64,000 nucleotides of DNA, from positions 62,001-126,000 of the forward strand of contig JAFYJN010000035.1 in the NCBI GenBank assembly GCA_017538105.1. The letters are read 5' to 3'. Each line of letters begins with the position of its first letter. The first letter of the stretch is position 1. Made by a program: the position numbers and the translations under genes. The notes under the pieces were generated by a model. That model did not search any database, was not told the origin of the DNA, and saw nothing but the letters and a program-made list of their open reading frames with translations. This document shows, one piece after another, positions 1 to 64,000 of the stretch. The DNA comes from Prevotella sp. GTDB lineage: Bacteria; Bacteroidota; Bacteroidia; Bacteroidales; Bacteroidaceae.

Positions 1-1123
1 CCTCGGTATGGGTAGCCATGAGTGCGAATCGCACAAGTGTGTCTTGTGGAGCACATGCTGGAGGTATTACCGGATTGATGAACACGCCATTGTCGAAAGC
101 CATTTTAGTAACGGTAAACGTCTTCTCCACATCCCTTACATAAAGTGGAATGATGGGGCTCTCTGTGTCACCTATTTCAAATCCTTCTTCGCGGAACCTA
201 CGTAACGCGTAGTTGGTCACCTTCCAAAGTTTTTCCATTCTTTCAGGTTCACTACGCATGATATGAAGCGCCTCGCGTGCAGCCGCCGTGGCAGCCGGTG
301 TGTTTGATGCACTGAAGATATATGTGCGGCAGGTATGGCGCAACCAATTGATGGTATCGAAGTCGGCTGCAATAAAACCACCGATGCTGGCAAGACTCTT
401 GCTGAAAGTACCCATGATAAGGTCAACATCGTCGGTTACGCCGAAATGGTCACATACTCCCCTTCCCTCTTTTCCGAAGACACCCAATCCATGAGCCTCG
501 TCGACCATAATGGATGCATTGTATTTTTTCTTCAGCTCAACGATTTCAGGTAGCTTGGCCAAGTCGCCCTCCATAGAGAACACACCATCGACTACAATCA
601 ATTTCACCGCGTTTGGTTCGCATTTTTGTAGTTGTTTCTCCAAGTCCTCCATGTCGTTGTGCTTGAATTTCAGTTGTTTCGCAAACGACAATCTTCGTCC
701 ATCGACAATACTGGCATGGTCGCGTTCATCACAGATGATATAATCTTCCCTACCGCAAATGACGGCAAGAACACCAGAATTGACAAAAAAGCCAGTAGAG
801 AAGCACAAGGCATCCTCTTTATGTTCGAATTCAGCCAGTTCTTTTTCCAGTTGTACATGCAGGTCGAGAGTACCATTGAGGAATCTGCTTCCCGCACACC
901 CTGACCCATACTTGTCGAGCGCCGCTTTGGCTGCGTCGATAATTCGTTGGTCACCTGTGAGACCAGTATAAGCATTTGAACCGAACATTAGAACGTGCTG
1001 TCCACCCATATCCACTTCAGTTCCCTGCTTTCCGTAGATTTCTCTAAAATAAGGATATACCCCTTTTTCCATGTAATGCTGCGGAACCCGGTACTCGCTC
1101 AGTTTTTCTTGTAAAAGACCCAT
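1..1123 (-). CDS. spt: Serine palmitoyltransferase (partial, C-terminus beyond left edge)
   Basis: PLP-dependent alpha-oxoamine synthase that condenses L-serine with a long-chain acyl-CoA to 3-ketosphinganine, the first step of bacterial sphingolipid synthesis; cytosolic, membrane-associated. The 374 readable residues start with MGLLQEKLSEYRVPQHYMEK. Seen: the GSGCAGSRFLNGT block (73-85), His136 that would stack on PLP, DEAHGLG (208-214) and the lysine in GTFSKSLASIGG (Lys242) expected to form the Schiff base. The family is about 395 residues, so roughly 20 are missing off the left edge. 2-amino-3-ketobutyrate ligase and BioF share the fold; the start and the ACAGSRFLNGT-type block fit the Bacteroidetes SPT. 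It is divergent from a sphingosine/diacylglycerol-kinase-like gene, which supports the lipid role. Confidence 0.88.
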   Translation of the reverse strand, partial: MGLLQEKLSEYRVPQHYMEKGVYPYFREIYGKQGTEVDMGGQHVLMFGSNAYTGLTGDQRIIDAAKAALDKYGSGCAGSRFLNGTLDLHVQLEKELAEFEHKEDALCFSTGFFVNSGVLAVICGREDYIICDERDHASIVDGRRLSFAKQLKFKHNDMEDLEKQLQKCEPNAVKLIVVDGVFSMEGDLAKLPEIVELKKKYNASIMVDEAHGLGVFGKEGRGVCDHFGVTDDVDLIMGTFSKSLASIGGFIAADFDTINWLRHTCRTYIFSASNTPAATAAAREALHIMRSEPERMEKLWKVTNYALRRFREEGFEIGDTESPIIPLYVRDVEKTFTVTKMAFDNGVFINPVIPPACAPQDTLVRFALMATHTE

Positions 1124-1163
1124 TATCTAATTGAAATAAGAGTAAAATATTGTTTTTAGGCTG

Positions 1164-1171
1164 CAAAGATA
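1164..1171 (-). promoter_or_regulatory. Probable -7 box of the serine palmitoyltransferase promoter
   Basis: On the minus strand the bases read TATCTTTG, matching the Bacteroidetes -7 consensus TAnnTTTG, about 40 bases ahead of the ATG at 1123. I see no good -33 TTTG at the right spacing, so confidence is moderate. Confidence 0.5.
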
Positions 1172-1266
1172 CAAAAAATGTCGTTATTAGCGTACATTTT
1201 TCCCATTTTTCTTGAAATAAGTAAAAAAACACATCATGTCATCATTAATGAATGGACGAATTTGCG

Positions 1267-1274
1267 TACTTTTG
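1267..1274 (+). promoter_or_regulatory. Probable -7 box for the lipid kinase gene
   Basis: TACTTTTG matches TAnnTTTG and lies 33 bases ahead of the ATG at 1307. Because transcription would begin just downstream, it also argues against the longer reading frame that starts at 1178. No clear -33 element is visible. Confidence 0.55.
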
Positions 1275-1306
1275 CACAGTATAGAAGCCATTTAGTCATA
1301 ACCATC

Positions 1307-2287
1307 ATGTTAAAGAAACGCATTCTGTTTATTCTCAATCCCATATCTGGCACTGTGAAAAAAGCCGGTATTCCCAATATGGTGGAGAAGTATCTGGACC
1401 ACACCCTTTTTGATTCCGCCATCCGTTATACGGAGTATGCTGGTCATGCCACAGAGATAGCCCAAGAAGCCTGCGATGTAGGTTACGACATTGTGGTGGC
1501 CGTAGGTGGCGACGGAACGATTAATGAGGTGGGCCGTGCATTGATCCATACGTCCACCGCCATTGGCATCATACCCTGCGGCAGTGGCAACGGTCTGGCC
1601 CGCCACCTGTCAATTCCCGTGAACATCAAGAAAGCCATAGAACTGATTAACCGCTGCGAGATACATGAGTTAGACTATGGCACCATTAACGGCCATCCCT
1701 TTTTCTGTACCTGCGGCATGGGCTTCGATGCCTTTATCAGCCAAAAATTTGCCGAGGGCGGCAAGCGTGGCAAACTGAAATATATGCAGTTGGTATTGAG
1801 TCAAGGATTACGCTATAAAGGAGAGCCTTACGACATCACTATCGGCAACGAGGAGTTGCACCATTTTGCCTATCTTGTGTCGTGTGCCAATGCCTCTCAA
1901 TATGGAAACAATGCTTATATTGCCCCCCAAGCATCGATGAGCGATGGCCTGTTGGACGTTATTGTCATGGATCCTTTCGGTTTTTTGGATGCGCCTGAAA
2001 TGAGTTTCGACATGATGAACAAGACATTAGACCGCAGCAGCAAAGTACAAACGTTCCGCACCGACCATGTTCACGTACACCGTCAGGAAGAAGGACCCGT
2101 GCATTATGACGGCGACCCAGTGATGATGGGTGAAGACATCGATGTAAAGATTGTGAAACATGGCATCCGTATCGTGGTCAATCCGGATGCAAAGTCATTG
2201 AAGCCAAACAAGATGCAGAATGTGATATGCGATCTGTTCAACGAATTCAGCGAATTGCGAGGAAAGATGAAAAGATCAAAAGTCTAG
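1307..2287 (+). CDS. Sphingosine/diacylglycerol kinase family lipid kinase
   Basis: Transfers phosphate from ATP to a lipid hydroxyl; the substrate cannot be read from sequence, but divergence from serine palmitoyltransferase makes a (dihydro)sphingosine base plausible. The 326-residue protein starts MLKKRILFILNPISG, the usual nucleotide-binding N-terminus of the DAGK catalytic domain, followed by VGGDGTINEV (GGDGT at 67-71) and the CGSGNGLARHL loop (91-101). A C-terminal beta-sandwich region with YDGDP fits the family, whose usual length is about 300. I chose the ATG at 1307 because a -7 promoter box at 1267-1274 lies inside the 43-codon upstream extension. Ends in a hairpin shared with the convergent trmN gene. 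Confidence 0.85.
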   Translation: MLKKRILFILNPISGTVKKAGIPNMVEKYLDHTLFDSAIRYTEYAGHATEIAQEACDVGYDIVVAVGGDGTINEVGRALIHTSTAIGIIPCGSGNGLARHLSIPVNIKKAIELINRCEIHELDYGTINGHPFFCTCGMGFDAFISQKFAEGGKRGKLKYMQLVLSQGLRYKGEPYDITIGNEELHHFAYLVSCANASQYGNNAYIAPQASMSDGLLDVIVMDPFGFLDAPEMSFDMMNKTLDRSSKVQTFRTDHVHVHRQEEGPVHYDGDPVMMGEDIDVKIVKHGIRIVVNPDAKSLKPNKMQNVICDLFNEFSELRGKMKRSKV

Positions 2288-2337
2288 AGGCAATTTTCAA
2301 AAGTGTAAAAACCTGTTGTTTACGCTTGGGCGCCTCT
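2286..2337. terminator. Bidirectional hairpin between convergent genes
   Basis: AGAGGC (2286-2291) pairs with GCCTCT (2332-2337), and inside it AAGTGTAAA pairs with TTTACGCTT (one G-U) around a nine-base loop. It overlaps the stop regions of the lipid kinase (+) and trmN (-). There is no strong T-run on either side, so its strength as a terminator is uncertain. Confidence 0.5.
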
Positions 2338-3044
2338 CAATAGATGTAAAAATTTTTAGTTAAAGATTCATACCATTGAGAGCGTTTCCCATCCTGAGTC
2401 ATAAGAATTTGCCGTTCGGTATAGGAAGTACGAGACAAATCCTTTGTAAAAGAAGCTAATATTCGCTTGCACGGTTTGTTTTCCTTTGTTAACAATTTAC
2501 ACGAACGGTATTCCTTAAAACACTTAATATAAAGTTTTTCCGTTAATTTCTCATACCCGTCAATCGGAACAATAACGGAGAATATCCCATCATGAGAGAG
2601 TAGTTGGTCTACACACGTTGCCAAGTCGTTCCATGACAATTCGTCGTTGTGTCGGGCCAACGAGGTTTTTGCATCCAGATTCTTTAAAGATTTTTCAAAA
2701 TAAGGAGGATTGCAGACGATACTATCAAAAGGATTAAGAGCCGACCAATGTTCTGTAAAATTTTGAATGGAATCATGGTATGTCTCGACCTGTGATTTGA
2801 ACGGAGAATTTGCCACATTGGCTGAAGCCTGACAATATGCATTGTCATCGATATCCACCGCCACCACCTTCGCTTTCGGAAAACGTTGCGCCATCATCAG
2901 CGCCACCACGCCCGTTCCCGTACCTATGTCGAGAATATGTTGCCCACCGTCTGCCCAAGCGCCCAAGAGCACCCCATCGGTACCTACTTTCATAGCACAC
3001 CGATCTTGTTGTATGCAGAACTGTTTAAATTGAAATGAATCCAT
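2337..3044 (-). CDS. trmN: tRNA1(Val) (adenine(37)-N6)-methyltransferase
   Basis: SAM-dependent Rossmann methyltransferase that methylates N6 of A37 in tRNA-Val (E. coli TrmN/YfiC). The 235-residue protein begins MDSFQFKQFCIQQDRCAMKV, with the KVGTDGVLLGAW motif typical of YfiC, then SAM motif I ILDIGTGTGVVALMMA (about 37-52), the acidic end of beta2 in VVAVDID, and the N6-adenine catalytic motif NPPY (about 130) followed by F. Length matches the family. It is divergent from lon with 139 bases between start codons. Its -7 promoter box ends only 8 bases from the ATG, so the mRNA is probably almost leaderless. A general methyltransferase of the same fold is the alternative. Confidence 0.85.
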   Translation of the reverse strand: MDSFQFKQFCIQQDRCAMKVGTDGVLLGAWADGGQHILDIGTGTGVVALMMAQRFPKAKVVAVDIDDNAYCQASANVANSPFKSQVETYHDSIQNFTEHWSALNPFDSIVCNPPYFEKSLKNLDAKTSLARHNDELSWNDLATCVDQLLSHDGIFSVIVPIDGYEKLTEKLYIKCFKEYRSCKLLTKENKPCKRILASFTKDLSRTSYTERQILMTQDGKRSQWYESLTKNFYIY

Positions 3045-3052
3045 TCTGTCTG

Positions 3053-3060
3053 CAAAAATA
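3053..3060 (-). promoter_or_regulatory. Probable -7 box of trmN, near-leaderless transcript
   Basis: Minus-strand TATTTTTG matches TAnnTTTG. With the start codon at 3044, transcription would begin only a few bases before the ATG. No -33 TTTG at 19-20 bases. Confidence 0.5.
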
Positions 3061-3135
3061 GCAAAAAAAGGTCAAAGGCATCGATTGAAACACAAAAAAC
3101 AATTTAAAGATGTTCATTATATAATGTAAATTTAG

Positions 3136-3143
3136 TACCTTTG
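3136..3143 (+). promoter_or_regulatory. Probable -7 box of the lon operon
   Basis: TACCTTTG matches TAnnTTTG, 41 bases ahead of the first lon ATG (3184). No CIRCE or other heat-shock operator is visible nearby. Confidence 0.5.
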
Positions 3144-3183
3144 CAACTCAAAATATAAGAATGGCATTATCCTTTGAAGTGAA

Positions 3184-5673
3184 ATGTCATGGAGAAAGCA
3201 AAAAAATGAAATAATGGATAAAAATCAGAATAATCCCTTTCAGATGATAGCCGACTATGAAGGCGATGTGGAATCATTGTTTGATATACAAGTAGACAGT
3301 GACATTCCCATATTAGCTACCCGCAACATGGTGTTGTTTCCTGGTGTCATTTCCCCTATTTTAGTAGGTCGTCCCTCGAGTGTCAATCTGGTGCGCAAAG
3401 TCTATGAAAAAGAAAACAGCATCATTGGGGTCTTTTGCCAGAAAGACCCTTCTGTCGATTCCCCGACGGTGAAAGACCTCTACGATTACGGTGTATATGC
3501 CCGTGTCATCCGAGTGTTGGAATTGCCTGGTCAGAACGGCAACATGACTGCCATCGTGCAAGGTCTTGGCCGATGCAAATTATCGGGTATCACTAAGAGC
3601 CGCCCTTTCCTCATCGGCCGTACCGAACCTATGCCCGAGATATTCCCAGCCAAGCGCGACCGGGAATTTTCCGCCGCGGTAGATGATGTCCGTTCCACAT
3701 CAATAGAATACATCAAAAAAAACGAGGACATTCCTGACGAGTCGCAGTTCGCCCTGAACAATATCACGAACAATGTGATAGCCGTGAATTTCATCTGTTC
3801 GAACATGCCTTTCGACTTGTCAGACAAAATGTCGCTGTTGCGATGCGAATCTGTCAAGGAGCGCGTGTTCACTCTGTTGAAAATATTCAGCAAGGAGTTG
3901 CAGTTATTGGAGTTAAAGCACAATATACGCACCAAGACTCGTGAGGACATTGACGAACAACAACGCGAGTATTTTCTTCAACAACAGATTAAGAACATCA
4001 AAGAGGAACTTGGCAACGGCGAAGGTAGTCCAGAGCGTCTGGACTTGATACACCAAGCCGAAACCAAGCATTGGCCAGAAGAAGTGGAGAAAGTGTTCTA
4101 CAAGGAGTTGGACAAGTTGGACACGTTAAATCCACAGAGTCCCGACTACAGTATCCAGGTAAACTATCTTAAGACGATGGTCGGACTGCCATGGTGCGAA
4201 TATACTACCGACGATTTGAATCTCAAGCGGGCCGAACGTGTTCTTAACCATGACCACTACGGCATGGAGAAAGTGAAAGAGCGCATTTTGGAACATATTG
4301 CCGTGCTTTCACTTCGTGGCGACCTGAAGTCGCCCATTCTCTGCCTATATGGTCCTCCGGGTGTGGGCAAGACCAGTTTAGGGAAGAGCATAGCTACCGC
4401 CATGAAGCGTAAATACGTGCGCATGTCGCTTGGGGGCCTACACGATGAATCGGAGATACGCGGCCACCGCCGCACCTATGTAGGCGCCATGCCTGGCCGC
4501 ATCATTAAGAATATCCAGAAATCTGGCAGTTCCAATCCAGTGTTTATCCTTGACGAGATCGACAAGGTGACCCAGCACACCATCAATGGAGATCCCGCCT
4601 CGGCACTGTTGGAAGTGCTGGACCCTGAACAGAACAACGCTTTCCACGACAATTACCTCGATGTGGACTACGACTTGTCAAAAGTGCTGTTCATAGCTAC
4701 AGCCAACGACTTGAATACCATCCCCCGTCCCTTGCTCGACCGAATGGAAATCATCGAGGTGAGCGGTTACATCACAGAAGAGAAAATCGAGATAGCCAAA
4801 CGCCACCTCATCCCCCGCGAGTTGAAGAATACCGGCCTGTCGGAGATCAACCCCAAGCCCACTTTCACCAAAGGCGCCATTGAGCGTATGATAGAGCAAT
4901 ACACCCGTGAGAGCGGAGTGCGCCAATTGGAGAAGCAGCTAAACAAAGCATTCCGCAAGTTAGCTTTTCTGAAGGCCCACGACGGAGTCCTCCCCTCTAC
5001 GAAGATTACCCCCGACAAGCTAATTGACCTTTTAGGAAAGCCCCCCTACTACCGAGATATCTACCAAGGCAACAACTATGCCGGTGTTGTTACAGGCCTA
5101 GCTTGGACGAGCGTTGGCGGAGAAATACTCTTCATCGAGACTTCTCTGAGCAAAGGCAAAGGTTCAAAACTCACCCTTACCGGCAATTTGGGCGACGTGA
5201 TGAAAGAATCTGCCATTATCGCTTTGGAATACGTGAAAGCCCACGTCAACGCCTTGGGTATTGACTACCGCATCTTTGAACAGTGGAACATACACATCCA
5301 CGTGCCCGAAGGCGCCACCCCGAAGGATGGTCCCTCCGCCGGCATCACCATAGCCACGTCAATAGCCTCTGCCTTGACGCAACGCAAAGTGCGCAAGAAC
5401 ATCGCCATGACCGGTGAGATAACACTCCGCGGCAAGGTACTACCCGTTGGGGGCATCAAGGAAAAGATTCTTGCCGCCAAGCGTGCCGGCATCACCGACA
5501 TCGTGATGTGTGCCGCCAACAAAAAAGATATTGACGAGATACCCTCGATATACTTGAAAGGAGTACATTTCCACTATGTGGAGAATGTGCAGGATGTATG
5601 GTCCATCGCCCTTACCAACGAATTGGTACCCCATTCCATCCAATTCACCATAGATGAGAAAGAAGAGAAATGA
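3184..5673 (+). CDS. lon: ATP-dependent protease La (Lon)
   Basis: Cytosolic AAA+ serine protease that unfolds and degrades misfolded and regulatory proteins as a hexamer. 829 residues, close to the usual ~800. Order: N-terminal substrate domain (about 40-240), helical linker, Walker [10 protein letters not shown] (about 390-398), Walker B VFILDEID (about 453-460), sensor region, and a C-terminal protease domain with PKDGPSAG (Ser718) and [11 protein letters not shown] (Lys761) forming the Ser-Lys dyad; the 43-residue gap equals that between E. coli Ser679 and Lys722. A second ATG at 3214 ([11 protein letters not shown]) is an equally possible start. First gene of lon-tgt-lptF/G; its stop overlaps the tgt start by four bases (ATGA). 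Confidence 0.97.
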
Positions 5674-6797
5674 CATTCAGCGTAGTTCACAATGATCCAT
5701 ACAGCGATGCCCGTGCCGGTGAGATCATTACCTCTCACGGACGCATAGAGACACCCATCTTCATGCCCGTTGGCACCTGTGGCAGCGTAAAGGGTGTTCA
5801 CTTCAGTGAATTGCGTGATGAGGTGAAAGCCCAAATTATCTTGGGAAACACTTACCACCTATATCTCCGTCCCGGCACTGAGATTCTGCGCATGGCTGGT
5901 GGACTTCACAAGTTCAACACATGGGACCGCCCTATTTTGACAGACTCTGGCGGATTTCAGGTTTTCTCTCTGACTGGCATACGCAAGTTACGTGAAGAAG
6001 GTTGTGAGTTCCGTTCTCACATTGACGGTTCGAAGCATTTCTTCACTCCGGAAAGCGTGATTGACACCGAGCGAGTAATTGGAGCCGACATCATGATGGC
6101 TTTCGACGAGTGCCCTCCTGGGCAGAGTGACTACAGCTACGCCCGCAAGAGTCTTACCCTGACCCACCGATGGCTAGACCGATGCATCGCCCGTTTCAAC
6201 GCCACAGAATGTCCCTATGGATACGAACAGAGTCTGTTCCCCATTGTACAAGGATGCACCTTTAAGGACCTTCGTCAAGAATCGGCAAAGTTCGTTGCCG
6301 ATAAGGGAGCCGACGGCAATGCCATTGGCGGTCTTGCCGTAGGTGAGCCCACAGAAGTGATGTATGAGATGGTAGAAGTGGTGAATTCCATCCTGCCGAA
6401 AGACAAGCCTCGTTACCTCATGGGTGTAGGCACCCCACAGAACATTTTGGAAGCCATTGAGCGTGGTGTAGATATGTTCGATTGTGTAATGCCTACTCGG
6501 AACGGGCGCAACGCCATGCTTTTCACTTATGAAGGCACAATGAACATGCGCAACAAAAAATGGGAATCGGACTTCAGTCCCATCGACCCATCTGGCTGTA
6601 GTCTTGACCGCTTACACACGAAAGCCTACCTGCACCACTTGTTCAAGGCCCAGGAACTGCTGGCCATGCAAATAGCCAGCATCCACAACTTGGCGTTTTA
6701 CCTCCGTTTAGTGAGCGACGCCCGCCGCCATATCATCGAAGGGGACTATGTGAAGTGGAAAGCATCAGTCATTGGGCAACTGGGGAAGAGAGTGTGA
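5670..6797 (+). CDS. tgt: tRNA-guanine(34) transglycosylase
   Basis: Exchanges G34 of GUN anticodon tRNAs for preQ1 in queuosine synthesis. 375 residues, normal length. Seen: LTDSGGFQVFSL with Asp92 (general acid/base), the GGLAVGEP substrate-pocket motif, and MFDCVMPTRNGRNA with Asp271 as the covalent nucleophile. The C-terminal zinc site is unusual: after FSPIDPSG the usual CxCxxC is replaced by CSLDRLHTKAY, leaving one cysteine, while the downstream HNLAFY histidine is kept. I believe this loss is shared with other Bacteroidetes Tgt proteins but could not check. Translationally coupled to lon through an ATGA overlap. Confidence 0.95.
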   Translation: MTFSVVHNDPYSDARAGEIITSHGRIETPIFMPVGTCGSVKGVHFSELRDEVKAQIILGNTYHLYLRPGTEILRMAGGLHKFNTWDRPILTDSGGFQVFSLTGIRKLREEGCEFRSHIDGSKHFFTPESVIDTERVIGADIMMAFDECPPGQSDYSYARKSLTLTHRWLDRCIARFNATECPYGYEQSLFPIVQGCTFKDLRQESAKFVADKGADGNAIGGLAVGEPTEVMYEMVEVVNSILPKDKPRYLMGVGTPQNILEAIERGVDMFDCVMPTRNGRNAMLFTYEGTMNMRNKKWESDFSPIDPSGCSLDRLHTKAYLHHLFKAQELLAMQIASIHNLAFYLRLVSDARRHIIEGDYVKWKASVIGQLGKRV

Positions 6798-6851
6798 TGA
6801 GTAAAAAGCGATGAACAACTATTGATTGAGGTATAAGAAGTTGGAATTTAT

Positions 6852-8063
6852 ATGGATAGTAAAGTAAGCACATTAATGGCCAAACTGAAGACATTTTTTA
6901 CTCAACTTTTTCTTTTGTTGAAGAAGGGGTGGAAGGGCTTGTGCCGTGTGTTGGCTTGGATCAGTCCTAGTCGCTACCTGAAAAAGTTGGACTGGTATAT
7001 CATCCGCAAGTTCATAGGAACGTACATCTACGCCATCATCCTTATCATTTCCATCTCCATCGTGTTCGACGTTAACGAGAACCTGCACAAATTTTCCGAG
7101 TACCATGCTCCACTGAAAGCCATCATATTCGATTATTACGTCAACTTCGTTCCCTACTTCGCCAATCTGTTCAGTGCCCTGTTTGTGTTTATTGCCGTGA
7201 TATTCTTCACATCGAAGTTGGCTAGCAACAGTGAGATAATATCCATGTTAGCCGCTGGTGTGAGTTTTCGTCGTTTGATGCGCCCATATATGATATCCTG
7301 CGTGCTTATCTCACTGCTTACCTATTATCTTGGCGGTTACGTCATACCCCACGGCACGGTTATCCGTCAGAATTTCGAGGCACTTTACAAGAACAAGACC
7401 AAGGTGATGGCCGCCGAAAACGTTCAGTTGCAGGTAGGCGATGGTGTCATTGCCTACATACAGCATTACGATAACCACATGAAGAAAGGCTATGGTTTCT
7501 GTCTGGACAAATTTGAGAACAAAAAATTGGTGAGTCATATGACCGCCCATGAAATACAGTACGACACAATTTCCGACTCTAAGAACCACTGGACCGCTTT
7601 CAACTGGACTATCCGCGACCTGAGAGGTATGCGCGAGCAAATTACCAGTGGTCCGAAAAAGGACACCACGATACTCATGGAACCCACTGACTTAGTTTAT
7701 TCCAAGGGCCAACAAGAGACGTTTACGAGCAGCCAGTTGCGTGAATACATCAGCATGCAACAACGTCGCGGTTCCACCAATGTGGTACAGTATGAGGTGG
7801 AATACCACAAGCGCATCGCTTCGTCGTTTGCCTCGTTCATCCTCACGACCATTGGTGTCTCGTTGTCGTCACGTAAGCGCAAGGGCGGCATGGGAATGTA
7901 TCTGGGTATTGGTCTGGTGTTATCTTTTGGCTATATTATGCTGCAGACCGTATCCGCATCATTTGCCATCAATGCCGGGTTCCCGCCTATGCTTGCCGCC
8001 TGGATGCCCAACATCCTGTTTACGTTGATTGCATATTTGTGCTATAGGAAGGCGCCTAATTAA
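6852..8063 (+). CDS. LptF/LptG family lipopolysaccharide export permease
   Basis: Inner-membrane subunit of the Lpt machine that, with the LptB ATPase, extracts lipopolysaccharide and passes it to the periplasmic bridge. 403 residues. Seen: the family start LDWYIIRKFIGTYIYA after a basic, hydrophobic leader, three further membrane segments in the N-terminal half (with the SNSEIISMLAAGVSFRRLMRP coupling region before the third), a periplasmic domain of about 170 residues, and a C-terminal pair of membrane segments containing VSLSSRKRKGGMGMYLG. It follows tgt by 54 bases on the same strand, the lon-tgt-lpt order being common in Bacteroidetes. Which of LptF or LptG it corresponds to cannot be told. 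Confidence 0.88.
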   Translation: MDSKVSTLMAKLKTFFTQLFLLLKKGWKGLCRVLAWISPSRYLKKLDWYIIRKFIGTYIYAIILIISISIVFDVNENLHKFSEYHAPLKAIIFDYYVNFVPYFANLFSALFVFIAVIFFTSKLASNSEIISMLAAGVSFRRLMRPYMISCVLISLLTYYLGGYVIPHGTVIRQNFEALYKNKTKVMAAENVQLQVGDGVIAYIQHYDNHMKKGYGFCLDKFENKKLVSHMTAHEIQYDTISDSKNHWTAFNWTIRDLRGMREQITSGPKKDTTILMEPTDLVYSKGQQETFTSSQLREYISMQQRRGSTNVVQYEVEYHKRIASSFASFILTTIGVSLSSRKRKGGMGMYLGIGLVLSFGYIMLQTVSASFAINAGFPPMLAAWMPNILFTLIAYLCYRKAPN

Positions 8064-8064
8064 A

Positions 8065-8125
8065 CCCACCGCGGCCCATACCCACCCCCAGCCCAAGCCC
8101 ACCCCGGCCCTCCCAAGGGAGGGTG
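8065..8125. repeat. C-rich intergenic stretch with a GGGAGGG palindrome
   Basis: A run of CCCACC/CCCAGCCC-type sequence ends in CCCTCCCAAGGGAGGG (about 8107-8122), a perfect seven-base hairpin with a two-base loop. The C-rich composition is unlike its surroundings and resembles the dispersed CCCTCCC/GGGAGGG elements found between genes in Bacteroidetes. Related motifs appear at 30907-30920. It may act as a weak attenuator between the Lpt gene and the helicase gene. Confidence 0.5.
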
Positions 8126-8146
8126 TATAAGAATACTATTTGAGAA

Positions 8147-9463
8147 ATGAGATTTGACGAATTATATTTAAGTGACAATATACTTGACGCCTTGGATGAC
8201 ATGCGTTTTGAAGAATGCACACCCATCCAAGAGCGATGCATACCCGAGATACTGGATGGGCACGATGTAATAGGCGTAGCCCAGACCGGCACAGGTAAGA
8301 CCGCCGCCTACCTGTTGCCCATCCTCAGTCTATTGGATGATGGAGTATGTCCTCGCGACGCCATCAACTGTGTTGTGATGAGTCCGACGCGCGAGTTGGC
8401 ACAGCAGATAGACCAAGCTATGCAAGGCTTTGCCTATTACCTTGACGATGTGAGCAGCGTAGCCGTATATGGAGGCAACGATGGTAACCGCTACGACCAA
8501 GAAACACGTGGTCTTCAGTTGGGGGCCGATGTCATTATCGCCACCCCAGGCCGTTTCATCAGTCATCTGAACATGGGGCATGCCGACTTGAGCCGAGTTA
8601 GTTTCTTTGTCTTGGACGAGGCCGACCGTATGCTCGACATGGGTTTCAGCGAAGACATCCTGCTCATTGCCAAACACTTGCCCCCAACATGCCAGACTGT
8701 GATGTTCTCCGCCACTATGCCTCCCAAAATAGAGCAGCTGGCAAAGACCTTATTGAAAGACCCTGTGGAGGTGAAACTAGCCGTGAGCAAACCCGCCGAC
8801 AAGATTATTCAGACCGCCTACGTATGTCACGAGAACCAGAAGTTAGGCATCATGCGCCACTTGTTCCGCCAGAATGAGTTAAAACGCGTCATCGTATTTG
8901 CTGGCAGCAAACTGAAAGTGCGCGAAATCAATCGTTCTCTGTTGCACATGCACATCAACTGCGGCGAAATGCATAGCGATTTGGACCAGAGTCAGCGCGA
9001 CGACATCATGTATAAATTCAAGACCGGCCAAATAGACGTGCTGGTGGCCACCGACATCGTAGCTCGCGGCATCGACATCGACGACATAGCCATCGTGATT
9101 AATTACGATGTTCCCCATGACAGCGAGGACTATGTTCACCGTATCGGTCGTACTGCCCGTGCCGATAAAGATGGCCGCGCCATCACCTTTGTCCGCGGTC
9201 GCGAGATAGGCGACTTCATGCAGGTTGAGAAGTTTTTGGGTTATGCCGTGGAGAAAATGCCATTGCCCGAGAATTTGGGCGAAGCGCCCGAATACAAGGC
9301 CATGGAACGAGGTAGATTGAAAAGAGGAAACAGACATAGAAATGGAGGGCAACGCGTAGGTCACGGCAGAAAATCTAGCAAAGGTCATCGAGATGGCCAA
9401 GGACGTGGGCATCTTGGAGGAGAAGGAGGCAAGAAGAGCAGAAAAGAAAAAACAGGATCATAA
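8147..9463 (+). CDS. rhlE: DEAD-box RNA helicase, RhlE-like
   Basis: ATP-dependent RNA helicase for ribosome assembly or RNA turnover. 438 residues with all core motifs in order: Q motif (CTPIQERCIPEIL, about 26-38), AQTGTGKT (about 45-52), PTRELAQQ, ATPGR, VLDEADRMLDMGF, FSATMPP, then RecA2 with ATDIVARGIDID and HRIGRTARAD. The tail after about residue 385 is a basic Gly/Arg/Lys/His-rich extension, typical of RhlE-type proteins and likely RNA-binding. Starts 83 bases after the Lpt gene, behind a C-rich hairpin, so it may be a separate unit. Confidence 0.92.
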   Translation: MRFDELYLSDNILDALDDMRFEECTPIQERCIPEILDGHDVIGVAQTGTGKTAAYLLPILSLLDDGVCPRDAINCVVMSPTRELAQQIDQAMQGFAYYLDDVSSVAVYGGNDGNRYDQETRGLQLGADVIIATPGRFISHLNMGHADLSRVSFFVLDEADRMLDMGFSEDILLIAKHLPPTCQTVMFSATMPPKIEQLAKTLLKDPVEVKLAVSKPADKIIQTAYVCHENQKLGIMRHLFRQNELKRVIVFAGSKLKVREINRSLLHMHINCGEMHSDLDQSQRDDIMYKFKTGQIDVLVATDIVARGIDIDDIAIVINYDVPHDSEDYVHRIGRTARADKDGRAITFVRGREIGDFMQVEKFLGYAVEKMPLPENLGEAPEYKAMERGRLKRGNRHRNGGQRVGHGRKSSKGHRDGQGRGHLGGEGGKKSRKEKTGS

Positions 9464-9501
9464 TGATTACCTTTTTTACAAGCAATAAAGATTGAAAACG
9501 T

Positions 9502-10134
9502 TTGGACGACAGCAATTATATACAGGATTTGATTTCCGAGGGCGAGCACGAACAGCAAGACTTCAAGTATAAAGTGACGGATGCCATGAAACTGTCACGC
9601 AGTGTTTCCGCCTTCGCCAACACCAGTGGTGGCAGGTTGCTTGTCGGAGTACGTGACGATGGTGTGGTGTCCGGTGTTCGGAGTGAGGAAGAGATTTATA
9701 TGCTTCATGCTGCCGCCAATGAATACTGTCGCCCGTCGGCAAATATCCATTTCGACACCTATCATGTGGGCAAGCATACCGTCGTCGTGGCCACAGTCCC
9801 CCGTTCACAGCACCGTCCTGTGATGGGAGTTGCCCCTGACGGTCGCCGGATGGCCTATATACGTATCTCCGACGAAAACATCATCGCCACGCCCGTCCAC
9901 CTCCAATTATGGCGCGATGAAGAATCCACTCGTCCTTTGGTCTTGCAATATACCGATGAAGAATCCACATTTTTACATCTGTTGGATGGTCAATCGGCCC
10001 TACCACTTAACCAGTTAGTGCGTAAAAGCAATATGTCTCGTCAACGGGTAGTTCGGCTCATGGCTCGGTTAATACGTTTCGGTGTGGTGAGTTGTGAATA
10101 TATTGGAGGCAAATTTTTGTTCAGAACACAATAA
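9502..10134 (+). CDS. Schlafen/AlbA_2-type putative DNA-binding protein
   Basis: Function unknown; likely a transcriptional regulator. 210 residues opening at a TTG codon (MDDSNYIQDLISEGEHEQQDF). Residues about 12-130 carry the AlbA_2 pattern: EQQDFKYKV, AFANTSGGRLLVGVRDDG, and a VATVPRSQHRPV-type strand followed by AYIRISDEN. The C-terminal part (about 150-210, LPLNQLVRKSNMSRQRVVRLMARL) looks like a winged helix. Families of this kind are usually longer when they carry an ATPase C-terminal domain; here that is absent. It lies between the helicase and tcdA with an 11-base gap to the latter, so cotranscription is likely. No ATG lies near the start, hence TTG. Confidence 0.72.
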   Translation: MDDSNYIQDLISEGEHEQQDFKYKVTDAMKLSRSVSAFANTSGGRLLVGVRDDGVVSGVRSEEEIYMLHAAANEYCRPSANIHFDTYHVGKHTVVVATVPRSQHRPVMGVAPDGRRMAYIRISDENIIATPVHLQLWRDEESTRPLVLQYTDEESTFLHLLDGQSALPLNQLVRKSNMSRQRVVRLMARLIRFGVVSCEYIGGKFLFRTQ

Positions 10135-10144
10135 ACCCAAAGAC

Positions 10145-10864
10145 ATGGAAGAAACGATATTTCAGCGTACAGAACTGTTGATAGGAAAAGAGAAAATGGA
10201 ATGTCTCGGTAAATGTCGAGTCATCCTCTTTGGTGTAGGCGGTGTAGGGTCGTGGTGCGCGGAGAGTCTAGTTCGCAGTGGCATCCGTCATCTGACGCTA
10301 GTTGATTTCGACACTGTAAACATTACCAACATCAACCGCCAGTTGGTGGCAACGATGGATACCATCGGCCGTGCCAAGGTAGAAGTGCTGCGCGAACGGC
10401 TGTTAGCCATCAATCCCGATGCGGATATCAATGCCATGCAGGAACGTTTTTCGGAGGAAAACGCCTCGTCGTTCAACCTTGGCCGTTACGATTACATCAT
10501 CGATGCCATCGACTCGGTGAAAGACAAGGCATTACTTATCCTTATGGCCTGTCAGACTGACGCTTATCTTTTTTCGTCGATGGGTGCCGCTTTGAAAATG
10601 GATCCCAGTCGCATCCAGGTTGCTGAGTTTTGGAAAGTACATGGTGACCCTTTAGCCCGTGCTTTGCGCTACCGTTTCAAGCGTAAGCAAGAATGGCCCG
10701 CTAAAAAGTTCCTGTGCGTGTTCTCCGACGAGCGATTGGAAAACGATAGTGCACAGGAAGAAGGAAAGCAAATAAATGGTACCGTGGCACATATTACGGC
10801 CATTTTTGGTTTTACCTTAGCGAGTATGGTTGTGGGGGCGATAAACAATGAACCAAGGGAATAA
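10145..10864 (+). CDS. tcdA: tRNA threonylcarbamoyladenosine dehydratase
   Basis: E1-like enzyme that uses ATP to cyclise t6A37 of ANN-decoding tRNAs to ct6A. 239 residues from MEETIFQRTELLIG. Seen: the nucleotide-binding loop LFGVGGVGSWCAESLVRSG (about 29-47), the LVDFDTVNITNINRQ block (about 55-69) typical of TcdA/ThiF, and DYIIDAIDSVKDKALL. An upstream in-frame ATG at 10094 lies within the previous gene, so the ATG 11 bases after that gene is preferred. ThiF and MoeB are close alternatives, but they normally carry paired CxxC zinc motifs that I do not see here. The t6A-forming enzyme TsaC is encoded at 18.0 kb. Confidence 0.85.
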   Translation: MEETIFQRTELLIGKEKMECLGKCRVILFGVGGVGSWCAESLVRSGIRHLTLVDFDTVNITNINRQLVATMDTIGRAKVEVLRERLLAINPDADINAMQERFSEENASSFNLGRYDYIIDAIDSVKDKALLILMACQTDAYLFSSMGAALKMDPSRIQVAEFWKVHGDPLARALRYRFKRKQEWPAKKFLCVFSDERLENDSAQEEGKQINGTVAHITAIFGFTLASMVVGAINNEPRE

Positions 10865-10882
10865 ATGAAAAGCAAATATAAT

Positions 10883-10914
10883 TTTGGTATTATTAAAATT
10901 ATTACGTATATTTG
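10883..10914 (+). promoter_or_regulatory. Bacteroidetes-type promoter
   Basis: TTTG (10883-10886), 20 bases, TATATTTG (10907-10914): a full match to the -33/-7 consensus, 46 bases before the ATG at 10960. Confidence 0.75.
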
Positions 10915-10959
10915 TACGGTTTTATTAGAAATGTTACATTAACCCTAAACGTCTTAATT

Positions 10960-11349
10960 ATGAAAAGAATCATTTTAGGTATGTTCATCATGTTGATGGG
11001 CATGTTTGCTGTGAGTTGTTCTAGTGATAATCCCGAGGCCAAGTTGAAGAGTCTTGTCGAGCAGGTAAAGGCTGATGGTGCGAAATGGGATGCCGCCAAA
11101 TGGAAGAGCGTAGTAATGGAGGCCATTGAAGCCGTGAAGCCTATGGCCGAAAAGATGAAGAACCTCGCACTTGAAGCCGAGAAAGACCCGAGTAAGTTGG
11201 CAGAGATTATGAAGATTGGCGAGGAGAACGCCAACATTCAGCAATTATTCAGCCAGATTATGGAAGAAGCCTCGAAATCAAGTGTCGCATCGACTTTGGA
11301 GAACGATGCGGAACTAAAGGCTGCCGCCGAAGCGTTGGAAATGGACTAG
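10960..11349 (+). CDS. Small helical lipoprotein of unknown function
   Basis: 129 residues beginning MKRIILGMFIMLMGMFAVSC. The hydrophobic leader ends in a lipobox AVSC with SSDN after the cysteine, so it is predicted to be lipidated and exported. The mature part is Lys/Glu/Ala-rich and should be almost entirely alpha-helical, with AKWDAAKWKSVV and repeated EA/KA heptad-like spacing. I do not recognise the family. The 16 codons upstream of this ATG in the same frame lie between the promoter and the gene and are probably untranslated. It is a monocistronic unit, bounded by a consensus promoter at 10883 and a strong terminator at 11371. Confidence 0.8.
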   Translation: MKRIILGMFIMLMGMFAVSCSSDNPEAKLKSLVEQVKADGAKWDAAKWKSVVMEAIEAVKPMAEKMKNLALEAEKDPSKLAEIMKIGEENANIQQLFSQIMEEASKSSVASTLENDAELKAAAEALEMD

Positions 11350-11370
11350 ACATACCATAAGATAAACTGA

Positions 11371-11399
11371 TGAGCGACCCTTGTGGTCGCTCATTTTTT
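11371..11399 (+). terminator. Rho-independent terminator
   Basis: TGAGCGACC (11371-11379), loop CTTGT, GGTCGCTCA (11385-11393), then six T. A perfect nine-base stem directly after the lipoprotein gene. Confidence 0.9.
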
Positions 11400-11409
11400 A
11401 TCCCCTATA

Positions 11410-11441
11410 CTTGATTTATTCGACAGAAAGAATTAACTTTG
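11410..11441 (+). promoter_or_regulatory. Promoter of the exported-protein/CHAT locus
   Basis: CTTG (11410-11413), 20 bases, TAACTTTG (11434-11441), 17 bases ahead of the ATG at 11459. It begins right after the preceding terminator. Confidence 0.7.
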
Positions 11442-11458
11442 CAAAAAATCCATCAAAT

Positions 11459-12106
11459 ATGTCACGCCTATTGTTCATATTGTCAGTATTGTTTCTGAGT
11501 GGACATGTGAGAGCCCAAGACGATTTAGGCTATCCCCTGTCCAAATTTCTCGAAGCATGTATTATGGAACGTGAGAGTATGGCCTCAGGTGATTTAGACG
11601 GCATCGCGTCGAGCATTGCCCAATTTCGCAAATTGCTCATTGAGGATTTCAAAAGCCATTCTTTTGTTACCAAGGAACCCATGGACACATCAGCACTTGA
11701 GGGGCATCTGCTTTTCAGTGCGGATTATCTTGACCAATACATCTTAGATGAAATGGAAAAGGAAACGGTCAGTGTTGCCACGGATTCCCACATCATCCGT
11801 AATGCCACCAAAGGAGCTATCATCGTGTTAGTCACTCATTGCCTGATTCCCGCCCAGCAAACCTGTGTCTATGAATTTGACGGCACGATGGACATGCAAT
11901 TATTGGTTGTTTGCGAGCGTGCACAACTGCTCGGAGTGACCATCGATGTGCCGAGCGAAGAATTCCACTACGAATGTCCAAACGACGAGCCCAATGGCAT
12001 TCGTTATCATTCATGGTCTCTCAACGACGAAGGTAAAGTCCAATTGAGCATCAGCAACCCCTGCGAGGAAGCCGTAAGCGTTGTTGTCGCCTCGTACAGA
12101 CAATGA
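11459..12106 (+). CDS. Exported protein of unknown function, paralogue 1 next to CHAT protease
   Basis: 215 residues. Signal peptide MSRLLFILSVLFLSGHVRAQ, probably cut after the Ala-Gln. The mature protein has a helical N-terminal half with the motif ERESMASGDLDGIASSIAQF and a beta-rich C-terminal half with HCLIPAQQTCVYEFDG, LLVVCERAQLLGVTIDV and the closing strands VQLSISNPCEEAVSVVVAS. The next gene encodes a clear paralogue sharing four cysteines (in HC, TC, VC and the later C). The C-terminal half looks like a PPC/GOLD-type beta-sandwich, which is my inference. The longer frame from 11381 overlaps the terminator and promoter, so 11459 is the start. Possible partner or substrate of the secreted CHAT protease at 12942. 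Confidence 0.8.
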   Translation: MSRLLFILSVLFLSGHVRAQDDLGYPLSKFLEACIMERESMASGDLDGIASSIAQFRKLLIEDFKSHSFVTKEPMDTSALEGHLLFSADYLDQYILDEMEKETVSVATDSHIIRNATKGAIIVLVTHCLIPAQQTCVYEFDGTMDMQLLVVCERAQLLGVTIDVPSEEFHYECPNDEPNGIRYHSWSLNDEGKVQLSISNPCEEAVSVVVASYRQ

Positions 12107-12192
12107 TGTTTCTTTCAAGAGGATAGGACAATCGTATTGTCAATCTCTAAAATATAACCCATCAAAAATCATACAAAGAAATATATAGTATC

Positions 12193-12837
12193 ATGAAATC
12201 TATCTTACGACATATCGTCTTCACTGTCTTGCTATTTTCCTGTGTTCCTTTGTGTGCACAGGAAGAGGAAGTACATGGACAATTGGCACAGTTTCGTGAC
12301 ATCTGCATCCTAGAACGTAGCAGCATAGCAGCCAATGACTTAGACGGCATGGCCGACTGTTTGGCCATGTTCAGCGAAATGAATATTCTGAACTTTGCCG
12401 ACGGGGTGTTCAGATTTCTACAACCTATGAAGAAAGACGCATTAAAAGGCCACCTGCAATTCAGCGTTGACTATCTAAGCCATTATGTAGAAGGCAAAAT
12501 GGATGAGATTGTTGTTGAGGAAGACGAGCACACCCTTCGCGCCACACCCACAGGAGACCCCCTTTTTACCGTCCATTGTGTGATACCCGCCCATCGCACC
12601 TGCACCTATGAATATGACGGTTCGAACTGGATGGAATTATTGGTTGTTTGTGAACGCGAACAGAAACTTGGCGTCAAAATTGACGTGGCGAGCTCGGGCA
12701 TCCACCACCAATGCTCGAACACGGTTGCCGATGGCGTCCGACAATTCTCATGGGGCATGAATAGTGACGGAAAGGTGCGGCTAAGCATCACCAACCCCGG
12801 CAATCAAGCTGTAAGTGTGGTGGTAGCATCGAATTAA
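12193..12837 (+). CDS. Exported protein of unknown function, paralogue 2 next to CHAT protease
   Basis: 214 residues with a signal peptide (MKSILRHIVFTVLLFSCVPL, cleavage likely after CAQ). It matches the preceding gene's product throughout: ERSSIAANDLDGMADCLAMF against ERESMASGDLDGIASSIAQF, HCVIPAHRTCTYEYDG against HCLIPAQQTCVYEFDG, LLVVCEREQKLGVKIDV, and a final VRLSITNPGNQAVSVVVAS. It is therefore a tandem duplication that has diverged, with four shared cysteines that could form two disulphides outside the cytoplasm. It is 86 bases after paralogue 1 and 104 bases before the CHAT gene, with a GGTAAAA-rich repeat in that second gap. Function unknown. Confidence 0.8.
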   Translation: MKSILRHIVFTVLLFSCVPLCAQEEEVHGQLAQFRDICILERSSIAANDLDGMADCLAMFSEMNILNFADGVFRFLQPMKKDALKGHLQFSVDYLSHYVEGKMDEIVVEEDEHTLRATPTGDPLFTVHCVIPAHRTCTYEYDGSNWMELLVVCEREQKLGVKIDVASSGIHHQCSNTVADGVRQFSWGMNSDGKVRLSITNPGNQAVSVVVASN

Positions 12838-12936
12838 GGGTAAAAGGGTAAAAAAGTAAAAAGGTAAAAGGGTAAAAAAATGGGGAAAAGTAATTGGGGA
12901 GGGGTAAAAAAGGCAGTATTTAGGGAAGAAGGTAAA
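12838..12936 (+). repeat. Degenerate GGTAAAA tandem repeat
   Basis: The spacer ahead of the CHAT gene is almost only G, A and T, built from imperfect copies of (G)GGTAAAA(A). It contains no gene. It may affect expression of the gene that starts at 12942, and it supplies GG-rich sequence upstream of the ATG. Confidence 0.65.
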
Positions 12937-12941
12937 AATCC

Positions 12942-15230
12942 ATGAACAAACAGTTCATCCTATCCGTCTTTATGCTGGTTGTGTGTGTTTCAACAGTCAG
13001 TAATGTTTCCGCCCACGTTGGGATGGAAAGAGGAGACAGTGTGGGTGAAGACTACGCTGGTCGTATTGCGTCGATTAAGGCCAAAATGGCCGACAATCCT
13101 CAGGCAGGCGCCGTATACCACACTCTGCAGATGCGTCAAATGGCTCGAGCGTATAGCGCCTGGGCTTTGGAGTTAAAGAATGCCGGAAACTACCCCGGTG
13201 CCGCCAATATCTATGACATGGCGTTGAGAGAATATGATGACGTCGACAGCACCCTATTGTCCGAGAAGATCGCCACTGACCGTTTTACGCTTAAGATGAA
13301 CCAGTGTGAACTGTACCTTCGTCGCGGCATGTTTGAGAGTGCATTAAACCTATTGGAAAACACCCCTCCACCCAACGAGCGTTCACGATGTATTTGGCTC
13401 CACCATCAAGCCGAGGCCTATACCTATCTTGGGGAGTATGACAAAGCTTTGGAACGATATCGTCAGTTGGAAGGCACGACCTGTTACAGTTCAGCCTCAC
13501 TGTATGCCAACCAAGGCTACCTATTGGAAGAGATGGGGCGTCATGAGGAAGCCCTTCGTTTGCTTCGTCAGGCCAAAGCGGCCACCACCGACGAAAACGT
13601 CCGTCTCCTCACCCTTGGCAATGAAGCCTTGTTACTTGCCCGTATAGGAAAATATGACGAAGCCATTGCCGCCATTAACGAATGTTTGTCGTGCCAGCGC
13701 ACACTATATGGCGACAGCCATCCCGACGTGGTTGTCACCTTGCGCAAGCGTGCCGAAATAATGCTACTCTCTGGCAAGAAAGAAGCTACCGACGCTTTCC
13801 GTTTGTTTTTTGATAAAGAAACAGAGTTGTTGGCTTCCCGTTACGAGACCCTCGACCCCCAGTCTCGATTAGACCTCTGGTACACCCACAAATCGTTTGT
13901 GAGCGAATGTTTCTCTTTGGAGTTGGATCACGACGATTTTTTGTATGATGTGGCCTTGTTTCGTAGGGGTATGACTTTTTTGCGGCATGATGAGTCACCC
14001 AAATCGTTGTTGTCTCTCCATGCCGCCGATGTACGCAAAGCATTGCCCTCAAATGGTGCCGCAATAGAGTTGGTGGTATATGAACGCGACAGTGTGCCGT
14101 ATTACGGAGCCCTAGTAACATCTTCGAAGAGCGGAACCCGTTTTGTGCGACTCTTTCCCGTATCCAAGTTGCATAATTATCCCATAGGTGATGGTACAGT
14201 GCTCGATAGTGTGGTAAGTCGCAATTATACGGATAAAAATGGCTTGTATACCGACAAGCATCTAGCACAGATGGTATGGGAACCCATTTCACAGGCTCTC
14301 CCCACCGGAATCAAACAATTATGGTTCGCCCCCGATGGCATTTTTCACCAATTGGCCATTGAATACATGCCCTACCCCAAATTGTCCGGTCTTCGTCTGC
14401 ATCGCGTGGTGAACACCGCTGATTTACGACTGTCGGATTGTCTGAAATCTGAAGAATGCGACGTGCTCATCGTTGGCGGTATTGACTATTCCCGTTTGCC
14501 ATCGGCGACAGATAGTCTTCATGCCAACCATGCCGCAGCAGACTACCTAATCACTTTGGACAGCCGTTTCCGCAGAGGTTTCCACTTTCCTACACTTTCG
14601 CATTCTCGCAGCGAAGTAGACAGTCTTGCTTTGTTGTTCGCACATCCCGAAGTACTGTACGATGCCAACGAAACTTATGTAAAACAACGTTTACCCCACG
14701 TATGCCAAGCCATTTTCTCCACCCATGGTTACAGTTTTCAGGTAAACATGCCACGTGTTCCATTAGCCCATCGCGACAGTCTGATGAGTGACAACACCCT
14801 TTATGCCGCCGGTTTAGCGATGAGCGGTGCACGGAAGGCCTTTCTTTCCGCCCGTCATGAAGACGGACTGTTGTCAGCCCGCGAAATAATCGACATGCCT
14901 TTGGATGGTCTTGAGTTGGTTGTGTTGTCCGCCTGCCAAACCGCACAGGGTTACAGCAGCGACGAAGGCCCTGCCGGTGTGTTGCGCGGTTTGAAGAAAG
15001 CCGGAGCCAAGACTGTGTTGGCCACTCTATGGCCTGTATACGACCCAGCCTCTGAACTGTTTATGTTGACTTTTTTCCAAGGATTGCATCAAGAAGGGCT
15101 TGAACTGTTGGATGCTTTTCTCCGTGCACAAGAAACAGTACGCCGCCATGAAGAAACACTTCATGACGGCATAGTTATAAGACCTTATGAGGAACCCGCT
15201 TATTGGGCACCGTTTATTTTGGTAGAGTAA
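12942..15230 (+). CDS. Secreted TPR-CHAT (caspase-like) protease
   Basis: 762 residues. Signal peptide MNKQFILSVFMLVVCVSTVS with cleavage near VSA, so the protein should leave the cytoplasm. Residues about 60-300 are tetratricopeptide repeats (for example AEAYTYLGEYDKALERYRQL, LEEMGRHEEALRLLRQAK, LLARIGKYDEAIAAINECL). The C-terminal ~370 residues form a CHAT domain with the expected dyad: His595 in IFSTHGYSF and Cys665 in VVLSACQTAQG, followed by EGPAGVLRGLKKAGAKTVLATLW and a final PAYWAPFILVE, all hallmark CHAT blocks. CHAT proteases cleave partner proteins in several defence and signalling systems; a signal peptide makes this one extracytoplasmic. Two paralogous exported proteins precede it in the same direction and are candidate partners. 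Convergent with an outer-membrane barrel gene 9 bases away. Confidence 0.9.
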   Translation: MNKQFILSVFMLVVCVSTVSNVSAHVGMERGDSVGEDYAGRIASIKAKMADNPQAGAVYHTLQMRQMARAYSAWALELKNAGNYPGAANIYDMALREYDDVDSTLLSEKIATDRFTLKMNQCELYLRRGMFESALNLLENTPPPNERSRCIWLHHQAEAYTYLGEYDKALERYRQLEGTTCYSSASLYANQGYLLEEMGRHEEALRLLRQAKAATTDENVRLLTLGNEALLLARIGKYDEAIAAINECLSCQRTLYGDSHPDVVVTLRKRAEIMLLSGKKEATDAFRLFFDKETELLASRYETLDPQSRLDLWYTHKSFVSECFSLELDHDDFLYDVALFRRGMTFLRHDESPKSLLSLHAADVRKALPSNGAAIELVVYERDSVPYYGALVTSSKSGTRFVRLFPVSKLHNYPIGDGTVLDSVVSRNYTDKNGLYTDKHLAQMVWEPISQALPTGIKQLWFAPDGIFHQLAIEYMPYPKLSGLRLHRVVNTADLRLSDCLKSEECDVLIVGGIDYSRLPSATDSLHANHAAADYLITLDSRFRRGFHFPTLSHSRSEVDSLALLFAHPEVLYDANETYVKQRLPHVCQAIFSTHGYSFQVNMPRVPLAHRDSLMSDNTLYAAGLAMSGARKAFLSARHEDGLLSAREIIDMPLDGLELVVLSACQTAQGYSSDEGPAGVLRGLKKAGAKTVLATLWPVYDPASELFMLTFFQGLHQEGLELLDAFLRAQETVRRHEETLHDGIVIRPYEEPAYWAPFILVE

Positions 15231-15239
15231 GAGCCTTGT

Positions 15240-15935
15240 TTAGAAGTTGAAACCTACGGAGATGTTAGCAGCACCTGTGTGGGTATCTTCGAAATCATTT
15301 TTGCCCACGTTGGCCAAACCGAAGTCGTAGGCCGCCTCAACATAGAACTGGTCGACGGAGAGGCCGCATCCTATGCGAAGGCCTGCATCGAAACGACGGA
15401 AGTTGTCGTAGTACTCATCACTAAAGCTACTGTAGGCGGCACGATTTTGGTAATCCTTTATTTTGCCACCAACTCCACAAGATAAGAATCCACCTGCAAA
15501 CGGTTCGATGGTCACCTTATCCGCAACAGGAGCCATGTATTTGAAAACAACAGGGAATTCCAAATAATCAAGGTTATAGGTAAACTTTTCACCATCATAT
15601 TCGCTTTTTCCTCCCTTTTGCGAGAAGTAAATACCCGTTTCAAAAAATATGGGTGTATTATACGACAAACTAACACCGAATGCCAATCCCCCATAGAACC
15701 CAGTCTTTACCTCATTACCATCGAGGTAGGGTGAGTCAGAGTTGACCGTAGCCATCCCAAGACCGAAACGAACTCCAGAATATGTGTCGGGATTTGAATG
15801 GCGAGGACGCTCATAACGTTGGTGGTATCCACCTCTTTTGCTGGGATGGATAGGGCGTCCATCGGGATAGAACTGTGCCGATGCTGTAAGTGAACAAAGC
15901 ATGGCCATCATGGATAGAATACATATTTTTTTCAT
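15240..15935 (-). CDS. Outer-membrane beta-barrel protein (PorT/OmpW-like small barrel)
   Basis: 231 residues from MKKICILSMMAMLCSLTASA, a signal peptide cut before QFYPDGR. After a basic, proline-rich linker (RPIHPSKRGGYHQRYERPRH) comes a chain of alternating strands such as VRFGLGMATVNSD, GFYGGLAFGVSLSYN, FFETGIYFSQKGG, DAGLRIGCGLSVDQFYVEAAYDFGL, ending in the aromatic ISVGFNF expected of a barrel protein. It fits the Bacteroidetes outer-membrane beta-barrel domain family of about 200 residues. Role unknown. The ORF can be opened 13 codons further upstream, but that region carries the -7 promoter box. Convergent with the CHAT gene. Confidence 0.82.
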   Translation of the reverse strand: MKKICILSMMAMLCSLTASAQFYPDGRPIHPSKRGGYHQRYERPRHSNPDTYSGVRFGLGMATVNSDSPYLDGNEVKTGFYGGLAFGVSLSYNTPIFFETGIYFSQKGGKSEYDGEKFTYNLDYLEFPVVFKYMAPVADKVTIEPFAGGFLSCGVGGKIKDYQNRAAYSSFSDEYYDNFRRFDAGLRIGCGLSVDQFYVEAAYDFGLANVGKNDFEDTHTGAANISVGFNF

Positions 15936-15971
15936 GACTATAAAAATTTGGTTCAACAATAATTCACGATG

Positions 15972-15979
15972 CAAAGATA
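15972..15979 (-). promoter_or_regulatory. Probable -7 box of the outer-membrane barrel gene
   Basis: Minus-strand TATCTTTG, 36 bases ahead of the ATG at 15935. It overlaps the upstream in-frame extension, supporting the start chosen. No clear -33 box. Confidence 0.55.
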
Positions 15980-16137
15980 CTTCAGGAATGCCACTCGAGG
16001 CGAGGGGTTTGCCCTAAATGTTATTAGGGAAATTCCTAATTGAGCGGTAACTTTAGATGAACGGTCAAAAATCAGCTGGACAGATGACCATGATTTATGG
16101 TAATAGTGTGGAAATAATAAAAAAAAGAAGAAGAACG

Positions 16138-16167
16138 TTGTTACATAATAATTTTTTATTATATTTG
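16138..16167 (+). promoter_or_regulatory. Bacteroidetes-type promoter
   Basis: TTG (16138-16140), 19 bases, TATATTTG (16160-16167), 23 bases ahead of the ATG at 16190. The rest of the 254-base gap between this gene and the barrel gene holds nothing else that I can identify. Confidence 0.72.
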
Positions 16168-16189
16168 CAACAATTAAAGATTGTTCATC

Positions 16190-16594
16190 ATGAAGAAAAT
16201 TTATCTACTAACCCTTTTGATGTTTATCAGTATAACATCGTATTCGCAAGCGCAAACCCGTTCTCAACATGGCGACGACCCCTCAGACTATTGGGACATG
16301 AACCGTTCGAGCAGTAGCCTGGACGGTGGCCATAGCATCAGTTACAGCATTCGGCTGAACGGCGGACAGGTGGCTGTTATTTCCGTGAGTACAGAAGACC
16401 GCTATGCTGAAATGGAATATTCATTCATCAGTTCGAAAGGTTCCGTCATTGCCAGTGATTTTTGCAACGGCGACACCTACCTCTTCGAATCACCGCGAAC
16501 CGAAGAATATACATTGAAGATTGACAACACGGGTGAGATGCGTGGTTATTTCACCGTTGTATTGTATACCAGCAAAAAGAAGCCCAAGAAATAG
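16190..16594 (+). CDS. Small exported beta-sandwich protein
   Basis: 134 residues. Signal peptide MKKIYLLTLLMFISITSYSQ, cleavage near QAQ. The mature chain is Ser/Asp-rich and then all beta: SISYSIRLNGGQVAVISVS, YAEMEYSFISSKGSVIAS, EYTLKIDNTGEMRGYFTVVL, ending in a lysine-rich tail SKKKPKK. The strand pattern resembles bacterial pre-peptidase C-terminal/GOLD-like sandwiches and the C-terminal halves of the two exported proteins at 11.5-12.8 kb, but identity is low and I cannot prove homology. Own promoter at 16138. Convergent with the operon at 16.6-18.6 kb. Confidence 0.75.
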   Translation: MKKIYLLTLLMFISITSYSQAQTRSQHGDDPSDYWDMNRSSSSLDGGHSISYSIRLNGGQVAVISVSTEDRYAEMEYSFISSKGSVIASDFCNGDTYLFESPRTEEYTLKIDNTGEMRGYFTVVLYTSKKKPKK

Positions 16595-16608
16595 CCCGTT
16601 ATAGCCAT

Positions 16609-17166
16609 TCAAGAGTGATTCGCTATAAACTCATTGAACCGCTCTTGTGCGGCATGGAACTGCGGGTCATAGTTTAATGGTATGCTTTCCAACATGTTTG
16701 GAAAAGCCACTGCAAAACTAGCATAATAGAGTGCGACAAGTTGGTATCCGTCCACCCGTCCGTAAGCATACGACTGCAGTTCATAGATGTTATGCAATGC
16801 TATGCCTGTGAGCGCCATCGATGCCGTTTCCATGGCAATGAGCCTAGTCTGGTTTTTATCGTCAATTCCATCTATCTGTCTCAAAGCCCAGAACATTGTA
16901 TCTTCCATATATTGAAGGTCGGCGGGAATCGAAGCATCTGTTTCCGTCGGTGCCACAGTCTTTTTGACTGATTTGAAGCCATCAGAAGAAATCACATCAA
17001 CATTCGGTTCGGACTCTGGCTCCAACTTGTGATCGTCTGAAGACACAGACTGTTCAGAGGTTAGAGTAACCTCTGATTTTTCGTCATTTGCCGTTTCTGT
17101 CCAATCGGCAAAATTCAACAAAAGTTCATCGGGAGATATGCTGTTTTTCTTTTTTTTCCTAGCCAT
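16609..17166 (-). CDS. Conserved hypothetical protein
   Basis: 185 residues, not recognised. It begins with a lysine run (MARKKKKNSISPDELLLNF), then a low-complexity acidic Ser/Glu segment to about residue 90, and a helical C-terminal half (DLQYMEDTMFWALRQIDGI, QTRLIAMETASMALTGIALH, LVALYYASFAVAFPNML). No signal peptide or certain membrane segment. It is the last gene of a minus-strand run with the lipoprotein at 17175 (8-base gap) and tsaC, so it is probably cotranscribed with them. Confidence 0.7.
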   Translation of the reverse strand: MARKKKKNSISPDELLLNFADWTETANDEKSEVTLTSEQSVSSDDHKLEPESEPNVDVISSDGFKSVKKTVAPTETDASIPADLQYMEDTMFWALRQIDGIDDKNQTRLIAMETASMALTGIALHNIYELQSYAYGRVDGYQLVALYYASFAVAFPNMLESIPLNYDPQFHAAQERFNEFIANHS

Positions 17167-17174
17167 ATAAAATG

Positions 17175-18002
17175 TCAGATATTGGTGAGAACACTTCTCA
17201 GTTCCATAGTGGACAGTTCTATATCTATTTGTCTTTTCGACTTATTTCCCACATACCTGAATGTTAAGCCACGTGCCGTTTTAACAAGGTTGTCCAATGT
17301 AGACATCATTCCTGGTGCCGGCGAGTTCAGCTCCTCAATAATCCCTTCTTTGACCGCTGCTTTGTCAAAATCGGAGCTTATTGGGTATACTTTTTCATCC
17401 ACATCAATGATATAAAACAATTGGTTATCGTCAAGGGTGAGATCGACAATCTTCAACCCCTCCTCTATCTGGATAGGCAGAGACTGCTTCGACATGAACA
17501 GGTCATCCTTTAGCGCCAGTTCCGCCGCTTCCGTCTTTGAGATTTTCTGATCCAACGCACGTACTATTTCTTCGAGGGGAATATCCACCGTTGCCTTTTT
17601 CTCCGTATTCTCTTCAGAGAAGATGTAGCGCACCCCCACACGATATCGTTTGAATATTTCCAAGGACTCTCGGTTTCCAGCCAAAGCTGTATTGATCATC
17701 TTGCGTTTGACGATGTCTGTATTTGCCTTCACAGCATCCACCGACAACACTTCCGTCCCCTCATAGACGGTATAATAATAAACCACAACATTGTCGTTGT
17801 CAACGAGTCCTACACTATCAACTCTTCCGATCCCAGGCGTTTCTTGAGGGAATTCTGCATTTGCTTTCGCTATCTCCTGTCTTAGTCTTTTCTTATTGCC
17901 GGAAGAATTGAAGCACCCTGCGCACAATACGACCACGATGAACATACACACGTTGGCATATATCGACCGCCATCTTCTACTGTAAGCTATTGTTTTATCC
18001 AT
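17175..18002 (-). CDS. Lipoprotein of unknown function
   Basis: 275 residues from MDKTIAYSRRWRSIYANVCM. A hydrophobic stretch ends in a lipobox VLCAGC, followed by FNSSGNKK, so lipidation is predicted. The mature protein mixes helices and strands (VDSVGLVDNDNVVVYYYTVY, QLFYIIDVDEKVYPI) without a domain I recognise. A TTG four codons upstream (18014) is a possible start. It sits 17 bases after tsaC and 8 bases before the next gene, in one transcription unit. Its role is unknown and link to tRNA modification should not be assumed. Confidence 0.75.
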   Translation of the reverse strand: MDKTIAYSRRWRSIYANVCMFIVVVLCAGCFNSSGNKKRLRQEIAKANAEFPQETPGIGRVDSVGLVDNDNVVVYYYTVYEGTEVLSVDAVKANTDIVKRKMINTALAGNRESLEIFKRYRVGVRYIFSEENTEKKATVDIPLEEIVRALDQKISKTEAAELALKDDLFMSKQSLPIQIEEGLKIVDLTLDDNQLFYIIDVDEKVYPISSDFDKAAVKEGIIEELNSPAPGMMSTLDNLVKTARGLTFRYVGNKSKRQIDIELSTMELRSVLTNI

Positions 18003-18019
18003 GGTAGTTTTCAATAATA

Positions 18020-18592
18020 TTATTTTCTAATAATGGTAATCAGCCCCTCTTGTGTCAGTCTAATGATGGAAGACGGCACATGCGGTTTTTTCTCCTGCCG
18101 ACGTGACGTACAAACATAGTCTACCGCTTCCAACAATTCGGGGTCGATATCGCAATAGTTTTGTGCCGGTGTCATGCCGCTGATGTTTGCGCTTGTCGAC
18201 ACTATTGCTTTTTGGAATCGGTAGCACAGTTCTTTAGAAAAGGGCTCTTTTGTTATGCGCAAAGCCACCGTACCATCTTCCGCTATAAGATTTGGCGCCA
18301 GATTCACGGCCCCATCAAGAACAATGGTCGTCGGTTTTTCTGCCAGATCGAAGATATCCCATGCCACATCAGGCACATTTCTAACGTAACGCTGTAGCCG
18401 CGCATCACTATCAACGAGACAGATGAGTGCTTTCGAATCAATTCTTCTTTTTATTTTGTAAACTTTTTCAACGGCCATTGGGTTTGTCGCATCACATCCG
18501 ATGCCCCACACCGTATCTGTGGGGTAAAGTATCACCCCACCCTCTCTCATCACTTTTACAGCCTTTTGGATATCGTTCTCGTACTGTGCCAT
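18020..18592 (-). CDS. tsaC: Threonylcarbamoyl-AMP synthase (Sua5/YciO/YrdC family)
   Basis: Makes threonylcarbamoyl-AMP from threonine, bicarbonate and ATP for t6A37 in tRNA. 190 residues from MAQYENDIQKAVKVM. Seen: GGVILYPTDTVWGIGCDATN (about 18-37), the KIKRR basic motif in VYKIKRRIDSKAL, the AEKPTTIVLDG strand, RITKEPF and STSANISG. The reading frame extends upstream to a TTG at 18619, but that codon lies in the promoter's -7 box (18617-18624), so the ATG at 18592 is the real start. A single-domain YciO-type paralogue is possible, but the motif set fits TsaC. First gene of a three-gene minus-strand unit. Confidence 0.88.
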   Translation of the reverse strand: MAQYENDIQKAVKVMREGGVILYPTDTVWGIGCDATNPMAVEKVYKIKRRIDSKALICLVDSDARLQRYVRNVPDVAWDIFDLAEKPTTIVLDGAVNLAPNLIAEDGTVALRITKEPFSKELCYRFQKAIVSTSANISGMTPAQNYCDIDPELLEAVDYVCTSRRQEKKPHVPSSIIRLTQEGLITIIRK

Positions 18593-18616
18593 TCCAACAA
18601 TCTTTTTATTGTCCTG

Positions 18617-18647
18617 CAAAAATACGAAAAAAAAGCTGTTAATACAA
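18617..18647 (-). promoter_or_regulatory. Promoter of the tsaC operon
   Basis: On the minus strand: CTTG (TTG at 18645-18647), 20 bases, TATTTTTG (18624-18617). It overlaps the nominal upstream TTG start and settles the tsaC start at 18592. Confidence 0.65.
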
Positions 18648-18668
18648 GAATTATTCGCCCATTATTTA

Positions 18669-18676
18669 TAATTTTG
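18669..18676 (+). promoter_or_regulatory. Probable -7 box of the cation efflux gene
   Basis: TAATTTTG matches TAnnTTTG, 25 bases ahead of the ATG at 18702. No clear -33 box and no obvious metal-regulator operator. Confidence 0.5.
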
Positions 18677-18701
18677 CAATTGCAAACCATGTGCGATTTA
18701 G

Positions 18702-19586
18702 ATGACACGTGAAAAAGAGATATATAAGGTAACACTCGTTGGCAGTGCAGGCAATGTGGCGTTGATGGTGTTCAAGTTCATCGCCGGCACATTGGGTCAC
18801 AGTGCGGCTATGATTGCCGATGCCGTACATTCATTGTCAGACTTTCTTACCGATATGGCCGTTCTTGTTTTCGTCCATATCAGTGCCAAGCCACAAGATG
18901 CGTCCCATGACTATGGCCATGGCAAATTTGAGACCATTGCCACCTTTCTTATCGGTTTGGCTTTGGCAGGTGCCGCTGTCGGTATCATCTATTCCGGCGG
19001 CACCAAGCTGGCTGATTGGTACCGTGGTGAGTCTTTATCCGCCCCCGGCATGTTGGCTTTGTGGGCCGCCCTTATCTCGATAGCCGTAAAGGAACTCCTT
19101 TACCGTTACGCCGTCCGTCGCGGAAAAGCCTTGGAGTCGCCCGCAACCATTGCCAATGCGTGGCATCACCGCAGCGATGCCCTTTCGTCGATAGGTGCCG
19201 CTATTGGCATTGGCGGTGCCATATTGTTAGGCAACCGTTGGGTGGTGCTCGACCCCTTGGCCTCGATTGTCGTCGGTCTGATGCTTATCAAAGTAGCCAT
19301 CAGTTTATTGAAGACGAGTATCGGCGAACTAACTGAAAGTTCTTTACCCTCAGACACAGAAGACGAAATACTCCAATTGATGGAGAGCATACCCGATGTT
19401 TGTCATCCCCACGACCTTCGTACCCGTCGCATCGGCAACCATTTCGCCATAGAAGCCCATATACGCATGGATGGCACCCTCTCGTTGAATGAAGCCCACG
19501 ACCGCGCCACCGCCATTGAGAACGCGTTGAAGGAGCGTTTTGGTTCCCAAACCCATGTCACTATTCACATGGAACCTGTTAAGTAA
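18702..19586 (+). CDS. Cation diffusion facilitator family transporter
   Basis: Proton-coupled exporter of divalent metals (Zn, Fe, Mn or Co class) in the inner membrane. 294 residues. Seen: TM1 about residues 10-30, the TM2 metal site ADAVHSLSDFLTD (HxxxD-like), a second site HHRSDALSSIGAAIG in TM5, the short cytoplasmic loop KPQDASHDYGHGKFETIA between TM2 and TM3 with DYGHGKFE, and a cytoplasmic C-terminal domain of about 90 residues with HDLRTRRIGNHFAIEAHI. Length and six membrane segments are normal for the family. Divergent from the tsaC operon. The metal cannot be predicted with confidence. Confidence 0.9.
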   Translation: MTREKEIYKVTLVGSAGNVALMVFKFIAGTLGHSAAMIADAVHSLSDFLTDMAVLVFVHISAKPQDASHDYGHGKFETIATFLIGLALAGAAVGIIYSGGTKLADWYRGESLSAPGMLALWAALISIAVKELLYRYAVRRGKALESPATIANAWHHRSDALSSIGAAIGIGGAILLGNRWVVLDPLASIVVGLMLIKVAISLLKTSIGELTESSLPSDTEDEILQLMESIPDVCHPHDLRTRRIGNHFAIEAHIRMDGTLSLNEAHDRATAIENALKERFGSQTHVTIHMEPVK

Positions 19587-19647
19587 ACGTTTTCATGAAA
19601 AAACAGATTATTTTTTGACATAATAATCTTATTTGAAAAAAAATGTT

Positions 19648-19655
19648 TATATTTG
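19648..19655 (+). promoter_or_regulatory. Probable -7 box of the SusC/SusD operon, long leader
   Basis: TATATTTG lies 122 bases before the SusC ATG at 19778, leaving a long 5' leader. I see no -33 box at the usual distance and no regulator gene for the locus in this window. The remaining bases between 19587 and 19777 hold nothing else that I can identify. Confidence 0.5.
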
Positions 19656-19777
19656 CATACTGAAACAAGCTATCGCCCGTGAGGGTTACAAACTACTTGA
19701 AATAGGGACAAATCATCGTGTATTATTGAAGCGATAATAGACCTAAGACAATTTTAACTAAACCTAAAATATTATTT

Positions 19778-22700
19778 ATGTCTGGAAAATTTAAAATCTT
19801 TCGGATTGCGCTCATGTTCATTCTGGCCATGGTGGCCGGAGGCATGTCCGCGCAAAACATCACAGGTAATGTGACCGATTCGAGCGGCGAACCCGTTATC
19901 GGTGCCACGGTTTTGGAGACCGGCACAAGCAATGGCACGGTGACCGACATTGACGGAAACTTTACCTTGAGCAATGTGAAAGGCAATCAGATTACCGTCT
20001 CGTACATCGGTATGAAGACACAACAGGTAAATATTGCCGGCAAGTCAACCGTGAACATCACTCTCGAAGACGAATCGACCACTTTGAACGACGTGGTTGT
20101 GATTGGTTACGGCACAGTGAGGAAGAAAGACTTGACAGGTGCCGTGAGTACAGTGAAGGGTCAGGACCTGGCCAAGGTTCCTGTAACCAATGTTGCCGAA
20201 GCCTTGACTGGTAAGTTGGCCGGTGTTCAGATTACCACCTCCGACGGTTCCCCCGATGCCGAGATGTTGATTCGCGTGCGTGGCGGTGGTTCCATTACCG
20301 GCGACAATTCACCTCTTTATATTGTAGACGGATTCCCTGTATCAAGCATCAGCGACATCGCCTCGAGTGACATAGAGGACATCACTGTGCTGAAGGACGC
20401 GGCCTCTACCGCCATCTATGGTAGTCAGGGTGCCAACGGCGTCATCTTGATTACCACAAAGAGTGCCAAGGAAGGCAAGACTCAGGTGAATTACAACGTG
20501 TACATCCAAGGTAAGACCATTCGCAAGAAGTTAGACACGATGACTCCGAGCCAGTATGTCCGTTACCTGTATGAGCGCCAAGCATTACAGGGCAGCAGCG
20601 GCATCAGCTCGTACGAGAAGCGTTTTGGAGCCTGGGATGATATTGACCTGTATGACTACCAAGCTGGCCATGATTGGCAAGACGAGATGTTCGGCAACCA
20701 CGATATCTCGATGAACCACAATCTGAGCATCAGCGGCGGTACGGAGAAGACGAAGTTCACGTTGAGCGGAAGCTACGCCAACGACAACAGTCTGATGGAA
20801 GGTAACGGTTACCGTCGTTACAACCTCAGTGCTAAGTTGAAGCACGAGTTATACAAGAATCTTGATTTGGACTTTGGTTTCCGTCTGGCCGACACCGAGG
20901 TCAAGGGTATGGGTACTGGCGGCGGCAGCTACAAGTTACGTTCGTATGACGCCATTATGACCGGCCCCGTGTTCGGTCTGTACGACCAGATTCAAATTGA
21001 CCCGAGCATGATGTCAGAGGAAGAGTACGAGGAATATATCAGTAGTACTCGAACCTTAAAAGACAGGGTGAATGACTATTGGCGCAGGAAGGATGACAGA
21101 CGTTACAATTTCAATGCTGCACTGACTTGGAAGATCACCAAGCACTTCACCTATCGTGCCGAAGGCGGTTATGAGTATCTATTTGCTCAACAGAAAGACT
21201 GGTATGGAGCCCGTTCAAACAAGGCTGTGCAGGACGGAGGCAGTCTACCTATGGGTGAGTGGTATAAGCGCGACACTTGGAAGTTGCGCGGCACCCACAC
21301 TTTGACATGGAAACAGAAGTTTAACGACATCCACGATTTCAATGTGATGGTAGGTCAGGAATATGTGGGCACCAACTACGAGCAGTTGGGTACGCTGACC
21401 TTCAAATATTTCCAGAAGGACATTACGCCTGAGAAGATGTTTGCCTCGATACAAAACAACAGCCATGCCACGGGAGCGCAGACTTTGGCCTCCACCTTGG
21501 GACAGGAAGACCGCACCATCTCGTTCCTGAGTCGTATCATGTACACCTTGATGGACCGTTACCTGTTCACCGTGACGTTGCGTGAGGATGGTTCGTCGAA
21601 GTTCAGCCGTGGCAACCGCTGGGGGTTCTTCCCTGCCTTCGCTTTCGGTTGGCGCATTGCCGAGGAGCCTTGGATGGAGAGCACCCGCAACTGGTTAAGC
21701 AACCTGAAACTGCGCGCCTCTTACGGTACCGCCGGTAACAACCGTATCGGTTCTGCCATGTTTGAGACCACCTATAAAGCCTACTCCAGTTCGAAATATT
21801 ATGGCGCGGGCAACCAGCAGAACCCCCACTTCACCTTGAACAACTCCCAGTTGGCCAATCCCGACCTGAAGTGGGAGACCACCATTACCCGTAACATCGG
21901 TTTGGACTTCGGTTTCTTCCATGAGCGTCTGACCGGTAGCCTGGATTTCTATTGGAACACCGTGAAAGACCTGTTGGTGGAAGTGCCCATCACCTCCATC
22001 GGCTACACCTCGATGCAACGCAACGTAGGTCAGACTTCTAACAAAGGAGTTGAGTTGACGTTGAATGCCGTAGCTTTGCAGCATAAAGATTATTCGTTGA
22101 ATTTCAACTTCAATATTGGTTACAACAAAAACAATGTGGATAAGTTGACCGATGGTGTCACATCGATGCAGTTCAATTCGGGCGGTTTCTCAACCGATAT
22201 GCGTGGTGCCGATGATTACCGTGTTATTGTAGACCAACCCCTCGGCTTGGTTTGGGGTTTTGAGTATGACGGCATCTATGGTGTCGACGATTTCGAGACT
22301 TATGTTGACGAGAACTGCAAGATACAGTTCCAGTTTGACAAGTCGGGTAACTACATCCTAAAAGAAGGTGTGGTAGACAACACTTTCCTGACTGCCGGCA
22401 GCCGTGGTGGTCTTCGTCCTGGTGCCATGAAGTTTAAGGACCAGAATGGTGACGGCAAGATTGATGCTGACAATGACCGTACCATTATCGGCAAGACACA
22501 GCCCAAGTTCACCGGCGGTTTTGGTCTGAACGCTACCTACAAGTGGTTTGACTTGAGTGCCAACTTCAACTTTGTGGTCGGCAACGATGTTTACAACATG
22601 GACAAGATGGTTGCCTCGCAGAGTTACCGTAACCAATGGGCAGCTCTTCGTCAAGAGATGGCTCCTGTGACCCTTGGTGGTGAGTCGTGGACCTATTTGG

Positions 22701-23086
22701 ACCAAAAGACTGGAGAGATAGTCACTGACTACGAGACATTGAAAACCATGAACGCCAGTGCCACCCGTTGGTCGGGTCTAACGATGTCGGACAACAACCC
22801 CACCCCGAATTCCGCTTTTATTGAGGATGGTTCGTTCCTCCGCTTGCAAAACATCACCTTAGGCTTCACCTTCCCGAGGGAATGGATACAGCGTTTTGCC
22901 TGCCAGCAATTCCGTATCTATTGCACCTTGAACAATGTGTTCTGTCTGACCAACTACAGTGGTTACGACCCTGAGGTGAACTCCGCCATCCGTAACTCTA
23001 AGACCAGCGGCCTAACTCCCGGTGCCGACTTCTCGGCCTATCCCAAATCGTTCTCGTGGACGATAGGTGCCAACATCACATTCTAA
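19778..23086 (+). CDS. SusC-like TonB-dependent outer-membrane transporter
   Basis: Imports oligosaccharides across the outer membrane with its SusD partner, powered by TonB. 1102 residues, typical for SusC. Signal peptide ends near GGMSA (about residue 24); a CarboxypepD_reg-like domain follows (about 27-105: ITGNVTDSSGEPVIGATVLE ... GNFTLSNVKG), then the SusC motif DVVVIGYGTVRKKDLTGAVS (about 108-127), the plug with RIRGGGSITGDN-like and YIVDGFPV, and a ~22-strand barrel ending SWTIGANITF with a terminal Phe. The substrate is inferred to be pectin because a PL1 pectate lyase closes the operon. Confidence 0.95.
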   Translation: MSGKFKIFRIALMFILAMVAGGMSAQNITGNVTDSSGEPVIGATVLETGTSNGTVTDIDGNFTLSNVKGNQITVSYIGMKTQQVNIAGKSTVNITLEDESTTLNDVVVIGYGTVRKKDLTGAVSTVKGQDLAKVPVTNVAEALTGKLAGVQITTSDGSPDAEMLIRVRGGGSITGDNSPLYIVDGFPVSSISDIASSDIEDITVLKDAASTAIYGSQGANGVILITTKSAKEGKTQVNYNVYIQGKTIRKKLDTMTPSQYVRYLYERQALQGSSGISSYEKRFGAWDDIDLYDYQAGHDWQDEMFGNHDISMNHNLSISGGTEKTKFTLSGSYANDNSLMEGNGYRRYNLSAKLKHELYKNLDLDFGFRLADTEVKGMGTGGGSYKLRSYDAIMTGPVFGLYDQIQIDPSMMSEEEYEEYISSTRTLKDRVNDYWRRKDDRRYNFNAALTWKITKHFTYRAEGGYEYLFAQQKDWYGARSNKAVQDGGSLPMGEWYKRDTWKLRGTHTLTWKQKFNDIHDFNVMVGQEYVGTNYEQLGTLTFKYFQKDITPEKMFASIQNNSHATGAQTLASTLGQEDRTISFLSRIMYTLMDRYLFTVTLREDGSSKFSRGNRWGFFPAFAFGWRIAEEPWMESTRNWLSNLKLRASYGTAGNNRIGSAMFETTYKAYSSSKYYGAGNQQNPHFTLNNSQLANPDLKWETTITRNIGLDFGFFHERLTGSLDFYWNTVKDLLVEVPITSIGYTSMQRNVGQTSNKGVELTLNAVALQHKDYSLNFNFNIGYNKNNVDKLTDGVTSMQFNSGGFSTDMRGADDYRVIVDQPLGLVWGFEYDGIYGVDDFETYVDENCKIQFQFDKSGNYILKEGVVDNTFLTAGSRGGLRPGAMKFKDQNGDGKIDADNDRTIIGKTQPKFTGGFGLNATYKWFDLSANFNFVVGNDVYNMDKMVASQSYRNQWAALRQEMAPVTLGGESWTYLDQKTGEIVTDYETLKTMNASATRWSGLTMSDNNPTPNSAFIEDGSFLRLQNITLGFTFPREWIQRFACQQFRIYCTLNNVFCLTNYSGYDPEVNSAIRNSKTSGLTPGADFSAYPKSFSWTIGANITF

Positions 23087-23106
23087 ACCATATTATAAAC
23101 AAGGAT

Positions 23107-25176
23107 ATGAAAAAGATATATTTATATATTGCAGCACTGGCCATAACGATGGGCATCAGTTCTTGCGAGGATATGCTCGACACCGAGTCGTTGTCGACAG
23201 ACAATTTGGAATATCTGACTTCCAACTCCACCGATGCCCGCAAAATGATTGACCACGTGTATTCGTATTTCTGCGAAGACACATACACCTCGCGTATGAG
23301 CACAAACTGGATGCAGAATACCGACATCGAAGTTGGTTTCCTTACCAAGGCCAACACCGAGGAAGCCACCCGTCGTGGTATTTGGTCATTGAATGCCCAT
23401 CAGTTCAGTGACATCAAGAATGCATGGGACAATGCTTTGAAAGCCATTGACTTCTCAAACCAGATTATCGTGGGCATCGAAGGTAGCGACGCTTACAAGA
23501 ATGGCGACCGTGATATGAAACAGTTGTTGGGTGAGACCTATTGTCTGCGCGCCTATTGGTATTGGCTGATGTGCAATTTCTGGGCTGACGTCCCCTTTGC
23601 CACGACGCCAACGACCAACAACGACATGCACAACGATCCTCGTACCGACAAGAACATCATCTACACCCACATGATTCAAGACCTGATTGACCATGAGGCC
23701 GAGATGAAGTGGAGCAGCGAGGTGACTGTTGAGCGTATGAACCGCGACTTCGCCTTGGGTTTCATCGTGAAGCTCGCCATGTTCCGCGCAGGTTATTCCA
23801 TGCAGGCCGATGGTTCGATGTCCCGTTGCAACGGGACTGGAGAGGAATACACCGTCCATTATGTTGACGAGAACGGCAATGCAGCTACCGCCAGCAGTGC
23901 CGACGACTATTATAAGGTAGCCAAGGCCTACGCCCTTAAGCTCATCAACTTGAAGCCTCATACCCTTCTGGCGAAATACAAAGAAATATTCGACAACGAG
24001 ATCAACGGCTGCAACCCAGCAGATGGTGATGTGTTGTTCGAGATGGGCTTTGTTCCCAACAGTGGCGGTGATATCGGTTGGTGTCATGGTCTGAGTGTCG
24101 TTGCCAGCACCAAGGGAGCCGGCACCACTTATACAAATCTGATGCCGAGCTATGCCTGCTCGTTCGACCCCGATGACCAGCGTCTGCCCGTGACATGCGT
24201 AAACTACCGTTACCTGTACGATGACAAACAGGCCGCCACCGACGCTTTGGGCATCCAGCCCGCCAAGTGGTGCCGTTTGGACTTGAACGTAACCAGCGTC
24301 GCTTCGAAGGGTACCGGTATCAACTGGCCCGTATTGCGTTACGCCGATGTATTGCTGCTGTTGGCCGAGGCCGACAACGAGATCAACGGGGGGCCTACTG
24401 ATTTGGCACGTCAAATGCTGAAGGTTGTTCGCGATCGTGCCTTCGCCAATTCTAAGCAGAAAAGTGAGAAGGTTGACAATTACATCGCTGGATTGAGCGA
24501 CTACAAGTCATTCAAAGAGGCTATTATCAATGAGCGCGCGTGGGAGTTTGGCGGTGAGAACATCCGCAAGTTCGACCTGGTTCGTTGGAATAACTATTCC
24601 GAGAAAGTGGTGGATGCCATTGAGTGGATTCGCGATGTTGCCATGAACTACAGCCAAACGAGCATTGTGAACGGCGAGTTCCTGTATGACAAGAATCAAG
24701 AGATCGTGCCTATGGATGTTGCCAATCGTTTGTATTACAACTACAAGAAGGGGCAGGTTGTGTTTGAAAACGACTACTTCACCTACCGTGACCGCACCGA
24801 GAGCCCGTATAATACCGCCGAGCGTCTGGCCGACGACGACATCAAGGCCGCCGGCGCCACCTACAGCGGTTTGAAGTATGTGAACTTCATGGAGGCATTG
24901 ATGAGTGTCAGCGACACCAATCCAGAGACCAAAGAAAAGTATGGAACGACAACTGACGAAAACGGCAAAGAGGTGACCATCAAGAAAGGTATCCTGAATG
25001 AACGCATCCGTTACTCCTGGATTGGTTTGACCGGTGGTTTATTGGAAACCGGTGTCGAAGACCTCACCCCGATTCGTTCGAAAGTTACCCCCTATGTCCT
25101 GCCTATTCCTTCAGACCGCATCATGTCATCAGGCGGTGTGTTGAGCAACAATGGCTACGGCATACTGAATCCGTAA
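23107..25176 (+). CDS. SusD-like surface glycan-binding lipoprotein (RagB/SusD)
   Basis: Lid and glycan-binding partner of the adjacent SusC. 689 residues from MKKIYLYIAALAITMGISSC; the lipobox ISSC and EDM after it predict a surface lipoprotein. Seen: the SusD N-terminal TPR-like region (DIKNAWDNALKAIDFSNQII, LLGETYCLRAYWYWLMCNFW), the PVLRYADVLLLLAEADNEI strand-helix, and the C-terminal INERAWEFGGENIRKFDLVRW that is diagnostic of SusD. At 689 residues it is longer than the usual 500-600, partly from a C-terminal extension. 20 bases after SusC. Confidence 0.95.
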   Translation: MKKIYLYIAALAITMGISSCEDMLDTESLSTDNLEYLTSNSTDARKMIDHVYSYFCEDTYTSRMSTNWMQNTDIEVGFLTKANTEEATRRGIWSLNAHQFSDIKNAWDNALKAIDFSNQIIVGIEGSDAYKNGDRDMKQLLGETYCLRAYWYWLMCNFWADVPFATTPTTNNDMHNDPRTDKNIIYTHMIQDLIDHEAEMKWSSEVTVERMNRDFALGFIVKLAMFRAGYSMQADGSMSRCNGTGEEYTVHYVDENGNAATASSADDYYKVAKAYALKLINLKPHTLLAKYKEIFDNEINGCNPADGDVLFEMGFVPNSGGDIGWCHGLSVVASTKGAGTTYTNLMPSYACSFDPDDQRLPVTCVNYRYLYDDKQAATDALGIQPAKWCRLDLNVTSVASKGTGINWPVLRYADVLLLLAEADNEINGGPTDLARQMLKVVRDRAFANSKQKSEKVDNYIAGLSDYKSFKEAIINERAWEFGGENIRKFDLVRWNNYSEKVVDAIEWIRDVAMNYSQTSIVNGEFLYDKNQEIVPMDVANRLYYNYKKGQVVFENDYFTYRDRTESPYNTAERLADDDIKAAGATYSGLKYVNFMEALMSVSDTNPETKEKYGTTTDENGKEVTIKKGILNERIRYSWIGLTGGLLETGVEDLTPIRSKVTPYVLPIPSDRIMSSGGVLSNNGYGILNP

Positions 25177-25289
25177 AAGTGCTAAGGGATGAGTGATGAA
25201 GGCCGGACAATGAAGGCTGGACGATAGCCATCCCATCAATTAACAAGACATAATAGCATACAGAGAAAAGATACAAACAATATACGACT

Positions 25290-27137
25290 ATGAAATCATT
25301 TAAATATTTCATTCTATCGCTGTTCGGCCTGTTGATGACAGGTTTCATGAGCAGTTGCGATGATGACCTAAAGGACGGCGACGCCCCTCGTCTGTTCCGT
25401 CCTGTGGCCTCATTGGAAACGAACAACAACTCGATTATCGCCTCATGGGACAACATTGCCGGAGCCACCAGTTATACCTTGGAACTGTACAAGGTGACGG
25501 GCACTGATGAAGCCGGAGAAAACATCTATGAGTTGTATAAGACCGTGACTTGCGAGTCGTCGCCCTACACATTCGATGATTTGGAATGGGATGAGAAATA
25601 CAAGGTTGCCATCACCTGCAATGGTCCCACCAAGTCTTCGGGTAAATATGAAACCAACGATGCGAGCATTCCATATCCCACCACGTTGAAAAGCGTGAAA
25701 ACCATTGATAACGCAGCACGCGTAACGTGGGACAATGGCAAGAAAGAAGAAGCTTCAGAATCCTCAGAAGAGGAAGAGACAGAGGAAACGGATGACAGTT
25801 CTGCCGATAGTGAAGAAAGTTCTATTACCATTATCAAAGCCATCGTTGCTGTTCCCGTTGATGGTGGAGAGAAAATTGTAAAGATTATCAGCAGCAGTGT
25901 CTTCGAAGCAGGCCAAACCGACATTATGGGATTGGCCCCCCAGACAAAGTATTATTTCATTGCCTACACTACTGACGACGAGAGCGAGTTTAACAACTCC
26001 ACCTATGCCGGTCGTTTGTCGGCCACCACTGGTAAGGCCATTGACTTTGACGAGAAATATGGTGCCGGTATGTGGGTAGATATCCGCGGTTATGACGAGA
26101 AGCAAGCCAAAGACACGTTGAAGAGTGAAACATTCTGGAACGAAGTGATTACACAAGACGGCATGACTATCATTCTCCGTGGCGACTTTGACTACAAGGT
26201 TAACAACAGTATCGCTTTGGACAAGAGTGTCCGTTTTGTCACCGCTTCGACACTTGGCAGCAATGCCCGTTTCATCAGCAGTGGCGGTATCACGATGGCC
26301 AAGAACGTTGAAATCGATTGGGTGGAGTTTGAGAATGTAGATTTCATCAGCGACAAGGCCCTGAATGGCGATAATGACGTGAAAGAGAACACGGATCCCA
26401 CATGGGGTGGTCGTCAGGTATTCAACATTAACGGTGTTAACTCGACGCTGAAGAAACTATCGTTTAAGGGATGTACGGTTACCGGTTATCGTGCTTTTGT
26501 CCGTTCGCAGAAAGACGGAGACAACATCAACGAAATTGTTGTTGATAACTGTACATTGAACTGTATCGGCGACCAGGGTGTGTTCACCACGACGAATAAA
26601 GCCGGCGACTGGAAACAGATTACACTGAAGAACAGTACCGTTACTAACATCGTGATGCTGTGTGATCTTCGCATTACTGTGAATCCACTGACGTTTAATA
26701 TCGAGAACTGCACCTTCTGCTATGCCCCTAAGGAGACTACCGCCAATGCCAACACTCCATTGTTGCGACTGAACGGCAACAAGAATACCATCTCCGTGAA
26801 CATCAGCAATACTTTGTTCGGTCCTTCGATGGCTACGGAGAAGTCGGAAGGCGATGCCATTCACACCTATACAGCCGGCACAGCTGGCAGCATCTTCCTG
26901 AACGGTAATACCGGTGCAGAAGATACCCCGCTTCCAGTACCACTGGTGAGTGTGTCGAAGAGTTTCAAGACCAACTTCGGCTGGTGGACTAACGACAAAG
27001 GCGTGTCCTATCCTATTGATGCCTTGCAAGAATTAGGCATGGATGAGAAGACCCTGTGGAGTGCTCCCGAGAAGGGTGAGTTCCGTATCATGGCCAACCT
27101 GCCTGAGAGCGGGCTTGGTGCTCCGATGTGGCAATAA
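25290..27137 (+). CDS. Surface lipoprotein with FN3-like and beta-helix regions (pectin locus)
   Basis: 615 residues. Lipoprotein leader MKSFKYFILSLFGLLMTGFM ends in SSC with DDD after the cysteine, a surface-export style signal. Residues about 35-250 look like two fibronectin type III-like domains (ASWDNIAGATSYTLELYKVTG, ARVTWDN), separated by an acidic Ser/Glu linker at about 150-178. The C-terminal half has repeated short strands with stacked Asn/Ser and phrases such as KKLSFKGCTVTGYRAFVRS and IVVDNCTLNCIGDQGVFT, suggesting a right-handed beta-helix of the DUF4957/DUF5123 type found in pectin loci. Probably a glycan-binding surface protein; no catalytic residues recognised. Confidence 0.8.
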   Translation: MKSFKYFILSLFGLLMTGFMSSCDDDLKDGDAPRLFRPVASLETNNNSIIASWDNIAGATSYTLELYKVTGTDEAGENIYELYKTVTCESSPYTFDDLEWDEKYKVAITCNGPTKSSGKYETNDASIPYPTTLKSVKTIDNAARVTWDNGKKEEASESSEEEETEETDDSSADSEESSITIIKAIVAVPVDGGEKIVKIISSSVFEAGQTDIMGLAPQTKYYFIAYTTDDESEFNNSTYAGRLSATTGKAIDFDEKYGAGMWVDIRGYDEKQAKDTLKSETFWNEVITQDGMTIILRGDFDYKVNNSIALDKSVRFVTASTLGSNARFISSGGITMAKNVEIDWVEFENVDFISDKALNGDNDVKENTDPTWGGRQVFNINGVNSTLKKLSFKGCTVTGYRAFVRSQKDGDNINEIVVDNCTLNCIGDQGVFTTTNKAGDWKQITLKNSTVTNIVMLCDLRITVNPLTFNIENCTFCYAPKETTANANTPLLRLNGNKNTISVNISNTLFGPSMATEKSEGDAIHTYTAGTAGSIFLNGNTGAEDTPLPVPLVSVSKSFKTNFGWWTNDKGVSYPIDALQELGMDEKTLWSAPEKGEFRIMANLPESGLGAPMWQ

Positions 27138-27207
27138 AAATCCCTATTTATCACAGAGGCACAGAGCAGTGGAGGCTGTTCTGTGCTTCTGTGGTTTCAT
27201 AATAGGA

Positions 27208-27281
27208 ACAATAGACACTATAGTCGCCATAGAAATAATAGGCACTATAGAAGCTATAGAAAGTATAGAGGCTATAAAGAA
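27208..27281 (+). repeat. Short CTATAGAA-type imperfect repeats
   Basis: The spacer before the pectate lyase gene consists of imperfect copies of (A)CTATAGAA/GCTATAGA. It contains no gene. Similar purine-rich or AT-rich simple repeats occur ahead of other genes in this window. Confidence 0.5.
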
Positions 27282-27292
27282 TTTTTCATGAG

Positions 27293-29377
27293 ATGAAGAA
27301 ATTATATGTGATACTGTTTCTCTTCTGCGGGCTGACGATGACAGCAGGCACGGCGATGGCACAGGAAAAGACCCCTGCTTTTCCCGGAGCAGAAGGCTTT
27401 GGACGTTACGTTACCGGAGGTCGTGGTGGCAAGGTGGTACATGTGACCAATCTGAACAACAGCGGCACCGGTTCGTTGCGTTGGGCATTGAACCAAACAG
27501 GTACGCGCACCATCGTGTTCGACGTGAGTGGCACCATCCATCTCACATCGGCATTGAGTGTGAGCAGCGGCAATGTGACGATAGCCGGTCAGACCGCCCC
27601 TGGCGATGGTATCTGCGTGGCCGACTATCCCTTCAGTATCGCTGCCAACAATGTTATTGTGAGGTATATGCGTTTCCGTCTGGGTAACAACAACGTTACA
27701 TTGGACGGTGCCGATGGTTGGGATGGACTAGGAGCCATGGACCAGAAGAACATCATCATCGACCACTGTTCTGTCAGTTGGAGCATAGACGAGTGTCTGA
27801 GCGTGTATGGTTGTGAGAATACCACCGTTCAGTGGTGTTTGGTTACACAGAGTCTGAAAAATGCAGGTCATTCCAAAGGAGCACACGGCTATGGTGGCAA
27901 CTGGGGCGGCAGTGGGGCCTCGTTCCACCACAACCTTATGGCCCATCACGAAAGCCGCGAGCCTCGTTTGGGTCCACGTTACACCACTCAGTTGGACGAG
28001 CGTATGGACATGCGCAACAATGTTTTTTACAATTGGGGCGGCAATGGTTGTTATGGTGGAGAGGCCATGCATGTGAACATCGTGAACAACTACTACAAGC
28101 CCGGTCCACGAACGATGCAAATCAGCACGACGAAACGCAAGCGAATTGCCTCCATCGGCATCCGCACCAACAGTTACATCGCCAGCTATCCCGACTACGC
28201 CCCCACCCTTCACATGTGGGGCACCTATTTTGTAGACGGCAACGTGAACGAGAAATACAGCGACGTGACCAATGATAACTGGACCTACGGCATGTACAAC
28301 CAGATTGACGCAAGCGGCAACGATGGTCTATATACCGACGAAGTGAAAAACCAGATTCGCTTGTCGGAGCCTATCAACTTCATCAGCACCACCACCCACA
28401 GTGCCGAGCAAGCCTACGAGAAAGTGCTTTTATATGTGGGAGCCTGTCTGCACCGTGACAGTTACGATGAGTTGATGTTGAATGACGTGGAAAATGGCGT
28501 GGCCACTTACGGCACAAAAGGCATTATCGACAGCCAGAATGAGAACAAACCTGCTGATGCCGATGATGACTGGAGTGCCTGGCCCACATTGGAGAGTGAA
28601 GCAGCTCCTGTCGACAGCGATGGCGACGGTATGCCTGACACATGGGAGAACGCCCATGGCCTGGATGCCAACGATGGTGATGACGGAGCCATTGTCGGTG
28701 CTAACGGTTACACCAATTTGGAGAACTACCTCAATTCATTGGTCGCCGACATTACCGAAGCTGAATATGCCGACGGCGAAGTGATGGGTTCCATTATCGA
28801 AGAAGGAGGCGAAGAGGCGAAAACCAGTTACGAGATTTCGCCCGCCACCCATGAGACAGGTTGGGCCTTTGAAGATGGTTTCAGCATCAGTTGCAACAAG
28901 GAATATGCCGAGGGCAATTCATGTGGCATGAAAGGTATCAAGTATTCACGCAACACGAAATATACCATCAATATACCTGACGGTATCAGCATAGCGAGAG
29001 TAGACTTTACTGGTTTCAGCAATGTGAACGACGAAGGAGCTTACCTTGGTGAATTAGATGGGGTTACGTTTGATGAGACAGAATACGTATTCCCCCCACG
29101 CAGTGGCGGTGAATATGTGACACACAGCGTGGATTTGGCATCGCCAGTCAACAGCAAGTTGACTTTCACGCCCAAGGGGCAACAAGTGGTTTGGAACATC
29201 ACGCTTTATACACCGGCCTCGACGGGTATAGCCGAGATTTACGTTCCCATGGCGAGCAGTAGTGACTTGCATACCATCGATGGCAGGTTGGTGAAACGTG
29301 GAGCAAGTGAAGAAGACTTGGGCTCACTTCCCAAAGGCATATATATACTTGGTGGAAAAAAGGTGGTAAAGAGATAG
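27293..29377 (+). CDS. Pectate lyase, polysaccharide lyase family 1, with C-terminal sorting-like domain
   Basis: Cleaves polygalacturonate by beta-elimination. 694 residues. Signal peptide MKKLYVILFLFCGLTMTAGT, cleavage after AMA. The start of the mature protein, FPGAEGFGRYVTGGRGGKVV, is typical of PL1; the beta-helix follows with TIAGQTAPGDGICVADYP, NIIIDHCSVSWSIDECLSVY and HESREPRLGPRY (about 219-230), the likely catalytic arginine region. After it comes a calcium-binding type segment DSDGDGMPDTWENAHGLDAN, a beta-sandwich (about 510-640) and a last ~50 residues ending GIYILGGKKVVKR, resembling type IX secretion sorting domains. Last gene of the locus, closed by the hairpin at 29413. Confidence 0.9.
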   Translation: MKKLYVILFLFCGLTMTAGTAMAQEKTPAFPGAEGFGRYVTGGRGGKVVHVTNLNNSGTGSLRWALNQTGTRTIVFDVSGTIHLTSALSVSSGNVTIAGQTAPGDGICVADYPFSIAANNVIVRYMRFRLGNNNVTLDGADGWDGLGAMDQKNIIIDHCSVSWSIDECLSVYGCENTTVQWCLVTQSLKNAGHSKGAHGYGGNWGGSGASFHHNLMAHHESREPRLGPRYTTQLDERMDMRNNVFYNWGGNGCYGGEAMHVNIVNNYYKPGPRTMQISTTKRKRIASIGIRTNSYIASYPDYAPTLHMWGTYFVDGNVNEKYSDVTNDNWTYGMYNQIDASGNDGLYTDEVKNQIRLSEPINFISTTTHSAEQAYEKVLLYVGACLHRDSYDELMLNDVENGVATYGTKGIIDSQNENKPADADDDWSAWPTLESEAAPVDSDGDGMPDTWENAHGLDANDGDDGAIVGANGYTNLENYLNSLVADITEAEYADGEVMGSIIEEGGEEAKTSYEISPATHETGWAFEDGFSISCNKEYAEGNSCGMKGIKYSRNTKYTINIPDGISIARVDFTGFSNVNDEGAYLGELDGVTFDETEYVFPPRSGGEYVTHSVDLASPVNSKLTFTPKGQQVVWNITLYTPASTGIAEIYVPMASSSDLHTIDGRLVKRGASEEDLGSLPKGIYILGGKKVVKR

Positions 29378-29412
29378 AGAAGGATAGGCAAAAACCAAGG
29401 TTGCTATAGATG

Positions 29413-29447
29413 AATAAAGGAAGACTCGTGTTGGGCCTTCCTTTATT
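29413..29447. terminator. Bidirectional terminator
   Basis: AATAAAGGAAG (29413-29423) and CTTCCTTTATT (29437-29447) form a perfect 11-base stem with a 13-base loop between the convergent pectate lyase and GH57 genes. Confidence 0.8.
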
Positions 29448-29466
29448 ATTGGAGAATGGTGAGATA

Positions 29467-30888
29467 TTATTCTGCTTTAGGAGTTTCTTCCTTTTTTACT
29501 TTTGCTGGCGTTTTTTTGGCGACAGGCTTTTTCACTACTGTTTTCTTGTCAGCAGCTTTATCGAGTTTTGCTTTCAGTTTATCTTCTTCAGCCTGCATTT
29601 TCGCCACCTTCGCCTGTAGGCGTGTAATTTCTTTATCTTTCATGGAAATCTCATCGCCCTGATTTTTGATGGTGGTGAGCAATGTTTCCAGCTCGTCATT
29701 TTCAATTTCCACAGGATAGAGCGAGTTGACACGGTTGATGAAATCACCCAAGATATTCATGTAGTTCGTAAACGCGTCGAAGGGCGACTGATAAATACCA
29801 CGGTCAAGTCCCACATTCGATGGTTTTGTTGTCATGAATCGGAAATTGTTGGAAGCCTGCAAATAATCCCAGTCCTGGTTAATGCGCGGGTCGTTGCAGA
29901 TGCGTACACGGTCAGCCACGGAATAGAGTTTGTTGAAAGCCTCGCGCTGCATGGGATTACCAAGCCAACAACTGACATCGCGTTCCTCGTCCACCCATGA
30001 CAGTGTATCAGGAACATCCAGGGCACTCACACTCTTCATCTTCATGCATATTTCTGTAGGAGTGGAGAATGTAATACCCTTCTTCTTGGCACATGCAGGC
30101 AGAGCCTTAATAAATTCCAGAATATTCGTGGACAATGGCTGGGCGATGCCCAATGCCGACAGTTCCATAAAGATATTTATAATCTGTTCCTCTTCGGGCA
30201 GTTCAGCAATGCGCTGCATGTAATTGTCGGCGAATAGCGGATATCCTTCCCATTCCGTGTTTCCGAAACGTAGCGAAATATCATCGGAGAGCGTAACATC
30301 ACGCAACAATAACTTAAGGTTCGGCGCGATGGCACAGTTGTACACATAATGCGGTGATTTCCATCCCAACACATGTTTTGCTCCTTCAGTAAGCATTCCC
30401 TTAAAGCCCATAGCTGCCACTTGCCCACCTATGTCATCGGAATAGATGAGCGAAGAGTTGCGCAACACCTTTGGTTCCTGGTTGAAATACTCCTTCACCT
30501 TTGTACACTGTTTCTTCACTTCCGCAGCGAATGACTCCTCGTTGATGAGCGAAGCCAACCCATGAGAATAGGGTTCCGCGAGAAATTCCACACACCCTGT
30601 ATTGTTCAGTTCTTGCAGTTTCTCAAGTACCTGTGGAGCATGCATTTCCAATTGCTCGATGCCCACGCCAGACAGAGAGAAAGCCACTTTGAAAGCCTTT
30701 CCATTGGCATTGATCATGTCGAGCAACGTGTTGAGAGCTGGCATATATGAGCGTTCGGCAATATCAGATATGGAACGTTCATTCTCATAATCGTCGTAAT
30801 AGTAGTGGTCAGTACCGATGTCGAAGAAACGGTAGCGTTTGAGATGAATTATCTGGTGTATCTCAAAATATAGACAGATTGTTTTCAT
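29467..30888 (-). CDS. Glycoside hydrolase family 57 alpha-amylase-like protein
   Basis: Cytoplasmic alpha-glucan hydrolase or transferase of the glycogen operon. 473 residues from MKTICLYFEIHQIIHLKRYR, the GH57 N-terminal block with its His. Further family blocks: AFSLSGVGIEQLE, CVEFLAEPYSHGLASL, VLRNSSLIYSDDIGG and ISLRFGNTEWEGYPL. The C-terminal ~70 residues form a coiled coil (KDKEITRLQAKVAKMQAEED) followed by a Lys/Ala/Pro tail (KKPVAKKTPAKVKK) that GH57 enzymes do not need. The frame runs 19 codons further upstream, but those codons contain a CCCC/GGGG hairpin. Third gene of the debranching-GT4-GH57 operon. Confidence 0.88.
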   Translation of the reverse strand: MKTICLYFEIHQIIHLKRYRFFDIGTDHYYYDDYENERSISDIAERSYMPALNTLLDMINANGKAFKVAFSLSGVGIEQLEMHAPQVLEKLQELNNTGCVEFLAEPYSHGLASLINEESFAAEVKKQCTKVKEYFNQEPKVLRNSSLIYSDDIGGQVAAMGFKGMLTEGAKHVLGWKSPHYVYNCAIAPNLKLLLRDVTLSDDISLRFGNTEWEGYPLFADNYMQRIAELPEEEQIINIFMELSALGIAQPLSTNILEFIKALPACAKKKGITFSTPTEICMKMKSVSALDVPDTLSWVDEERDVSCWLGNPMQREAFNKLYSVADRVRICNDPRINQDWDYLQASNNFRFMTTKPSNVGLDRGIYQSPFDAFTNYMNILGDFINRVNSLYPVEIENDELETLLTTIKNQGDEISMKDKEITRLQAKVAKMQAEEDKLKAKLDKAADKKTVVKKPVAKKTPAKVKKEETPKAE

Positions 30889-30894
30889 AAAATA

Positions 30895-30940
30895 GCCCCC
30901 CTCTAATCCCCCGAAGGGGAAGACCAAATAGGGGAATTGG
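30895..30940. repeat. CCCC...GGGG intergenic hairpin repeat
   Basis: GCCCCCCTCTAATCCCCCGA is followed by AGGGGAAG and a second GGGGA; TCCCCC (30907-30912) and AGGGGA (30915-30920) make a tight hairpin. Similar CCCCTCTAATCCCCC elements are dispersed in Bacteroidetes genomes. It lies inside the glycogen operon and could act as a processing or attenuation site. Confidence 0.45.
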
Positions 30941-30987
30941 GTCATGAGTTATTGATTATATATACTTAAATAACATTATTGAGTTTG

Positions 30988-32259
30988 TCACTTCTCCCAT
31001 CCAAGGGTGCGTCGGTATAGCGTGAGGATCCATGCGCCCACTTTTTCCCAAGTGATTTGGTCGACTTCCCTTTTTCCTTCTTCTTGAAGATACTTAAACA
31101 GAGAATCGTTGTGGCAGATGGAATAGATTGCATCGGCCAAAGCATGAATATCCCAGTAGTCGACTTTTATGCAGTTTTCAAGAATTTCCGCACATCCACT
31201 CTGCTTGGAAATGATGGATGGCGTACCACACTGCATCGCCTCCAGAGGTGATATTCCAAAAGGTTCGCTCACCGAAGGCATGACATACACATCCGAGTCT
31301 TTCAGACATTCATACACCTGTTTGCCCCGCATAAACCCTGGGAAATGGAACCTATCGGCGATGCCCCTTTCCGCTGCGAGAGAAATCATGGCGTCCATCA
31401 TGTCTCCAGACCCCGCCATGCAGAATCGGACATTACGTGTACGGTGTAACACCATTGTGGCCGCCTCGACGAAATATTCCGGTCCTTTTTGCATTGTGAT
31501 ACGTCCAAGGAATGTCACCACCTTTTCCTTACCCGTATGGTCAGGTCTTGGTATGTCTTGCAGTTCCTGTTTAAGAGGATACACTGCATTATGAACTGTA
31601 AATACCTTTCTAGGATCCTGAAAATAATGGTTGATGACCGTTTGTCGTGTCAGTTCCGACACACACATGATACAATCAGCATTATCCATACCATCTTTTT
31701 CAATGGAGTAAACCGTTGGGTTCACTTTTCCCCTAGATCGGTCGAAATCTGTGGCATGCACATGGATACACAAAGGTTTTCCGCTTACGCTTTTAGCATG
31801 GATGCCCGCAGGATAGGTAAGCCAGTCGTGGGCGTGGATGATATCAAACTCCTCCGTTCTTGCCACCACCCCCGCTATAATGGAATAGTTGTTAATTTCC
31901 TCGTGTAGGTTTTTGGGATATCCTCCAGCAAACTCCATGGCACCGAGGTCGTTTACATGCATATAGTTAAAGTCAGCATAAATGTGGTCACGGAGTCTGA
32001 AATAGTAGTCGGGATCCATAATATTCCCCACCCTATTTCTGACATAATCCCTGTCGACATCACGCCATGTTATAGGCACCGCATTCATGGCCACGATACG
32101 CGCCGCCGATTGGTCTTCGTCGCCGAATGGATGAGGCAGGCACAGAGTGATATCCATGTTTCCCTGAGCGTGCAAGCCCTCCGAGATTCCATAGTTGGCC
32201 GTTGCGAGTCCACCAAACACATGAGGAGGATACTCCCATCCAAACATCAATACTTTCAT
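30988..32259 (-). CDS. GT4 glycosyltransferase, glycogen synthase-like
   Basis: Retaining glycosyltransferase expected to extend glycogen or a related alpha-glucan. 423 residues from MKVLMFGWEYPPHVFGGLAT; the HVFGGLAT loop binds the nucleotide sugar. Seen: DIIHAHDWLTYPAG (about 140-153), ILHVHATDFDR-like CIHVHATDFDR, then the C-terminal Rossmann domain with VTFLGRITMQKGPEYFVEAA and the EX7E motif PSVSEPFGISPLEAMQCGTP. It lies between the debranching enzyme (15-base gap) and GH57 gene, an arrangement I recall from Bacteroides. Bacterial GlgA (GT5) is different in length and motif, so the symbol is left blank. Confidence 0.88.
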   Translation of the reverse strand: MKVLMFGWEYPPHVFGGLATANYGISEGLHAQGNMDITLCLPHPFGDEDQSAARIVAMNAVPITWRDVDRDYVRNRVGNIMDPDYYFRLRDHIYADFNYMHVNDLGAMEFAGGYPKNLHEEINNYSIIAGVVARTEEFDIIHAHDWLTYPAGIHAKSVSGKPLCIHVHATDFDRSRGKVNPTVYSIEKDGMDNADCIMCVSELTRQTVINHYFQDPRKVFTVHNAVYPLKQELQDIPRPDHTGKEKVVTFLGRITMQKGPEYFVEAATMVLHRTRNVRFCMAGSGDMMDAMISLAAERGIADRFHFPGFMRGKQVYECLKDSDVYVMPSVSEPFGISPLEAMQCGTPSIISKQSGCAEILENCIKVDYWDIHALADAIYSICHNDSLFKYLQEEGKREVDQITWEKVGAWILTLYRRTLGWEK

Positions 32260-32274
32260 AGATTTCTCCTCCTA

Positions 32275-34224
32275 TTATTTTTGATAACTATAAGATTCCA
32301 ATAAATTGAGCGTGCGCAGAATTTCCGCCACATTCATGGCGAACGACATTGCCCCTCGTCCATGGAATGGCGGATTGCCGTCGAACAATTCGCTGATGGT
32401 TCCGAGGCAATGATAGTCCATTTCCTCCTCATATCCCACCATTTGTCGTTCAATGAAACTCAGCCGTGTGCGTTTATATAATTTCAGGCACGCCTCCATA
32501 TAGAATCCTCCTAGCCACGGCCATGCCGTACCTTGGTGGTAAGCATAGTCACGCTGTGTTTGCGGTCCAACGTACATGGGATTGTATCCCCCGCTTTTCG
32601 GCGACAACGATCTCAATCCTTTAGGTGTGAGCAATTCACGTGTACATACATCGAGAACCCCTTTCTTTTGTTGGGCGTTCAGAGGTGAGAAATCGAGTGC
32701 TACGGCGAAAATCATGTTTGGTCTAACGCTCCAGTCAATCATGTTTCCATCGACATAATCGTAGAGATAGCCATATTCATTGAGGAACGTGTCCACAAAT
32801 GCTGTTTTGCATTTCTCCGCTATATCCTCGAGTTTTTCCGCCCTTTCTGTCTTTCCGTTCTCAGCTGCCAACGAGGCGGCGAATTTCAGGGCGTTGTACC
32901 ACAATGCATTGAATTCCACAATGAAACCCGAGCGCGGCACAACAGGTCTTCCGTTCGCCGTAGAGTTCATCCATGTCACCGCCTTGTCGCGCCCATCTGT
33001 GCGCAGCAACCCATTCTCTTCGAGCCAAAGGTTAGGATGTCCATCATCGATAATGAAATCGACGATATCGTCGACCAGTTTTCCATACATCTGGTATCCT
33101 TTTTTCCGTCCGCACTCCTTGCAGTATTGTTGAATGGCCCAAATCGCCCAAAGAGGGACATCGGGTTGTTCCATCTCGTATATTTTCACAGACAACGGTT
33201 TTCCTTTCATAAACTCGCGCAGTCCTTTTTCCGCCGTTTTCATGACCAATTCGAAGTAGTCCTGTTCTTCAATGGCCAACGTTAGTCCAGGCAATGCTAT
33301 AAACGTATCTCTGGCTCTGCATTTGAACCACGGATATCCTGCGAGCAGGTATCTGTCATCGTTTTTCGCCCTGTTATGGAATTGGTGAGCCGCATTGACC
33401 AAGCAGTGGAAGAAGTTGTCGCGTGGAGCCCTTTCTTCTATCTCCTTTTGAACAAGTCGTTTCAGCGTATTGCTTTTTATTTCCGAGGTAGAGGCAGAAA
33501 ATACAATGCTTTCACCTTTTTTGATGTCCATTTCGAAATATCCCGGAACGTAGAGGTCCTCATTAGAGGCATATCCCCTTTCCTGCTCTTTCGGATATTC
33601 CACGCCCCTGTACCAATCCGGCTGGAAGATGAATTCATTCTTCTTGGAGAACTGCATATAGAGGTCCGGATACCCTGCGTACATACACGTTTTTATACCA
33701 TTGTCGACAGGGTGGTATTCGCGTGAAGCAGTATAGTTCTCATGCGTGAACTGGCGTACACTTCTGAATGCCAGGAACGGTCTGAAACGCAGTTTTGTAG
33801 CCGAGTGTGCGTCATCAAGGGTGTAGCGTATGAGAATACGGTCCTCATAATGTTGGAACACCACTTCTTTTTTTAAGATGACTCCTCCCACTCGGTAGAT
33901 AGTAGTAGGCACTTTGTCACAGTCGAATTGTCTGATGTACTTGTGTCCTTTTGGACTGAAATTGTTTCCTTGGTACTTATGCAGTCCGAGATTGAATTCG
34001 GCCCCATGCTGTACCACGGTAACATCGAGTGACGATAACAGCACATGGTTTTCATCATCCAGTTCAGGTATAGGGACGACGAGCAATCCATGATACTTTC
34101 TCGTGTTGCAATCGACGATCGTAGAGCAGGAATATGCTCCCGACCTGTTGGTACGCAACAGTTCTCTGGGCAATGATTCCTGCAAATTGGTCATCAATGC
34201 TTTTTCTAATCGAAGATAGCTCAT
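32275..34224 (-). CDS. Glycogen debranching enzyme, amylo-alpha-1,6-glucosidase (GH133)
   Basis: Removes alpha-1,6 branches from glycogen. 649 residues, the normal single-polypeptide bacterial length. The N-terminal beta domain (about 1-260) carries TNRSGAYSCSTIVDCNTRKYHGLLV; the C-terminal (alpha/alpha)6 barrel has AGYPWFKCRARDTFIALPGL, DVPLWAIWAIQQY, DGRDKAVTWMNST and YAYHQGTAWPWLGGFYMEA. First gene of the minus-strand operon, with a consensus promoter at 34306-34336. The gap to the divergent Crp-like gene is about 290 bases and holds only the two promoters. Confidence 0.93.
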   Translation of the reverse strand: MSYLRLEKALMTNLQESLPRELLRTNRSGAYSCSTIVDCNTRKYHGLLVVPIPELDDENHVLLSSLDVTVVQHGAEFNLGLHKYQGNNFSPKGHKYIRQFDCDKVPTTIYRVGGVILKKEVVFQHYEDRILIRYTLDDAHSATKLRFRPFLAFRSVRQFTHENYTASREYHPVDNGIKTCMYAGYPDLYMQFSKKNEFIFQPDWYRGVEYPKEQERGYASNEDLYVPGYFEMDIKKGESIVFSASTSEIKSNTLKRLVQKEIEERAPRDNFFHCLVNAAHQFHNRAKNDDRYLLAGYPWFKCRARDTFIALPGLTLAIEEQDYFELVMKTAEKGLREFMKGKPLSVKIYEMEQPDVPLWAIWAIQQYCKECGRKKGYQMYGKLVDDIVDFIIDDGHPNLWLEENGLLRTDGRDKAVTWMNSTANGRPVVPRSGFIVEFNALWYNALKFAASLAAENGKTERAEKLEDIAEKCKTAFVDTFLNEYGYLYDYVDGNMIDWSVRPNMIFAVALDFSPLNAQQKKGVLDVCTRELLTPKGLRSLSPKSGGYNPMYVGPQTQRDYAYHQGTAWPWLGGFYMEACLKLYKRTRLSFIERQMVGYEEEMDYHCLGTISELFDGNPPFHGRGAMSFAMNVAEILRTLNLLESYSYQK

Positions 34225-34305
34225 TTTTTGGTTTTATTAAGGTTTATAAATTCTCTGTTTTGTTGTGGAGGAGCCCATATATTGCCCCACCGTCAAAAGT
34301 TTGTT

Positions 34306-34336
34306 CAAAGTTAGCATTTTTTTCTCACGTCTCCAA
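34306..34336 (-). promoter_or_regulatory. Promoter of the glycogen operon
   Basis: Minus strand TTG (34336-34334), 20 bases, TAACTTTG (34313-34306). The leader to the ATG at 34224 is about 75 bases. Confidence 0.65.
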
Positions 34337-34427
34337 TTATTGGATAAGTTTTTTCGATAAAATGTTTTTTTTTATGGTATAATGAGGAAAAATTGTGAAA
34401 AAAGTGAGTTATATGAATGTTTTTCCG

Positions 34428-34435
34428 TATATTTG
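34428..34435 (+). promoter_or_regulatory. Probable -7 box of the Crp-like gene
   Basis: TATATTTG lies 79 bases before the ATG at 34515. No -33 box at the usual spacing. Confidence 0.5.
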
Positions 34436-34514
34436 CCATCATCTATACTTCCATGAAGTAAACACACCAACCATTTCCAAGCCTCTATTATACCAACATA
34501 CTTAATACTATACT

Positions 34515-35246
34515 ATGTCGAAAAACCTGCCACATTCAGACCATGTTGTAGACCTGTTCTGCACCTGTCTGCAAATATCCAATCCCACTCATAGGAAACT
34601 GATAAGCGATCATCTCGCCATACGCTGTTACAAACCAAAAGAAACCATCTACCATGAGGGAGAACTTCCCAGCAGTCTATTCCTTATGATTGAGGGCAAG
34701 GCCAAGATATTCCGTGAGACCGCCAAACACGACCGTATTCTCCGGATGCTCGCGCCCTCAGAATTTTTCGGTTATCCCCCCTATTTTACCTCATCACGTT
34801 TTTATGTAAGTGTCATTTGTGTGGAATCGTCCATCGTGGCCGCCATCCCCTTATCAGTCTTGAAAGAATTGATAGAGACAGAACCATATGTATCTCAATA
34901 TTTCTTGCGTCAGTTTGCCATTCTGTTAAGCATTTCCGACAAGCGCGGGGAGGTGATTGCCCGCATGAACCTCCGTGCCCGTCTATCCATGGGGCTATTG
35001 TATCTCAGCAACAAATTCGGTATGGAAGAAGACGGTCAGACTTTGAATGTGAGGTTGACACGTGAAGAACTTGGTGATCTTACGAACATGAATACAAGCA
35101 ACGCCATCCGCACCCTGTCACAATTTGCCTCAGAAGGACTTATAGAGACACAGGGCAGGTGTATCCGTCTGATTGACAAGGAACGGTTGATGAATGAAAT
35201 AGAAGATCCTAGTTTGTTATTCGAAAGCGCCCAATTAGGAATTTAA
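34515..35246 (+). CDS. Crp/Fnr family transcriptional regulator
   Basis: 243 residues. Residues about 20-140 are the cyclic-nucleotide-binding-like beta-roll (KETIYHEGELPSSLFLMIEG, KAKIFRETAKHDRILRMLAPSEFFGYPP); the effector is unknown and the phosphate-binding cassette is not a canonical cAMP type. A long dimer helix leads to a C-terminal helix-turn-helix with RLTREELGDLTNMNTSNAIRTLSQFASEGLIE, the Crp_Fnr_HTH pattern. No iron-sulfur cysteine cluster is apparent. Divergent from the glycogen operon with a 290-base shared region, so regulation of glycogen genes is possible but not shown. Confidence 0.88.
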   Translation: MSKNLPHSDHVVDLFCTCLQISNPTHRKLISDHLAIRCYKPKETIYHEGELPSSLFLMIEGKAKIFRETAKHDRILRMLAPSEFFGYPPYFTSSRFYVSVICVESSIVAAIPLSVLKELIETEPYVSQYFLRQFAILLSISDKRGEVIARMNLRARLSMGLLYLSNKFGMEEDGQTLNVRLTREELGDLTNMNTSNAIRTLSQFASEGLIETQGRCIRLIDKERLMNEIEDPSLLFESAQLGI

Positions 35247-35275
35247 TGAATCAGCAAAAATGAATAGTCATATCT

Positions 35276-36202
35276 TTACGGTATAATGAAGGACACCACC
35301 TCCTGTTCCACTTCTATACGGAAAGGTCCCACGGGAGTATTCATCAGTCTTCCGTCGATACCGATACTCGCCCTTTCCGCCTTTAGCACCTCCACTGCCT
35401 TGGTGCGGTATGGATGAACATCGCGGTGGTTGAGTATCTTTCCGCTATAAAGCAAGTAAAACCCTTCGAAAAGTTGTGTTACTTCGGGATGATAAACCAC
35501 CGATACATCGAGCCATCCGTTATAAGGCACGGCATTCGGTGTGAACCCATATCCTTGGGCGTTGCCTATCGACACCGACATTATTTTGCGTTTGATGGTA
35601 TCGTCGTTAATTTTGAGATGCATCTTGTATTCGAGCCGTTGAAACACCATTTTTAGAGAGGCGGGGATGATGGACACCGTATTCACACCCATCCATCCCG
35701 TCGTTTTCCTTCTCATGTTCATGACCGACGCCACCAGTCCTATATTGAGACTGTTGTGGAAATAACGGTGGCATTTCTCACCATTGCTATTGGCATAATG
35801 GATGCACCCCAAGTCAATTTTCCGCGTACGTCCTTTCTTCAGCATTCCCACTGTCCCTTCAATATCATTTTCCTTGATGCCCCAGAAATGTGCGAAGTCA
35901 TTCATTTTGCCGTTGGGTATGACACCCAGTTTTATCCCTTCGCGTGTTGGTTTGTCGGCCATCATGAGACAGTTGACTGCGTCGTTTAGGGCCGAGTCGC
36001 CTCCCACAATGACTATTGTCTTATAGCCATTGTTGATGAGCATGGTGACGAGCCTGTCGACCGACGATGACTGTTCGCTCTGAACGAAATCATAGTCGAC
36101 ATTGTATTGCTTGAGGATTTTCTCAATTTTCTCCCATCTTTTTTGGGGACGGAAACTACCGCTCTTTGGGCAATAGACGATGCCCCATTTTGTATCTTTC
36201 AT
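35276..36202 (-). CDS. Lipid-kinase-like protein (DAGK fold) with altered catalytic motifs
   Basis: 308 residues with the DAGK/LCB5 fold: WGIVYCPKSGSFRPQ start, VIVGGDSALNDAV and GVIPNGKMNDFAHFWGI, FHNSLNIGLVASVM and a C-terminal IDGRL strand. Two normally invariant motifs differ: GGDGT is GGDSA (67-71) and the P-G-T/S-x-NDFA loop is PNGKMNDFA (96-104). The Asp of GGD and NDFA are kept. It may therefore use another substrate, have low activity, or be a binding protein. The other family member in this window (1307-2287) keeps both motifs. Possibly separately transcribed from miaA, which begins 66 bases upstream on the same strand. Confidence 0.8.
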   Translation of the reverse strand: MKDTKWGIVYCPKSGSFRPQKRWEKIEKILKQYNVDYDFVQSEQSSSVDRLVTMLINNGYKTIVIVGGDSALNDAVNCLMMADKPTREGIKLGVIPNGKMNDFAHFWGIKENDIEGTVGMLKKGRTRKIDLGCIHYANSNGEKCHRYFHNSLNIGLVASVMNMRRKTTGWMGVNTVSIIPASLKMVFQRLEYKMHLKINDDTIKRKIMSVSIGNAQGYGFTPNAVPYNGWLDVSVVYHPEVTQLFEGFYLLYSGKILNHRDVHPYRTKAVEVLKAERASIGIDGRLMNTPVGPFRIEVEQEVVSFIIP

Positions 36203-36268
36203 TTTTTTAAAGGAATTATAGTTGGTATAGGGCTTATTGGCTTATAAAGTTTAGAGGATTAAAGGGAA

Positions 36269-37198
36269 TTATGGGGGTGACAGCATGGTGAGTATAGTAT
36301 TCACTTTGTCGGTGGTGGGCAGTGTTGCGTCGAGCCAATGGATTTGTATGCCACGTCTTTCCATGCCTCGGAACCATGTCATCTGTCGTTTGGCGAACTG
36401 GTGAATGGCTATTTCGAGGTCATGAAACATTTGGTCGAAAGATATTTGCCCTATGACATAAAGAGTGACGAATTTATATTCCAGTCCATAGTACTTGAGG
36501 TCTTCTGAAGTGACCCCACTGTCAAGTATTCTTCTTATTTCTTCAACCATCCCGTTGTTGAGTCGCTCGCGCAATCTTTTGGATATACGCTCCCGGCGTG
36601 TTTCCCTGTCGATATCTATACCGAAGACGAGCGAAGGGATGCTAGGAAAATTCCTTTTCTCCGTAGGATGTTGCAGGTTGTACGTCTCAATCTCTATGGC
36701 ACGTATAGCTCTTTGCGGTGAATCCACATCCGTAGTGTTATGCATGGATGAGCCCGACTTTTGTTTCAAGCACTCAAGCGTGAGTGTCAGTTCTTCCAGC
36801 GTCTTTCCCTCGAGACTATCACGCAACGGTTGGTTTTGCGGCACTGGAGACAGTTGGTAACCTCTCAGCACAGATTCAAGATACAGTCCCGTACCGCCAC
36901 AAAGAATAGGTTGTTTTTCCCTATTTTGGATATCATTGTAAGCCAACAGAAAATCCCGTTGATATTCGAAGAGATTGTATTTGGAGCCTGGTTCACAAAT
37001 ATCAATGAGATGGTAAGGGATATCGTGCCCGTCGATGTGATAGTCATCGAGGTCTTTCCCTGTTCCGATGTCCATTCCCCGGTACACCTGTCGGCTGTCG
37101 GCACTGATGATTTCGCCATCGCACAGGAGAGCTAGTTGGGCGGCCAATGTTGTCTTACCGCACGCTGTTGGTCCGAGTATGGTCACTAGTTGTTTCAT
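36269..37198 (-). CDS. miaA: tRNA dimethylallyltransferase
   Basis: Transfers the dimethylallyl group to N6 of A37 in tRNAs reading UNN codons. 309 residues, normal length. Seen: P-loop GPTACGKTTLA (9-19), the ISADSRQVYRGMDIGTGK block (about 31-48), the CGGTGLYLESVLRG motif (about 99-112), and the C-terminal QFAKRQMTWFRG motif. Promoter at 37207-37237, whose -7 box ends 9 bases from the ATG, giving an almost leaderless mRNA, and whose -33 box falls in the loop of the gapA terminator. Confidence 0.95.
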   Translation of the reverse strand: MKQLVTILGPTACGKTTLAAQLALLCDGEIISADSRQVYRGMDIGTGKDLDDYHIDGHDIPYHLIDICEPGSKYNLFEYQRDFLLAYNDIQNREKQPILCGGTGLYLESVLRGYQLSPVPQNQPLRDSLEGKTLEELTLTLECLKQKSGSSMHNTTDVDSPQRAIRAIEIETYNLQHPTEKRNFPSIPSLVFGIDIDRETRRERISKRLRERLNNGMVEEIRRILDSGVTSEDLKYYGLEYKFVTLYVIGQISFDQMFHDLEIAIHQFAKRQMTWFRGMERRGIQIHWLDATLPTTDKVNTILTMLSPP

Positions 37199-37206
37199 TC
37201 TGTTGG

Positions 37207-37237
37207 CAAAAATACGAAAAAAAAGTCGTCAGCCCAA
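37207..37237 (-). promoter_or_regulatory. Promoter of miaA, overlapping the gapA terminator
   Basis: Minus strand CTTG (TTG at 37237-37235), 20 bases, TATTTTTG (37214-37207). The -33 box is inside the terminator loop and the -7 box follows its T-run directly. Confidence 0.68.
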
Positions 37238-37252
37238 GGACAGACGACTTTT
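37215..37252 (-). terminator. Rho-independent terminator of gapA
   Basis: On the minus strand AAAAGTCGTC pairs with GACGACTTTT (plus-strand arms 37221-37230 and 37243-37252) around a 12-base loop, followed by a T-run (A-run 37216-37224 on plus). Confidence 0.85.
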
Positions 37253-37277
37253 TATTACGTATAAGTTTGTTTCCTTA

Positions 37278-38306
37278 TTATTTGAGTTCGGCAAGGTACT
37301 TGATGGTGCGAACCATCTGCGAGGTATAGGAGTTCTCGTTGTCGTACCAGCTGACTACCTGCACTTGATAGGTGTCGTCGTCGATCTTGCTTACCATGGT
37401 CTGTGTGGCATCGAAGAGCGAACCGAACTTCATGCCGATGATGTCAGAAGAAACAATCTGATCCTCGGTATAACCGAAGGACTCGCTACCAGCGGCCTTC
37501 ATGGCGGCGTTGATACCCTCAACGGTCACGTCCTTAGCCTTCACCACAGCGATGAGGATAGTAGTTGAACCGGTAGGAGTGGGAACGCGCTGAGCGGAAC
37601 CAATCAGTTTGCCGTTGAGTTCAGGAATCACGAGACCGATAGCCTTGGCTGCACCCGTCGAATTGGGAACGATGTTGCAAGCACCTGCGCGGCTGCGACG
37701 GAGGTCACCCTTGCGCTGCGGTCCATCGAGAATCATCTGGTCGCCAGTATAAGCGTGGATGGTCGACATGATACCGCTGGCAATGGGAGCGTACTTATTG
37801 AGAGCGTCAGCCATAGGAGCCAGACAGTTAGTGGTGCAAGAAGCAGCGGAGATAACAGTATCTTCAGGAGTCAACGTCTTGTGGTTGACATTGTAAACGA
37901 TGGTGGGCAGATCTTTTCCAGCAGGAGCGGAGATAACCACTTTCTTGGCACCAGCCTGGATATGAGCGGAAGCCTTCTCTTTCGAGGTATAGAAACCTGT
38001 GCACTCGAGCACCACATCGACACCGAGTTCGCCCCAAGGCAGTTCGGCAGCGTTGGGTTTGGCATAGATGGTGATTTCCTTATCATCAACGATGATGGAG
38101 TTGTCCGTAGCCTCTACAGTGTGCTTTCCTTCGCCGAATTTTCCAGCGAATCCACCCTGAGCAGTATCATACTTCAGCAAGTGAGCAAGCATTTTGGGGC
38201 TAGTCAAGTCGTTGATAGCTACCACTTCATAACCATCCGCCTCGAACATCTGACGGAATGCGAGACGACCGATACGGCCGAAACCGTTAATTGCAATTTT
38301 GATCAT
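37278..38306 (-). CDS. gapA: Glyceraldehyde-3-phosphate dehydrogenase (NAD type I)
   Basis: Oxidises glyceraldehyde 3-phosphate to 1,3-bisphosphoglycerate with NAD in glycolysis. 342 residues, standard. Rossmann motif [14 protein letters not shown] (6-19), VAINDLTSP with Asp33 favouring NAD over NADP, catalytic Cys157 in SAASCTTNC, the following [10 protein letters not shown] histidine loop, and [22 protein letters not shown] at the C-terminal side. Single gene between promoter 38428 and terminator 37215. The mscL gene lies divergent to it. Confidence 0.96.
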
Positions 38307-38427
38307 TGTTAATTTATTTAATTAAAGGGTTAGATATAAACTACATTAGATGATGCCGTGAGCCTTTCTTCCCATGCTGAAACATAAAAAAGTAACCCCA
38401 ATAGGCATTTTTTCTATAATTCGGGTG

Positions 38428-38458
38428 CAAAGTTACAAAAAAAATATTAAATTTGCAA
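38428..38458 (-). promoter_or_regulatory. Promoter of gapA
   Basis: Minus strand TTG (38458-38456), 20 bases, TAACTTTG (38435-38428). The leader is about 120 bases. A plus-strand -7 box TAAATTTG (38448-38455) for mscL overlaps it, so the two divergent promoters probably interfere. Confidence 0.65.
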
Positions 38459-38536
38459 TCGAAAACCATTGAAAAAAGGATAAAGTGTATTTAAAGAGTA
38501 TTAATTCACCATTAAATAATTTAAATTTTTAAAATT

Positions 38537-38929
38537 ATGGGATTTATCAAAGAGTTTAAAGAGTTTGCCATGAAGGGCAACGTGATGGACATGGCCGTTG
38601 GTGTAATCATCGGCGGTGCCTTTGGCAAGATTGTCAGTTCGTTGGTTGACGATGTATTGATGCCGTTGATTGGCAAGATTACCGGTGGTGTTGATTTCAC
38701 CAGTCTTGCCGTCACATTGGGTGAAGGTGAGAATGCCGCGAAGTTGAATTACGGCACATTCATCCAGAACATCATCGACTTCTTGATTATTGCTTTCTGT
38801 ATCTTCCTGATGATTAAGGGAATGAATAAGTTGAGCAGGAAGAAGGAAGAAGAGCCCGCCCCCGAGCCAGAGCCCTCTAACGAAGAGAAGTTGCTTGGTG
38901 AGATTCGCGACTTGTTGAAGAACAAATAA
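38537..38929 (+). CDS. mscL: Large-conductance mechanosensitive channel
   Basis: Opens under membrane tension to release solutes during osmotic downshock; homopentamer in the inner membrane. 130 residues, standard. Seen: [21 protein letters not shown], the N-terminal amphipathic helix and the TM1 pore helix with [18 protein letters not shown], a short periplasmic loop, TM2 [18 protein letters not shown], and a C-terminal acidic/proline linker with the final helix [16 protein letters not shown]. Divergent from gapA. Closed by the terminator at 38942. Confidence 0.95.
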
Positions 38930-38941
38930 TTAATGGTTATG

Positions 38942-38988
38942 AAAACAGAAGCTTCCAGCCGCGCCCAGTGGTTGGAAGCTACTGTTTT
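38942..38988 (+). terminator. Rho-independent terminator of mscL
   Basis: AAAACAGAAGCTTCCA pairs with TGGAAGCTACTGTTTT around a 15-base loop, giving a long stem (one mismatch) that ends in T. Confidence 0.8.
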
Positions 38989-39050
38989 AACGGTAACAAG
39001 CATTAAAGATAAAAAGGGGGAAGGAAATTGAAAATATAAACAGTTAGACG

Positions 39051-39443
39051 ATGGAAAGAATTATCAAGATAGTGGCTTGGCTGATACCCGTTATCATCAT
39101 AGCCGTTTTGTTTTTGTTGTTGTCGGATTTGTCGACTAATGCATGTGCACGTCTCGGACTGGTGTTTGTCCTGCTTAGTTACGGTCTGATAGTTTTAGCG
39201 AGCTATTCCGACAAGGAACGCGCCGGTGTGATGAACCTTACCACCGTCATGGTGGCCGTCATCAACTTCGTTTTGGAATTGGTTGTCGCCATTGTTTTCA
39301 GCTGTTTTATGCCCGAGAAGAGTCTCGCAGCCTTCATCATTCATTTCATCCTTCTGATGCCCACGCTGTTGGTGATGGCTTTGAGTTACCTGGCCAATAA
39401 AAATACCAGGAGGAAGATAGAAGGAGAAACTGAAGATAGATGA
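39051..39443 (+). CDS. Small membrane protein of unknown function
   Basis: 130 residues with four predicted membrane segments (about 7-26, 34-52, 65-86, 93-113) and a basic/acidic tail KNTRRKIEGETEDR. The start MERIIKIVAWLIPVIIIAVL is convincing. I do not recognise the family. It lies alone between the mscL terminator and a perfect 14-base hairpin terminator, so it is its own unit. Confidence 0.7.
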   Translation: MERIIKIVAWLIPVIIIAVLFLLLSDLSTNACARLGLVFVLLSYGLIVLASYSDKERAGVMNLTTVMVAVINFVLELVVAIVFSCFMPEKSLAAFIIHFILLMPTLLVMALSYLANKNTRRKIEGETEDR

Positions 39444-39498
39444 GGAAGAGAAGCCGCCCTGGAAAGGATAATCCAGAGGGAGGATATTCAAGAAATTA

Positions 39499-39534
39499 AT
39501 CATCCCCATTGGCATGACCACCAATGGGGATGAT
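39499..39534. terminator. Strong bidirectional terminator
   Basis: ATCATCCCCATTGG (39499-39512) and CCAATGGGGATGAT (39521-39534) make a perfect 14-base stem with an eight-base loop between convergent genes, followed by TTGTTT on plus. Confidence 0.85.
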
Positions 39535-39563
39535 TTGTTTGTAGCTATGAGGGATTGAAAGCC

Positions 39564-40310
39564 TTATTGGTAGTGAAGGTACATGTTATAAGTGACGCTT
39601 CCGTTAGAGGATGTGCCGGCAAAGCTTTCACCGTCAGCGGCCGCCACAAAACTCCAGTTTTTAGGTAGTCCCGTGCTTGTGAAATCGAAGCGATTCGAAG
39701 TCAAGTATCCTTCCACGCTCCAGGTCACCCCCACCTTATGATTTTGGAAAGACCCCACATAATAATCACCACCCTGCGGATATAGCGTGAACGTGACATT
39801 GTCGCCATTCAGTTTGCCTTTTAGCACCACCGTTCCGGAAGGACGACGTGTTGTCGTTGCCACTGTTTGTTGTGGAGCCGGCGCCACCGTCTGAGGTTGA
39901 GGTTGTGGTTCCTGTGGTTGTGAAGTCGTCTGTTCCTCCGCCCGTTTCTGCTCCGCTTTATCCATGGCCGATGTCACCTGGGCATCTTTTGATGGTTGCT
40001 GTACTCCCTTGTCGTTAAGGGTATCTACGAGGAGCCAACCACCGAGTCCGAGGAGCGCCGCCGCCAATATACCAACGACGATCCAAAGTCCCGCGTTGCT
40101 CTTTTTCTGTGGAGCCGGCGCATAGTAAGGTTGCTGGGACTGCCGTCCGTAGTTAGGCTGTGATGGACGAGGTTGTTGGTAATTATTTTGTGATGGTTGA
40201 GCGATGCGTGTGGCGTCATCGTTCATGGGGTTATTTGACAACTGAGCGCCACATATCGGGCAGAAAGTTGACCCATCGGGAATTTGGCTATGACATCTGT
40301 AGCAAAGCAT
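39564..40310 (-). CDS. Zinc-ribbon membrane protein, paralogue A
   Basis: 248 residues. N-terminal zinc ribbon MLCYRCHSQIPDGSTFCPICG (CxxC, 11 residues, CxxC), a Gln/Pro/Asn-rich disordered linker, one membrane segment (about 73-92, GLWIVVGILAAALLGLGGWL), a low-complexity linker (SQPQEPQPQPQTVAPAPQQ) and a beta-rich C-terminal domain (VVLKGKLNGDNVTFTLYPQG ... VTYNMYLHYQ). By the positive-inside pattern the ribbon should be cytoplasmic and the beta domain periplasmic. The following minus-strand gene (40344-41018) has the same architecture. Function unknown. Confidence 0.82.
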   Translation of the reverse strand: MLCYRCHSQIPDGSTFCPICGAQLSNNPMNDDATRIAQPSQNNYQQPRPSQPNYGRQSQQPYYAPAPQKKSNAGLWIVVGILAAALLGLGGWLLVDTLNDKGVQQPSKDAQVTSAMDKAEQKRAEEQTTSQPQEPQPQPQTVAPAPQQTVATTTRRPSGTVVLKGKLNGDNVTFTLYPQGGDYYVGSFQNHKVGVTWSVEGYLTSNRFDFTSTGLPKNWSFVAAADGESFAGTSSNGSVTYNMYLHYQ

Positions 40311-40343
40311 GGTTTAAATATTTTGAGTTGAAAACAACAGTTT

Positions 40344-41018
40344 TTAAATTTCTGTGAGACTGAAAGACAAGTTCGACTGTTTGGAATAGTTTGTGAACTG
40401 TCCAGAGTAGGAATATCCATTGAAGTCTCCGTGGAAATAGCCTGTGTTCAGTCCACTTGGCGCATATTCCTCAAGTACCATATACGATCCATTGATATAT
40501 CCATCGACCGTCATGCGGTTGGAACTGCCTTGCGAGTGGTAGTAATAGGTGCCACTCACCTGTGTGCCAGAAACATATATCTCCATGGTAATGGGGTATT
40601 TCGATATGGAGCCACGCATCCGATGTTGTCCCTGGATGCTGTATGTACGTCTGGGTGCCGGTGTTACAGCAGGTTGAGTCTGGGCAGCAGACTGTTGTGT
40701 GTCCGTTGTCTGCGGTGTCGTCTGCGGTGCTGCTGTTTGGGCCACTTGTGCCGTCTGGGGTTGTTCCGTGTCGCTGGTGCCCCTTACGAGCAACCAGATT
40801 CCCAATCCTATCACTGCCGCCACGAGAAACCCCACTATACCATAGAGAACTCCGTTATTGGATCCTCTTGTCTGTGGTTCAGGATTATAGACAACTCTCG
40901 TATTGTCATCGTAACCCATCGGTTGTTGAGGTATTTTGTCGATTTTGGTGCCACATCTCGAGCAAAAAGTCGCCTCTTCAGACACTTCAAAATTACAAAT
41001 AGGACATTTCATGGTCAT
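40344..41018 (-). CDS. Zinc-ribbon membrane protein, paralogue B
   Basis: 224 residues from MTMKCPICNFEVSEEATFCS; CxxC and CxxC again form a zinc ribbon, followed by a membrane segment (YGIVGFLVAAVIGLGIWLLV), a Gln/Thr/Pro/Ala-rich linker and a C-terminal beta domain with repeated G-x-Y patterns (GTYYYHSQG, GYINGSYMVLEEYA, GYFHGDFNGYSYSGQFTN). It matches paralogue A in layout, not closely in sequence. The nominal frame extends to 41093, but the promoter -7 box (41041-41034) lies inside that extension, so the ATG at 41018 (or 41012) is correct. Divergent from the NRPS gene, with the two promoters facing away over about 70 bases. Confidence 0.8.
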   Translation of the reverse strand: MTMKCPICNFEVSEEATFCSRCGTKIDKIPQQPMGYDDNTRVVYNPEPQTRGSNNGVLYGIVGFLVAAVIGLGIWLLVRGTSDTEQPQTAQVAQTAAPQTTPQTTDTQQSAAQTQPAVTPAPRRTYSIQGQHRMRGSISKYPITMEIYVSGTQVSGTYYYHSQGSSNRMTVDGYINGSYMVLEEYAPSGLNTGYFHGDFNGYSYSGQFTNYSKQSNLSFSLTEI

Positions 41019-41033
41019 GTTGTTAAAACGTTG

Positions 41034-41063
41034 CAAATTTACATAAAAAAAACGAAACGCCAA
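41034..41063 (-). promoter_or_regulatory. Promoter of zinc-ribbon paralogue B
   Basis: Minus strand CTTG (TTG at 41063-41061), 19 bases, TAAATTTG (41041-41034). The leader is about 10 bases. Confidence 0.65.
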
Positions 41064-41103
41064 GAGAGAGAAGATATAATTTGTTGTTTTCAAGGAAAAA
41101 GGC

Positions 41104-41111
41104 TATTTTTG
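41104..41111 (+). promoter_or_regulatory. Probable -7 box of the NRPS gene
   Basis: TATTTTTG lies 20 bases before the ATG at 41132, and inside the upstream extension of the reading frame, so it settles the start. Confidence 0.58.
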
Positions 41112-41131
41112 CAAGAAAATCTTCTTCTTTC

Positions 41132-44100
41132 ATGACAAACGAGGCATCCATATCTTCCACATATCCTCTTTTGCCTTCACAAGAAGGCATTTATTATGCA
41201 TGGATGTCTCGTATTGATGCCACATGTTGGAATCTCCCCATATGTATGACCTACGGGCGGGAGATAGACAGGACTCGTTTACAGGAAGCATTACACGCCA
41301 TTATCGCTCAGCGTGCCACGTTACGTTTGCAGTTGACCGTCGACGAGAAAGGGCAACCCCGTCAATACATCGACCCTACACTCACCATCGACGTACCCTG
41401 TCGTGAGATGAGCGAATCAGCAGCTCTCGACTACTGCCAGCACCATTTCGTTCGGCCGTTTGTACCTTTTTCCAAACAGCCCCTATGTCGTTTTGAGATT
41501 CTGAGCACTCCCGAGCACCACTATTTGCTGTTTGACCTCCACCATTTGATTGGCGACGGAGTAACCATCTCCCATGCTTTCCTCAGTGTAGACCTTCCCC
41601 ATGCTTACGACTGCCAGCCCCTAGATAAGGATGACTATGGCATGTTGGATGCCGCTTTGTCGCAAGAAGCCCTTTATGGCACTGCGCGATACTTGGCCGA
41701 CCGACACTATTTCCATGAGCGTTTCCGTCATCACCCCTTCACCCCTTTATGCGGAATACCCGCCAACCCATGGGGACGTTATTTGCGGTCAAGTTCTTTT
41801 ATGGATAGGAAAGCCCTTGATTTGTGGTGCAAGAACAATGGCATATCACCCAATGTCCTTTTCTCCGCCGCTTTCAGTCTTGTCCTTTCCCGTTTGAGCG
41901 GCGAACGCGAAACAGCGTTCCTCACCCTTTTCCATGGTCGCTCCGACCGTCGTTTGCGCAACGCCTGGGGCATGTTTGTCAGCACTCTACCCCAGTTGGT
42001 GAGCCACCACCCTTCCGACACTATCGGCAGTCTGTTGCTACAGAATCGCCAAGAGCAATTCCGTGCCCTCCGCCACAGCAGCTACCCCCTCACCCATTTC
42101 TGCAATAACCTTCATCACACCCCCACGGTCACCTTTGGTTTCCAGAGCGAACAGATACCCGAGAGCATCGTTTTGGATGGTCATCTATACCCTGGCGTTC
42201 AATTGCAGTATGCCGAGAGTCGCAATGAATTGAGCTGTATGATTTATGTACACGGCTCCACTTACGAGATACGTGTCGACTGCAGTTCCGCCTGGCACGA
42301 CGCCGATTACCTGAAGCGTTTTGCCCAAGCAGTGTCAACCATCGTCGAACAACTGACCACCCTGCCACAGACCACCCCTCTCGACCATTTGTCGCTTGTC
42401 AATCCATCCGAACAACAATTTTTGACAGCCCTCGGTACCGGGAAATCTTTAGCATGGCCTGAGGAAGAAACCCTGACAAGACTTATCCACCGTCAAGTCC
42501 TCCGCAGTCCATCAGCCACGGCCATCCACGACATCCATGGTTTTATGAGCTATGAACAACTGTGGCAGGCCAGTGGACACCTGTCATGCGCACTTCATTG
42601 CCGCCACATCGGTCATGGTGACATCGTGGCCATTTCCCTTCCCCACGACCGCCGGTTCCTCGTAGCCGCAATCGCCGTGCTCCGCAGCGGAGCCTCCTAC
42701 CTGCCCCTTGACCCCAACCATCCCCCACTCCGCCATCAACAACTACTGTCCGACAGCTGTGCCCGGCTCTTGATAGACCAAACAATGTTTGCCACCCTCG
42801 CAGCAGTCGATGTCTCTTCCACCACCACACCACACGAAGAGAGCACCATAGACTATTCCCGCGTCGGCGATATGGCCTACTTGATGTACACTTCCGGTAC
42901 CACAGGGAAGCCCAAAGGTGTGATGGTCAGCCACCATTCCCTATGTCATTTCTCCTACGTCACCGCCCACCTATGGCATCTGAGTGATAAGAGCCGCATC
43001 AGTTGCCATGCCCCTTTCACCTTCGATGCCTCCGTGGAAGACCTCTATCCCGTTCTCACCTGTGGCGGCACCGTTTTTTTGCCTGATGAGGCCATACTCC
43101 ACGACCTCCATGCCCTGCGCCGTTATCTGGCACATCACCATATCACAGGAGGGTGCTACACGCCTCAATTTGCCCACATGCTTACCGAGGGACACCCTTT
43201 GGATGTGGACTACTTATGCGTTGGCGGCGACAGGATGACACATGTGCCAGAAACCAGCGGACGTTTGTTGAACACCTATGGCCCCACCGAGTTTACGGTC
43301 AACGCCACCTATCATGATGTGAATAAGAGTTCCACGGCTAACATCCCCATCGGTCGTCCCCTACCCAATCTCCATGCGTTCGTCATGGACTATGCCGGTC
43401 ATCTACTACCTCGAGGCATGGTTGGCGAATTGTGCCTTGGTGGTCCCCAGATGGCCATGGGATATTGGAAGCGTGTTGAAGAGACCGCCCAACAGTTTGC
43501 CTACTTCCCCTCTGTCGGCATGTCTCTCTACCATACTGGCGACTATACACGTTGGAACGATGATGGATTATTGGAATACATCGGACGTCGAGACGACCAA
43601 TTGGAGTTGAATGGACAGCGCATTGAGCCAAGCGAAATTGAGCACGTACTATGTCAGCATCATGAGATTATCGATGCCTGTTTGAGTGTACAGATATCTG
43701 GAGGACAAGGACAACTCTGTGCACATTATGTTTGCAGGGAGCATCCGGAGAAATCCAGGCCGTATGAGAACAATGATCCATTGGAGGGCGATTTAAAGCT
43801 ATTTCTCCGTCAGCGTCTGCCCTCCTATATGATTCCCCAATTATGGCAGCGAGTGGAGCGCCTGCCCTTGAATTACAATGGCAAAGTCGACCGGAAGCAC
43901 TTGCCCCCCATCGTCAAGCGGCCCCATCCTGTCATTACCGCCACCTGCAATGACATCGAAATGCGGTTGTTGTCATTATTCCGTCAGGTGCTGAATCGGG
44001 ACGACATAGACGTCACCGACAGTTTTTTTGACATGGGCGGCACCTCTCTGAGTGCCATGGAACTGGTTTCGAGAGCCAGAGAGGTGGACCTTGCCATTGA

Positions 44101-45187
44101 TTATGCCATGATTTTCCGCTGGAGCGATGTCCGTTCATTGTCGGCGCACCTCGTCGGGACATCCGACAACAATCCCGGGCTATGGCATCTCCCACATGAA
44201 TTTCGCCCTGTGCCCATCTCACCATTGAGCCAGAAGCGCGAGAGCCCCATTGGTGACCTACTCATCACTGGCTGTACAGGCTTCTTGGGTAGCCACATAC
44301 TGGTCGAGTACCTTATCCATGAGCAAGGCACCGCCTATTGTCTTGTCAGGGGTGAGGACGAGGTCTCCGCGCGTAGAAGACTGCAAAATATTGTGGGAGA
44401 CATCCTCGGACATGCTCAAGCAGAGCGTTTTGCCCCACGGATCGTCATCGTTCTAGGCGACCTTTGTCGCGAAGACACGTTAGAAATGTTTGATGACATT
44501 CATGTGGATACGCTTATCCATTGCGCTGCCAATGTGAGCCATTACGCCCCAATGAAATTGTTGTGGGACGTGAATGTGGAAGGTACGCGTCGCGTTCTGC
44601 GCCACTGCCTTCGCCATGGCACCCACCTTCTTCATCTATCCACCTTAAGTGTAGGCGGCATCGACGGAGAAGGCCATTTCCTTCAATTGAAGGAACAGGA
44701 GTATTACAAAAATCAATCGTTTGTCGACCCATACGATTACACCAAGTTCATGGCTGAGCACATCGTGTTGGAAGCCATTGCGCATGAACACCTTTCCGCC
44801 ACCATTGTACGTCCTGGGTTTCTGGTGTCACCAATCGGTCGTGCCGACCTGATTCCCAACCGCACCGACCTGTTAGCCACTATTGACCATCTCTCAGAAG
44901 AGTTGGGCATATTGCCCCGGCGGATAGCGTCCATACCCATCATTTACAGTCCTGTTGACGAAGCAGCGCGCGAAGTACTGTCATTTGCCATGGAAGATAA
45001 CGGCGGCATCATCCGTCACCTTCACACGGTAGAGGAGAAAACAGCAGGCGAGATGATGCTTTCGCGTCATCCCGCCCTGAGGTGGGTGGAAGATTCCGTC
45101 TTCCAAAGTGCCTTGAAGTCGTTAAATGAGAAAGAACGTTACGCTGTCATTGCTGGCATTATCGGCACCATACCGCCAACACACTGA
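41132..45187 (+). CDS. Single-module nonribosomal peptide synthetase, C-A-T-R
   Basis: 1351 residues, four domains. Condensation (about 10-440) with FDLHHLIGDGVT (HHxxxDG, 137-143). Adenylation (about 460-925) with LMYTSGTTGKPKGVMVSH (from about 584), FDASVEDLYP, LNTYGPTEFTVNA, YHTGDYTRW and NGKVDRKHLPP. Thiolation with DSFFDMGGTSL, Ser972 being the 4'-phosphopantetheine site. Terminal thioester reductase (about 1040-1351) with LLITGCTGFLGSHILVEYL and the YxxxK pair in PYDYTKFMAEHIV, which releases the product as an aldehyde or alcohol with NAD(P)H. My hand alignment of the specificity pocket gives about D-A-E-C-L-V-T-V-N, which I cannot assign. No phosphopantetheinyl transferase, transporter or second module is visible. 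Start fixed by the promoter box at 41104. Confidence 0.92.
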   Translation: MTNEASISSTYPLLPSQEGIYYAWMSRIDATCWNLPICMTYGREIDRTRLQEALHAIIAQRATLRLQLTVDEKGQPRQYIDPTLTIDVPCREMSESAALDYCQHHFVRPFVPFSKQPLCRFEILSTPEHHYLLFDLHHLIGDGVTISHAFLSVDLPHAYDCQPLDKDDYGMLDAALSQEALYGTARYLADRHYFHERFRHHPFTPLCGIPANPWGRYLRSSSFMDRKALDLWCKNNGISPNVLFSAAFSLVLSRLSGERETAFLTLFHGRSDRRLRNAWGMFVSTLPQLVSHHPSDTIGSLLLQNRQEQFRALRHSSYPLTHFCNNLHHTPTVTFGFQSEQIPESIVLDGHLYPGVQLQYAESRNELSCMIYVHGSTYEIRVDCSSAWHDADYLKRFAQAVSTIVEQLTTLPQTTPLDHLSLVNPSEQQFLTALGTGKSLAWPEEETLTRLIHRQVLRSPSATAIHDIHGFMSYEQLWQASGHLSCALHCRHIGHGDIVAISLPHDRRFLVAAIAVLRSGASYLPLDPNHPPLRHQQLLSDSCARLLIDQTMFATLAAVDVSSTTTPHEESTIDYSRVGDMAYLMYTSGTTGKPKGVMVSHHSLCHFSYVTAHLWHLSDKSRISCHAPFTFDASVEDLYPVLTCGGTVFLPDEAILHDLHALRRYLAHHHITGGCYTPQFAHMLTEGHPLDVDYLCVGGDRMTHVPETSGRLLNTYGPTEFTVNATYHDVNKSSTANIPIGRPLPNLHAFVMDYAGHLLPRGMVGELCLGGPQMAMGYWKRVEETAQQFAYFPSVGMSLYHTGDYTRWNDDGLLEYIGRRDDQLELNGQRIEPSEIEHVLCQHHEIIDACLSVQISGGQGQLCAHYVCREHPEKSRPYENNDPLEGDLKLFLRQRLPSYMIPQLWQRVERLPLNYNGKVDRKHLPPIVKRPHPVITATCNDIEMRLLSLFRQVLNRDDIDVTDSFFDMGGTSLSAMELVSRAREVDLAIDYAMIFRWSDVRSLSAHLVGTSDNNPGLWHLPHEFRPVPISPLSQKRESPIGDLLITGCTGFLGSHILVEYLIHEQGTAYCLVRGEDEVSARRRLQNIVGDILGHAQAERFAPRIVIVLGDLCREDTLEMFDDIHVDTLIHCAANVSHYAPMKLLWDVNVEGTRRVLRHCLRHGTHLLHLSTLSVGGIDGEGHFLQLKEQEYYKNQSFVDPYDYTKFMAEHIVLEAIAHEHLSATIVRPGFLVSPIGRADLIPNRTDLLATIDHLSEELGILPRRIASIPIIYSPVDEAAREVLSFAMEDNGGIIRHLHTVEEKTAGEMMLSRHPALRWVEDSVFQSALKSLNEKERYAVIAGIIGTIPPTH

Positions 45188-45189
45188 TT

Positions 45190-46662
45190 CTATTTCTTCC
45201 GTCGGAATACGAGAAGCAACAAAAGGAGCAACAGTATTGCAGCAGCCGCAATTGCCCATGGTTCTTTCCAGATAGGTGTCTCGGTCGTGGCAGCAGCATT
45301 TCCCTCCACCGTAAGCGAGTCCACCGCATCGGGGCCTATAGATTGAGCCTTGATGGAATCGTTCATGTTCGGTTCCGGTGTTTGGTATTCCACCTTATAT
45401 ATATTAACAGCATTACCTCCACCATTTTTTCGTCCTTGCGAGGTTACGATAACCCATTGTCCATCGCGAGAAATATCCAGTCCAACGGGATAAGAGTCGC
45501 AGGGTATGCTGGCGATTGTCTGCATGGTTCGCGTATCAACCACACACACTTCCGATGCGGCGTTACAAGCAGCGAAGACGAAGTTGCCCGATGGTGATAT
45601 TTCTATGGTTCGCGCTCCACCCCCCACTTTACATTCCTGCCAACCCGTCACCGTTCCCAGTTTGCCATTGATGTTGCGTGCCGCATCAAGGAATTTCTCC
45701 AGCGGTATGCGCTGCACATATCCCGCATTGTTGATGCTCAAGTACAGATATCCGTTTTTGATAACCAAGTGACGGACGTTCGCCCTCATGCCCTGGAGGC
45801 GGCCCATGTATTCCATTTTCTGCATGTCGAAGACAGCGATACCGCCAGCCCCGCCCATGCAGCACACAAGCAGATACTTGTCATCGGGCGTGAAAACCGT
45901 GCCTCGCAGGCAATAACCGCTATTGATGTCGCGATTGATGGCCACCGACTTGCTGAAATTCAGGGGCAGCACATAGTCCACGACCAGCACTCTCTCATGA
46001 TGCCAGTCGCGTGGGTTGTTGCTGTCGACGCGAATCAGTCCCACCGTATTGTTACCCCAGTGTGTGACCGCCACATATTTACCGTCATGTGAGGCCGCGA
46101 TCATCTTCGGCAGTGGTCCCGTTTCCATGAGCAGAATAATTTCATCAGTTTCCGTGTCGATGACCGCCAATGCCGATGGGTCTTGCGCATTGATGTCAAA
46201 GGTTCGACGGTAGTACGGAGCCCAAAAATACCGACCATTGTGCGTGAAGCAACCCTCCACCGGTTTTCCCCCAAACGTGTTGAGATTGTTGGTGTAATGT
46301 GTAAACGGATACAAGTCAGACGGTTTACTCCACAGCGAATCTTTCGACGGGTCACACTCATGGTGGATGGTTTTCAGTTTTTTGTTCGTTCCCATCTCGA
46401 AGACCACGGTAGCACATCCCTCGAGCGAGTTGACATAGTATTTCTTGCCATTGGGATGGATGTTCACAGACTTCGGCGAATTGATGTCCGGTTCGTGCGT
46501 GACGGCATCGCCCATGAAGTTCTGCCGTTTATCAACATTAGTGATGGTAAGAGCCCCATTGGAGGCTTTTACCTCTGTACCCAATTTGGAATGGCGAAAC
46601 ACTTGCGCAGAGGCGGCCATTACAACGCACCACACAATGGTTAAGAAAAAGGTTCTTTTCAT
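45190..46662 (-). CDS. Exported, membrane-anchored beta-propeller (YncE-like)
   Basis: 490 residues. Signal peptide MKRTFFLTIVWCVVMAASAQ, then a seven-bladed-type propeller from about 60-420 built of blades such as SVNIHPNGKKYYVNSLEGCA, MIAASHDGKYVAVTHWGNNT, GTVFTPDDKYLLVCCMGGAG, TIEISPSGNFVFAACNAASE and GLDISRDGQWVIVTSQGRKN. The C-terminus is an Ala/Leu-rich transmembrane segment (IAAAAILLLLLLLLVF) followed by RRKK, so the propeller is periplasmic or surface-facing with an inner-membrane anchor. Function unknown; no lactonase motif that I can point to. Stop codons of this gene and the NRPS gene are 2 bases apart, tail to tail. Confidence 0.85.
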   Translation of the reverse strand: MKRTFFLTIVWCVVMAASAQVFRHSKLGTEVKASNGALTITNVDKRQNFMGDAVTHEPDINSPKSVNIHPNGKKYYVNSLEGCATVVFEMGTNKKLKTIHHECDPSKDSLWSKPSDLYPFTHYTNNLNTFGGKPVEGCFTHNGRYFWAPYYRRTFDINAQDPSALAVIDTETDEIILLMETGPLPKMIAASHDGKYVAVTHWGNNTVGLIRVDSNNPRDWHHERVLVVDYVLPLNFSKSVAINRDINSGYCLRGTVFTPDDKYLLVCCMGGAGGIAVFDMQKMEYMGRLQGMRANVRHLVIKNGYLYLSINNAGYVQRIPLEKFLDAARNINGKLGTVTGWQECKVGGGARTIEISPSGNFVFAACNAASEVCVVDTRTMQTIASIPCDSYPVGLDISRDGQWVIVTSQGRKNGGGNAVNIYKVEYQTPEPNMNDSIKAQSIGPDAVDSLTVEGNAAATTETPIWKEPWAIAAAAILLLLLLLLVFRRKK

Positions 46663-46691
46663 ATAAGAGGTTGCTTTAAGTTTTATGGATG

Positions 46692-46699
46692 CAAAGGTA
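46692..46699 (-). promoter_or_regulatory. Probable -7 box of the propeller gene
   Basis: Minus strand TACCTTTG, 29 bases ahead of the ATG at 46662. The surrounding bases are very AT-rich, with no convincing -33 box. Confidence 0.5.
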
Positions 46700-46761
46700 A
46701 GGAAAAATATAAAATTAAAAGATTATAAAATTAAAAGAAAAAAAATAAACAGGGCAAAAAC

Positions 46762-46888
46762 GTGAACAAAGGATCAAAGTTTATTATAGACAAAAGGACT
46801 TTTTTGACATATGGACAAAAGGGACTTTATTTAGACACATGAACAAAGGGACATAATTTTATGACATAGGGATAAAAGGGACTTTTTT
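46762..46888 (+). repeat. Imperfect ~28-bp tandem repeats
   Basis: Four to five diverged copies of a unit near GACATATGGACAAAAGGGAC, each separated by TTT-rich bases: GAACAAAGGATCAAAG, GACAAAAGGACTTTTTT, GGACAAAAGGGACTTTAT, GAACAAAGGGACATAAT, GGATAAAAGGGACTTTTTT. No gene here. The rest of 46889-47034 is AT-rich and empty to my reading. Confidence 0.7.
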
Positions 46889-47034
46889 AACCAATAAGGA
46901 ATACTTTTATGTTCTACATTTTTAAGGTAAAAGATGTGAAATAATATTTATTTTTTACACTTTATGGATGATTCATGCTTAAAACTCAATAAAAGTGAGT
47001 AAATTTACAACCTTTAAAACTAATTATCATAATT

Positions 47035-47336
47035 CACTACTGTCCGGAGAAATTTGGCCATAGATAAAGTTGACCATCATTCTCGACATATTTGTTAGAC
47101 TTGTTACGTTTGAAAATTTCGTTAATAGGCTCCTTCTCGAAGAGGACAAGTCCAATCGACTGAGCAAAGATATATAGATCACAATCGATATGAAACATCT
47201 TTTTTGCTATAACAAGCAGCAAGTAGTCACACACTGCAATCCAGATTTGTGTGTAGACAGCGTTGCGCGATGTTCCATAAAACGATTTGATATGCAGACA
47301 ACTTTATCTATGGCCAAATTTCTCCGGACAGTAGTG
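47035..47336. mobile_element. Non-autonomous IS4-family element (MITE-like)
   Basis: Perfect 38-base inverted repeats lie at 47035-47072 and 47299-47336 (inner core TGTCCGGAGAAATTTGGCC). Between them is the 3' end of a transposase gene on the minus strand, joined directly to the right repeat, so the element has lost most of its transposase. I see no target-site duplication: the left flank is non-coding and the right flank runs straight into a truncated dehydrogenase reading frame. That argues for a later deletion or recombination between copies rather than a clean insertion. Confidence 0.8.
47037..47297 (-). pseudogene. C-terminal fragment of an IS4-family transposase
   Basis: 86 codons read HIKSFYGTSRNAVYTQIWIA, then VCDYLLLVIAKKM and an LFEKEPINEIF block, ending with WPNFSGQ and a stop inside the left inverted repeat. 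This is the typical end of an IS4-type DDE transposase, where (F)YGTSxNAVxTQIWIA is conserved. The catalytic Asp and Glu regions are missing and the frame begins at the right repeat with no start codon. Confidence 0.78.
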
Positions 47337-47608
47337 GATTTACATATAAAAGTAATATTAATGATATCAGGAATACGAAAATAGCTGTAATTCATAAATA
47401 TCTTCATGAAAAGATAAAAACAGTAGATTGTTATGACCCAAATGTCAACATAGAACAAGTAAGGTCTATTTATGGTATTAACATGATTCCATCAGAGTCA
47501 TTGGAAATTCTGTCTTATGACATTATCATCAAGGCTGTTAGCCATGATATATTCGAAACATTAGAATTAGGAAACGTTAATGTTATAGAGTTGGTTGATT
47601 TTCTATGA
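47336..47608 (+). pseudogene. C-terminal fragment of a nucleotide-sugar dehydrogenase
   Basis: An open frame without a start runs from the element boundary: GFTYKSNINDIRNTKIAVIH, then TVDCYDPNVNIEQVRSIYGI, and IIIKAVSHDIFETLELGNVN. GxTxK-x4-DIRNTK, YDP, YGI and AVSHxxF are the C-terminal NAD/sugar domain of UDP-GlcNAc/UDP-ManNAc dehydrogenases (TviB/WbpO/WecC type). About 90 residues remain of an expected ~420; the catalytic cysteine and the NAD domain are gone. Its stop overlaps the next gene's ATG (ATGA), so the radical SAM gene was once translationally coupled to a full dehydrogenase. Confidence 0.82.
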
Positions 47609-48441
47609 TACAACAAATTAACAACAAAAGTGTCAGGGCCGAAGCAGTCCAAAATAGCGACATTCGGTATTTGGAAGATTATTTCAAGCATCATGGGAAA
47701 TTTCCTATGTTTAGGCAGGTGTTGATTGAGACGAGGACAGATTGCAACAATAAATGCCCTTTCTGTCCTCATGCATTCAACAAAAAACCACTTGGCATAA
47801 TGACATGGGAATGCTATACTACCATCATAGACCAGTTATGTACCATCAATTATAATGGAAGAGTCGCGTTGATGCTTTCCAATGAGCCTTTGCTAGAAGA
47901 ACGGCTTGAAAAAATGATAACCTATGCCAAGAATAAATCGCAACGATTGTTTTTGGATATAACTACCAATGGACGCTTGCTAACTTTAGAAAAGTTAGAC
48001 CATTTATTTGATCTTGGATTAGACAATATCAACATCAACGATTATAGAGGAGATCGCGACGCATTTCCTGATAAATGGTCGTCATACCTTGTCCCCATCT
48101 ATGAGGCATATAATAACAATCCCAAGGTATGCTTTCAAAAGAGAAGGCTTGATGAGATATTACCCAATTATGCTGGTAATATACCACAATCCTTTGACAA
48201 ATCTCGTTTTGGTTTCTGTAATTATCCTTTTAGAAAACTGACCATAGCTTTTAATGGGGATGTCCTATTATGTTGTGACGATTTCATGTATGACACATGT
48301 TTCGGTAACGTTATGGAAAGCTCTCTAATTGATTGTTGGAATCATCCGGCTATGAATGATGTTAGATTTTCTCTTCTCAAGGACAAGAGAACTGGTCTTT
48401 GTGAAAGATGTAATGATTTTCAAAACTATAAAGCATACTGA
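47605..48441 (+). CDS. Radical SAM/SPASM enzyme of the island
   Basis: 278 residues. Cluster-binding motif TDCNNKCPFC (Cys47, Cys51, Cys54) near the N-terminus, in the order CxxxCxxC. C-terminal SPASM domain: C205 followed after 12 residues by G and x4-C (CNYPFRKLTIAFNGDVLLCC), then Cys232 and the late pair C266/C269 (GLCERC), for one or two auxiliary clusters. SPASM enzymes mature peptides or oxidise sugars (BtrN is a sugar-alcohol dehydrogenase). Substrate unknown. ATGA overlap with the dehydrogenase fragment; the next gene starts two bases after the stop. Codon and base composition are AT-rich, unlike the neighbouring housekeeping genes. Confidence 0.85.
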   Translation: MIQQINNKSVRAEAVQNSDIRYLEDYFKHHGKFPMFRQVLIETRTDCNNKCPFCPHAFNKKPLGIMTWECYTTIIDQLCTINYNGRVALMLSNEPLLEERLEKMITYAKNKSQRLFLDITTNGRLLTLEKLDHLFDLGLDNININDYRGDRDAFPDKWSSYLVPIYEAYNNNPKVCFQKRRLDEILPNYAGNIPQSFDKSRFGFCNYPFRKLTIAFNGDVLLCCDDFMYDTCFGNVMESSLIDCWNHPAMNDVRFSLLKDKRTGLCERCNDFQNYKAY

Positions 48442-48442
48442 A

Positions 48443-49558
48443 ATGGTGCTGAACGATGAACAATTTGCAGCATTCTCTATGGAGATAGCCACATTTGGAA
48501 ATATACCAATACTCAGTAGGTATTGCGGAATCGGTTGTGTATTCTGCAAAGTTCACACTGACTCATATCTTGGCCATTATCCTAAAATACCGCCAATAGA
48601 TGTGGAGGATTTGCTTAAAGGTTTCAAGTATGTCAACCCTAAAGTGAACTATGTACGTTTAGGTGCAGGAGTATTGGTTGCTCCTCATACCGATCCGTTC
48701 CTGCATCCTATGATATATGATTTTATAAAAATCACCTCTGATTATTTCCCAACTAAAAAAGTGACAACCGTCACGACGGGAGCTTATATAAAGGAGGAAA
48801 AATTGGATTATTTAAACAGCATACCCAATTATGGCATAGACCTTTCTCTAATAACGATGCAGGAACAACGTGAAGCAATTATTCCAAGATCTGAGAGGGA
48901 GAGAACTATGTATTTGTTAAAACATGCTCCACTGAACAAATGTACTCTTATGTTTACAGGCAATTTGGACGAAATAAAGAAGGATCTCGAATTGTTATAC
49001 AACATAGGAGTAGACAAAAAGGTAAGACAAATACTTGTTAGGAGGTTGGAGCATACGGCAATTTCACAACCCACTTTAAAAAGAATGTCTCAGGCGAGCA
49101 TTGACCATTATGAAGAATGTATAACATGGGTAAAAAGGAACTATCCTGATGTCGTTTTTACAGTACCAATTCTTAAGGATGTTTTTAGAGGTGGCAATAA
49201 TGAGTATTTTATTGATGCAGACGAAAGGATAGAGAACCAAAAAGCAATAATAGGTGGACTTCCATCAAATACTATTGTCAATCTAATCTGTCCATTGTCT
49301 GGATATGCATATTTCACAAACGCATTTAAAGATTATAAGAACGTCAAGACAAATCTCATTTATAATCATCTATATGGGGGATCTGTTTCTGTGGCAGGAC
49401 TACTGAATCATGGTGATATACGAGAGCAATTTAAGCCAGAAAAGAATGACATTATGATTATGCCAAACGAAATGTACAACTCTGAGGGAAAAGACCTATT
49501 AGGTGAGAAAATAGAAGAATTGGAAAGATATTATCACGCTAAAATAATTCTTGCATGA
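48443..49558 (+). CDS. Radical SAM protein, distinct subfamily
   Basis: 371 residues. The motif SRYCGIGCVFCK (Cys28, Cys32, Cys35) is CxxxCxxC, so a radical SAM cluster is likely. After it come conserved-looking stretches VRLGAGVLVAPHTDPFLHPM, FTGNLDEIKKDLELLYNIGV and LICPLSGYAYFTNAF, none of which place it in a family I know; I see no SPASM signature. Upstream in-frame codons lie in the previous gene, so the ATG at 48443 is chosen. Its stop overlaps the next start by four bases. Substrate unknown; it probably acts with the other two radical SAM enzymes on one product. Confidence 0.8.
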   Translation: MVLNDEQFAAFSMEIATFGNIPILSRYCGIGCVFCKVHTDSYLGHYPKIPPIDVEDLLKGFKYVNPKVNYVRLGAGVLVAPHTDPFLHPMIYDFIKITSDYFPTKKVTTVTTGAYIKEEKLDYLNSIPNYGIDLSLITMQEQREAIIPRSERERTMYLLKHAPLNKCTLMFTGNLDEIKKDLELLYNIGVDKKVRQILVRRLEHTAISQPTLKRMSQASIDHYEECITWVKRNYPDVVFTVPILKDVFRGGNNEYFIDADERIENQKAIIGGLPSNTIVNLICPLSGYAYFTNAFKDYKNVKTNLIYNHLYGGSVSVAGLLNHGDIREQFKPEKNDIMIMPNEMYNSEGKDLLGEKIEELERYYHAKIILA

Positions 49559-50430
49559 TGGAAACAATTGGTTGGGATAAAATACGATTCCTCGTTAGTA
49601 ATGGTTGTAACTACAAATGTCCTTTCTGTCATAATGAAGGACAGGTAAAATCATTTGCCATTTCCAAAATGTCTTTTGATAATGTCAGAATTATCATCGA
49701 CGTTATTAAGGATGTAAATATCTCTGAAATATGTTTCAGTGGGGGTGAACCATTCTTGAATGAAGACATAGTACGGATGATAGAATATGCTTGCAATGAA
49801 ACGGTCTGCGATGTCTGTTGCGCAAGCAATCTATCATTGATTACAGACGACCAGATAAAAGCTCTTTCTGAAACAAGAGTTAAATTCAACATCCAATTCC
49901 CATACATTGACAAACATCTCTTCAAATCAAGTACAGGAAATGGTAACATCAATGATATACTATACAAGATTGAACAATTGAGAAAAGCCGGAATACAGAT
50001 AGGCCTCAATACTGTCATTCAAAATCAGAACATGGACAATATAAAAGAAATGGTTATGTTTGCCCTTAAAGAAGAAATACCTTTGAAATTACTACCCCAA
50101 ATAGGACTTGAAGGAAGTGAACATTTCAAGGATTTTGTATACCCTATACTCAAAGAGTATGCCATTGACTATAAAGATAAAAAATCTGGGGCAATAAGGT
50201 GGACATTGAAATCAAACAACCATCAAACAATCGTGCTATATATAGATGCCCCTTGTTTCAATAAAAACATCCATAATTGCAGGAATTATGGGGAATTACG
50301 GATATTACCAAACATGAGTGCTCAAACGTGCATCTTGAAGGATGCATCTGTTCTTTTGGAAACAAATAAAGGTAAAGACGTGTTATTAGAACAATTTTTG
50401 ACTTTATGGAAAAACTTCAAGCATTGTTAA
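49555..50430 (+). CDS. MoaA-like radical SAM enzyme of the island
   Basis: 291 residues. NGCNYKCPFCHNEG (Cys18, Cys22, Cys25) and CFSGGEPFLNED (the GGEP SAM-binding motif) are typical radical SAM. The C-terminal part has PCFNKNIHNCRNYGELRILP and QTCILKD, resembling the second cluster region of MoaA (CxxC...RIxxx...C), so an auxiliary cluster is possible. It is not MoaA itself because no molybdopterin genes are near. ATGA-type overlap with the preceding gene and 25-base overlap with the methyltransferase that follows. Confidence 0.85.
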   Translation: MMETIGWDKIRFLVSNGCNYKCPFCHNEGQVKSFAISKMSFDNVRIIIDVIKDVNISEICFSGGEPFLNEDIVRMIEYACNETVCDVCCASNLSLITDDQIKALSETRVKFNIQFPYIDKHLFKSSTGNGNINDILYKIEQLRKAGIQIGLNTVIQNQNMDNIKEMVMFALKEEIPLKLLPQIGLEGSEHFKDFVYPILKEYAIDYKDKKSGAIRWTLKSNNHQTIVLYIDAPCFNKNIHNCRNYGELRILPNMSAQTCILKDASVLLETNKGKDVLLEQFLTLWKNFKHC

Positions 50431-51041
50431 GAGAGTACAGACGCTCACATCCCGAAGACTTGAATATGGCTCCTTGGAGTTCTCAATATTGCCAAATGAA
50501 TTTCCCAAAATATTGGGAGATTGTCTATTGCATATTAAAAAAAATGAATAGACGACACCAAATCATTGAGATAGGCTGTGGATTAGGAGACATAACCTCT
50601 ATTCTTGTTTATTTGGGTTTCAAGGACATCATCTCATTTGAAAAGGATAAGGAAATTGCACGTAGAGCACAAAGGTCAATAAGCGAATTATTCCAAAAAG
50701 ACAATATTATCATCAATGGAGAATATCCTGGCTGCAACGAATATGATTGCGATATCCTTATCATGGTAAACTGTGCTTATGTCACACTTGCATCATCAAA
50801 AGAAGAATACCTGAATTTGTTGAAATCATATTACCGTCATGCAAAAGAGCCAAAGTTCTTTATTTTGGAGGTTATAGACAGTTCATATAAAAACAAAGAT
50901 GACGAATTCCCCTCGTATATTCGACTTGATCGTAATGACATAGAAGTTCTGTTTCCAAATACTTCCATCCATTCGTGGGTGACATATAAATATCCAGAAA
51001 ACAGAAGAAGTAAAACTCTTTATTTAATTGAGAAAAAATGA
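50406..51041 (+). CDS. SAM-dependent methyltransferase (class I)
   Basis: 211 residues. SAM motif I IIEIGCGLGDITSILVYLG (about 53-71), acidic end of beta2 FEKDKEIARRAQ, and motif-IV-like region CDILIMVNCAY. The N-terminal helix and a C-terminal region LDRNDIEVLFPNTSIHSW suggest a small-molecule or sugar methyltransferase. Product unknown. Overlaps the upstream gene by 25 bases and the downstream one by four, as in a tightly packed operon. Confidence 0.78.
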   Translation: MEKLQALLREYRRSHPEDLNMAPWSSQYCQMNFPKYWEIVYCILKKMNRRHQIIEIGCGLGDITSILVYLGFKDIISFEKDKEIARRAQRSISELFQKDNIIINGEYPGCNEYDCDILIMVNCAYVTLASSKEEYLNLLKSYYRHAKEPKFFILEVIDSSYKNKDDEFPSYIRLDRNDIEVLFPNTSIHSWVTYKYPENRRSKTLYLIEKK

Positions 51042-52795
51042 ACGTTACAATAGTTACATCAGAAATTGGACAAAATGGTGGTGGAATGTCATTGTCCTGC
51101 TCCCATCTTTATGAGATTATCTCTGCAGAACACATTGTTAGAGTATTACGCTCAGATGAATTCAATATTGTTACTGCAAAAGGTGGATATTCAACAGAGC
51201 TTACAAAAGGCATCCAATGTGAGTACAAGCTGAAGGAAGATCTAGTCGAATATGAAAATACTGACATCGTGATTGGTTTTGGAGCAAAGTTCAATGGTTA
51301 TTATTCTTCTTTGTTGGCAGAGAGGCTAGGCGTACCTTTCATTCTATGTTTGAGAGGTACTGATGTCAACATCTCCAAATGGTCTGTATCGGATAGTTGT
51401 TTGCTTGGAGAAGCAAGTCGAAAAGCATATAAAATCGTATGTCTATCCAACGAGATGATTTTGAATGTATGCAGCATATTACCTGGTGCGGCTAATAAAT
51501 GTATCATCATTCCAAATGAAATCTATGACGGAAGACCAAACGTCATTTTAAAAAACATTCCTGACTCAATCATCCTTGGAACTGCAGCAAGCCATTTAAA
51601 CGAAAAAAAAGGTGTGGCGAACCTCCTGTTTATGATTAAAGAATTCAAGTCATTATCTGATATCCCAATTCAATTACAACTTGTAGGAAGCATTGATGAT
51701 GACTTGCTCAAAGAATATATAGCAATATCCCAAAAGGTTGGCGTATTTGACAATGTATCTTTTCTGGGTTACAAAACAAGAGAAGCATTACAGGAAACCA
51801 TGAAAAAATGGGACTTCTATATACAAGGCTCTGTATGTGAGGGACATCCGAATTCCGTTATTGAAAGTCTTTTATGCGGTACTGGATTCATTAGCTCTAA
51901 AACAGGATATATCGCCGAACTTTTAGAAAAGGATTTTCCTGTTCTTTTCTTCGACTCATGGAGTCCCCCAAAAATGGCCCGGCATATGGTCAAATTAATA
52001 AAAACAGATAATTTGAGTGTTTTGTATTCGAAAGCGTTTGACAAGCTATATTCTTCTTGCAATAGAAAACTCGTCATTAAACAATGGAAAAGCTTATTGA
52101 TGAAGCCGGATACCGTTTATCCTGCACCTATACTGGAAAACATCATATCATTGGGATTACATGATGTTCAAGGAGAAGTCCATGACAGTATCACAACGCC
52201 AAAATCTGTTTTTTCTAAATTCGTTGATTTCATCTATTGTAATGGCATGAGGCTATGTTCAATGAGAGATTATTTAGCCTTGAACAAAGAACAACGAAGA
52301 AATATGATTGTCTGTACATTTGACGATGGCTATATGAGTCTTGTTAAAACAGCTCTTCCCATTCTTTCAAAATACAATTTCACAGCAACGGTCTTCATAT
52401 GTACAGGCTTGATTGGTAAAGACAATTCCTGGAACAATAAAGATGGGAAAATAAGAGAACACTTAAACGAAGAAGGTATCAGCAGTTTATTAAACTCAAA
52501 TTGGGAAATAGCCTCTCATGGTGTTACTCATAGAAATCTTCTGAAATTGACAGATAAAGAGGTTGAAGAAGAACTGTTCTTATCAAAGAAATATATAGAT
52601 AGCCATTACGGAGAAACCGATACATATGCTTTCCCGTATGGTGCCTATAATCCCTACATACAAAGTTGTGTGAAAAAGTATTATAAATATGCATTTTCTG
52701 TAACTCAGGGTGGAACATCTATTATAGCCGATGCTCTACAAATACGAAGATATTCTATTTCAGATATATACAAAATGATTGAATCCGCCAAATGA
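51038..52795 (+). CDS. Fusion of GT4 glycosyltransferase and polysaccharide deacetylase (CE4)
   Basis: 585 residues. Residues 1-~380 are a GT-B glycosyltransferase of GT4 type: MNVTIVTSEIGQNGGGMSLS start, a DIVIGFG strand, FILCLRGTDVN, then HLNEKKGVANLLFMIKEF and the EGHPNSVIESLLCG donor-binding motif. Residues ~425-585 are a NodB deacetylase: IVCTFDDGYMSL (metal Asp pair) and IASHGVTHRNL (HxxxH zinc ligands), ending with YAFPYGAYNP. The natural reading is that one chain transfers an N-acetylated sugar and deacetylates it. No signal peptide, so it is cytosolic. Overlaps genes on both sides by four bases. Confidence 0.85.
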   Translation: MNVTIVTSEIGQNGGGMSLSCSHLYEIISAEHIVRVLRSDEFNIVTAKGGYSTELTKGIQCEYKLKEDLVEYENTDIVIGFGAKFNGYYSSLLAERLGVPFILCLRGTDVNISKWSVSDSCLLGEASRKAYKIVCLSNEMILNVCSILPGAANKCIIIPNEIYDGRPNVILKNIPDSIILGTAASHLNEKKGVANLLFMIKEFKSLSDIPIQLQLVGSIDDDLLKEYIAISQKVGVFDNVSFLGYKTREALQETMKKWDFYIQGSVCEGHPNSVIESLLCGTGFISSKTGYIAELLEKDFPVLFFDSWSPPKMARHMVKLIKTDNLSVLYSKAFDKLYSSCNRKLVIKQWKSLLMKPDTVYPAPILENIISLGLHDVQGEVHDSITTPKSVFSKFVDFIYCNGMRLCSMRDYLALNKEQRRNMIVCTFDDGYMSLVKTALPILSKYNFTATVFICTGLIGKDNSWNNKDGKIREHLNEEGISSLLNSNWEIASHGVTHRNLLKLTDKEVEEELFLSKKYIDSHYGETDTYAFPYGAYNPYIQSCVKKYYKYAFSVTQGGTSIIADALQIRRYSISDIYKMIESAK

Positions 52796-53850
52796 AGAAA
52801 ATACTTGGAATATTCAGAGGATTCCCTGGTTTGGGAAGAGTCGTATCAGGTGTGTCAATCCTTGAAACACTAAATAAAGACTATAATTGCCAAACTGAGA
52901 TGATATCATATCTTCAAGGTAAAAAATATCTTGAACTAAAAGGATATGATTGTGAGCACGATGTCGTTTCAGCCGATTATTGCTCCGTAGGACTCTTGCC
53001 CACCAATAGGATGGGAGCCTATATTCATAAAAAAATAGTTGAATTTTGTCCAGATGCTATTTTAGTTGATGGTGAGCCGCTAATTCTTCAATCGCTTAAT
53101 ATATCTCACCCATCAATTAAGATTATTTCATTACTTAATCCCTCTGATGTTGACAACCCGCAAAATGACAAGGAGGCTATGGATTTTTTCAATGCTATAT
53201 ACGCTCTTTCTGATTTAGCAATAATCCATGGACTAAGAACGGTTACTCCACAATATGGTTACAAGAAATACATTTCCGTCAACACAATTATTCGGAATGA
53301 AATATTGAAAATCAATAATAGCCCAAACAATAATATATACTGTGTGCTCGGAGGTGGAACTGTGAATGTCGAGAGAAGTTTTGTTGATTCCACTATCAGA
53401 ATTGCAGAGTTGAGTAAGTCTGTTGCATCACGACTTACAGATTACAATATGCATATCATCTGTTCGAGCCAAAACATATATGAAACTGTCAATTCTAAGA
53501 TTGGCCCTAATGTTATAATACACAAAGATGTGTTGAAAGCTTCAGATTATTATTCTGACGCTTGTTTGATAATAACAAGATCTGGCCGTAATACCCTTAG
53601 TGAAATTGCATATCTGTCAATCCCGACAATATCTTTCGTAACTGGTTGTATGTACAGGAAAGAAGAACAACAACACAATGCAAACAGCATAAATCAGATG
53701 TGTTCATACTTAGCAGATACATCCATCGGCATTGATGATTTTACGAAACTATGCAGGTCTGCTTTAAATGCAGAGCGAAAGCCCAGTTCTTTCGAAATAG
53801 GTAATGCAAAAGCCATAGAAAGTATTCTTGATCTACTAAGATTGTCATAA
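52792..53850 (+). CDS. MurG/GT28-like glycosyltransferase
   Basis: 352 residues of GT-B fold. N-terminal GIFRGFPGLGRVVSGVSILE (glycine-rich loop as in GT28/GT1), LLPTNRMGAYIH, then a C-terminal Rossmann domain with YCVLGGGTVNVERS, IICSSQNIYETV and the donor-site motif RSGRNTLSEIAYLSIPTISF. GT28/MurG-like enzymes use UDP-sugars. It is the last complete gene of the island; its stop is five bases before the ATG of a truncated metallophosphoesterase. Acceptor unknown. Confidence 0.8.
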   Translation: MKKILGIFRGFPGLGRVVSGVSILETLNKDYNCQTEMISYLQGKKYLELKGYDCEHDVVSADYCSVGLLPTNRMGAYIHKKIVEFCPDAILVDGEPLILQSLNISHPSIKIISLLNPSDVDNPQNDKEAMDFFNAIYALSDLAIIHGLRTVTPQYGYKKYISVNTIIRNEILKINNSPNNNIYCVLGGGTVNVERSFVDSTIRIAELSKSVASRLTDYNMHIICSSQNIYETVNSKIGPNVIIHKDVLKASDYYSDACLIITRSGRNTLSEIAYLSIPTISFVTGCMYRKEEQQHNANSINQMCSYLADTSIGIDDFTKLCRSALNAERKPSSFEIGNAKAIESILDLLRLS

Positions 53851-53855
53851 TTATC

Positions 53856-53927
53856 ATGGAATCAAAAAGAATAAGGATTGTCCATATGTCTGATTTACAT
53901 CTGACATCTGATCTCATTATATACTAG
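53856..53927 (+). pseudogene. N-terminal fragment of a metallophosphoesterase
   Basis: 23 codons: MESKRIRIVHMSDLHLTSDL, then I, I, Y and stop. RIVHMSDLHL is the first metal-binding motif (DxH) that opens calcineurin-like phosphoesterases, but everything after is missing and the following 278 bases hold no related frame. It marks the right edge of the AT-rich island. Confidence 0.75.
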
Positions 53928-54121
53928 GCAGCGAACAAAGAATGGTCATAGGTTGGGAAACGCAGAAAAGAGAGCGGGATGACATTCATAACGTCTTTGA
54001 ATGATAGTAGAAAAAGATGGTTGTGTGCGGACACGAAAACGATTTCAAAAAACAAAAAAGGTCTATTTTTGTGTAATTTCTAACTTTTTTACATGAAATT
54101 TGAAAAATTTCTTTCAATTTG

Positions 54122-54152
54122 TTTGTGAATTTGGAAATTGTGTGTAATTTTG
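54122..54152 (+). promoter_or_regulatory. Consensus promoter of gdhA
   Basis: TTTG (54122-54125), 19 bases, TAATTTTG (54145-54152), 53 bases before the ATG. The rest of 53928-54121 holds no gene that I can support. Confidence 0.78.
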
Positions 54153-54205
54153 CAACCACAAACAATTACATAGGCATAATAAACAAATTTTAAAGTAAAA
54201 AGATT

Positions 54206-55540
54206 ATGAATGCAGCAAAAGTCATTGAGAACTTGAAACAGCGTTTTCCGAACGAGCCCGAGTACATCCAGGCTGTTAGCCAAGTGTTGGGAACTATCGA
54301 AGAAGAGTACAACAAACATCCCGAATTCGAGAAGCAGAACCTGATTGAGCGTTTGTGCATCCCCGACAGGTTGGTACAGTTCCGAGTTACTTGGACTGAC
54401 GACAAGGGAAACGTACAGACCAACATGGGTTACCGCATCCAACATAACAATGCCATTGGTCCGTATAAAGGCGGCATCCGCTATCACGCTTCCGTGAACC
54501 TGTCGATCCTGAAGTTCCTTGCTTTTGAGCAGACTTTCAAGAACTCACTGACGACCCTTCCGATGGGTGGTGCCAAGGGCGGTTCTGACTTCTCGCCTCG
54601 TGGCAAATCGAATGGCGAGGTGATGCGTTTCTGCCAAGCTTTCATGACTGAGTTGTACCGTCACATCGGCCCTGACGAGGACGTGCCCGCCGGTGACATC
54701 GGTGTAGGTGGTCGTGAGGTTGCTTATATGTTCGGCATGTACAAGAAACTGACCCACCAGTGGAGTGGCGTTTTGACTGGCAAGGGACAAGAGTTTGGCG
54801 GTTCACGTATCCGTCCCGAAGCTACGGGTTATGGCAATGTGTATTTCCTCTGCAATATGTTGGCCACCCGTGGCGAGTCCATCAAGGGCAAGACCATTTT
54901 GGTGTCTGGTGCCGGCAACGTTGCACAATATACAATTGAGAAATGTATCGAGTTGGGTGGCAAGGTTGTTACCGTGAGCGACTCCGACGGTTATGTTTAT
55001 GACCCCGACGGCATCGACCGTGAGAAACTGGACTTCATCATGGAACTGAAGAACGTGGAGCGCGGTCGTATCAGTGAATATGCAAAAGAATACGGTCTGA
55101 AGTATGTTCCCGGCAAGAAGCCTTGGTTCGAGAAAGCCGACATCGCCCTACCTTCCGCTACTCAGAACGAAATCAACGAAGAAGCAGCCAAGGCTCTTGT
55201 TGCCAACGGCGTGATTGCAGTGAGCGAAGGTGCCAACATGCCTACTACTCCTGAGGCTATCAAGGTGTTCCAGGATGCCAAGATTCTATACTCTCCGGGT
55301 AAGGCAGCCAATGCCGGTGGTGTTGCCGTGTCGGGTCTTGAGATGAGCCAGAACTCTGAGCGTCTGCGTTGGAGCCGTGAGGAAGTGGACCAGAAACTGC
55401 ATGACATCATGAACGACATCCACGCCAACTGCGTGAAGTATGGTACTGAGGCCGACGGTTACATCAACTACGTGAAAGGTGCCAATGTAGCTGGTTTCCT
55501 GAAAGTGGCCAAGGCAATGATGGCACAAGGAATCCTTTAG
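54206..55540 (+). CDS. gdhA: NADP-specific glutamate dehydrogenase
   Basis: Reductive amination of 2-oxoglutarate to glutamate, the main ammonium assimilation route in many Bacteroidetes. 444 residues, standard hexameric type. Seen: GPYKGGIRYHASVN (Lys88), the PMGGAKGGSDFSPRGKS motif with catalytic Lys124, PAGDIGVGGREV, and the coenzyme domain VSGAGNVAQYTIEKCIELGG; the acidic residue usually marking NAD preference is replaced by SDSDG. Strong promoter 54122, terminator 55647. Codon use is that of a highly expressed gene, in contrast with the AT-rich island before it. Confidence 0.97.
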   Translation: MNAAKVIENLKQRFPNEPEYIQAVSQVLGTIEEEYNKHPEFEKQNLIERLCIPDRLVQFRVTWTDDKGNVQTNMGYRIQHNNAIGPYKGGIRYHASVNLSILKFLAFEQTFKNSLTTLPMGGAKGGSDFSPRGKSNGEVMRFCQAFMTELYRHIGPDEDVPAGDIGVGGREVAYMFGMYKKLTHQWSGVLTGKGQEFGGSRIRPEATGYGNVYFLCNMLATRGESIKGKTILVSGAGNVAQYTIEKCIELGGKVVTVSDSDGYVYDPDGIDREKLDFIMELKNVERGRISEYAKEYGLKYVPGKKPWFEKADIALPSATQNEINEEAAKALVANGVIAVSEGANMPTTPEAIKVFQDAKILYSPGKAANAGGVAVSGLEMSQNSERLRWSREEVDQKLHDIMNDIHANCVKYGTEADGYINYVKGANVAGFLKVAKAMMAQGIL

Positions 55541-55646
55541 AAGATTAAAAGATTTTAAAATTAAATAATTAAAAAATAATCTTTGAAAATCCAAGGATTT
55601 CACAAATAGAAAATTAAGAGAAAAAACGTAATAAGTTTTCGATATG

Positions 55647-55682
55647 GACTGCCGCACGTATAGCGTGTGGCAGTCTTTTTTT
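55647..55682 (+). terminator. Rho-independent terminator of gdhA
   Basis: GACTGCCGCAC (55647-55657) pairs with GTGTGGCAGTC (55665-55675, one G-U), followed by seven T. It is about 107 bases after the stop codon. Confidence 0.85.
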
Positions 55683-55699
55683 AGAAATGTGGGAAATTA

Positions 55700-55731
55700 T
55701 TTGGAAATGAGGAGAGGAATGGTTATTTTTG
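55700..55731 (+). promoter_or_regulatory. Bacteroidetes-type promoter
   Basis: TTTG (55700-55703), 20 bases, TATTTTTG (55724-55731), 44 bases before the ATG at 55775. Confidence 0.72.
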
Positions 55732-55774
55732 TAGCGTTAGTGGCAAAGAAAATGTAGTTTCAATAGGGAGAACG

Positions 55775-56995
55775 ATGAAGCAGTATTGTTTTGTGTTTTT
55801 GTTGCTTTTGGCCAGTTTGAATGTTTTTAGCCAGAAGTTCGTCATCAGCGGGACGGTGACTAACGCGCGTACGGGCGCCGTTATTCCCCAAGCTACTGTT
55901 GGTGCTGAGGGAGAACGTACGTCTGTCATCACCAACGACGAGGGGTATTTCACGTTGAAGTTGGACAAGACACCATCTGCACTCATTGTATCCCATCTGG
56001 GTTATGAGAGGCTACGTCATCCCATTTCCTCGTCTTCGACGACTCCCCTTTCCATCCGTTTAAAGCCCACATCGATAGAATTACAGGAAGTGGTGGTGTG
56101 GACTGAGAATCCCCGTGACCTGGTCTATCTGGCCCTTAGCAAAGTGCCAGAGAATTACAGCACCAAGCCAGTATTGTATAAGTGTTTCTACCGTGAGGCC
56201 GCCATGAAGCGGAAGCATTTCATCTATGTGGCTGAAGGTGTGGTGGACATGTACAAGACTTCGTACAGGCAAGATATGACGCATGATAAGGTAGCCATCA
56301 AGAAAGGCCGTCGTCTGCTCAGTCCCAAGGAGAGCGACACGTTAGGAGTGAAGGTGGCCGGCGGTCCGGTGATGCCATTATATTTCGATCTTGTGAAGAA
56401 CACCGACTTCTTGTTAAACGAGGAAGACTTAGCCAATTACGAATTAAAAATGGACGGTGTTGAGGTGATTGACGACCGCGTGCAGTATGTGGTGAGGCTT
56501 TCGCCACGTGTCTGGACCCCATGGGCTTTGTTTAACGGCAAGTTGTATATCGACCGAACAAACCTATCAGTCAGTCGTGCGGAGTTGTCGTTGGACATGA
56601 GAGACACGCCACGTGCCACCAGTTATATGTTAAAGAAGAAACCTCAGGGTGTGCGTTTCAAGCCAAAGGAGTTTTCTATCCTTGTAGATTACAAGCAAGA
56701 TGGCGGCAAGACGCATATCAGTTATCTGCGCAGCACCTACCGTTTCAATTGCGACTGGAAGCGCAGGTTTTTGGCCACAAGTTTTTCGGTGACTTGCGAG
56801 ATGGTGGTCACCGACCGCCAGGAAGAGAGTTTCGAGTCGATACGCGGTCGCGACTCGTTCGACTCACATGATGCTTTTTATGACAAAGTGGATTATTTCC
56901 TTGACAACAAGTTCTGGGAGGGCTACAACATCATTGAGCCTACAGAAACTTTGGACAAGGCGATAGACAAACTGGTGAAGAAATATAAGAGATAG
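55775..56995 (+). CDS. Exported protein with carboxypeptidase-regulatory-like domain
   Basis: 406 residues. Signal peptide MKQYCFVFLLLLASLNVFSQ. Residues about 22-105 form a CarboxypepD_reg-like beta-sandwich (VISGTVTNARTGAVIPQATV, DEGYFTLKLD, IRLKPTSIELQEVVVW), as in TonB-linked receptors, but no plug or barrel follows. The remainder looks like the DUF5686-type continuation: PENYSTKPVLYKCFYREAAM, YVAEGVVDMYKTSY, RVWTPWALFNGKLYID. Likely periplasmic or outer-membrane associated; function unknown. Own promoter 55700. Confidence 0.78.
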   Translation: MKQYCFVFLLLLASLNVFSQKFVISGTVTNARTGAVIPQATVGAEGERTSVITNDEGYFTLKLDKTPSALIVSHLGYERLRHPISSSSTTPLSIRLKPTSIELQEVVVWTENPRDLVYLALSKVPENYSTKPVLYKCFYREAAMKRKHFIYVAEGVVDMYKTSYRQDMTHDKVAIKKGRRLLSPKESDTLGVKVAGGPVMPLYFDLVKNTDFLLNEEDLANYELKMDGVEVIDDRVQYVVRLSPRVWTPWALFNGKLYIDRTNLSVSRAELSLDMRDTPRATSYMLKKKPQGVRFKPKEFSILVDYKQDGGKTHISYLRSTYRFNCDWKRRFLATSFSVTCEMVVTDRQEESFESIRGRDSFDSHDAFYDKVDYFLDNKFWEGYNIIEPTETLDKAIDKLVKKYKR

Positions 56996-57016
56996 GACTC
57001 CCCCGGCTTAGGAACT

Positions 57017-57445
57017 TTAGGATACTTCAGGACTTTGAGGTTTGGTTTCCGGAGAGGGTGTTTTGTCGAGCATATCTTCGATTTCGGCCATTTCGTCTTC
57101 GTCGAACCAATTGTCGAGTTTTTTCCTGGCTTTCTCTTTTACCTCGTCAGACACCTGGTTCCAAACCTTTTTGAGAACGAAGGCCAGCACCGCCATATCA
57201 TCACCGAGTCCCACGATGGGTATGGCATCGGGTATGGCATCAAGCGGTGAGATAAGGTATCCCAGCGCTCCTATGATAATTGCCTTATCTTTGACAGGAA
57301 TCTTTTTGCTTTGAAGTGTATAATAAAGTATTAAAGCGGAATAAACCAATTTCGCCCCCGCCCTTTTTGCTATGCGTGATATTTTCTCGACAAATCCTTT
57401 TTTTGAGAATTTGTTCGAATATGACATAAAATCGGGAAGTTCCAT
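57017..57445 (-). CDS. YkvA family (DUF1232) membrane protein
   Basis: 142 residues from MELPDFMSYSNKFSKKGFVE. The DUF1232 core is KAIIIGALGYLISPLDAIPD (about 72-91) with the PLDAIPDAIPIVGLGDD block, typical of YkvA, followed by an amphipathic helix and an acidic C-terminus (DEDEMAEIEDMLDKT). A TTG two codons upstream (57451) is the nominal frame start. Function unknown; the family is widespread. Promoter at 57478-57508. Confidence 0.82.
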   Translation of the reverse strand: MELPDFMSYSNKFSKKGFVEKISRIAKRAGAKLVYSALILYYTLQSKKIPVKDKAIIIGALGYLISPLDAIPDAIPIVGLGDDMAVLAFVLKKVWNQVSDEVKEKARKKLDNWFDEDEMAEIEDMLDKTPSPETKPQSPEVS

Positions 57446-57477
57446 ACCCAAAATACTTCGTTAATACAAATTTTCGG

Positions 57478-57508
57478 CAAAGATACGAATTAATCTGAAA
57501 ACTGCAAA
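57478..57508 (-). promoter_or_regulatory. Promoter of the YkvA-type gene
   Basis: Minus strand TTG (57507-57505), 19 bases, TATCTTTG (57485-57478), about 33 bases ahead of the ATG at 57445. Confidence 0.68.
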
Positions 57509-57514
57509 AAAATA

Positions 57515-57546
57515 TTTGGGGCTTAACAACTTTTGGTGTATCTTTG
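57515..57546 (+). promoter_or_regulatory. Bacteroidetes-type promoter
   Basis: TTTG (57515-57518), 20 bases, TATCTTTG (57539-57546), 47 bases before the ATG at 57593. Confidence 0.72.
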
Positions 57547-57592
57547 CAGATGAAAGGGGGAGATTCTAACGGTATTAATTCATAGCAATATT

Positions 57593-57991
57593 ATGGTAGA
57601 CAAGAGCATTGAGGAATTGGAAGAACGCGTGAAAACGTTGATGAAAGAACACGGTGATGAACCTGGTTTTCCTCAGTTGTCTGATTTCGATATCGACGAG
57701 GATGCGCTGAATGACTATTTCTTTGACCAAAAGATTGTTGTTGACCCAATGGAAACGGCGAAGAAGACCTACACGGTGTACGGGCTGGTACTGATTATGC
57801 CCGTGGTGGTGTTCTCGATGTTTCCCGGCGACGAGAAATACCTTTTTATAGGTTTGGCCATTGGTGCTTTGCTGTGTCTGTGCTTATATCTTTTTCAGAA
57901 TTGGCGTAAGAAACGGCATGAGCGGGCATTGCGCGAGTCGGGAGCCGGCAGATTTGTGGAAGCGGTGTTACGAGTGACGAAAGACGAGTGA
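57593..57991 (+). CDS. Small membrane protein of unknown function
   Basis: 132 residues. An acidic, probably cytoplasmic N-terminal half (VDKSIEELEERVKTLMKEHG ... DFDIDEDALNDYFF), two membrane segments (about 61-79 and 84-102), and a basic C-terminus RKKRHERALRESG. Not recognised. Its last codons and stop fall inside a GACGAGT tandem repeat that continues 85 bases downstream. Promoter at 57515. Confidence 0.7.
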   Translation: MVDKSIEELEERVKTLMKEHGDEPGFPQLSDFDIDEDALNDYFFDQKIVVDPMETAKKTYTVYGLVLIMPVVVFSMFPGDEKYLFIGLAIGALLCLCLYLFQNWRKKRHERALRESGAGRFVEAVLRVTKDE

Positions 57992-58075
57992 CGAGTGACG
58001 AAAGACGAGTGACGAAAGACGAGTGACGAGAAAGGAGTGAGGAGTTAAGGAGTGAGGAGTTAAGGAGTAAAGGAA
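57971..58075 (+). repeat. Purine-rich tandem repeats at a gene end
   Basis: Copies of GAGTGACGAAAGAC/GAGTGACGA are followed by GGAGTTAAGGAGTGA units. The run begins in the last codons of the gene ending at 57991 and fills the spacer toward the YihY/BrkB gene. Slippage here could change the last residues of that protein. Confidence 0.75.
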
Positions 58076-58091
58076 GAGGAAGAGGGATGCC

Positions 58092-58110
58092 TCGGCAAAA
58101 CCTTTGCCGA
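58092..58110. other. Short perfect hairpin between convergent genes
   Basis: TCGGCAAA and TTTGCCGA form an eight-base stem with a three-base loop. No T-run follows on either strand, so terminator function is uncertain. Confidence 0.4.
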
Positions 58111-58127
58111 TGGTAAAAAGGAAAATG

Positions 58128-59441
58128 TTATAGGTCGCGGATGAGGATGGAGTGTAAGTTTTTGGTGTAGTCTCTTCTTATTTTGTAGATTTTTCGCCAT
58201 AGTTTACCATCAAGATCAGCCGTATTGACTTTTGGCTTCCATTTACCTTGTCTTTCCAGTTTGTCTACCAAGAGTCCCATAGAGATATTATTCGTGCCTA
58301 TTGATGGTTGGTAAATGGCATTCTCTCCCTTTGCATTTCCTCTGATGTTAATGATGCCCGCTTTCTTCAGTTGTTGTAGCAGTTCGAGGGTTACAGGCAA
58401 GGGAAGTCCCAACTTTTTCTGTAATTGGCGTGCCGTGCAGGCACTTTGTCCATTGTAATGCCGTTTGCATATCACATTCAGTAATAGTGCCGCCATGATG
58501 ATTTGATGATGGTGGCTAATCTCCTGAACCTCGTGATTATAGAGCGAGTCCTTCAGGTTCTGACTGACGTAGCACATCTCCGCCCCGAAGAGACAAATGG
58601 TCCATGATATCTGCAGCCATAGCATGAAGAGCGGCAATGCCGCGAACGACCCGTAAATGGCGTTGTAGCTTGACACCCACATCTGCGAATGGATGTAGAA
58701 CAGTTGGAGGAGTTGCATGGCTACACCCGCGATGATACCCGGAATGATTGCCTTAGTCCATTTCACCTTTGTGTTGGGCATGTAGATATAGAGTGCCATA
58801 AACACCAATGCCCAGATGACATAGGGCACCATCGCCACCATTACTTTCATGATAGGCGCCATGAGGAGCACTTCCTTGAGGCCATCAGAAATGGTGGCAA
58901 AGACAATAGACACACCCGAGGTTACCAGTATGACTACAGGCAGCAAGAAGAACACCGCGGTATAGTCGATGATGGTCCTTGCCCACGACCTTGTTTTCTT
59001 AACGAGCCATATATCGTTGAATGCCTGTTCGATGTTCGATGTCAACATAATGACCGTCCAGAGCATGAAGATAAGACCTACCCCGAGGATGATTCCGCTT
59101 CGTGCGTGGACGAGGTACGAGTTGACAAAGCCGATAATGGCGTCGGCCACTTGCGGTTGAGAGGCGAGAGCATCCTTGAACCACTCTTCGATATATTTGC
59201 TGTAATCAAATCCCCTTGCCACGGCAAAGATCACCGCTGCTATGGGCACTATGGCCAAAAGAGTGGAATAGGTTAGCGCTGCCGCTGTGCGGATATGCTT
59301 CTTGGCAATGAACGCCTTGGTCGTGAGAATAATTACTTTGGCCATATTGACCAAAGCCCGTTTTCCCCAAGGCAACTCATCAACATTTATATGCCAAAGG
59401 TCTTTTCCGAAGAAATCCTTAACTTTCCGCAGCCATTTCAT
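58128..59441 (-). CDS. YihY/BrkB family membrane protein with C-terminal winged-helix-like region
   Basis: 437 residues from MKWLRKVKDFFGKDLWHINV. The YihY core (about 40-305) has six membrane segments and the family blocks RTAAALTYSTLLAIVPIAAV, FMLWTVIMLTSNIEQAFNDIW, GFYNSYLVHA-like VNSYLVHARSGIILGV and AIYGSFAALPLFMLWLQISW. The remaining ~130 residues look like a winged helix (CTARQLQKKLGLPLPVTLEL) found in the longer Bacteroidetes members. It is not an RNase despite the old BN name; function unknown. Upstream codons to 59543 are not needed and approach rnpB. Confidence 0.85.
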   Translation of the reverse strand: MKWLRKVKDFFGKDLWHINVDELPWGKRALVNMAKVIILTTKAFIAKKHIRTAAALTYSTLLAIVPIAAVIFAVARGFDYSKYIEEWFKDALASQPQVADAIIGFVNSYLVHARSGIILGVGLIFMLWTVIMLTSNIEQAFNDIWLVKKTRSWARTIIDYTAVFFLLPVVILVTSGVSIVFATISDGLKEVLLMAPIMKVMVAMVPYVIWALVFMALYIYMPNTKVKWTKAIIPGIIAGVAMQLLQLFYIHSQMWVSSYNAIYGSFAALPLFMLWLQISWTICLFGAEMCYVSQNLKDSLYNHEVQEISHHHQIIMAALLLNVICKRHYNGQSACTARQLQKKLGLPLPVTLELLQQLKKAGIINIRGNAKGENAIYQPSIGTNNISMGLLVDKLERQGKWKPKVNTADLDGKLWRKIYKIRRDYTKNLHSILIRDL

Positions 59442-59529
59442 AAAATAACGAGTGTCAGGAATCTGTTCAATCCTTTTCTTATTGTCCCCATCGACTCCAC
59501 GACGGCCATTGGGAAGAAGCAAAGAAAAA

Positions 59530-59900
59530 GGAAGCAGTGCCACTGTAAGCCGGGTTCTGTATCACAGAAGAACTGTGACGCCTGCCATTTATCTAGGCCC
59601 AAAGTCACCCTTGGGCTCAAGCGTTCTACCCTCCGTCGTAAAGATTCGGGCGGGCGTCCCTCAGACGACGGTTTACTTGAATTTGCAGCCCCCAGCCGGC
59701 ACAGCACGATGATCACCCATCGTCTGGTGGTCTCTTACACCACCTTCTCACCCTTACCCTCCCAAGAGGGCGGTTATTTTCTTCTGCCGTCACCTACTGT
59801 CACCAATAGCTTCTATTTTCGGAAGTGGGGTGCCCTAACTGCCCGGACTTTCCTCTCGCCCCTATCTTGGAGCCAGCGGCAAGCCGTGACACTACTTTCT
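59530..59900 (-). ncRNA. rnpB: RNase P RNA (bacterial type A)
   Basis: Catalytic RNA that removes 5' leaders from pre-tRNAs. Read on the minus strand, the 5' half has GAGAGGAAAGTCCGGGCAG, the universal J3/4-P4 core, and the 3' half ends AGAACCCGGCTTACAGTGGC. The ends pair as P1: GAAAGTAGTGTCAC with GTGGCACTGCTTCC (allowing G-U pairs). About 370 nucleotides, normal length. Ends are approximate to a few bases. Any plus-strand frame read through it is a shadow. Confidence 0.93.
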
Positions 59901-59906
59901 CGTCTG

Positions 59907-59914
59907 CAAAAGTA
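59907..59914 (-). promoter_or_regulatory. Probable -7 box of rnpB
   Basis: Minus strand TACTTTTG ends seven bases before the predicted 5' end of the RNA, exactly where TAnnTTTG should lie. Confidence 0.65.
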
Positions 59915-60029
59915 GCAAGAAAAACTAAAAAATTGAAAAATAAAAAATGAAAATATAAAAAATGGCGTTTAAAGCGGGTGAAAGTAATCGAAAATACATT
60001 ATTTGTGGGGTATATTGCAGGAAAATATG

Positions 60030-60037
60030 TATTTTTG
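60030..60037 (+). promoter_or_regulatory. Probable -7 box of the DUF4199-GT2 operon
   Basis: TATTTTTG lies 21 bases before the ATG at 60058. No -33 box at the exact distance. Confidence 0.5.
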
Positions 60038-60057
60038 CAGGTTGAAACTGTATATTC

Positions 60058-60615
60058 ATGACATTTTCGGAAGCATATATCCAGATGAAAGCATTCGCAC
60101 GCATTGACGGCGTTATTGTCGGTGTGTTGTGGTTGTTGGGTTTTGCCTGTTTTGTCGGCATGTTCCGTTATCCCATCTGCGGAATGCTGTGTATGATTAT
60201 CGTGTTGATGACTCCCTTTCTCATCGCCATGCGTGTGGGAAGTTTCCGCGACCAAGTGTTGGAAGGGTTCATCTCTTTTCGTCGTGCCTTTGGCTATTCG
60301 CTTTATGTATTTTTCTACGCTTCAATCCTTTTGGCGTTGGGCGTGGCCGTATATTTTCACTTTTTCGACCACGGTTATGTGGCCGACCAGTTCAATCTGT
60401 TACTCTCGTCGCCCGAGATAGGTTCCTATGCCCAGCGATTAGGTTACAGCGACTCTCTGATACAAGCCTCCATCGATGCTTGGAAAGATGTCCGTCCTAT
60501 CGACTTGGCATTGCAGACTATTTTAAACAGCGTGTTTCTGGGTGCCATTGCCAGTGCCCTCATCGCCCTGGCTAAGCGTCGTCCCACCCCCACCCCTCCG
60601 CCCTATCAACAGTAG
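60058..60615 (+). CDS. DUF4199-type membrane protein
   Basis: 185 residues with four predicted membrane segments (about 19-37, 40-60, 81-101, 158-174) and a basic, proline-rich C-terminus. The layout (FRYPICGMLCMIIVLMTPFL, RVGSFRDQVLEGFISFRRAF, near-C-terminal helix) matches DUF4199 proteins that often precede a GT2 gene in Bacteroidetes; this family call is from that context. First gene of a plus-strand run to the window edge; 39 bases ahead of the GT2 gene. Confidence 0.72.
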   Translation: MTFSEAYIQMKAFARIDGVIVGVLWLLGFACFVGMFRYPICGMLCMIIVLMTPFLIAMRVGSFRDQVLEGFISFRRAFGYSLYVFFYASILLALGVAVYFHFFDHGYVADQFNLLLSSPEIGSYAQRLGYSDSLIQASIDAWKDVRPIDLALQTILNSVFLGAIASALIALAKRRPTPTPPPYQQ

Positions 60616-60653
60616 AACGGATTCATTATTGTCAATAAAAAAACATCATACCC

Positions 60654-61628
60654 ATGGAAGAAAAAATAGACATATCCGTAGTTGTTCCCCTATACAACGA
60701 AGAAGAATCGTTGCCCGAGTTGTATGACTGGATAGAAAGGGTGATGGACGAACATCATTTCAGTTTTGAAGTATTGTTTATCAACGACGGCAGCACCGAC
60801 CATTCTTGGGAGGTTATAGAGCGGCTGTCAGAGGAGCACCCAGAAGTTCGTGGCATCAAGTTCCGCAGGAATTACGGTAAAAGTCCCGCGTTGTATTGCG
60901 GTTTCAAAGAGTCGCGCGGCGACGTGGTCATCACCATGGACGCCGACCTTCAGGACTCCCCCGACGAGATACCCGAACTGTACCGGATGATTACCGAAGA
61001 CGGTTTCGACTTGGTGTCCGGTTATAAGCAGAAGCGTTATGACCCCTTGTCGAAGACCATCCCCACGAAGTTGTTCAACTGGACGGCTCGCAAAGTGAGC
61101 GGCATTAAAAACCTTCACGATTTCAACTGCGGTTTGAAAGCCTACCGCAAGGACGTGGTGAAGAACATCGAAGTATATGGAGAGATGCACCGTTACATCC
61201 CCTATCTTGCCAAGAACGCCGGTTTCGACAAGATTGGCGAGAAGGTAGTCCAGCACCAAGCCCGTAAATACGGCAAGTCGAAGTTTGGCCTTAACCGTTT
61301 CATCAACGGCTATCTTGACTTGATTACGTTGTGGTTCTTGAGCACCTTCGGCCGTAAGCCTATGCACGTGTTCGGTTTTCTGGGCAGCATCATGTTTTTC
61401 ATCGGTTTCGTGGCCGTTGTCATCCTCGGTGTCGACAAGTTGATTGCCCTGGCCAACCATGTGCCCCAACGGTTAATTACCTCATCGCCCTATTTCTATC
61501 TGGCCCTGACGATGATGATTATCGGCACGCAGCTGTTTTTGGCCGGTTTTTTGGGCGACCTCATCAGCCGTTCGTCGTCCAACCGAAACGATTATCAGAT
61601 AGAGGAGGCCATCCGATGCGAAAAATAG
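60654..61628 (+). CDS. GT2 glycosyltransferase, DPM1/GtrB-like
   Basis: Transfers a sugar from a nucleotide donor to a lipid phosphate (polyprenol-P) at the inner membrane. 324 residues. GT-A start ISVVVPLYNEEESLPELYDW (about 7-26), VLFINDGSTD, MDADLQDSPDE (metal-binding DxD and next Asp), DFNCGLKAYRKDVV, and two C-terminal membrane segments (HVFGFLGSIMFFIGFVAVVI, FYLALTMMIIGTQLFLAGFL). This is the usual layout of undecaprenyl-phosphate glycosyltransferases. Overlaps the next gene by 13 bases. Confidence 0.9.
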   Translation: MEEKIDISVVVPLYNEEESLPELYDWIERVMDEHHFSFEVLFINDGSTDHSWEVIERLSEEHPEVRGIKFRRNYGKSPALYCGFKESRGDVVITMDADLQDSPDEIPELYRMITEDGFDLVSGYKQKRYDPLSKTIPTKLFNWTARKVSGIKNLHDFNCGLKAYRKDVVKNIEVYGEMHRYIPYLAKNAGFDKIGEKVVQHQARKYGKSKFGLNRFINGYLDLITLWFLSTFGRKPMHVFGFLGSIMFFIGFVAVVILGVDKLIALANHVPQRLITSSPYFYLALTMMIIGTQLFLAGFLGDLISRSSSNRNDYQIEEAIRCEK

Positions 61629-62092
61629 GCATTGCATTGTCGCTGTCGCTGTTGTTGTCGTGTTCATCCATTGACTGCCCACTGAACAACACCGTGTCGG
61701 CCGTGTACACTCTAGGTGGCGACGTGTCATCATTGGGAGCGGCAGACACGCTGACCATTTGGACCATCCTCGCCAATGGCAACGACACGGTGCTCAACAG
61801 CTTTACTTCCGCGAGCACTTTCACCCTTCCCATAAGCTACCACCAACCCACCGATGTTCTGGTTTTGTGTTACACCGACACCGTGGGCACCCATCTTCTC
61901 GACACCCTTTATGTGAGCAAGACCAACGAGCCCCATTTCGAGTCGGTGGACTGCAACCCCTCTTTTTTCCATGAGTTGACCAACTTGCAATGCACCCATC
62001 ACATGCTTGATTCGGTAAGCATCGCCCAACCCTCAGTCAATTATGACACGAAGAAGACCCACATCTATCTCTATTTCCATAGCGACGATTAG
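61616..62092 (+). CDS. DUF6452-like lipoprotein
   Basis: 158 residues. Leader MRKIGIALSLSLLLSCSSID ends in a lipobox (LLSC). The mature protein is beta-rich with a C-terminal KTHIYLYF strand, and it shares the CPLNN start-of-domain pattern that I associate with DUF6452 proteins. Overlaps the GT2 gene by 13 bases and the next gene by 50 bases. The DUF name rests on this neighbourhood. Function unknown. Confidence 0.7.
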   Translation: MRKIGIALSLSLLLSCSSIDCPLNNTVSAVYTLGGDVSSLGAADTLTIWTILANGNDTVLNSFTSASTFTLPISYHQPTDVLVLCYTDTVGTHLLDTLYVSKTNEPHFESVDCNPSFFHELTNLQCTHHMLDSVSIAQPSVNYDTKKTHIYLYFHSDD

Positions 62093-62741
62093 CGTCGTAC
62101 TTCTGCTACTGTCACAGCCCATGCAAGCCCAGCGAAGCAAGGCATTGGCAGATGTGGCCGCCCTGGACTCGACATCATGGTTTGAGGGTCTGTCTGTATC
62201 TGTCGACCTTGTAGGTCCTTTACAGCTTGCCTTAAGCAGTTACGGCCAATATGAAGCCGCCCTTCGTGTGAACATGAAAGACCGCTATTTCCCCATTTTG
62301 GAATTAGGCATTGGCCGATCCAATCACGACGAGGATGTGACAGAGACGCACTACGAGACCAAAGCCCCCTATATGCGAATAGGCATCGATTTCAACTTGA
62401 TGAAGAACAAGCACGACATCTACCGTTTGTATGGAGGTGCTCGCTACGGATTCACCTCCTTCAAGTTCGATGTGAGCCATCCCCCTGTCACCGACCCCAT
62501 CTGGGAAGGGCAGTCTGCTTACGAAGGCACCGACGTGAAGTGCAAATATCATTGGATGGAAGCCGTGTTCGGTGTCGACGCCAAAATCTGGGGGCCCATC
62601 CGCTTGGGATGGTCCGTACGTTACCGTCATCGTCTGAAGAAACGAGTTGACGAGATGGACAACTGTTGGTATGTGCCGGGCTACGGTGTCGACGACAAGA
62701 GCAATCTTGGTGGCACTTTCAATGTCATTGTAGAAATCTGA
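62043..62741 (+). CDS. DUF6048-like exported protein
   Basis: 232 residues. Signal peptide about residues 1-29 (ISIATISVVLLLLSQPMQAQ). The mature chain has amphipathic strands (EGLSVSVDLVGPLQLALSSY, FPILELGIGRSNHDEDVTET, YMRIGIDFNLMKNKH, YRLYGGARYGFTSFKFDV, IRLGWSVRYRHRLKKRVDEM) and ends NVIVEI, so it is probably an eight-strand outer-membrane barrel. It overlaps the lipoprotein gene by 50 bases; Bacteroidetes genomes often pair the two. Function unknown. Confidence 0.75.
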   Translation: MTRRRPTSISISIATISVVLLLLSQPMQAQRSKALADVAALDSTSWFEGLSVSVDLVGPLQLALSSYGQYEAALRVNMKDRYFPILELGIGRSNHDEDVTETHYETKAPYMRIGIDFNLMKNKHDIYRLYGGARYGFTSFKFDVSHPPVTDPIWEGQSAYEGTDVKCKYHWMEAVFGVDAKIWGPIRLGWSVRYRHRLKKRVDEMDNCWYVPGYGVDDKSNLGGTFNVIVEI

Positions 62742-62746
62742 TTCCC

Positions 62747-63778
62747 ATGAGTGATGCAAGCAAGCGCCGCCTGAGATGGTGGCACCTCGTTTTTTTAGTC
62801 CTTCTCATCGTTGGCACCATTCTCATTGTTCATCAGCATGCCAACAACCCCTACCACCATAATCATGGCATGGTGTTCGGCACTCTGTATAACATCACCT
62901 ACCAACATGAGTCAGACATACAGCCAGAAATTGACTCCGTGCTCCATCAAGTGGACTATTCCCTCTCCCCTTTCAACCCCGAGTCGGTGATTAGCCATAT
63001 CAACTCCAACAGCGACATGAAGACCGACACTATGTTCCGCGACGTGTTCGAATTGTCGATGCGCGTGTCGGAAGTCACTAACGGTGCCTTCGACATCACC
63101 GTAGCCCCCCTCGTCAACGCCTGGGGCTTCGGTTTCAAGAACGGCACCATGCCCAACTCGCATGCCGTAGACAGTCTGCTCCAATTGGTAGGCTATAGAA
63201 AGGTACATCTTTCTCCCCGTGGAGAAGTGAGCAAGAGCGATCCTCGTATCATGCTTGACTGCAGTGCGGTGGCCAAAGGTTACGGTTGCGACGTTGTTGC
63301 CCGTCTGTTACGAAGCCACGGCATCGACAACTACATGATTGAAATTGGCGGAGAAGTGGTGGTCCGCGGGCAAAACGAGCGTCATCAGTCTTGGCGTATC
63401 GGAGTGAGCAAACCCGTTGACGACTCTTTGCGCGTAAACACCGAGCAGCAAGCCATCCTGAGCATCACCGACCGTGCTTTGGCCACCAGCGGCAACTATC
63501 GCAATTTCTATTACAAAGACGGACAGAAATATGCCCACACCATCGACCCCCACACCGGTTATCCCGTCAGCCACAGTCTTCTGTCCGCCACGGTGCTAGC
63601 CCGCGACTGCGCCACCGCAGATGCCTATGCCACCGCCTTTATGGTGTTGGGAGCCGACCGTGCCAAGCAGCTATTGTCGACACATGATGAGTTGCAGGCT
63701 TACCTCATCAGCGCAGCCCCCGACGGTAGTTATGAGATATGGTATTCACCCGCCTTGGAAAGCAAGCTACTACCATGA
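62747..63778 (+). CDS. apbE: FAD:protein FMN transferase
   Basis: Attaches FMN covalently to threonine in exported flavoproteins such as Rnf/Nqr subunits. 343 residues from MSDASKRRLRWWHLVFLVLL, an N-terminal membrane anchor (about 11-29). Seen: HGMVFGTLYNITYQ (start of the ApbE fold), LSPFNPESVISHINS, ITVAPLVNAWGFG, LDCSAVAKGYGCDVVARLL (the GAIAKGY-like loop), YMIEIGGEVVVRG, ATSGNYRNFY, HTIDPHTGYPVSHSLLSATV and the metal-binding CATADAYATAFMVLG. Five bases after the DUF6048-like gene; overlaps the next start (ATGA). Confidence 0.93.
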   Translation: MSDASKRRLRWWHLVFLVLLIVGTILIVHQHANNPYHHNHGMVFGTLYNITYQHESDIQPEIDSVLHQVDYSLSPFNPESVISHINSNSDMKTDTMFRDVFELSMRVSEVTNGAFDITVAPLVNAWGFGFKNGTMPNSHAVDSLLQLVGYRKVHLSPRGEVSKSDPRIMLDCSAVAKGYGCDVVARLLRSHGIDNYMIEIGGEVVVRGQNERHQSWRIGVSKPVDDSLRVNTEQQAILSITDRALATSGNYRNFYYKDGQKYAHTIDPHTGYPVSHSLLSATVLARDCATADAYATAFMVLGADRAKQLLSTHDELQAYLISAAPDGSYEIWYSPALESKLLP

Positions 63779-64000
63779 AAGAGTCGAGCACGCAGATGTA
63801 CGACCGTCTGCTCAGTCTGCCACTGTTCCTCGGCATGAGTCAGTCGGATCTTCATGAGGTAGCTGCCCATACCCCGTTGGCCTTCTCCACCTACGCCATA
63901 GGCAGTACCATCGTTTCCATCGATGATGTCAGTGACTCCCTGCTTCTGCTCATCCAAGGTGATGTGATGAGCCACATGGAGTCGTACGACCGTGAGTGGA
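63775..64000 (+). CDS. Crp/Fnr family regulator (partial, cut by right edge)
   Basis: 75 readable residues from MKESSTQMYDRLLSLPLFLG. The LLSLPLFLGMSQSDLHEVA start and GSTIVSIDDVSDSLLLLIQG are the usual beta-roll entry of Crp-type regulators. The rest lies outside the window. Translationally coupled to apbE by an ATGA overlap, so it may control that operon or respond to the same signal. Confidence 0.72.
   Translation, partial: MKESSTQMYDRLLSLPLFLGMSQSDLHEVAAHTPLAFSTYAIGSTIVSIDDVSDSLLLLIQGDVMSHMESYDREW

Follow-up and report, generated by a model that had tools for sequence, protein, structure and literature searches.

The six genes described here (A to F) belong to a conserved, mobile cluster of the Bacteroidales, which is rare and is not a chance grouping. 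We propose tentatively, with somewhat less than even confidence, that A to F form the core of a biosynthetic cluster whose enzymes build and modify an amino-sugar (often amino-uronate) glycoside in the cytosol. The genes were found in a 64,000-nucleotide stretch of a Prevotella sp. genome (GCA_017538105.1, contig JAFYJN010000035.1), hereafter the window. The original prediction, made from these letters, described an AT-rich island of six overlapping or nearly touching genes, and this layout was recovered: six ORFs were confirmed, packed tightly at 47605-53850 and on the + strand throughout, with a gap of 1 nt between A and B and overlaps of 4 nt (B/C, D/E, E/F) or 25 nt (C/D). GC per gene was 0.34-0.37 in A to F versus 0.485-0.527 in four flanking genes measured, and GC3 was 0.30-0.37 versus 0.58-0.61 in the same flanking genes. 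Outside the island, mean GC in 1-kb steps was 0.479 (sd 0.034, minimum 0.41), so that 34-37% stands against about 48%; the GC counts made earlier by hand (23/60, 19/60 and 39/60) proved exact on recount. The families named at that time hold for A, B, C, E and F, whose domains score above Pfam cut-offs. The calls of three radical SAM enzymes, a GT4-deacetylase and a MurG-like transferase were thus upheld, whereas the methyltransferase call, for D, has Pfam matches below the cut-offs only.

Table 1. Features of the island and its borders (positions in the window).
Feature	Position	Strand	Assignment
A	47605-48441	+	radical SAM + SPASM, both above Pfam cut-offs; BtrN-like
B	48443-49558	+	radical SAM + DUF512, both above Pfam cut-offs
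C	49555-50430	+	radical SAM above Pfam cut-off; MoaA/viperin-like
D	50406-51041	+	putative class I SAM-dependent methyltransferase; Pfam matches all below cut-offs
E	51038-52795	+	GT4 + CE4 polysaccharide deacetylase fusion, both above Pfam cut-offs
F	52792-53850	+	GT28 C-terminal domain above Pfam cut-off; MurG-like glycosyltransferase
Dehydrogenase remnant	47336-47608	+	UDP-sugar 6-dehydrogenase, last 90 residues; 4-nt overlap with A
Metallophosphoesterase remnant	53856-53927	+	calcineurin-like; first 23 codons, then stop
Inverted-repeat element	47031-47340	.	310 bp; adjoins left edge of island
DNA absent from sibling G608 flank homology	46888-54013	.	left and right homology limits

One genome scan found ten further loci, nine of them labelled Bacteroidales (L020 and L021 duplicate L031 and L033, and each place was counted once). 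Gene order is identical in all ten as far as each is readable, while the surroundings are mostly different; restriction and helicase genes are among the neighbours, and related clusters occur in different genera. B, the best conserved of the six, is present in all ten loci at 75-84% identity, each time followed by C and D. E was seen in 9/10 loci and F in 8/8 that can be judged. L037 was left out of the alignments of D (cut), E (contig ends) and F; L033 was also omitted for E (partly masked) and F, and L032 for F (fused form). Among 301 genomes of the family, strong matches (E < 1e-100) to B and C fell in the same three genomes, and those to F and to A in two each. Chance co-occurrence, the alternative raised with the original prediction, is contradicted by the order and content kept in ten other loci and by the genomes shared by strong B and C matches. 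A search across the phylum for distant relatives of B returned only its own genome (1/395 at E 1e-6), and B was found neither on viral contigs nor on plasmids by the methods used on those two collections. In a tree of B, seven of eight inner branches were open, and the tree alone is not evidence of transfer between hosts. Low GC relative to the surroundings is not constant, the core having about the GC of the stretch ends in L034, L036 and L037. Each cluster has three to five radical SAM genes, in sets that differ (A; A with cl8; cl8 with cl10), and the tailoring genes vary among loci around a fixed core. Since named isolates carry the cluster (Segatella copri Indica, Phocaeicola massiliensis DSM 17679 and Prevotella pallens ATCC 700821), the pathway is testable.

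The island in the window is a copy, cut short at either end, of a larger cluster that also encodes a UDP-sugar dehydrogenase and a phosphoesterase. The metallophosphoesterase family is represented by a complete gene downstream of F in 6/10 other loci. In this respect the earlier picture of the operon was incomplete, having missed the truncation, the larger parent cluster, the relatives in different genera and the cobalamin-binding domain of B. The 310-bp element is single copy within this genome, and its 42-nt inverted-repeat arms (47031-47072 and 47299-47340) are 98% complementary. When compared with G608, left homology stops at 46887 and right homology resumes at 54014; an empty insertion site sought in this sibling was not found because the two flanks lie on separate G608 contigs. 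The loss of parts of both end genes, the repeat element at the left end and the separation of the flanks in the sibling would all suit a non-functional relic caught between rearrangements, whatever the product of the pathway. We consider this unlikely, as all six inner genes are as long as their relatives and every catalytic motif checked is intact. In addition, the host genome encodes a full-length dehydrogenase, 46% identical to one cluster dehydrogenase, and other loci are also without an intact gene (it was not found in L034 and is split in L038). The window copy, two genes short, may be silent.

By profile search against the PDB, the nearest solved relative of A is BtrN, the radical SAM dehydrogenase in the synthesis of butirosin, a 2-deoxystreptamine aminoglycoside (E 9e-29). 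A carries the CX3CX2C motif, and its C205, C223, C266 and C269, invariant in 7/7 sequences, align with the BtrN cysteines that we take to be the ligands of the auxiliary cluster. Tyr189 of A (Tyr in 7/7) aligns with BtrN Arg152, presumably the proposed base, and the substrate of A is therefore probably other than that of BtrN, 2-deoxy-scyllo-inosamine. Full ligation of the auxiliary [4Fe-4S] cluster of BtrN by four Cys is described in PMC9012708. A is probably a radical SAM alcohol dehydrogenase with a four-Cys auxiliary-cluster (twitch) domain.

B is probably a class 2 cobalamin-dependent radical SAM enzyme. Its CX3CX2C cysteines (C28, C32, C35) are invariant in 11/11 sequences, and its C-terminal part matches DUF512 (PF04459) with 32.8 bits versus a cut-off of 25, over positions 110-197 of the 202 in the profile. 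DUF512 was recently shown to bind cobalamin, with a Leu below the cobalt (PMC11659888). L320 of B, Leu in 11/11, aligns with that residue (L366 in csDUF512, L286 in pfDUF512), and the two solved proteins (9cg1, 9cg2) are weak sequence-profile matches of B, at E 0.0021 and 0.039. At position 36, B has Lys in 11/11 where the solved members have an aromatic residue between the FeS cluster and cobalamin (F95 in csDUF512, Y47 in pfDUF512, Y23 in Mmp10), a trait of three solved proteins and not a stated class definition. With Lys in place of Phe or Tyr, methylation by B is not assured. The fold model of B is middling (mean pLDDT 69; residues 1-49, which include the cluster Cys, below 50). Among the 50 fold matches listed, SuiB and viperin come first, over the core, and core-only matches rank equally high. 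Within that list, four Mmp10 entries and pfDUF512 are the only ones to reach the last residue of B, spanning 29-371 at an rmsd of 11-12 Å, and other matches, such as ChlB (to residue 363), run on into the second domain; the absence of csDUF512 from these 50 has no bearing either way.

Besides an SGGEP motif, C has four additional invariant Cys; it matches solved MoaA and viperins (E 2e-15 to 5e-9) and two PADLOC viperin models (E 1.5e-15 and 3.3e-14). This likeness would fit a cluster whose substrate is a nucleotide, a nucleic acid or a nucleoside, in phage defence or for a nucleoside antibiotic, as would the L036 phosphoesterase, which resembles cyclic-nucleotide phosphodiesterases, the microbial PARG domain fused to F in L032, and the restriction and helicase neighbours. 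We regard such a role as very unlikely: the viperin match of C is limited to the radical SAM core (residues 10-167), with 46 bits against an NCBIfam viperin cut-off of 180, no kinase family was seen among the cluster families scanned, and the PARG fusion is confined to one locus. When B to F were run through PADLOC (A was outside that scan), C matched over its core, D matched weakly, and B, E and F gave nothing; a defence system was rejected as a candidate on these results. The matches of D to KsgA/Erm are likewise weak and fall in the SAM-binding region; D also has an invariant N-C-x-Y. Its candidacy as a self-resistance rRNA methyltransferase was dismissed, since the same generic region is matched by all four solved proteins that its profile finds up to E 0.01, which are arginine and isoaspartate methyltransferases, and D is kept as a predicted generic class I SAM-dependent methyltransferase with weak matches only.

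E resembles a BshA-like GT4 fused to a CE4 deacetylase: the GT4 half has BshA structures among its matches (5d00, E 9.5e-10) and the CE4 motifs TFDDGY and HGxxH are invariant in 9/9 sequences. Other loci add further sugar enzymes. The L040 dehydrogenase matches a general sugar dehydrogenase model first (343.4 bits, above cut-off) and TviB second (331.6), the C4-epimerase-like SDR of L038 matches TviC best (351.1 bits), and L032 and L040 both have a GT2 and a GT8/TupA ATP-grasp protein (Pfam was run on those of L040 only). A hydropathy scan for exporters among 108 cluster proteins of 11 loci flagged three, two dehydrogenases and one SDR, none plausible; the same test gave no flippase or polymerase of the kind found in a Wzx/Wzy-type capsule or O-antigen locus, and no obvious self-resistance gene was seen in the clusters.

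These results bear on the main rival to the glycoside reading, a mobile module that decorates a surface glycan of the host, most likely the lipooligosaccharide core. Here the soluble transferases would act on lipid A-core in the cytoplasm, the radical enzymes and D would edit it, and the host's own lipid flippase would export it, which would explain the missing exporter. Lipooligosaccharide-core loci may resemble such gene sets, and the TviB/TviC-like supply of UDP-amino-uronate, the number of transferases (E and F, with those added in L032 and L040), the lack of flippase and polymerase in the hydropathy test, the tailoring genes that vary while the core stays fixed and the rare, accessory distribution all agree with this explanation. 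Against it, small-molecule chemistry is the better fit for a cluster with a BtrN-like enzyme, a BshA-like transferase and three to five radical SAM genes, 0/19 flanking proteins match an LPS-synthesis family in Pfam, and B is conserved far above expectation for a surface-diversifying system. We take the explanation seriously, while thinking it rather doubtful.

RiPP clusters of Bacteroidales also include SPASM-type radical enzymes together with transferases and a methyltransferase, as described in PMC10352776. The SPASM/twitch radical enzymes of our cluster could by analogy modify a ribosomal precursor peptide, with glycosylation and methylation to follow, but this is highly improbable. There is no room for a precursor gene, only 1/96 junctions in 11 clusters exceeding 60 nt, and the only conserved short ORF found beside the clusters, at 5/9 loci examined, looks like the gene of a helix-turn-helix regulator; a precursor peptide was rejected on both counts. 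A peptidase-transporter was not seen among the proteins scanned, and the closest solved relative of A is a cyclitol enzyme. Comparison of the L040 and L033 flanks gave one 33-residue match (E 0.004), which we take as chance.

Under the glycoside reading that we prefer, a UDP-N-acetylhexosamine 6-dehydrogenase (with the C4-epimerase-like SDR in L038) would supply UDP-amino-uronic acid. For the window copy, whose own dehydrogenase is cut, the host gene probably provides this step. The GT4 half of E would transfer an N-acetylhexosamine to a small acceptor and the CE4 half would strip the acetyl group, while F would add a second sugar and D a methyl group. A would act as BtrN does, using radical chemistry to turn a ring alcohol into a ketone, B, with cobalamin and a SAM radical, would most likely C-methylate an unactivated carbon, and C would carry out one more radical step. 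The phosphoesterase, lost in the window copy, might remove a phosphate or nucleotide. Substrates, reaction order and product are inferred from the enzyme families, and so is the view that the product is free and small and not a glycan bound to a larger carrier. The original prediction of a logic similar to aminoglycoside pathways, lacking their known core enzymes, gains support from BtrN as nearest solved relative of A and from the GT4/deacetylase pairing in E. Its statement that no named system with this set is known also agrees with our searches, in which no characterised pathway or named system matched. The cluster gene families scanned (Pfam/NCBIfam) include no cyclitol synthase, no aminotransferase and no other family that makes a scaffold, so this reading leaves the acceptor unexplained. 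The missing exporter and self-resistance would be unusual for a secreted natural product, and a surface-glycan locus is just as natural a place for the sugar dehydrogenase, the deacetylase and the transferases. The cluster suggests that Bacteroidales exchange a radical-SAM-rich amino-sugar pathway outside the named systems in the searches made. It is conceivable, though we think it unlikely, that the family represents a new class of aminoglycoside-like amino-uronic compounds, in which the DUF512 enzyme with Lys beside its cofactor does new carbon editing and swappable radical SAM sets make variants.

Several known systems share parts of this cluster. Butirosin synthesis pairs a GT4 with a deacetylase, and the same pairing here fits the logic of glucosaminyl pseudo-disaccharide synthesis; A shares with BtrN its profile match, the radical SAM motif and the four aligned auxiliary-cluster Cys. 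The cluster differs from butirosin in the Tyr of A at the Arg152 position, in its CE4 deacetylase, which is other than what we take to be the butirosin type, and in the added cobalamin-type enzyme B; neither 2-deoxy-scyllo-inosose synthase nor an inosose/inosamine aminotransferase was found in representatives of the cluster gene families (Pfam/NCBIfam). In bacillithiol (BshA/BshB) and mycothiol (MshA/MshB) synthesis, a cytosolic GT4 enzyme transfers GlcNAc and a deacetylase then removes the acetyl group, and the GT4 half of E is BshA-like, but in E both activities are fused, the deacetylase is a CE4 domain, and the thiol-forming ligase was not seen in the clusters. The L040 dehydrogenase and L038 SDR recall TviB and TviC of the Vi antigen, although neither reaches its equivalog cut-off (592 and 760), the first SDR of L040 is closer to dTDP-glucose dehydratase, and polymerase or exporter genes were not seen. 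Like the DUF512 proteins and Mmp10, B has a radical SAM domain followed by a C-terminal DUF512, and a motif that ends in A/S-G-L with Leu below cobalamin. It differs from them in Lys36 for the aromatic residue, in that no PDZ domain was seen, and in its place within a sugar-enzyme operon. Where csDUF512 has a Thr to hold the tail of cobalamin, B has Cys or Ser. Which reactions DUF512 enzymes catalyse is a question posed in a 2025 review (PMC13331322), and a member of this family inside a conserved sugar-processing operon offers a concrete substrate class to test.

Genes A to F of the window, encoding three radical SAM enzymes (A, B and C), a methyltransferase (D), a GT4 transferase joined to a CE4 deacetylase (E) and a GT28/MurG-like transferase (F), belong to a conserved, mobile cluster. 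The six genes are co-directional, have lengths matching those of their relatives and are tightly packed, the widest junction being a gap of 1 nt and the deepest an overlap of 25 nt. Their GC content is 0.34–0.37 (GC3 0.30–0.37) against 0.485–0.527 (GC3 0.58–0.61) in the four flanking genes measured; outside the island the window has a mean GC of 0.479 in 1-kb steps, with a minimum of 0.41. The three hand counts of GC in the original prediction proved exact on recount, and its observation of a gene island was borne out more strongly than stated, the cluster being both conserved and mobile.

Few genomes carry the island, and its genes travel together. Taking an E value below 1e-100 as a strong match in a draw of 301 genomes of the family, we found B and C strongly matched in the same 3 genomes (all other B matches were 4e-4 or weaker, and the next best for C was 1.6e-20), F in 2 (next best 7e-9) and A in 2, with no other A match at 1e-15. 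As their coordinates match, two of the three B-positive genomes are the sources of the related loci L031 and L033, the latter without A and with its F region masked. Across 295 genomes of the order, B otherwise gave weak cross-matches alone (9e-5 or weaker); among 395 genomes of the phylum it had no match at 1e-6 besides its own genome, and viral contigs and plasmids returned none.

The window copy is truncated at both ends, as set out in the table. Homology to the sibling genome G608 stops at 46887 on the left flank and resumes at 54014 on the right, on two separate contigs, so that 46888–54013 is DNA not shared with G608. The inverted-repeat element is present as a single copy in the window's genome. 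A full-length dehydrogenase elsewhere in the host genome, 46% identical to one cluster dehydrogenase, could substitute for the gene lost from the window cluster. To the left of the island lies a single-module NRPS-like gene with condensation, adenylation, carrier and reductase domains; its top NCBIfam match is the aureusimine synthetase AusA, its GC is host-like and its portion from 43673 aligns with G608.

Coordinates of features in the window and in related loci
Feature	Coordinates	Observation
NRPS-like gene	41081-45187 (+)	window
Inverted-repeat element	47031-47340	310 bp, 42-nt repeats; adjoins the island's left end
UDP-sugar dehydrogenase remnant	47336-47608	C-terminal 90 residues; intact clusters have dehydrogenases that match it
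Genes A to F	47605-53850	window
Phosphoesterase gene start	53856-53927	first 23 codons; encoded peptide matches the N terminus of the L038 enzyme
Split UDP-sugar dehydrogenase	L038:7954-9161	two ORFs (Segatella copri)
F fused to microbial PARG catalytic domain	L032:14344-16326	
Additional GT2 gene, GT8/TupA-like ATP-grasp fusion, SDR	L032:16326-20114; L040:15400-19198	

A single genome-collection scan with B as query gave ten related loci (L031–L040), with B identities of 75–84%. Nine are labelled Bacteroidales (Phocaeicola, Segatella copri, Prevotella, Muribaculaceae, Porphyromonadaceae and unplaced); the tenth, L032, is labelled Clostridia, and its contig is likely misbinned because it bears an OmpA-domain gene along with the Bacteroidales-type cluster. 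C and then D follow B in all ten loci (D of L037 is cut by the contig end), E is found in nine (partly masked in L033; the L037 contig stops before it), F in all eight where its presence can be judged, and A in six. All loci have an AT-rich core (GC 0.30–0.40), but in L034, L036 and L037 it is no richer in AT than the ends of the available sequence.

Accessory genes vary. A dehydrogenase occurs in 8 of 10 loci (in L037 it begins at the contig edge); of the other two, L038 has it split and in L034 none was found, and a phosphoesterase of a single family and an SDR in six each. Further radical SAM families are cl8 (7/10), cl10 (4/10) and cl14 (L031 and L036); L033 also has a B12-domain radical SAM protein, and L040 two shorter ORFs that start like parts of it. 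If cl14 and the B12 protein are disregarded, the tailoring set is A alone in the window, L031, L034 and L038, cl8 with A in L035, L036 and L039, and cl8 with cl10 in L032, L033, L037 and L040. The E tree (nine rows) separates L032, L035, L036 and L040 from the remaining five with full support; E thus broadly tracks the tailoring set, L039 being mixed. Branching in the B tree was unresolved. The extra genes of L032 and L040 suggest a longer glycan bearing an amino-acid amide. Directly downstream of the L039 cluster lie genes for NrtR-like, vWA and ADP-ribosylglycohydrolase proteins, and with the PARG fusion of L032 a possible ADP-ribose theme emerges.

Neighbourhoods are mostly unlike between loci (integrase and RhuM in L031, type I restriction in L033, a transposase in L040, an AAA-ATPase/nuclease in L038, helicases in L036 and L039); two flanking families are each common to two loci, one to L033 and L039, the other to L035 and L036. 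In 5 of 9 loci examined an ORF of ∼60 conserved residues, which by eye looks like a helix-turn-helix regulator, adjoins the cluster. In L032, L033, L035 and L039 it lies on the upstream side of the dehydrogenase, and in L031 it is downstream (after 14914).

As a profile against the PDB, A matched BtrN (4m7t, E 9.2e-29; 4m7s, E 1.5e-28), the next solved protein falling at 8e-4. It shares with BtrN the CX3CX2C cysteines and four more, all invariant in 7 of 7 A sequences, but differs in having Tyr189 at the position of BtrN residue 152, the proposed base. BtrN is described as oxidizing 2-deoxy-scyllo-inosamine in butirosin synthesis, with four cysteines as ligands of its auxiliary cluster (PMC9012708, PMC6231123); the second paper, on SkfB, calls similarity networks a poor guide to fold or function in this radical SAM subfamily.

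B is probably a cobalamin-dependent radical enzyme. It matches the C-terminal part of the DUF512 model above the Pfam cut-off, and aligns weakly with the solved csDUF512 (9cg1, E 0.0021) and pfDUF512 (9cg2, E 0.039). According to PMC11659888, four DUF512 proteins bind cobalamin and form MeCbl, their substrates being unknown. In common with csDUF512 and pfDUF512, all 11 B sequences keep a stretch ending A/S-G-L, including the Leu beneath the cobalt, whereas Lys36 (11/11) replaces an aromatic residue of the three solved proteins (these two and Mmp10), and the csDUF512 Thr holding the cobalamin tail is Cys (10) or Ser (1). Among the 50 fold matches listed for the B model, only four Mmp10 entries and pfDUF512 reached the last residue, at an rmsd of 11–12 Å, as expected if the two domains of B sit at another angle; the ChlB match extends as far as residue 363, and the highest-ranking matches, SuiB and viperin, are to the core. 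Since the model is of middling quality, these matches are support and not proof. Mean column identity is higher for B (86%) than for A (73%), C and F (65%), D (59%) and E (58%); cl8 and cl10 reach 75% and 70%.

C is MoaA-like by NCBIfam, under every cut-off shown, and MoaA/viperin-like in PDB and PADLOC comparisons, with SGGEP and four additional invariant cysteines in 11 of 11 sequences. D is a generic class I methyltransferase by family matches. The halves of E match BshA (5d00, E 9.5e-10) and solved deacetylases (6go1, E 2e-12), and its TFDDGY and HGxxH motifs are kept in 9 of 9 sequences; F has a GT28 C-terminal domain and weak likeness to MurG. The L040 dehydrogenase is TviB-like and the L038 SDR TviC-like, each under the equivalog cut-off, and the first SDR of L040 is nearer nucleotide-sugar dehydratases.

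Judged from sequence, the most likely product of these enzymes is an amino-sugar glycoside that is soluble and extensively edited. The set comprises putative enzymes for a UDP-amino-uronate, the transferase-deacetylase fusion, a second transferase, a methyltransferase and radical enzymes that would contribute oxidation and probably C-methylation. Of 108 cluster proteins a simple hydropathy threshold picked out three, two of them dehydrogenases and the other an SDR, so that no exporter or flippase is apparent; the main rival, a module for the lipooligosaccharide core that relies on the host for flipping, would present nearly the same gene picture. A single junction out of 96 is longer than 60 nt, which leaves no room for a precursor peptide.

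As far as the literature searched goes, this cluster, whose radical enzymes include one like BtrN and one that probably depends on cobalamin, is uncharacterised: titles and abstract openings of open-licence literature on DUF512, BtrN, radical SAM, aminoglycosides and Bacteroidales gave no description of it, an absence that is not proof. The nearest literature found is a RiPP survey of Bacteroidales, which concerns peptide clusters with precursor genes (PMC10352776). The aminoglycoside-like logic originally proposed is plausible, with A resembling BtrN; the gene families scanned do not place the cluster among the 2-deoxystreptamine aminoglycosides.
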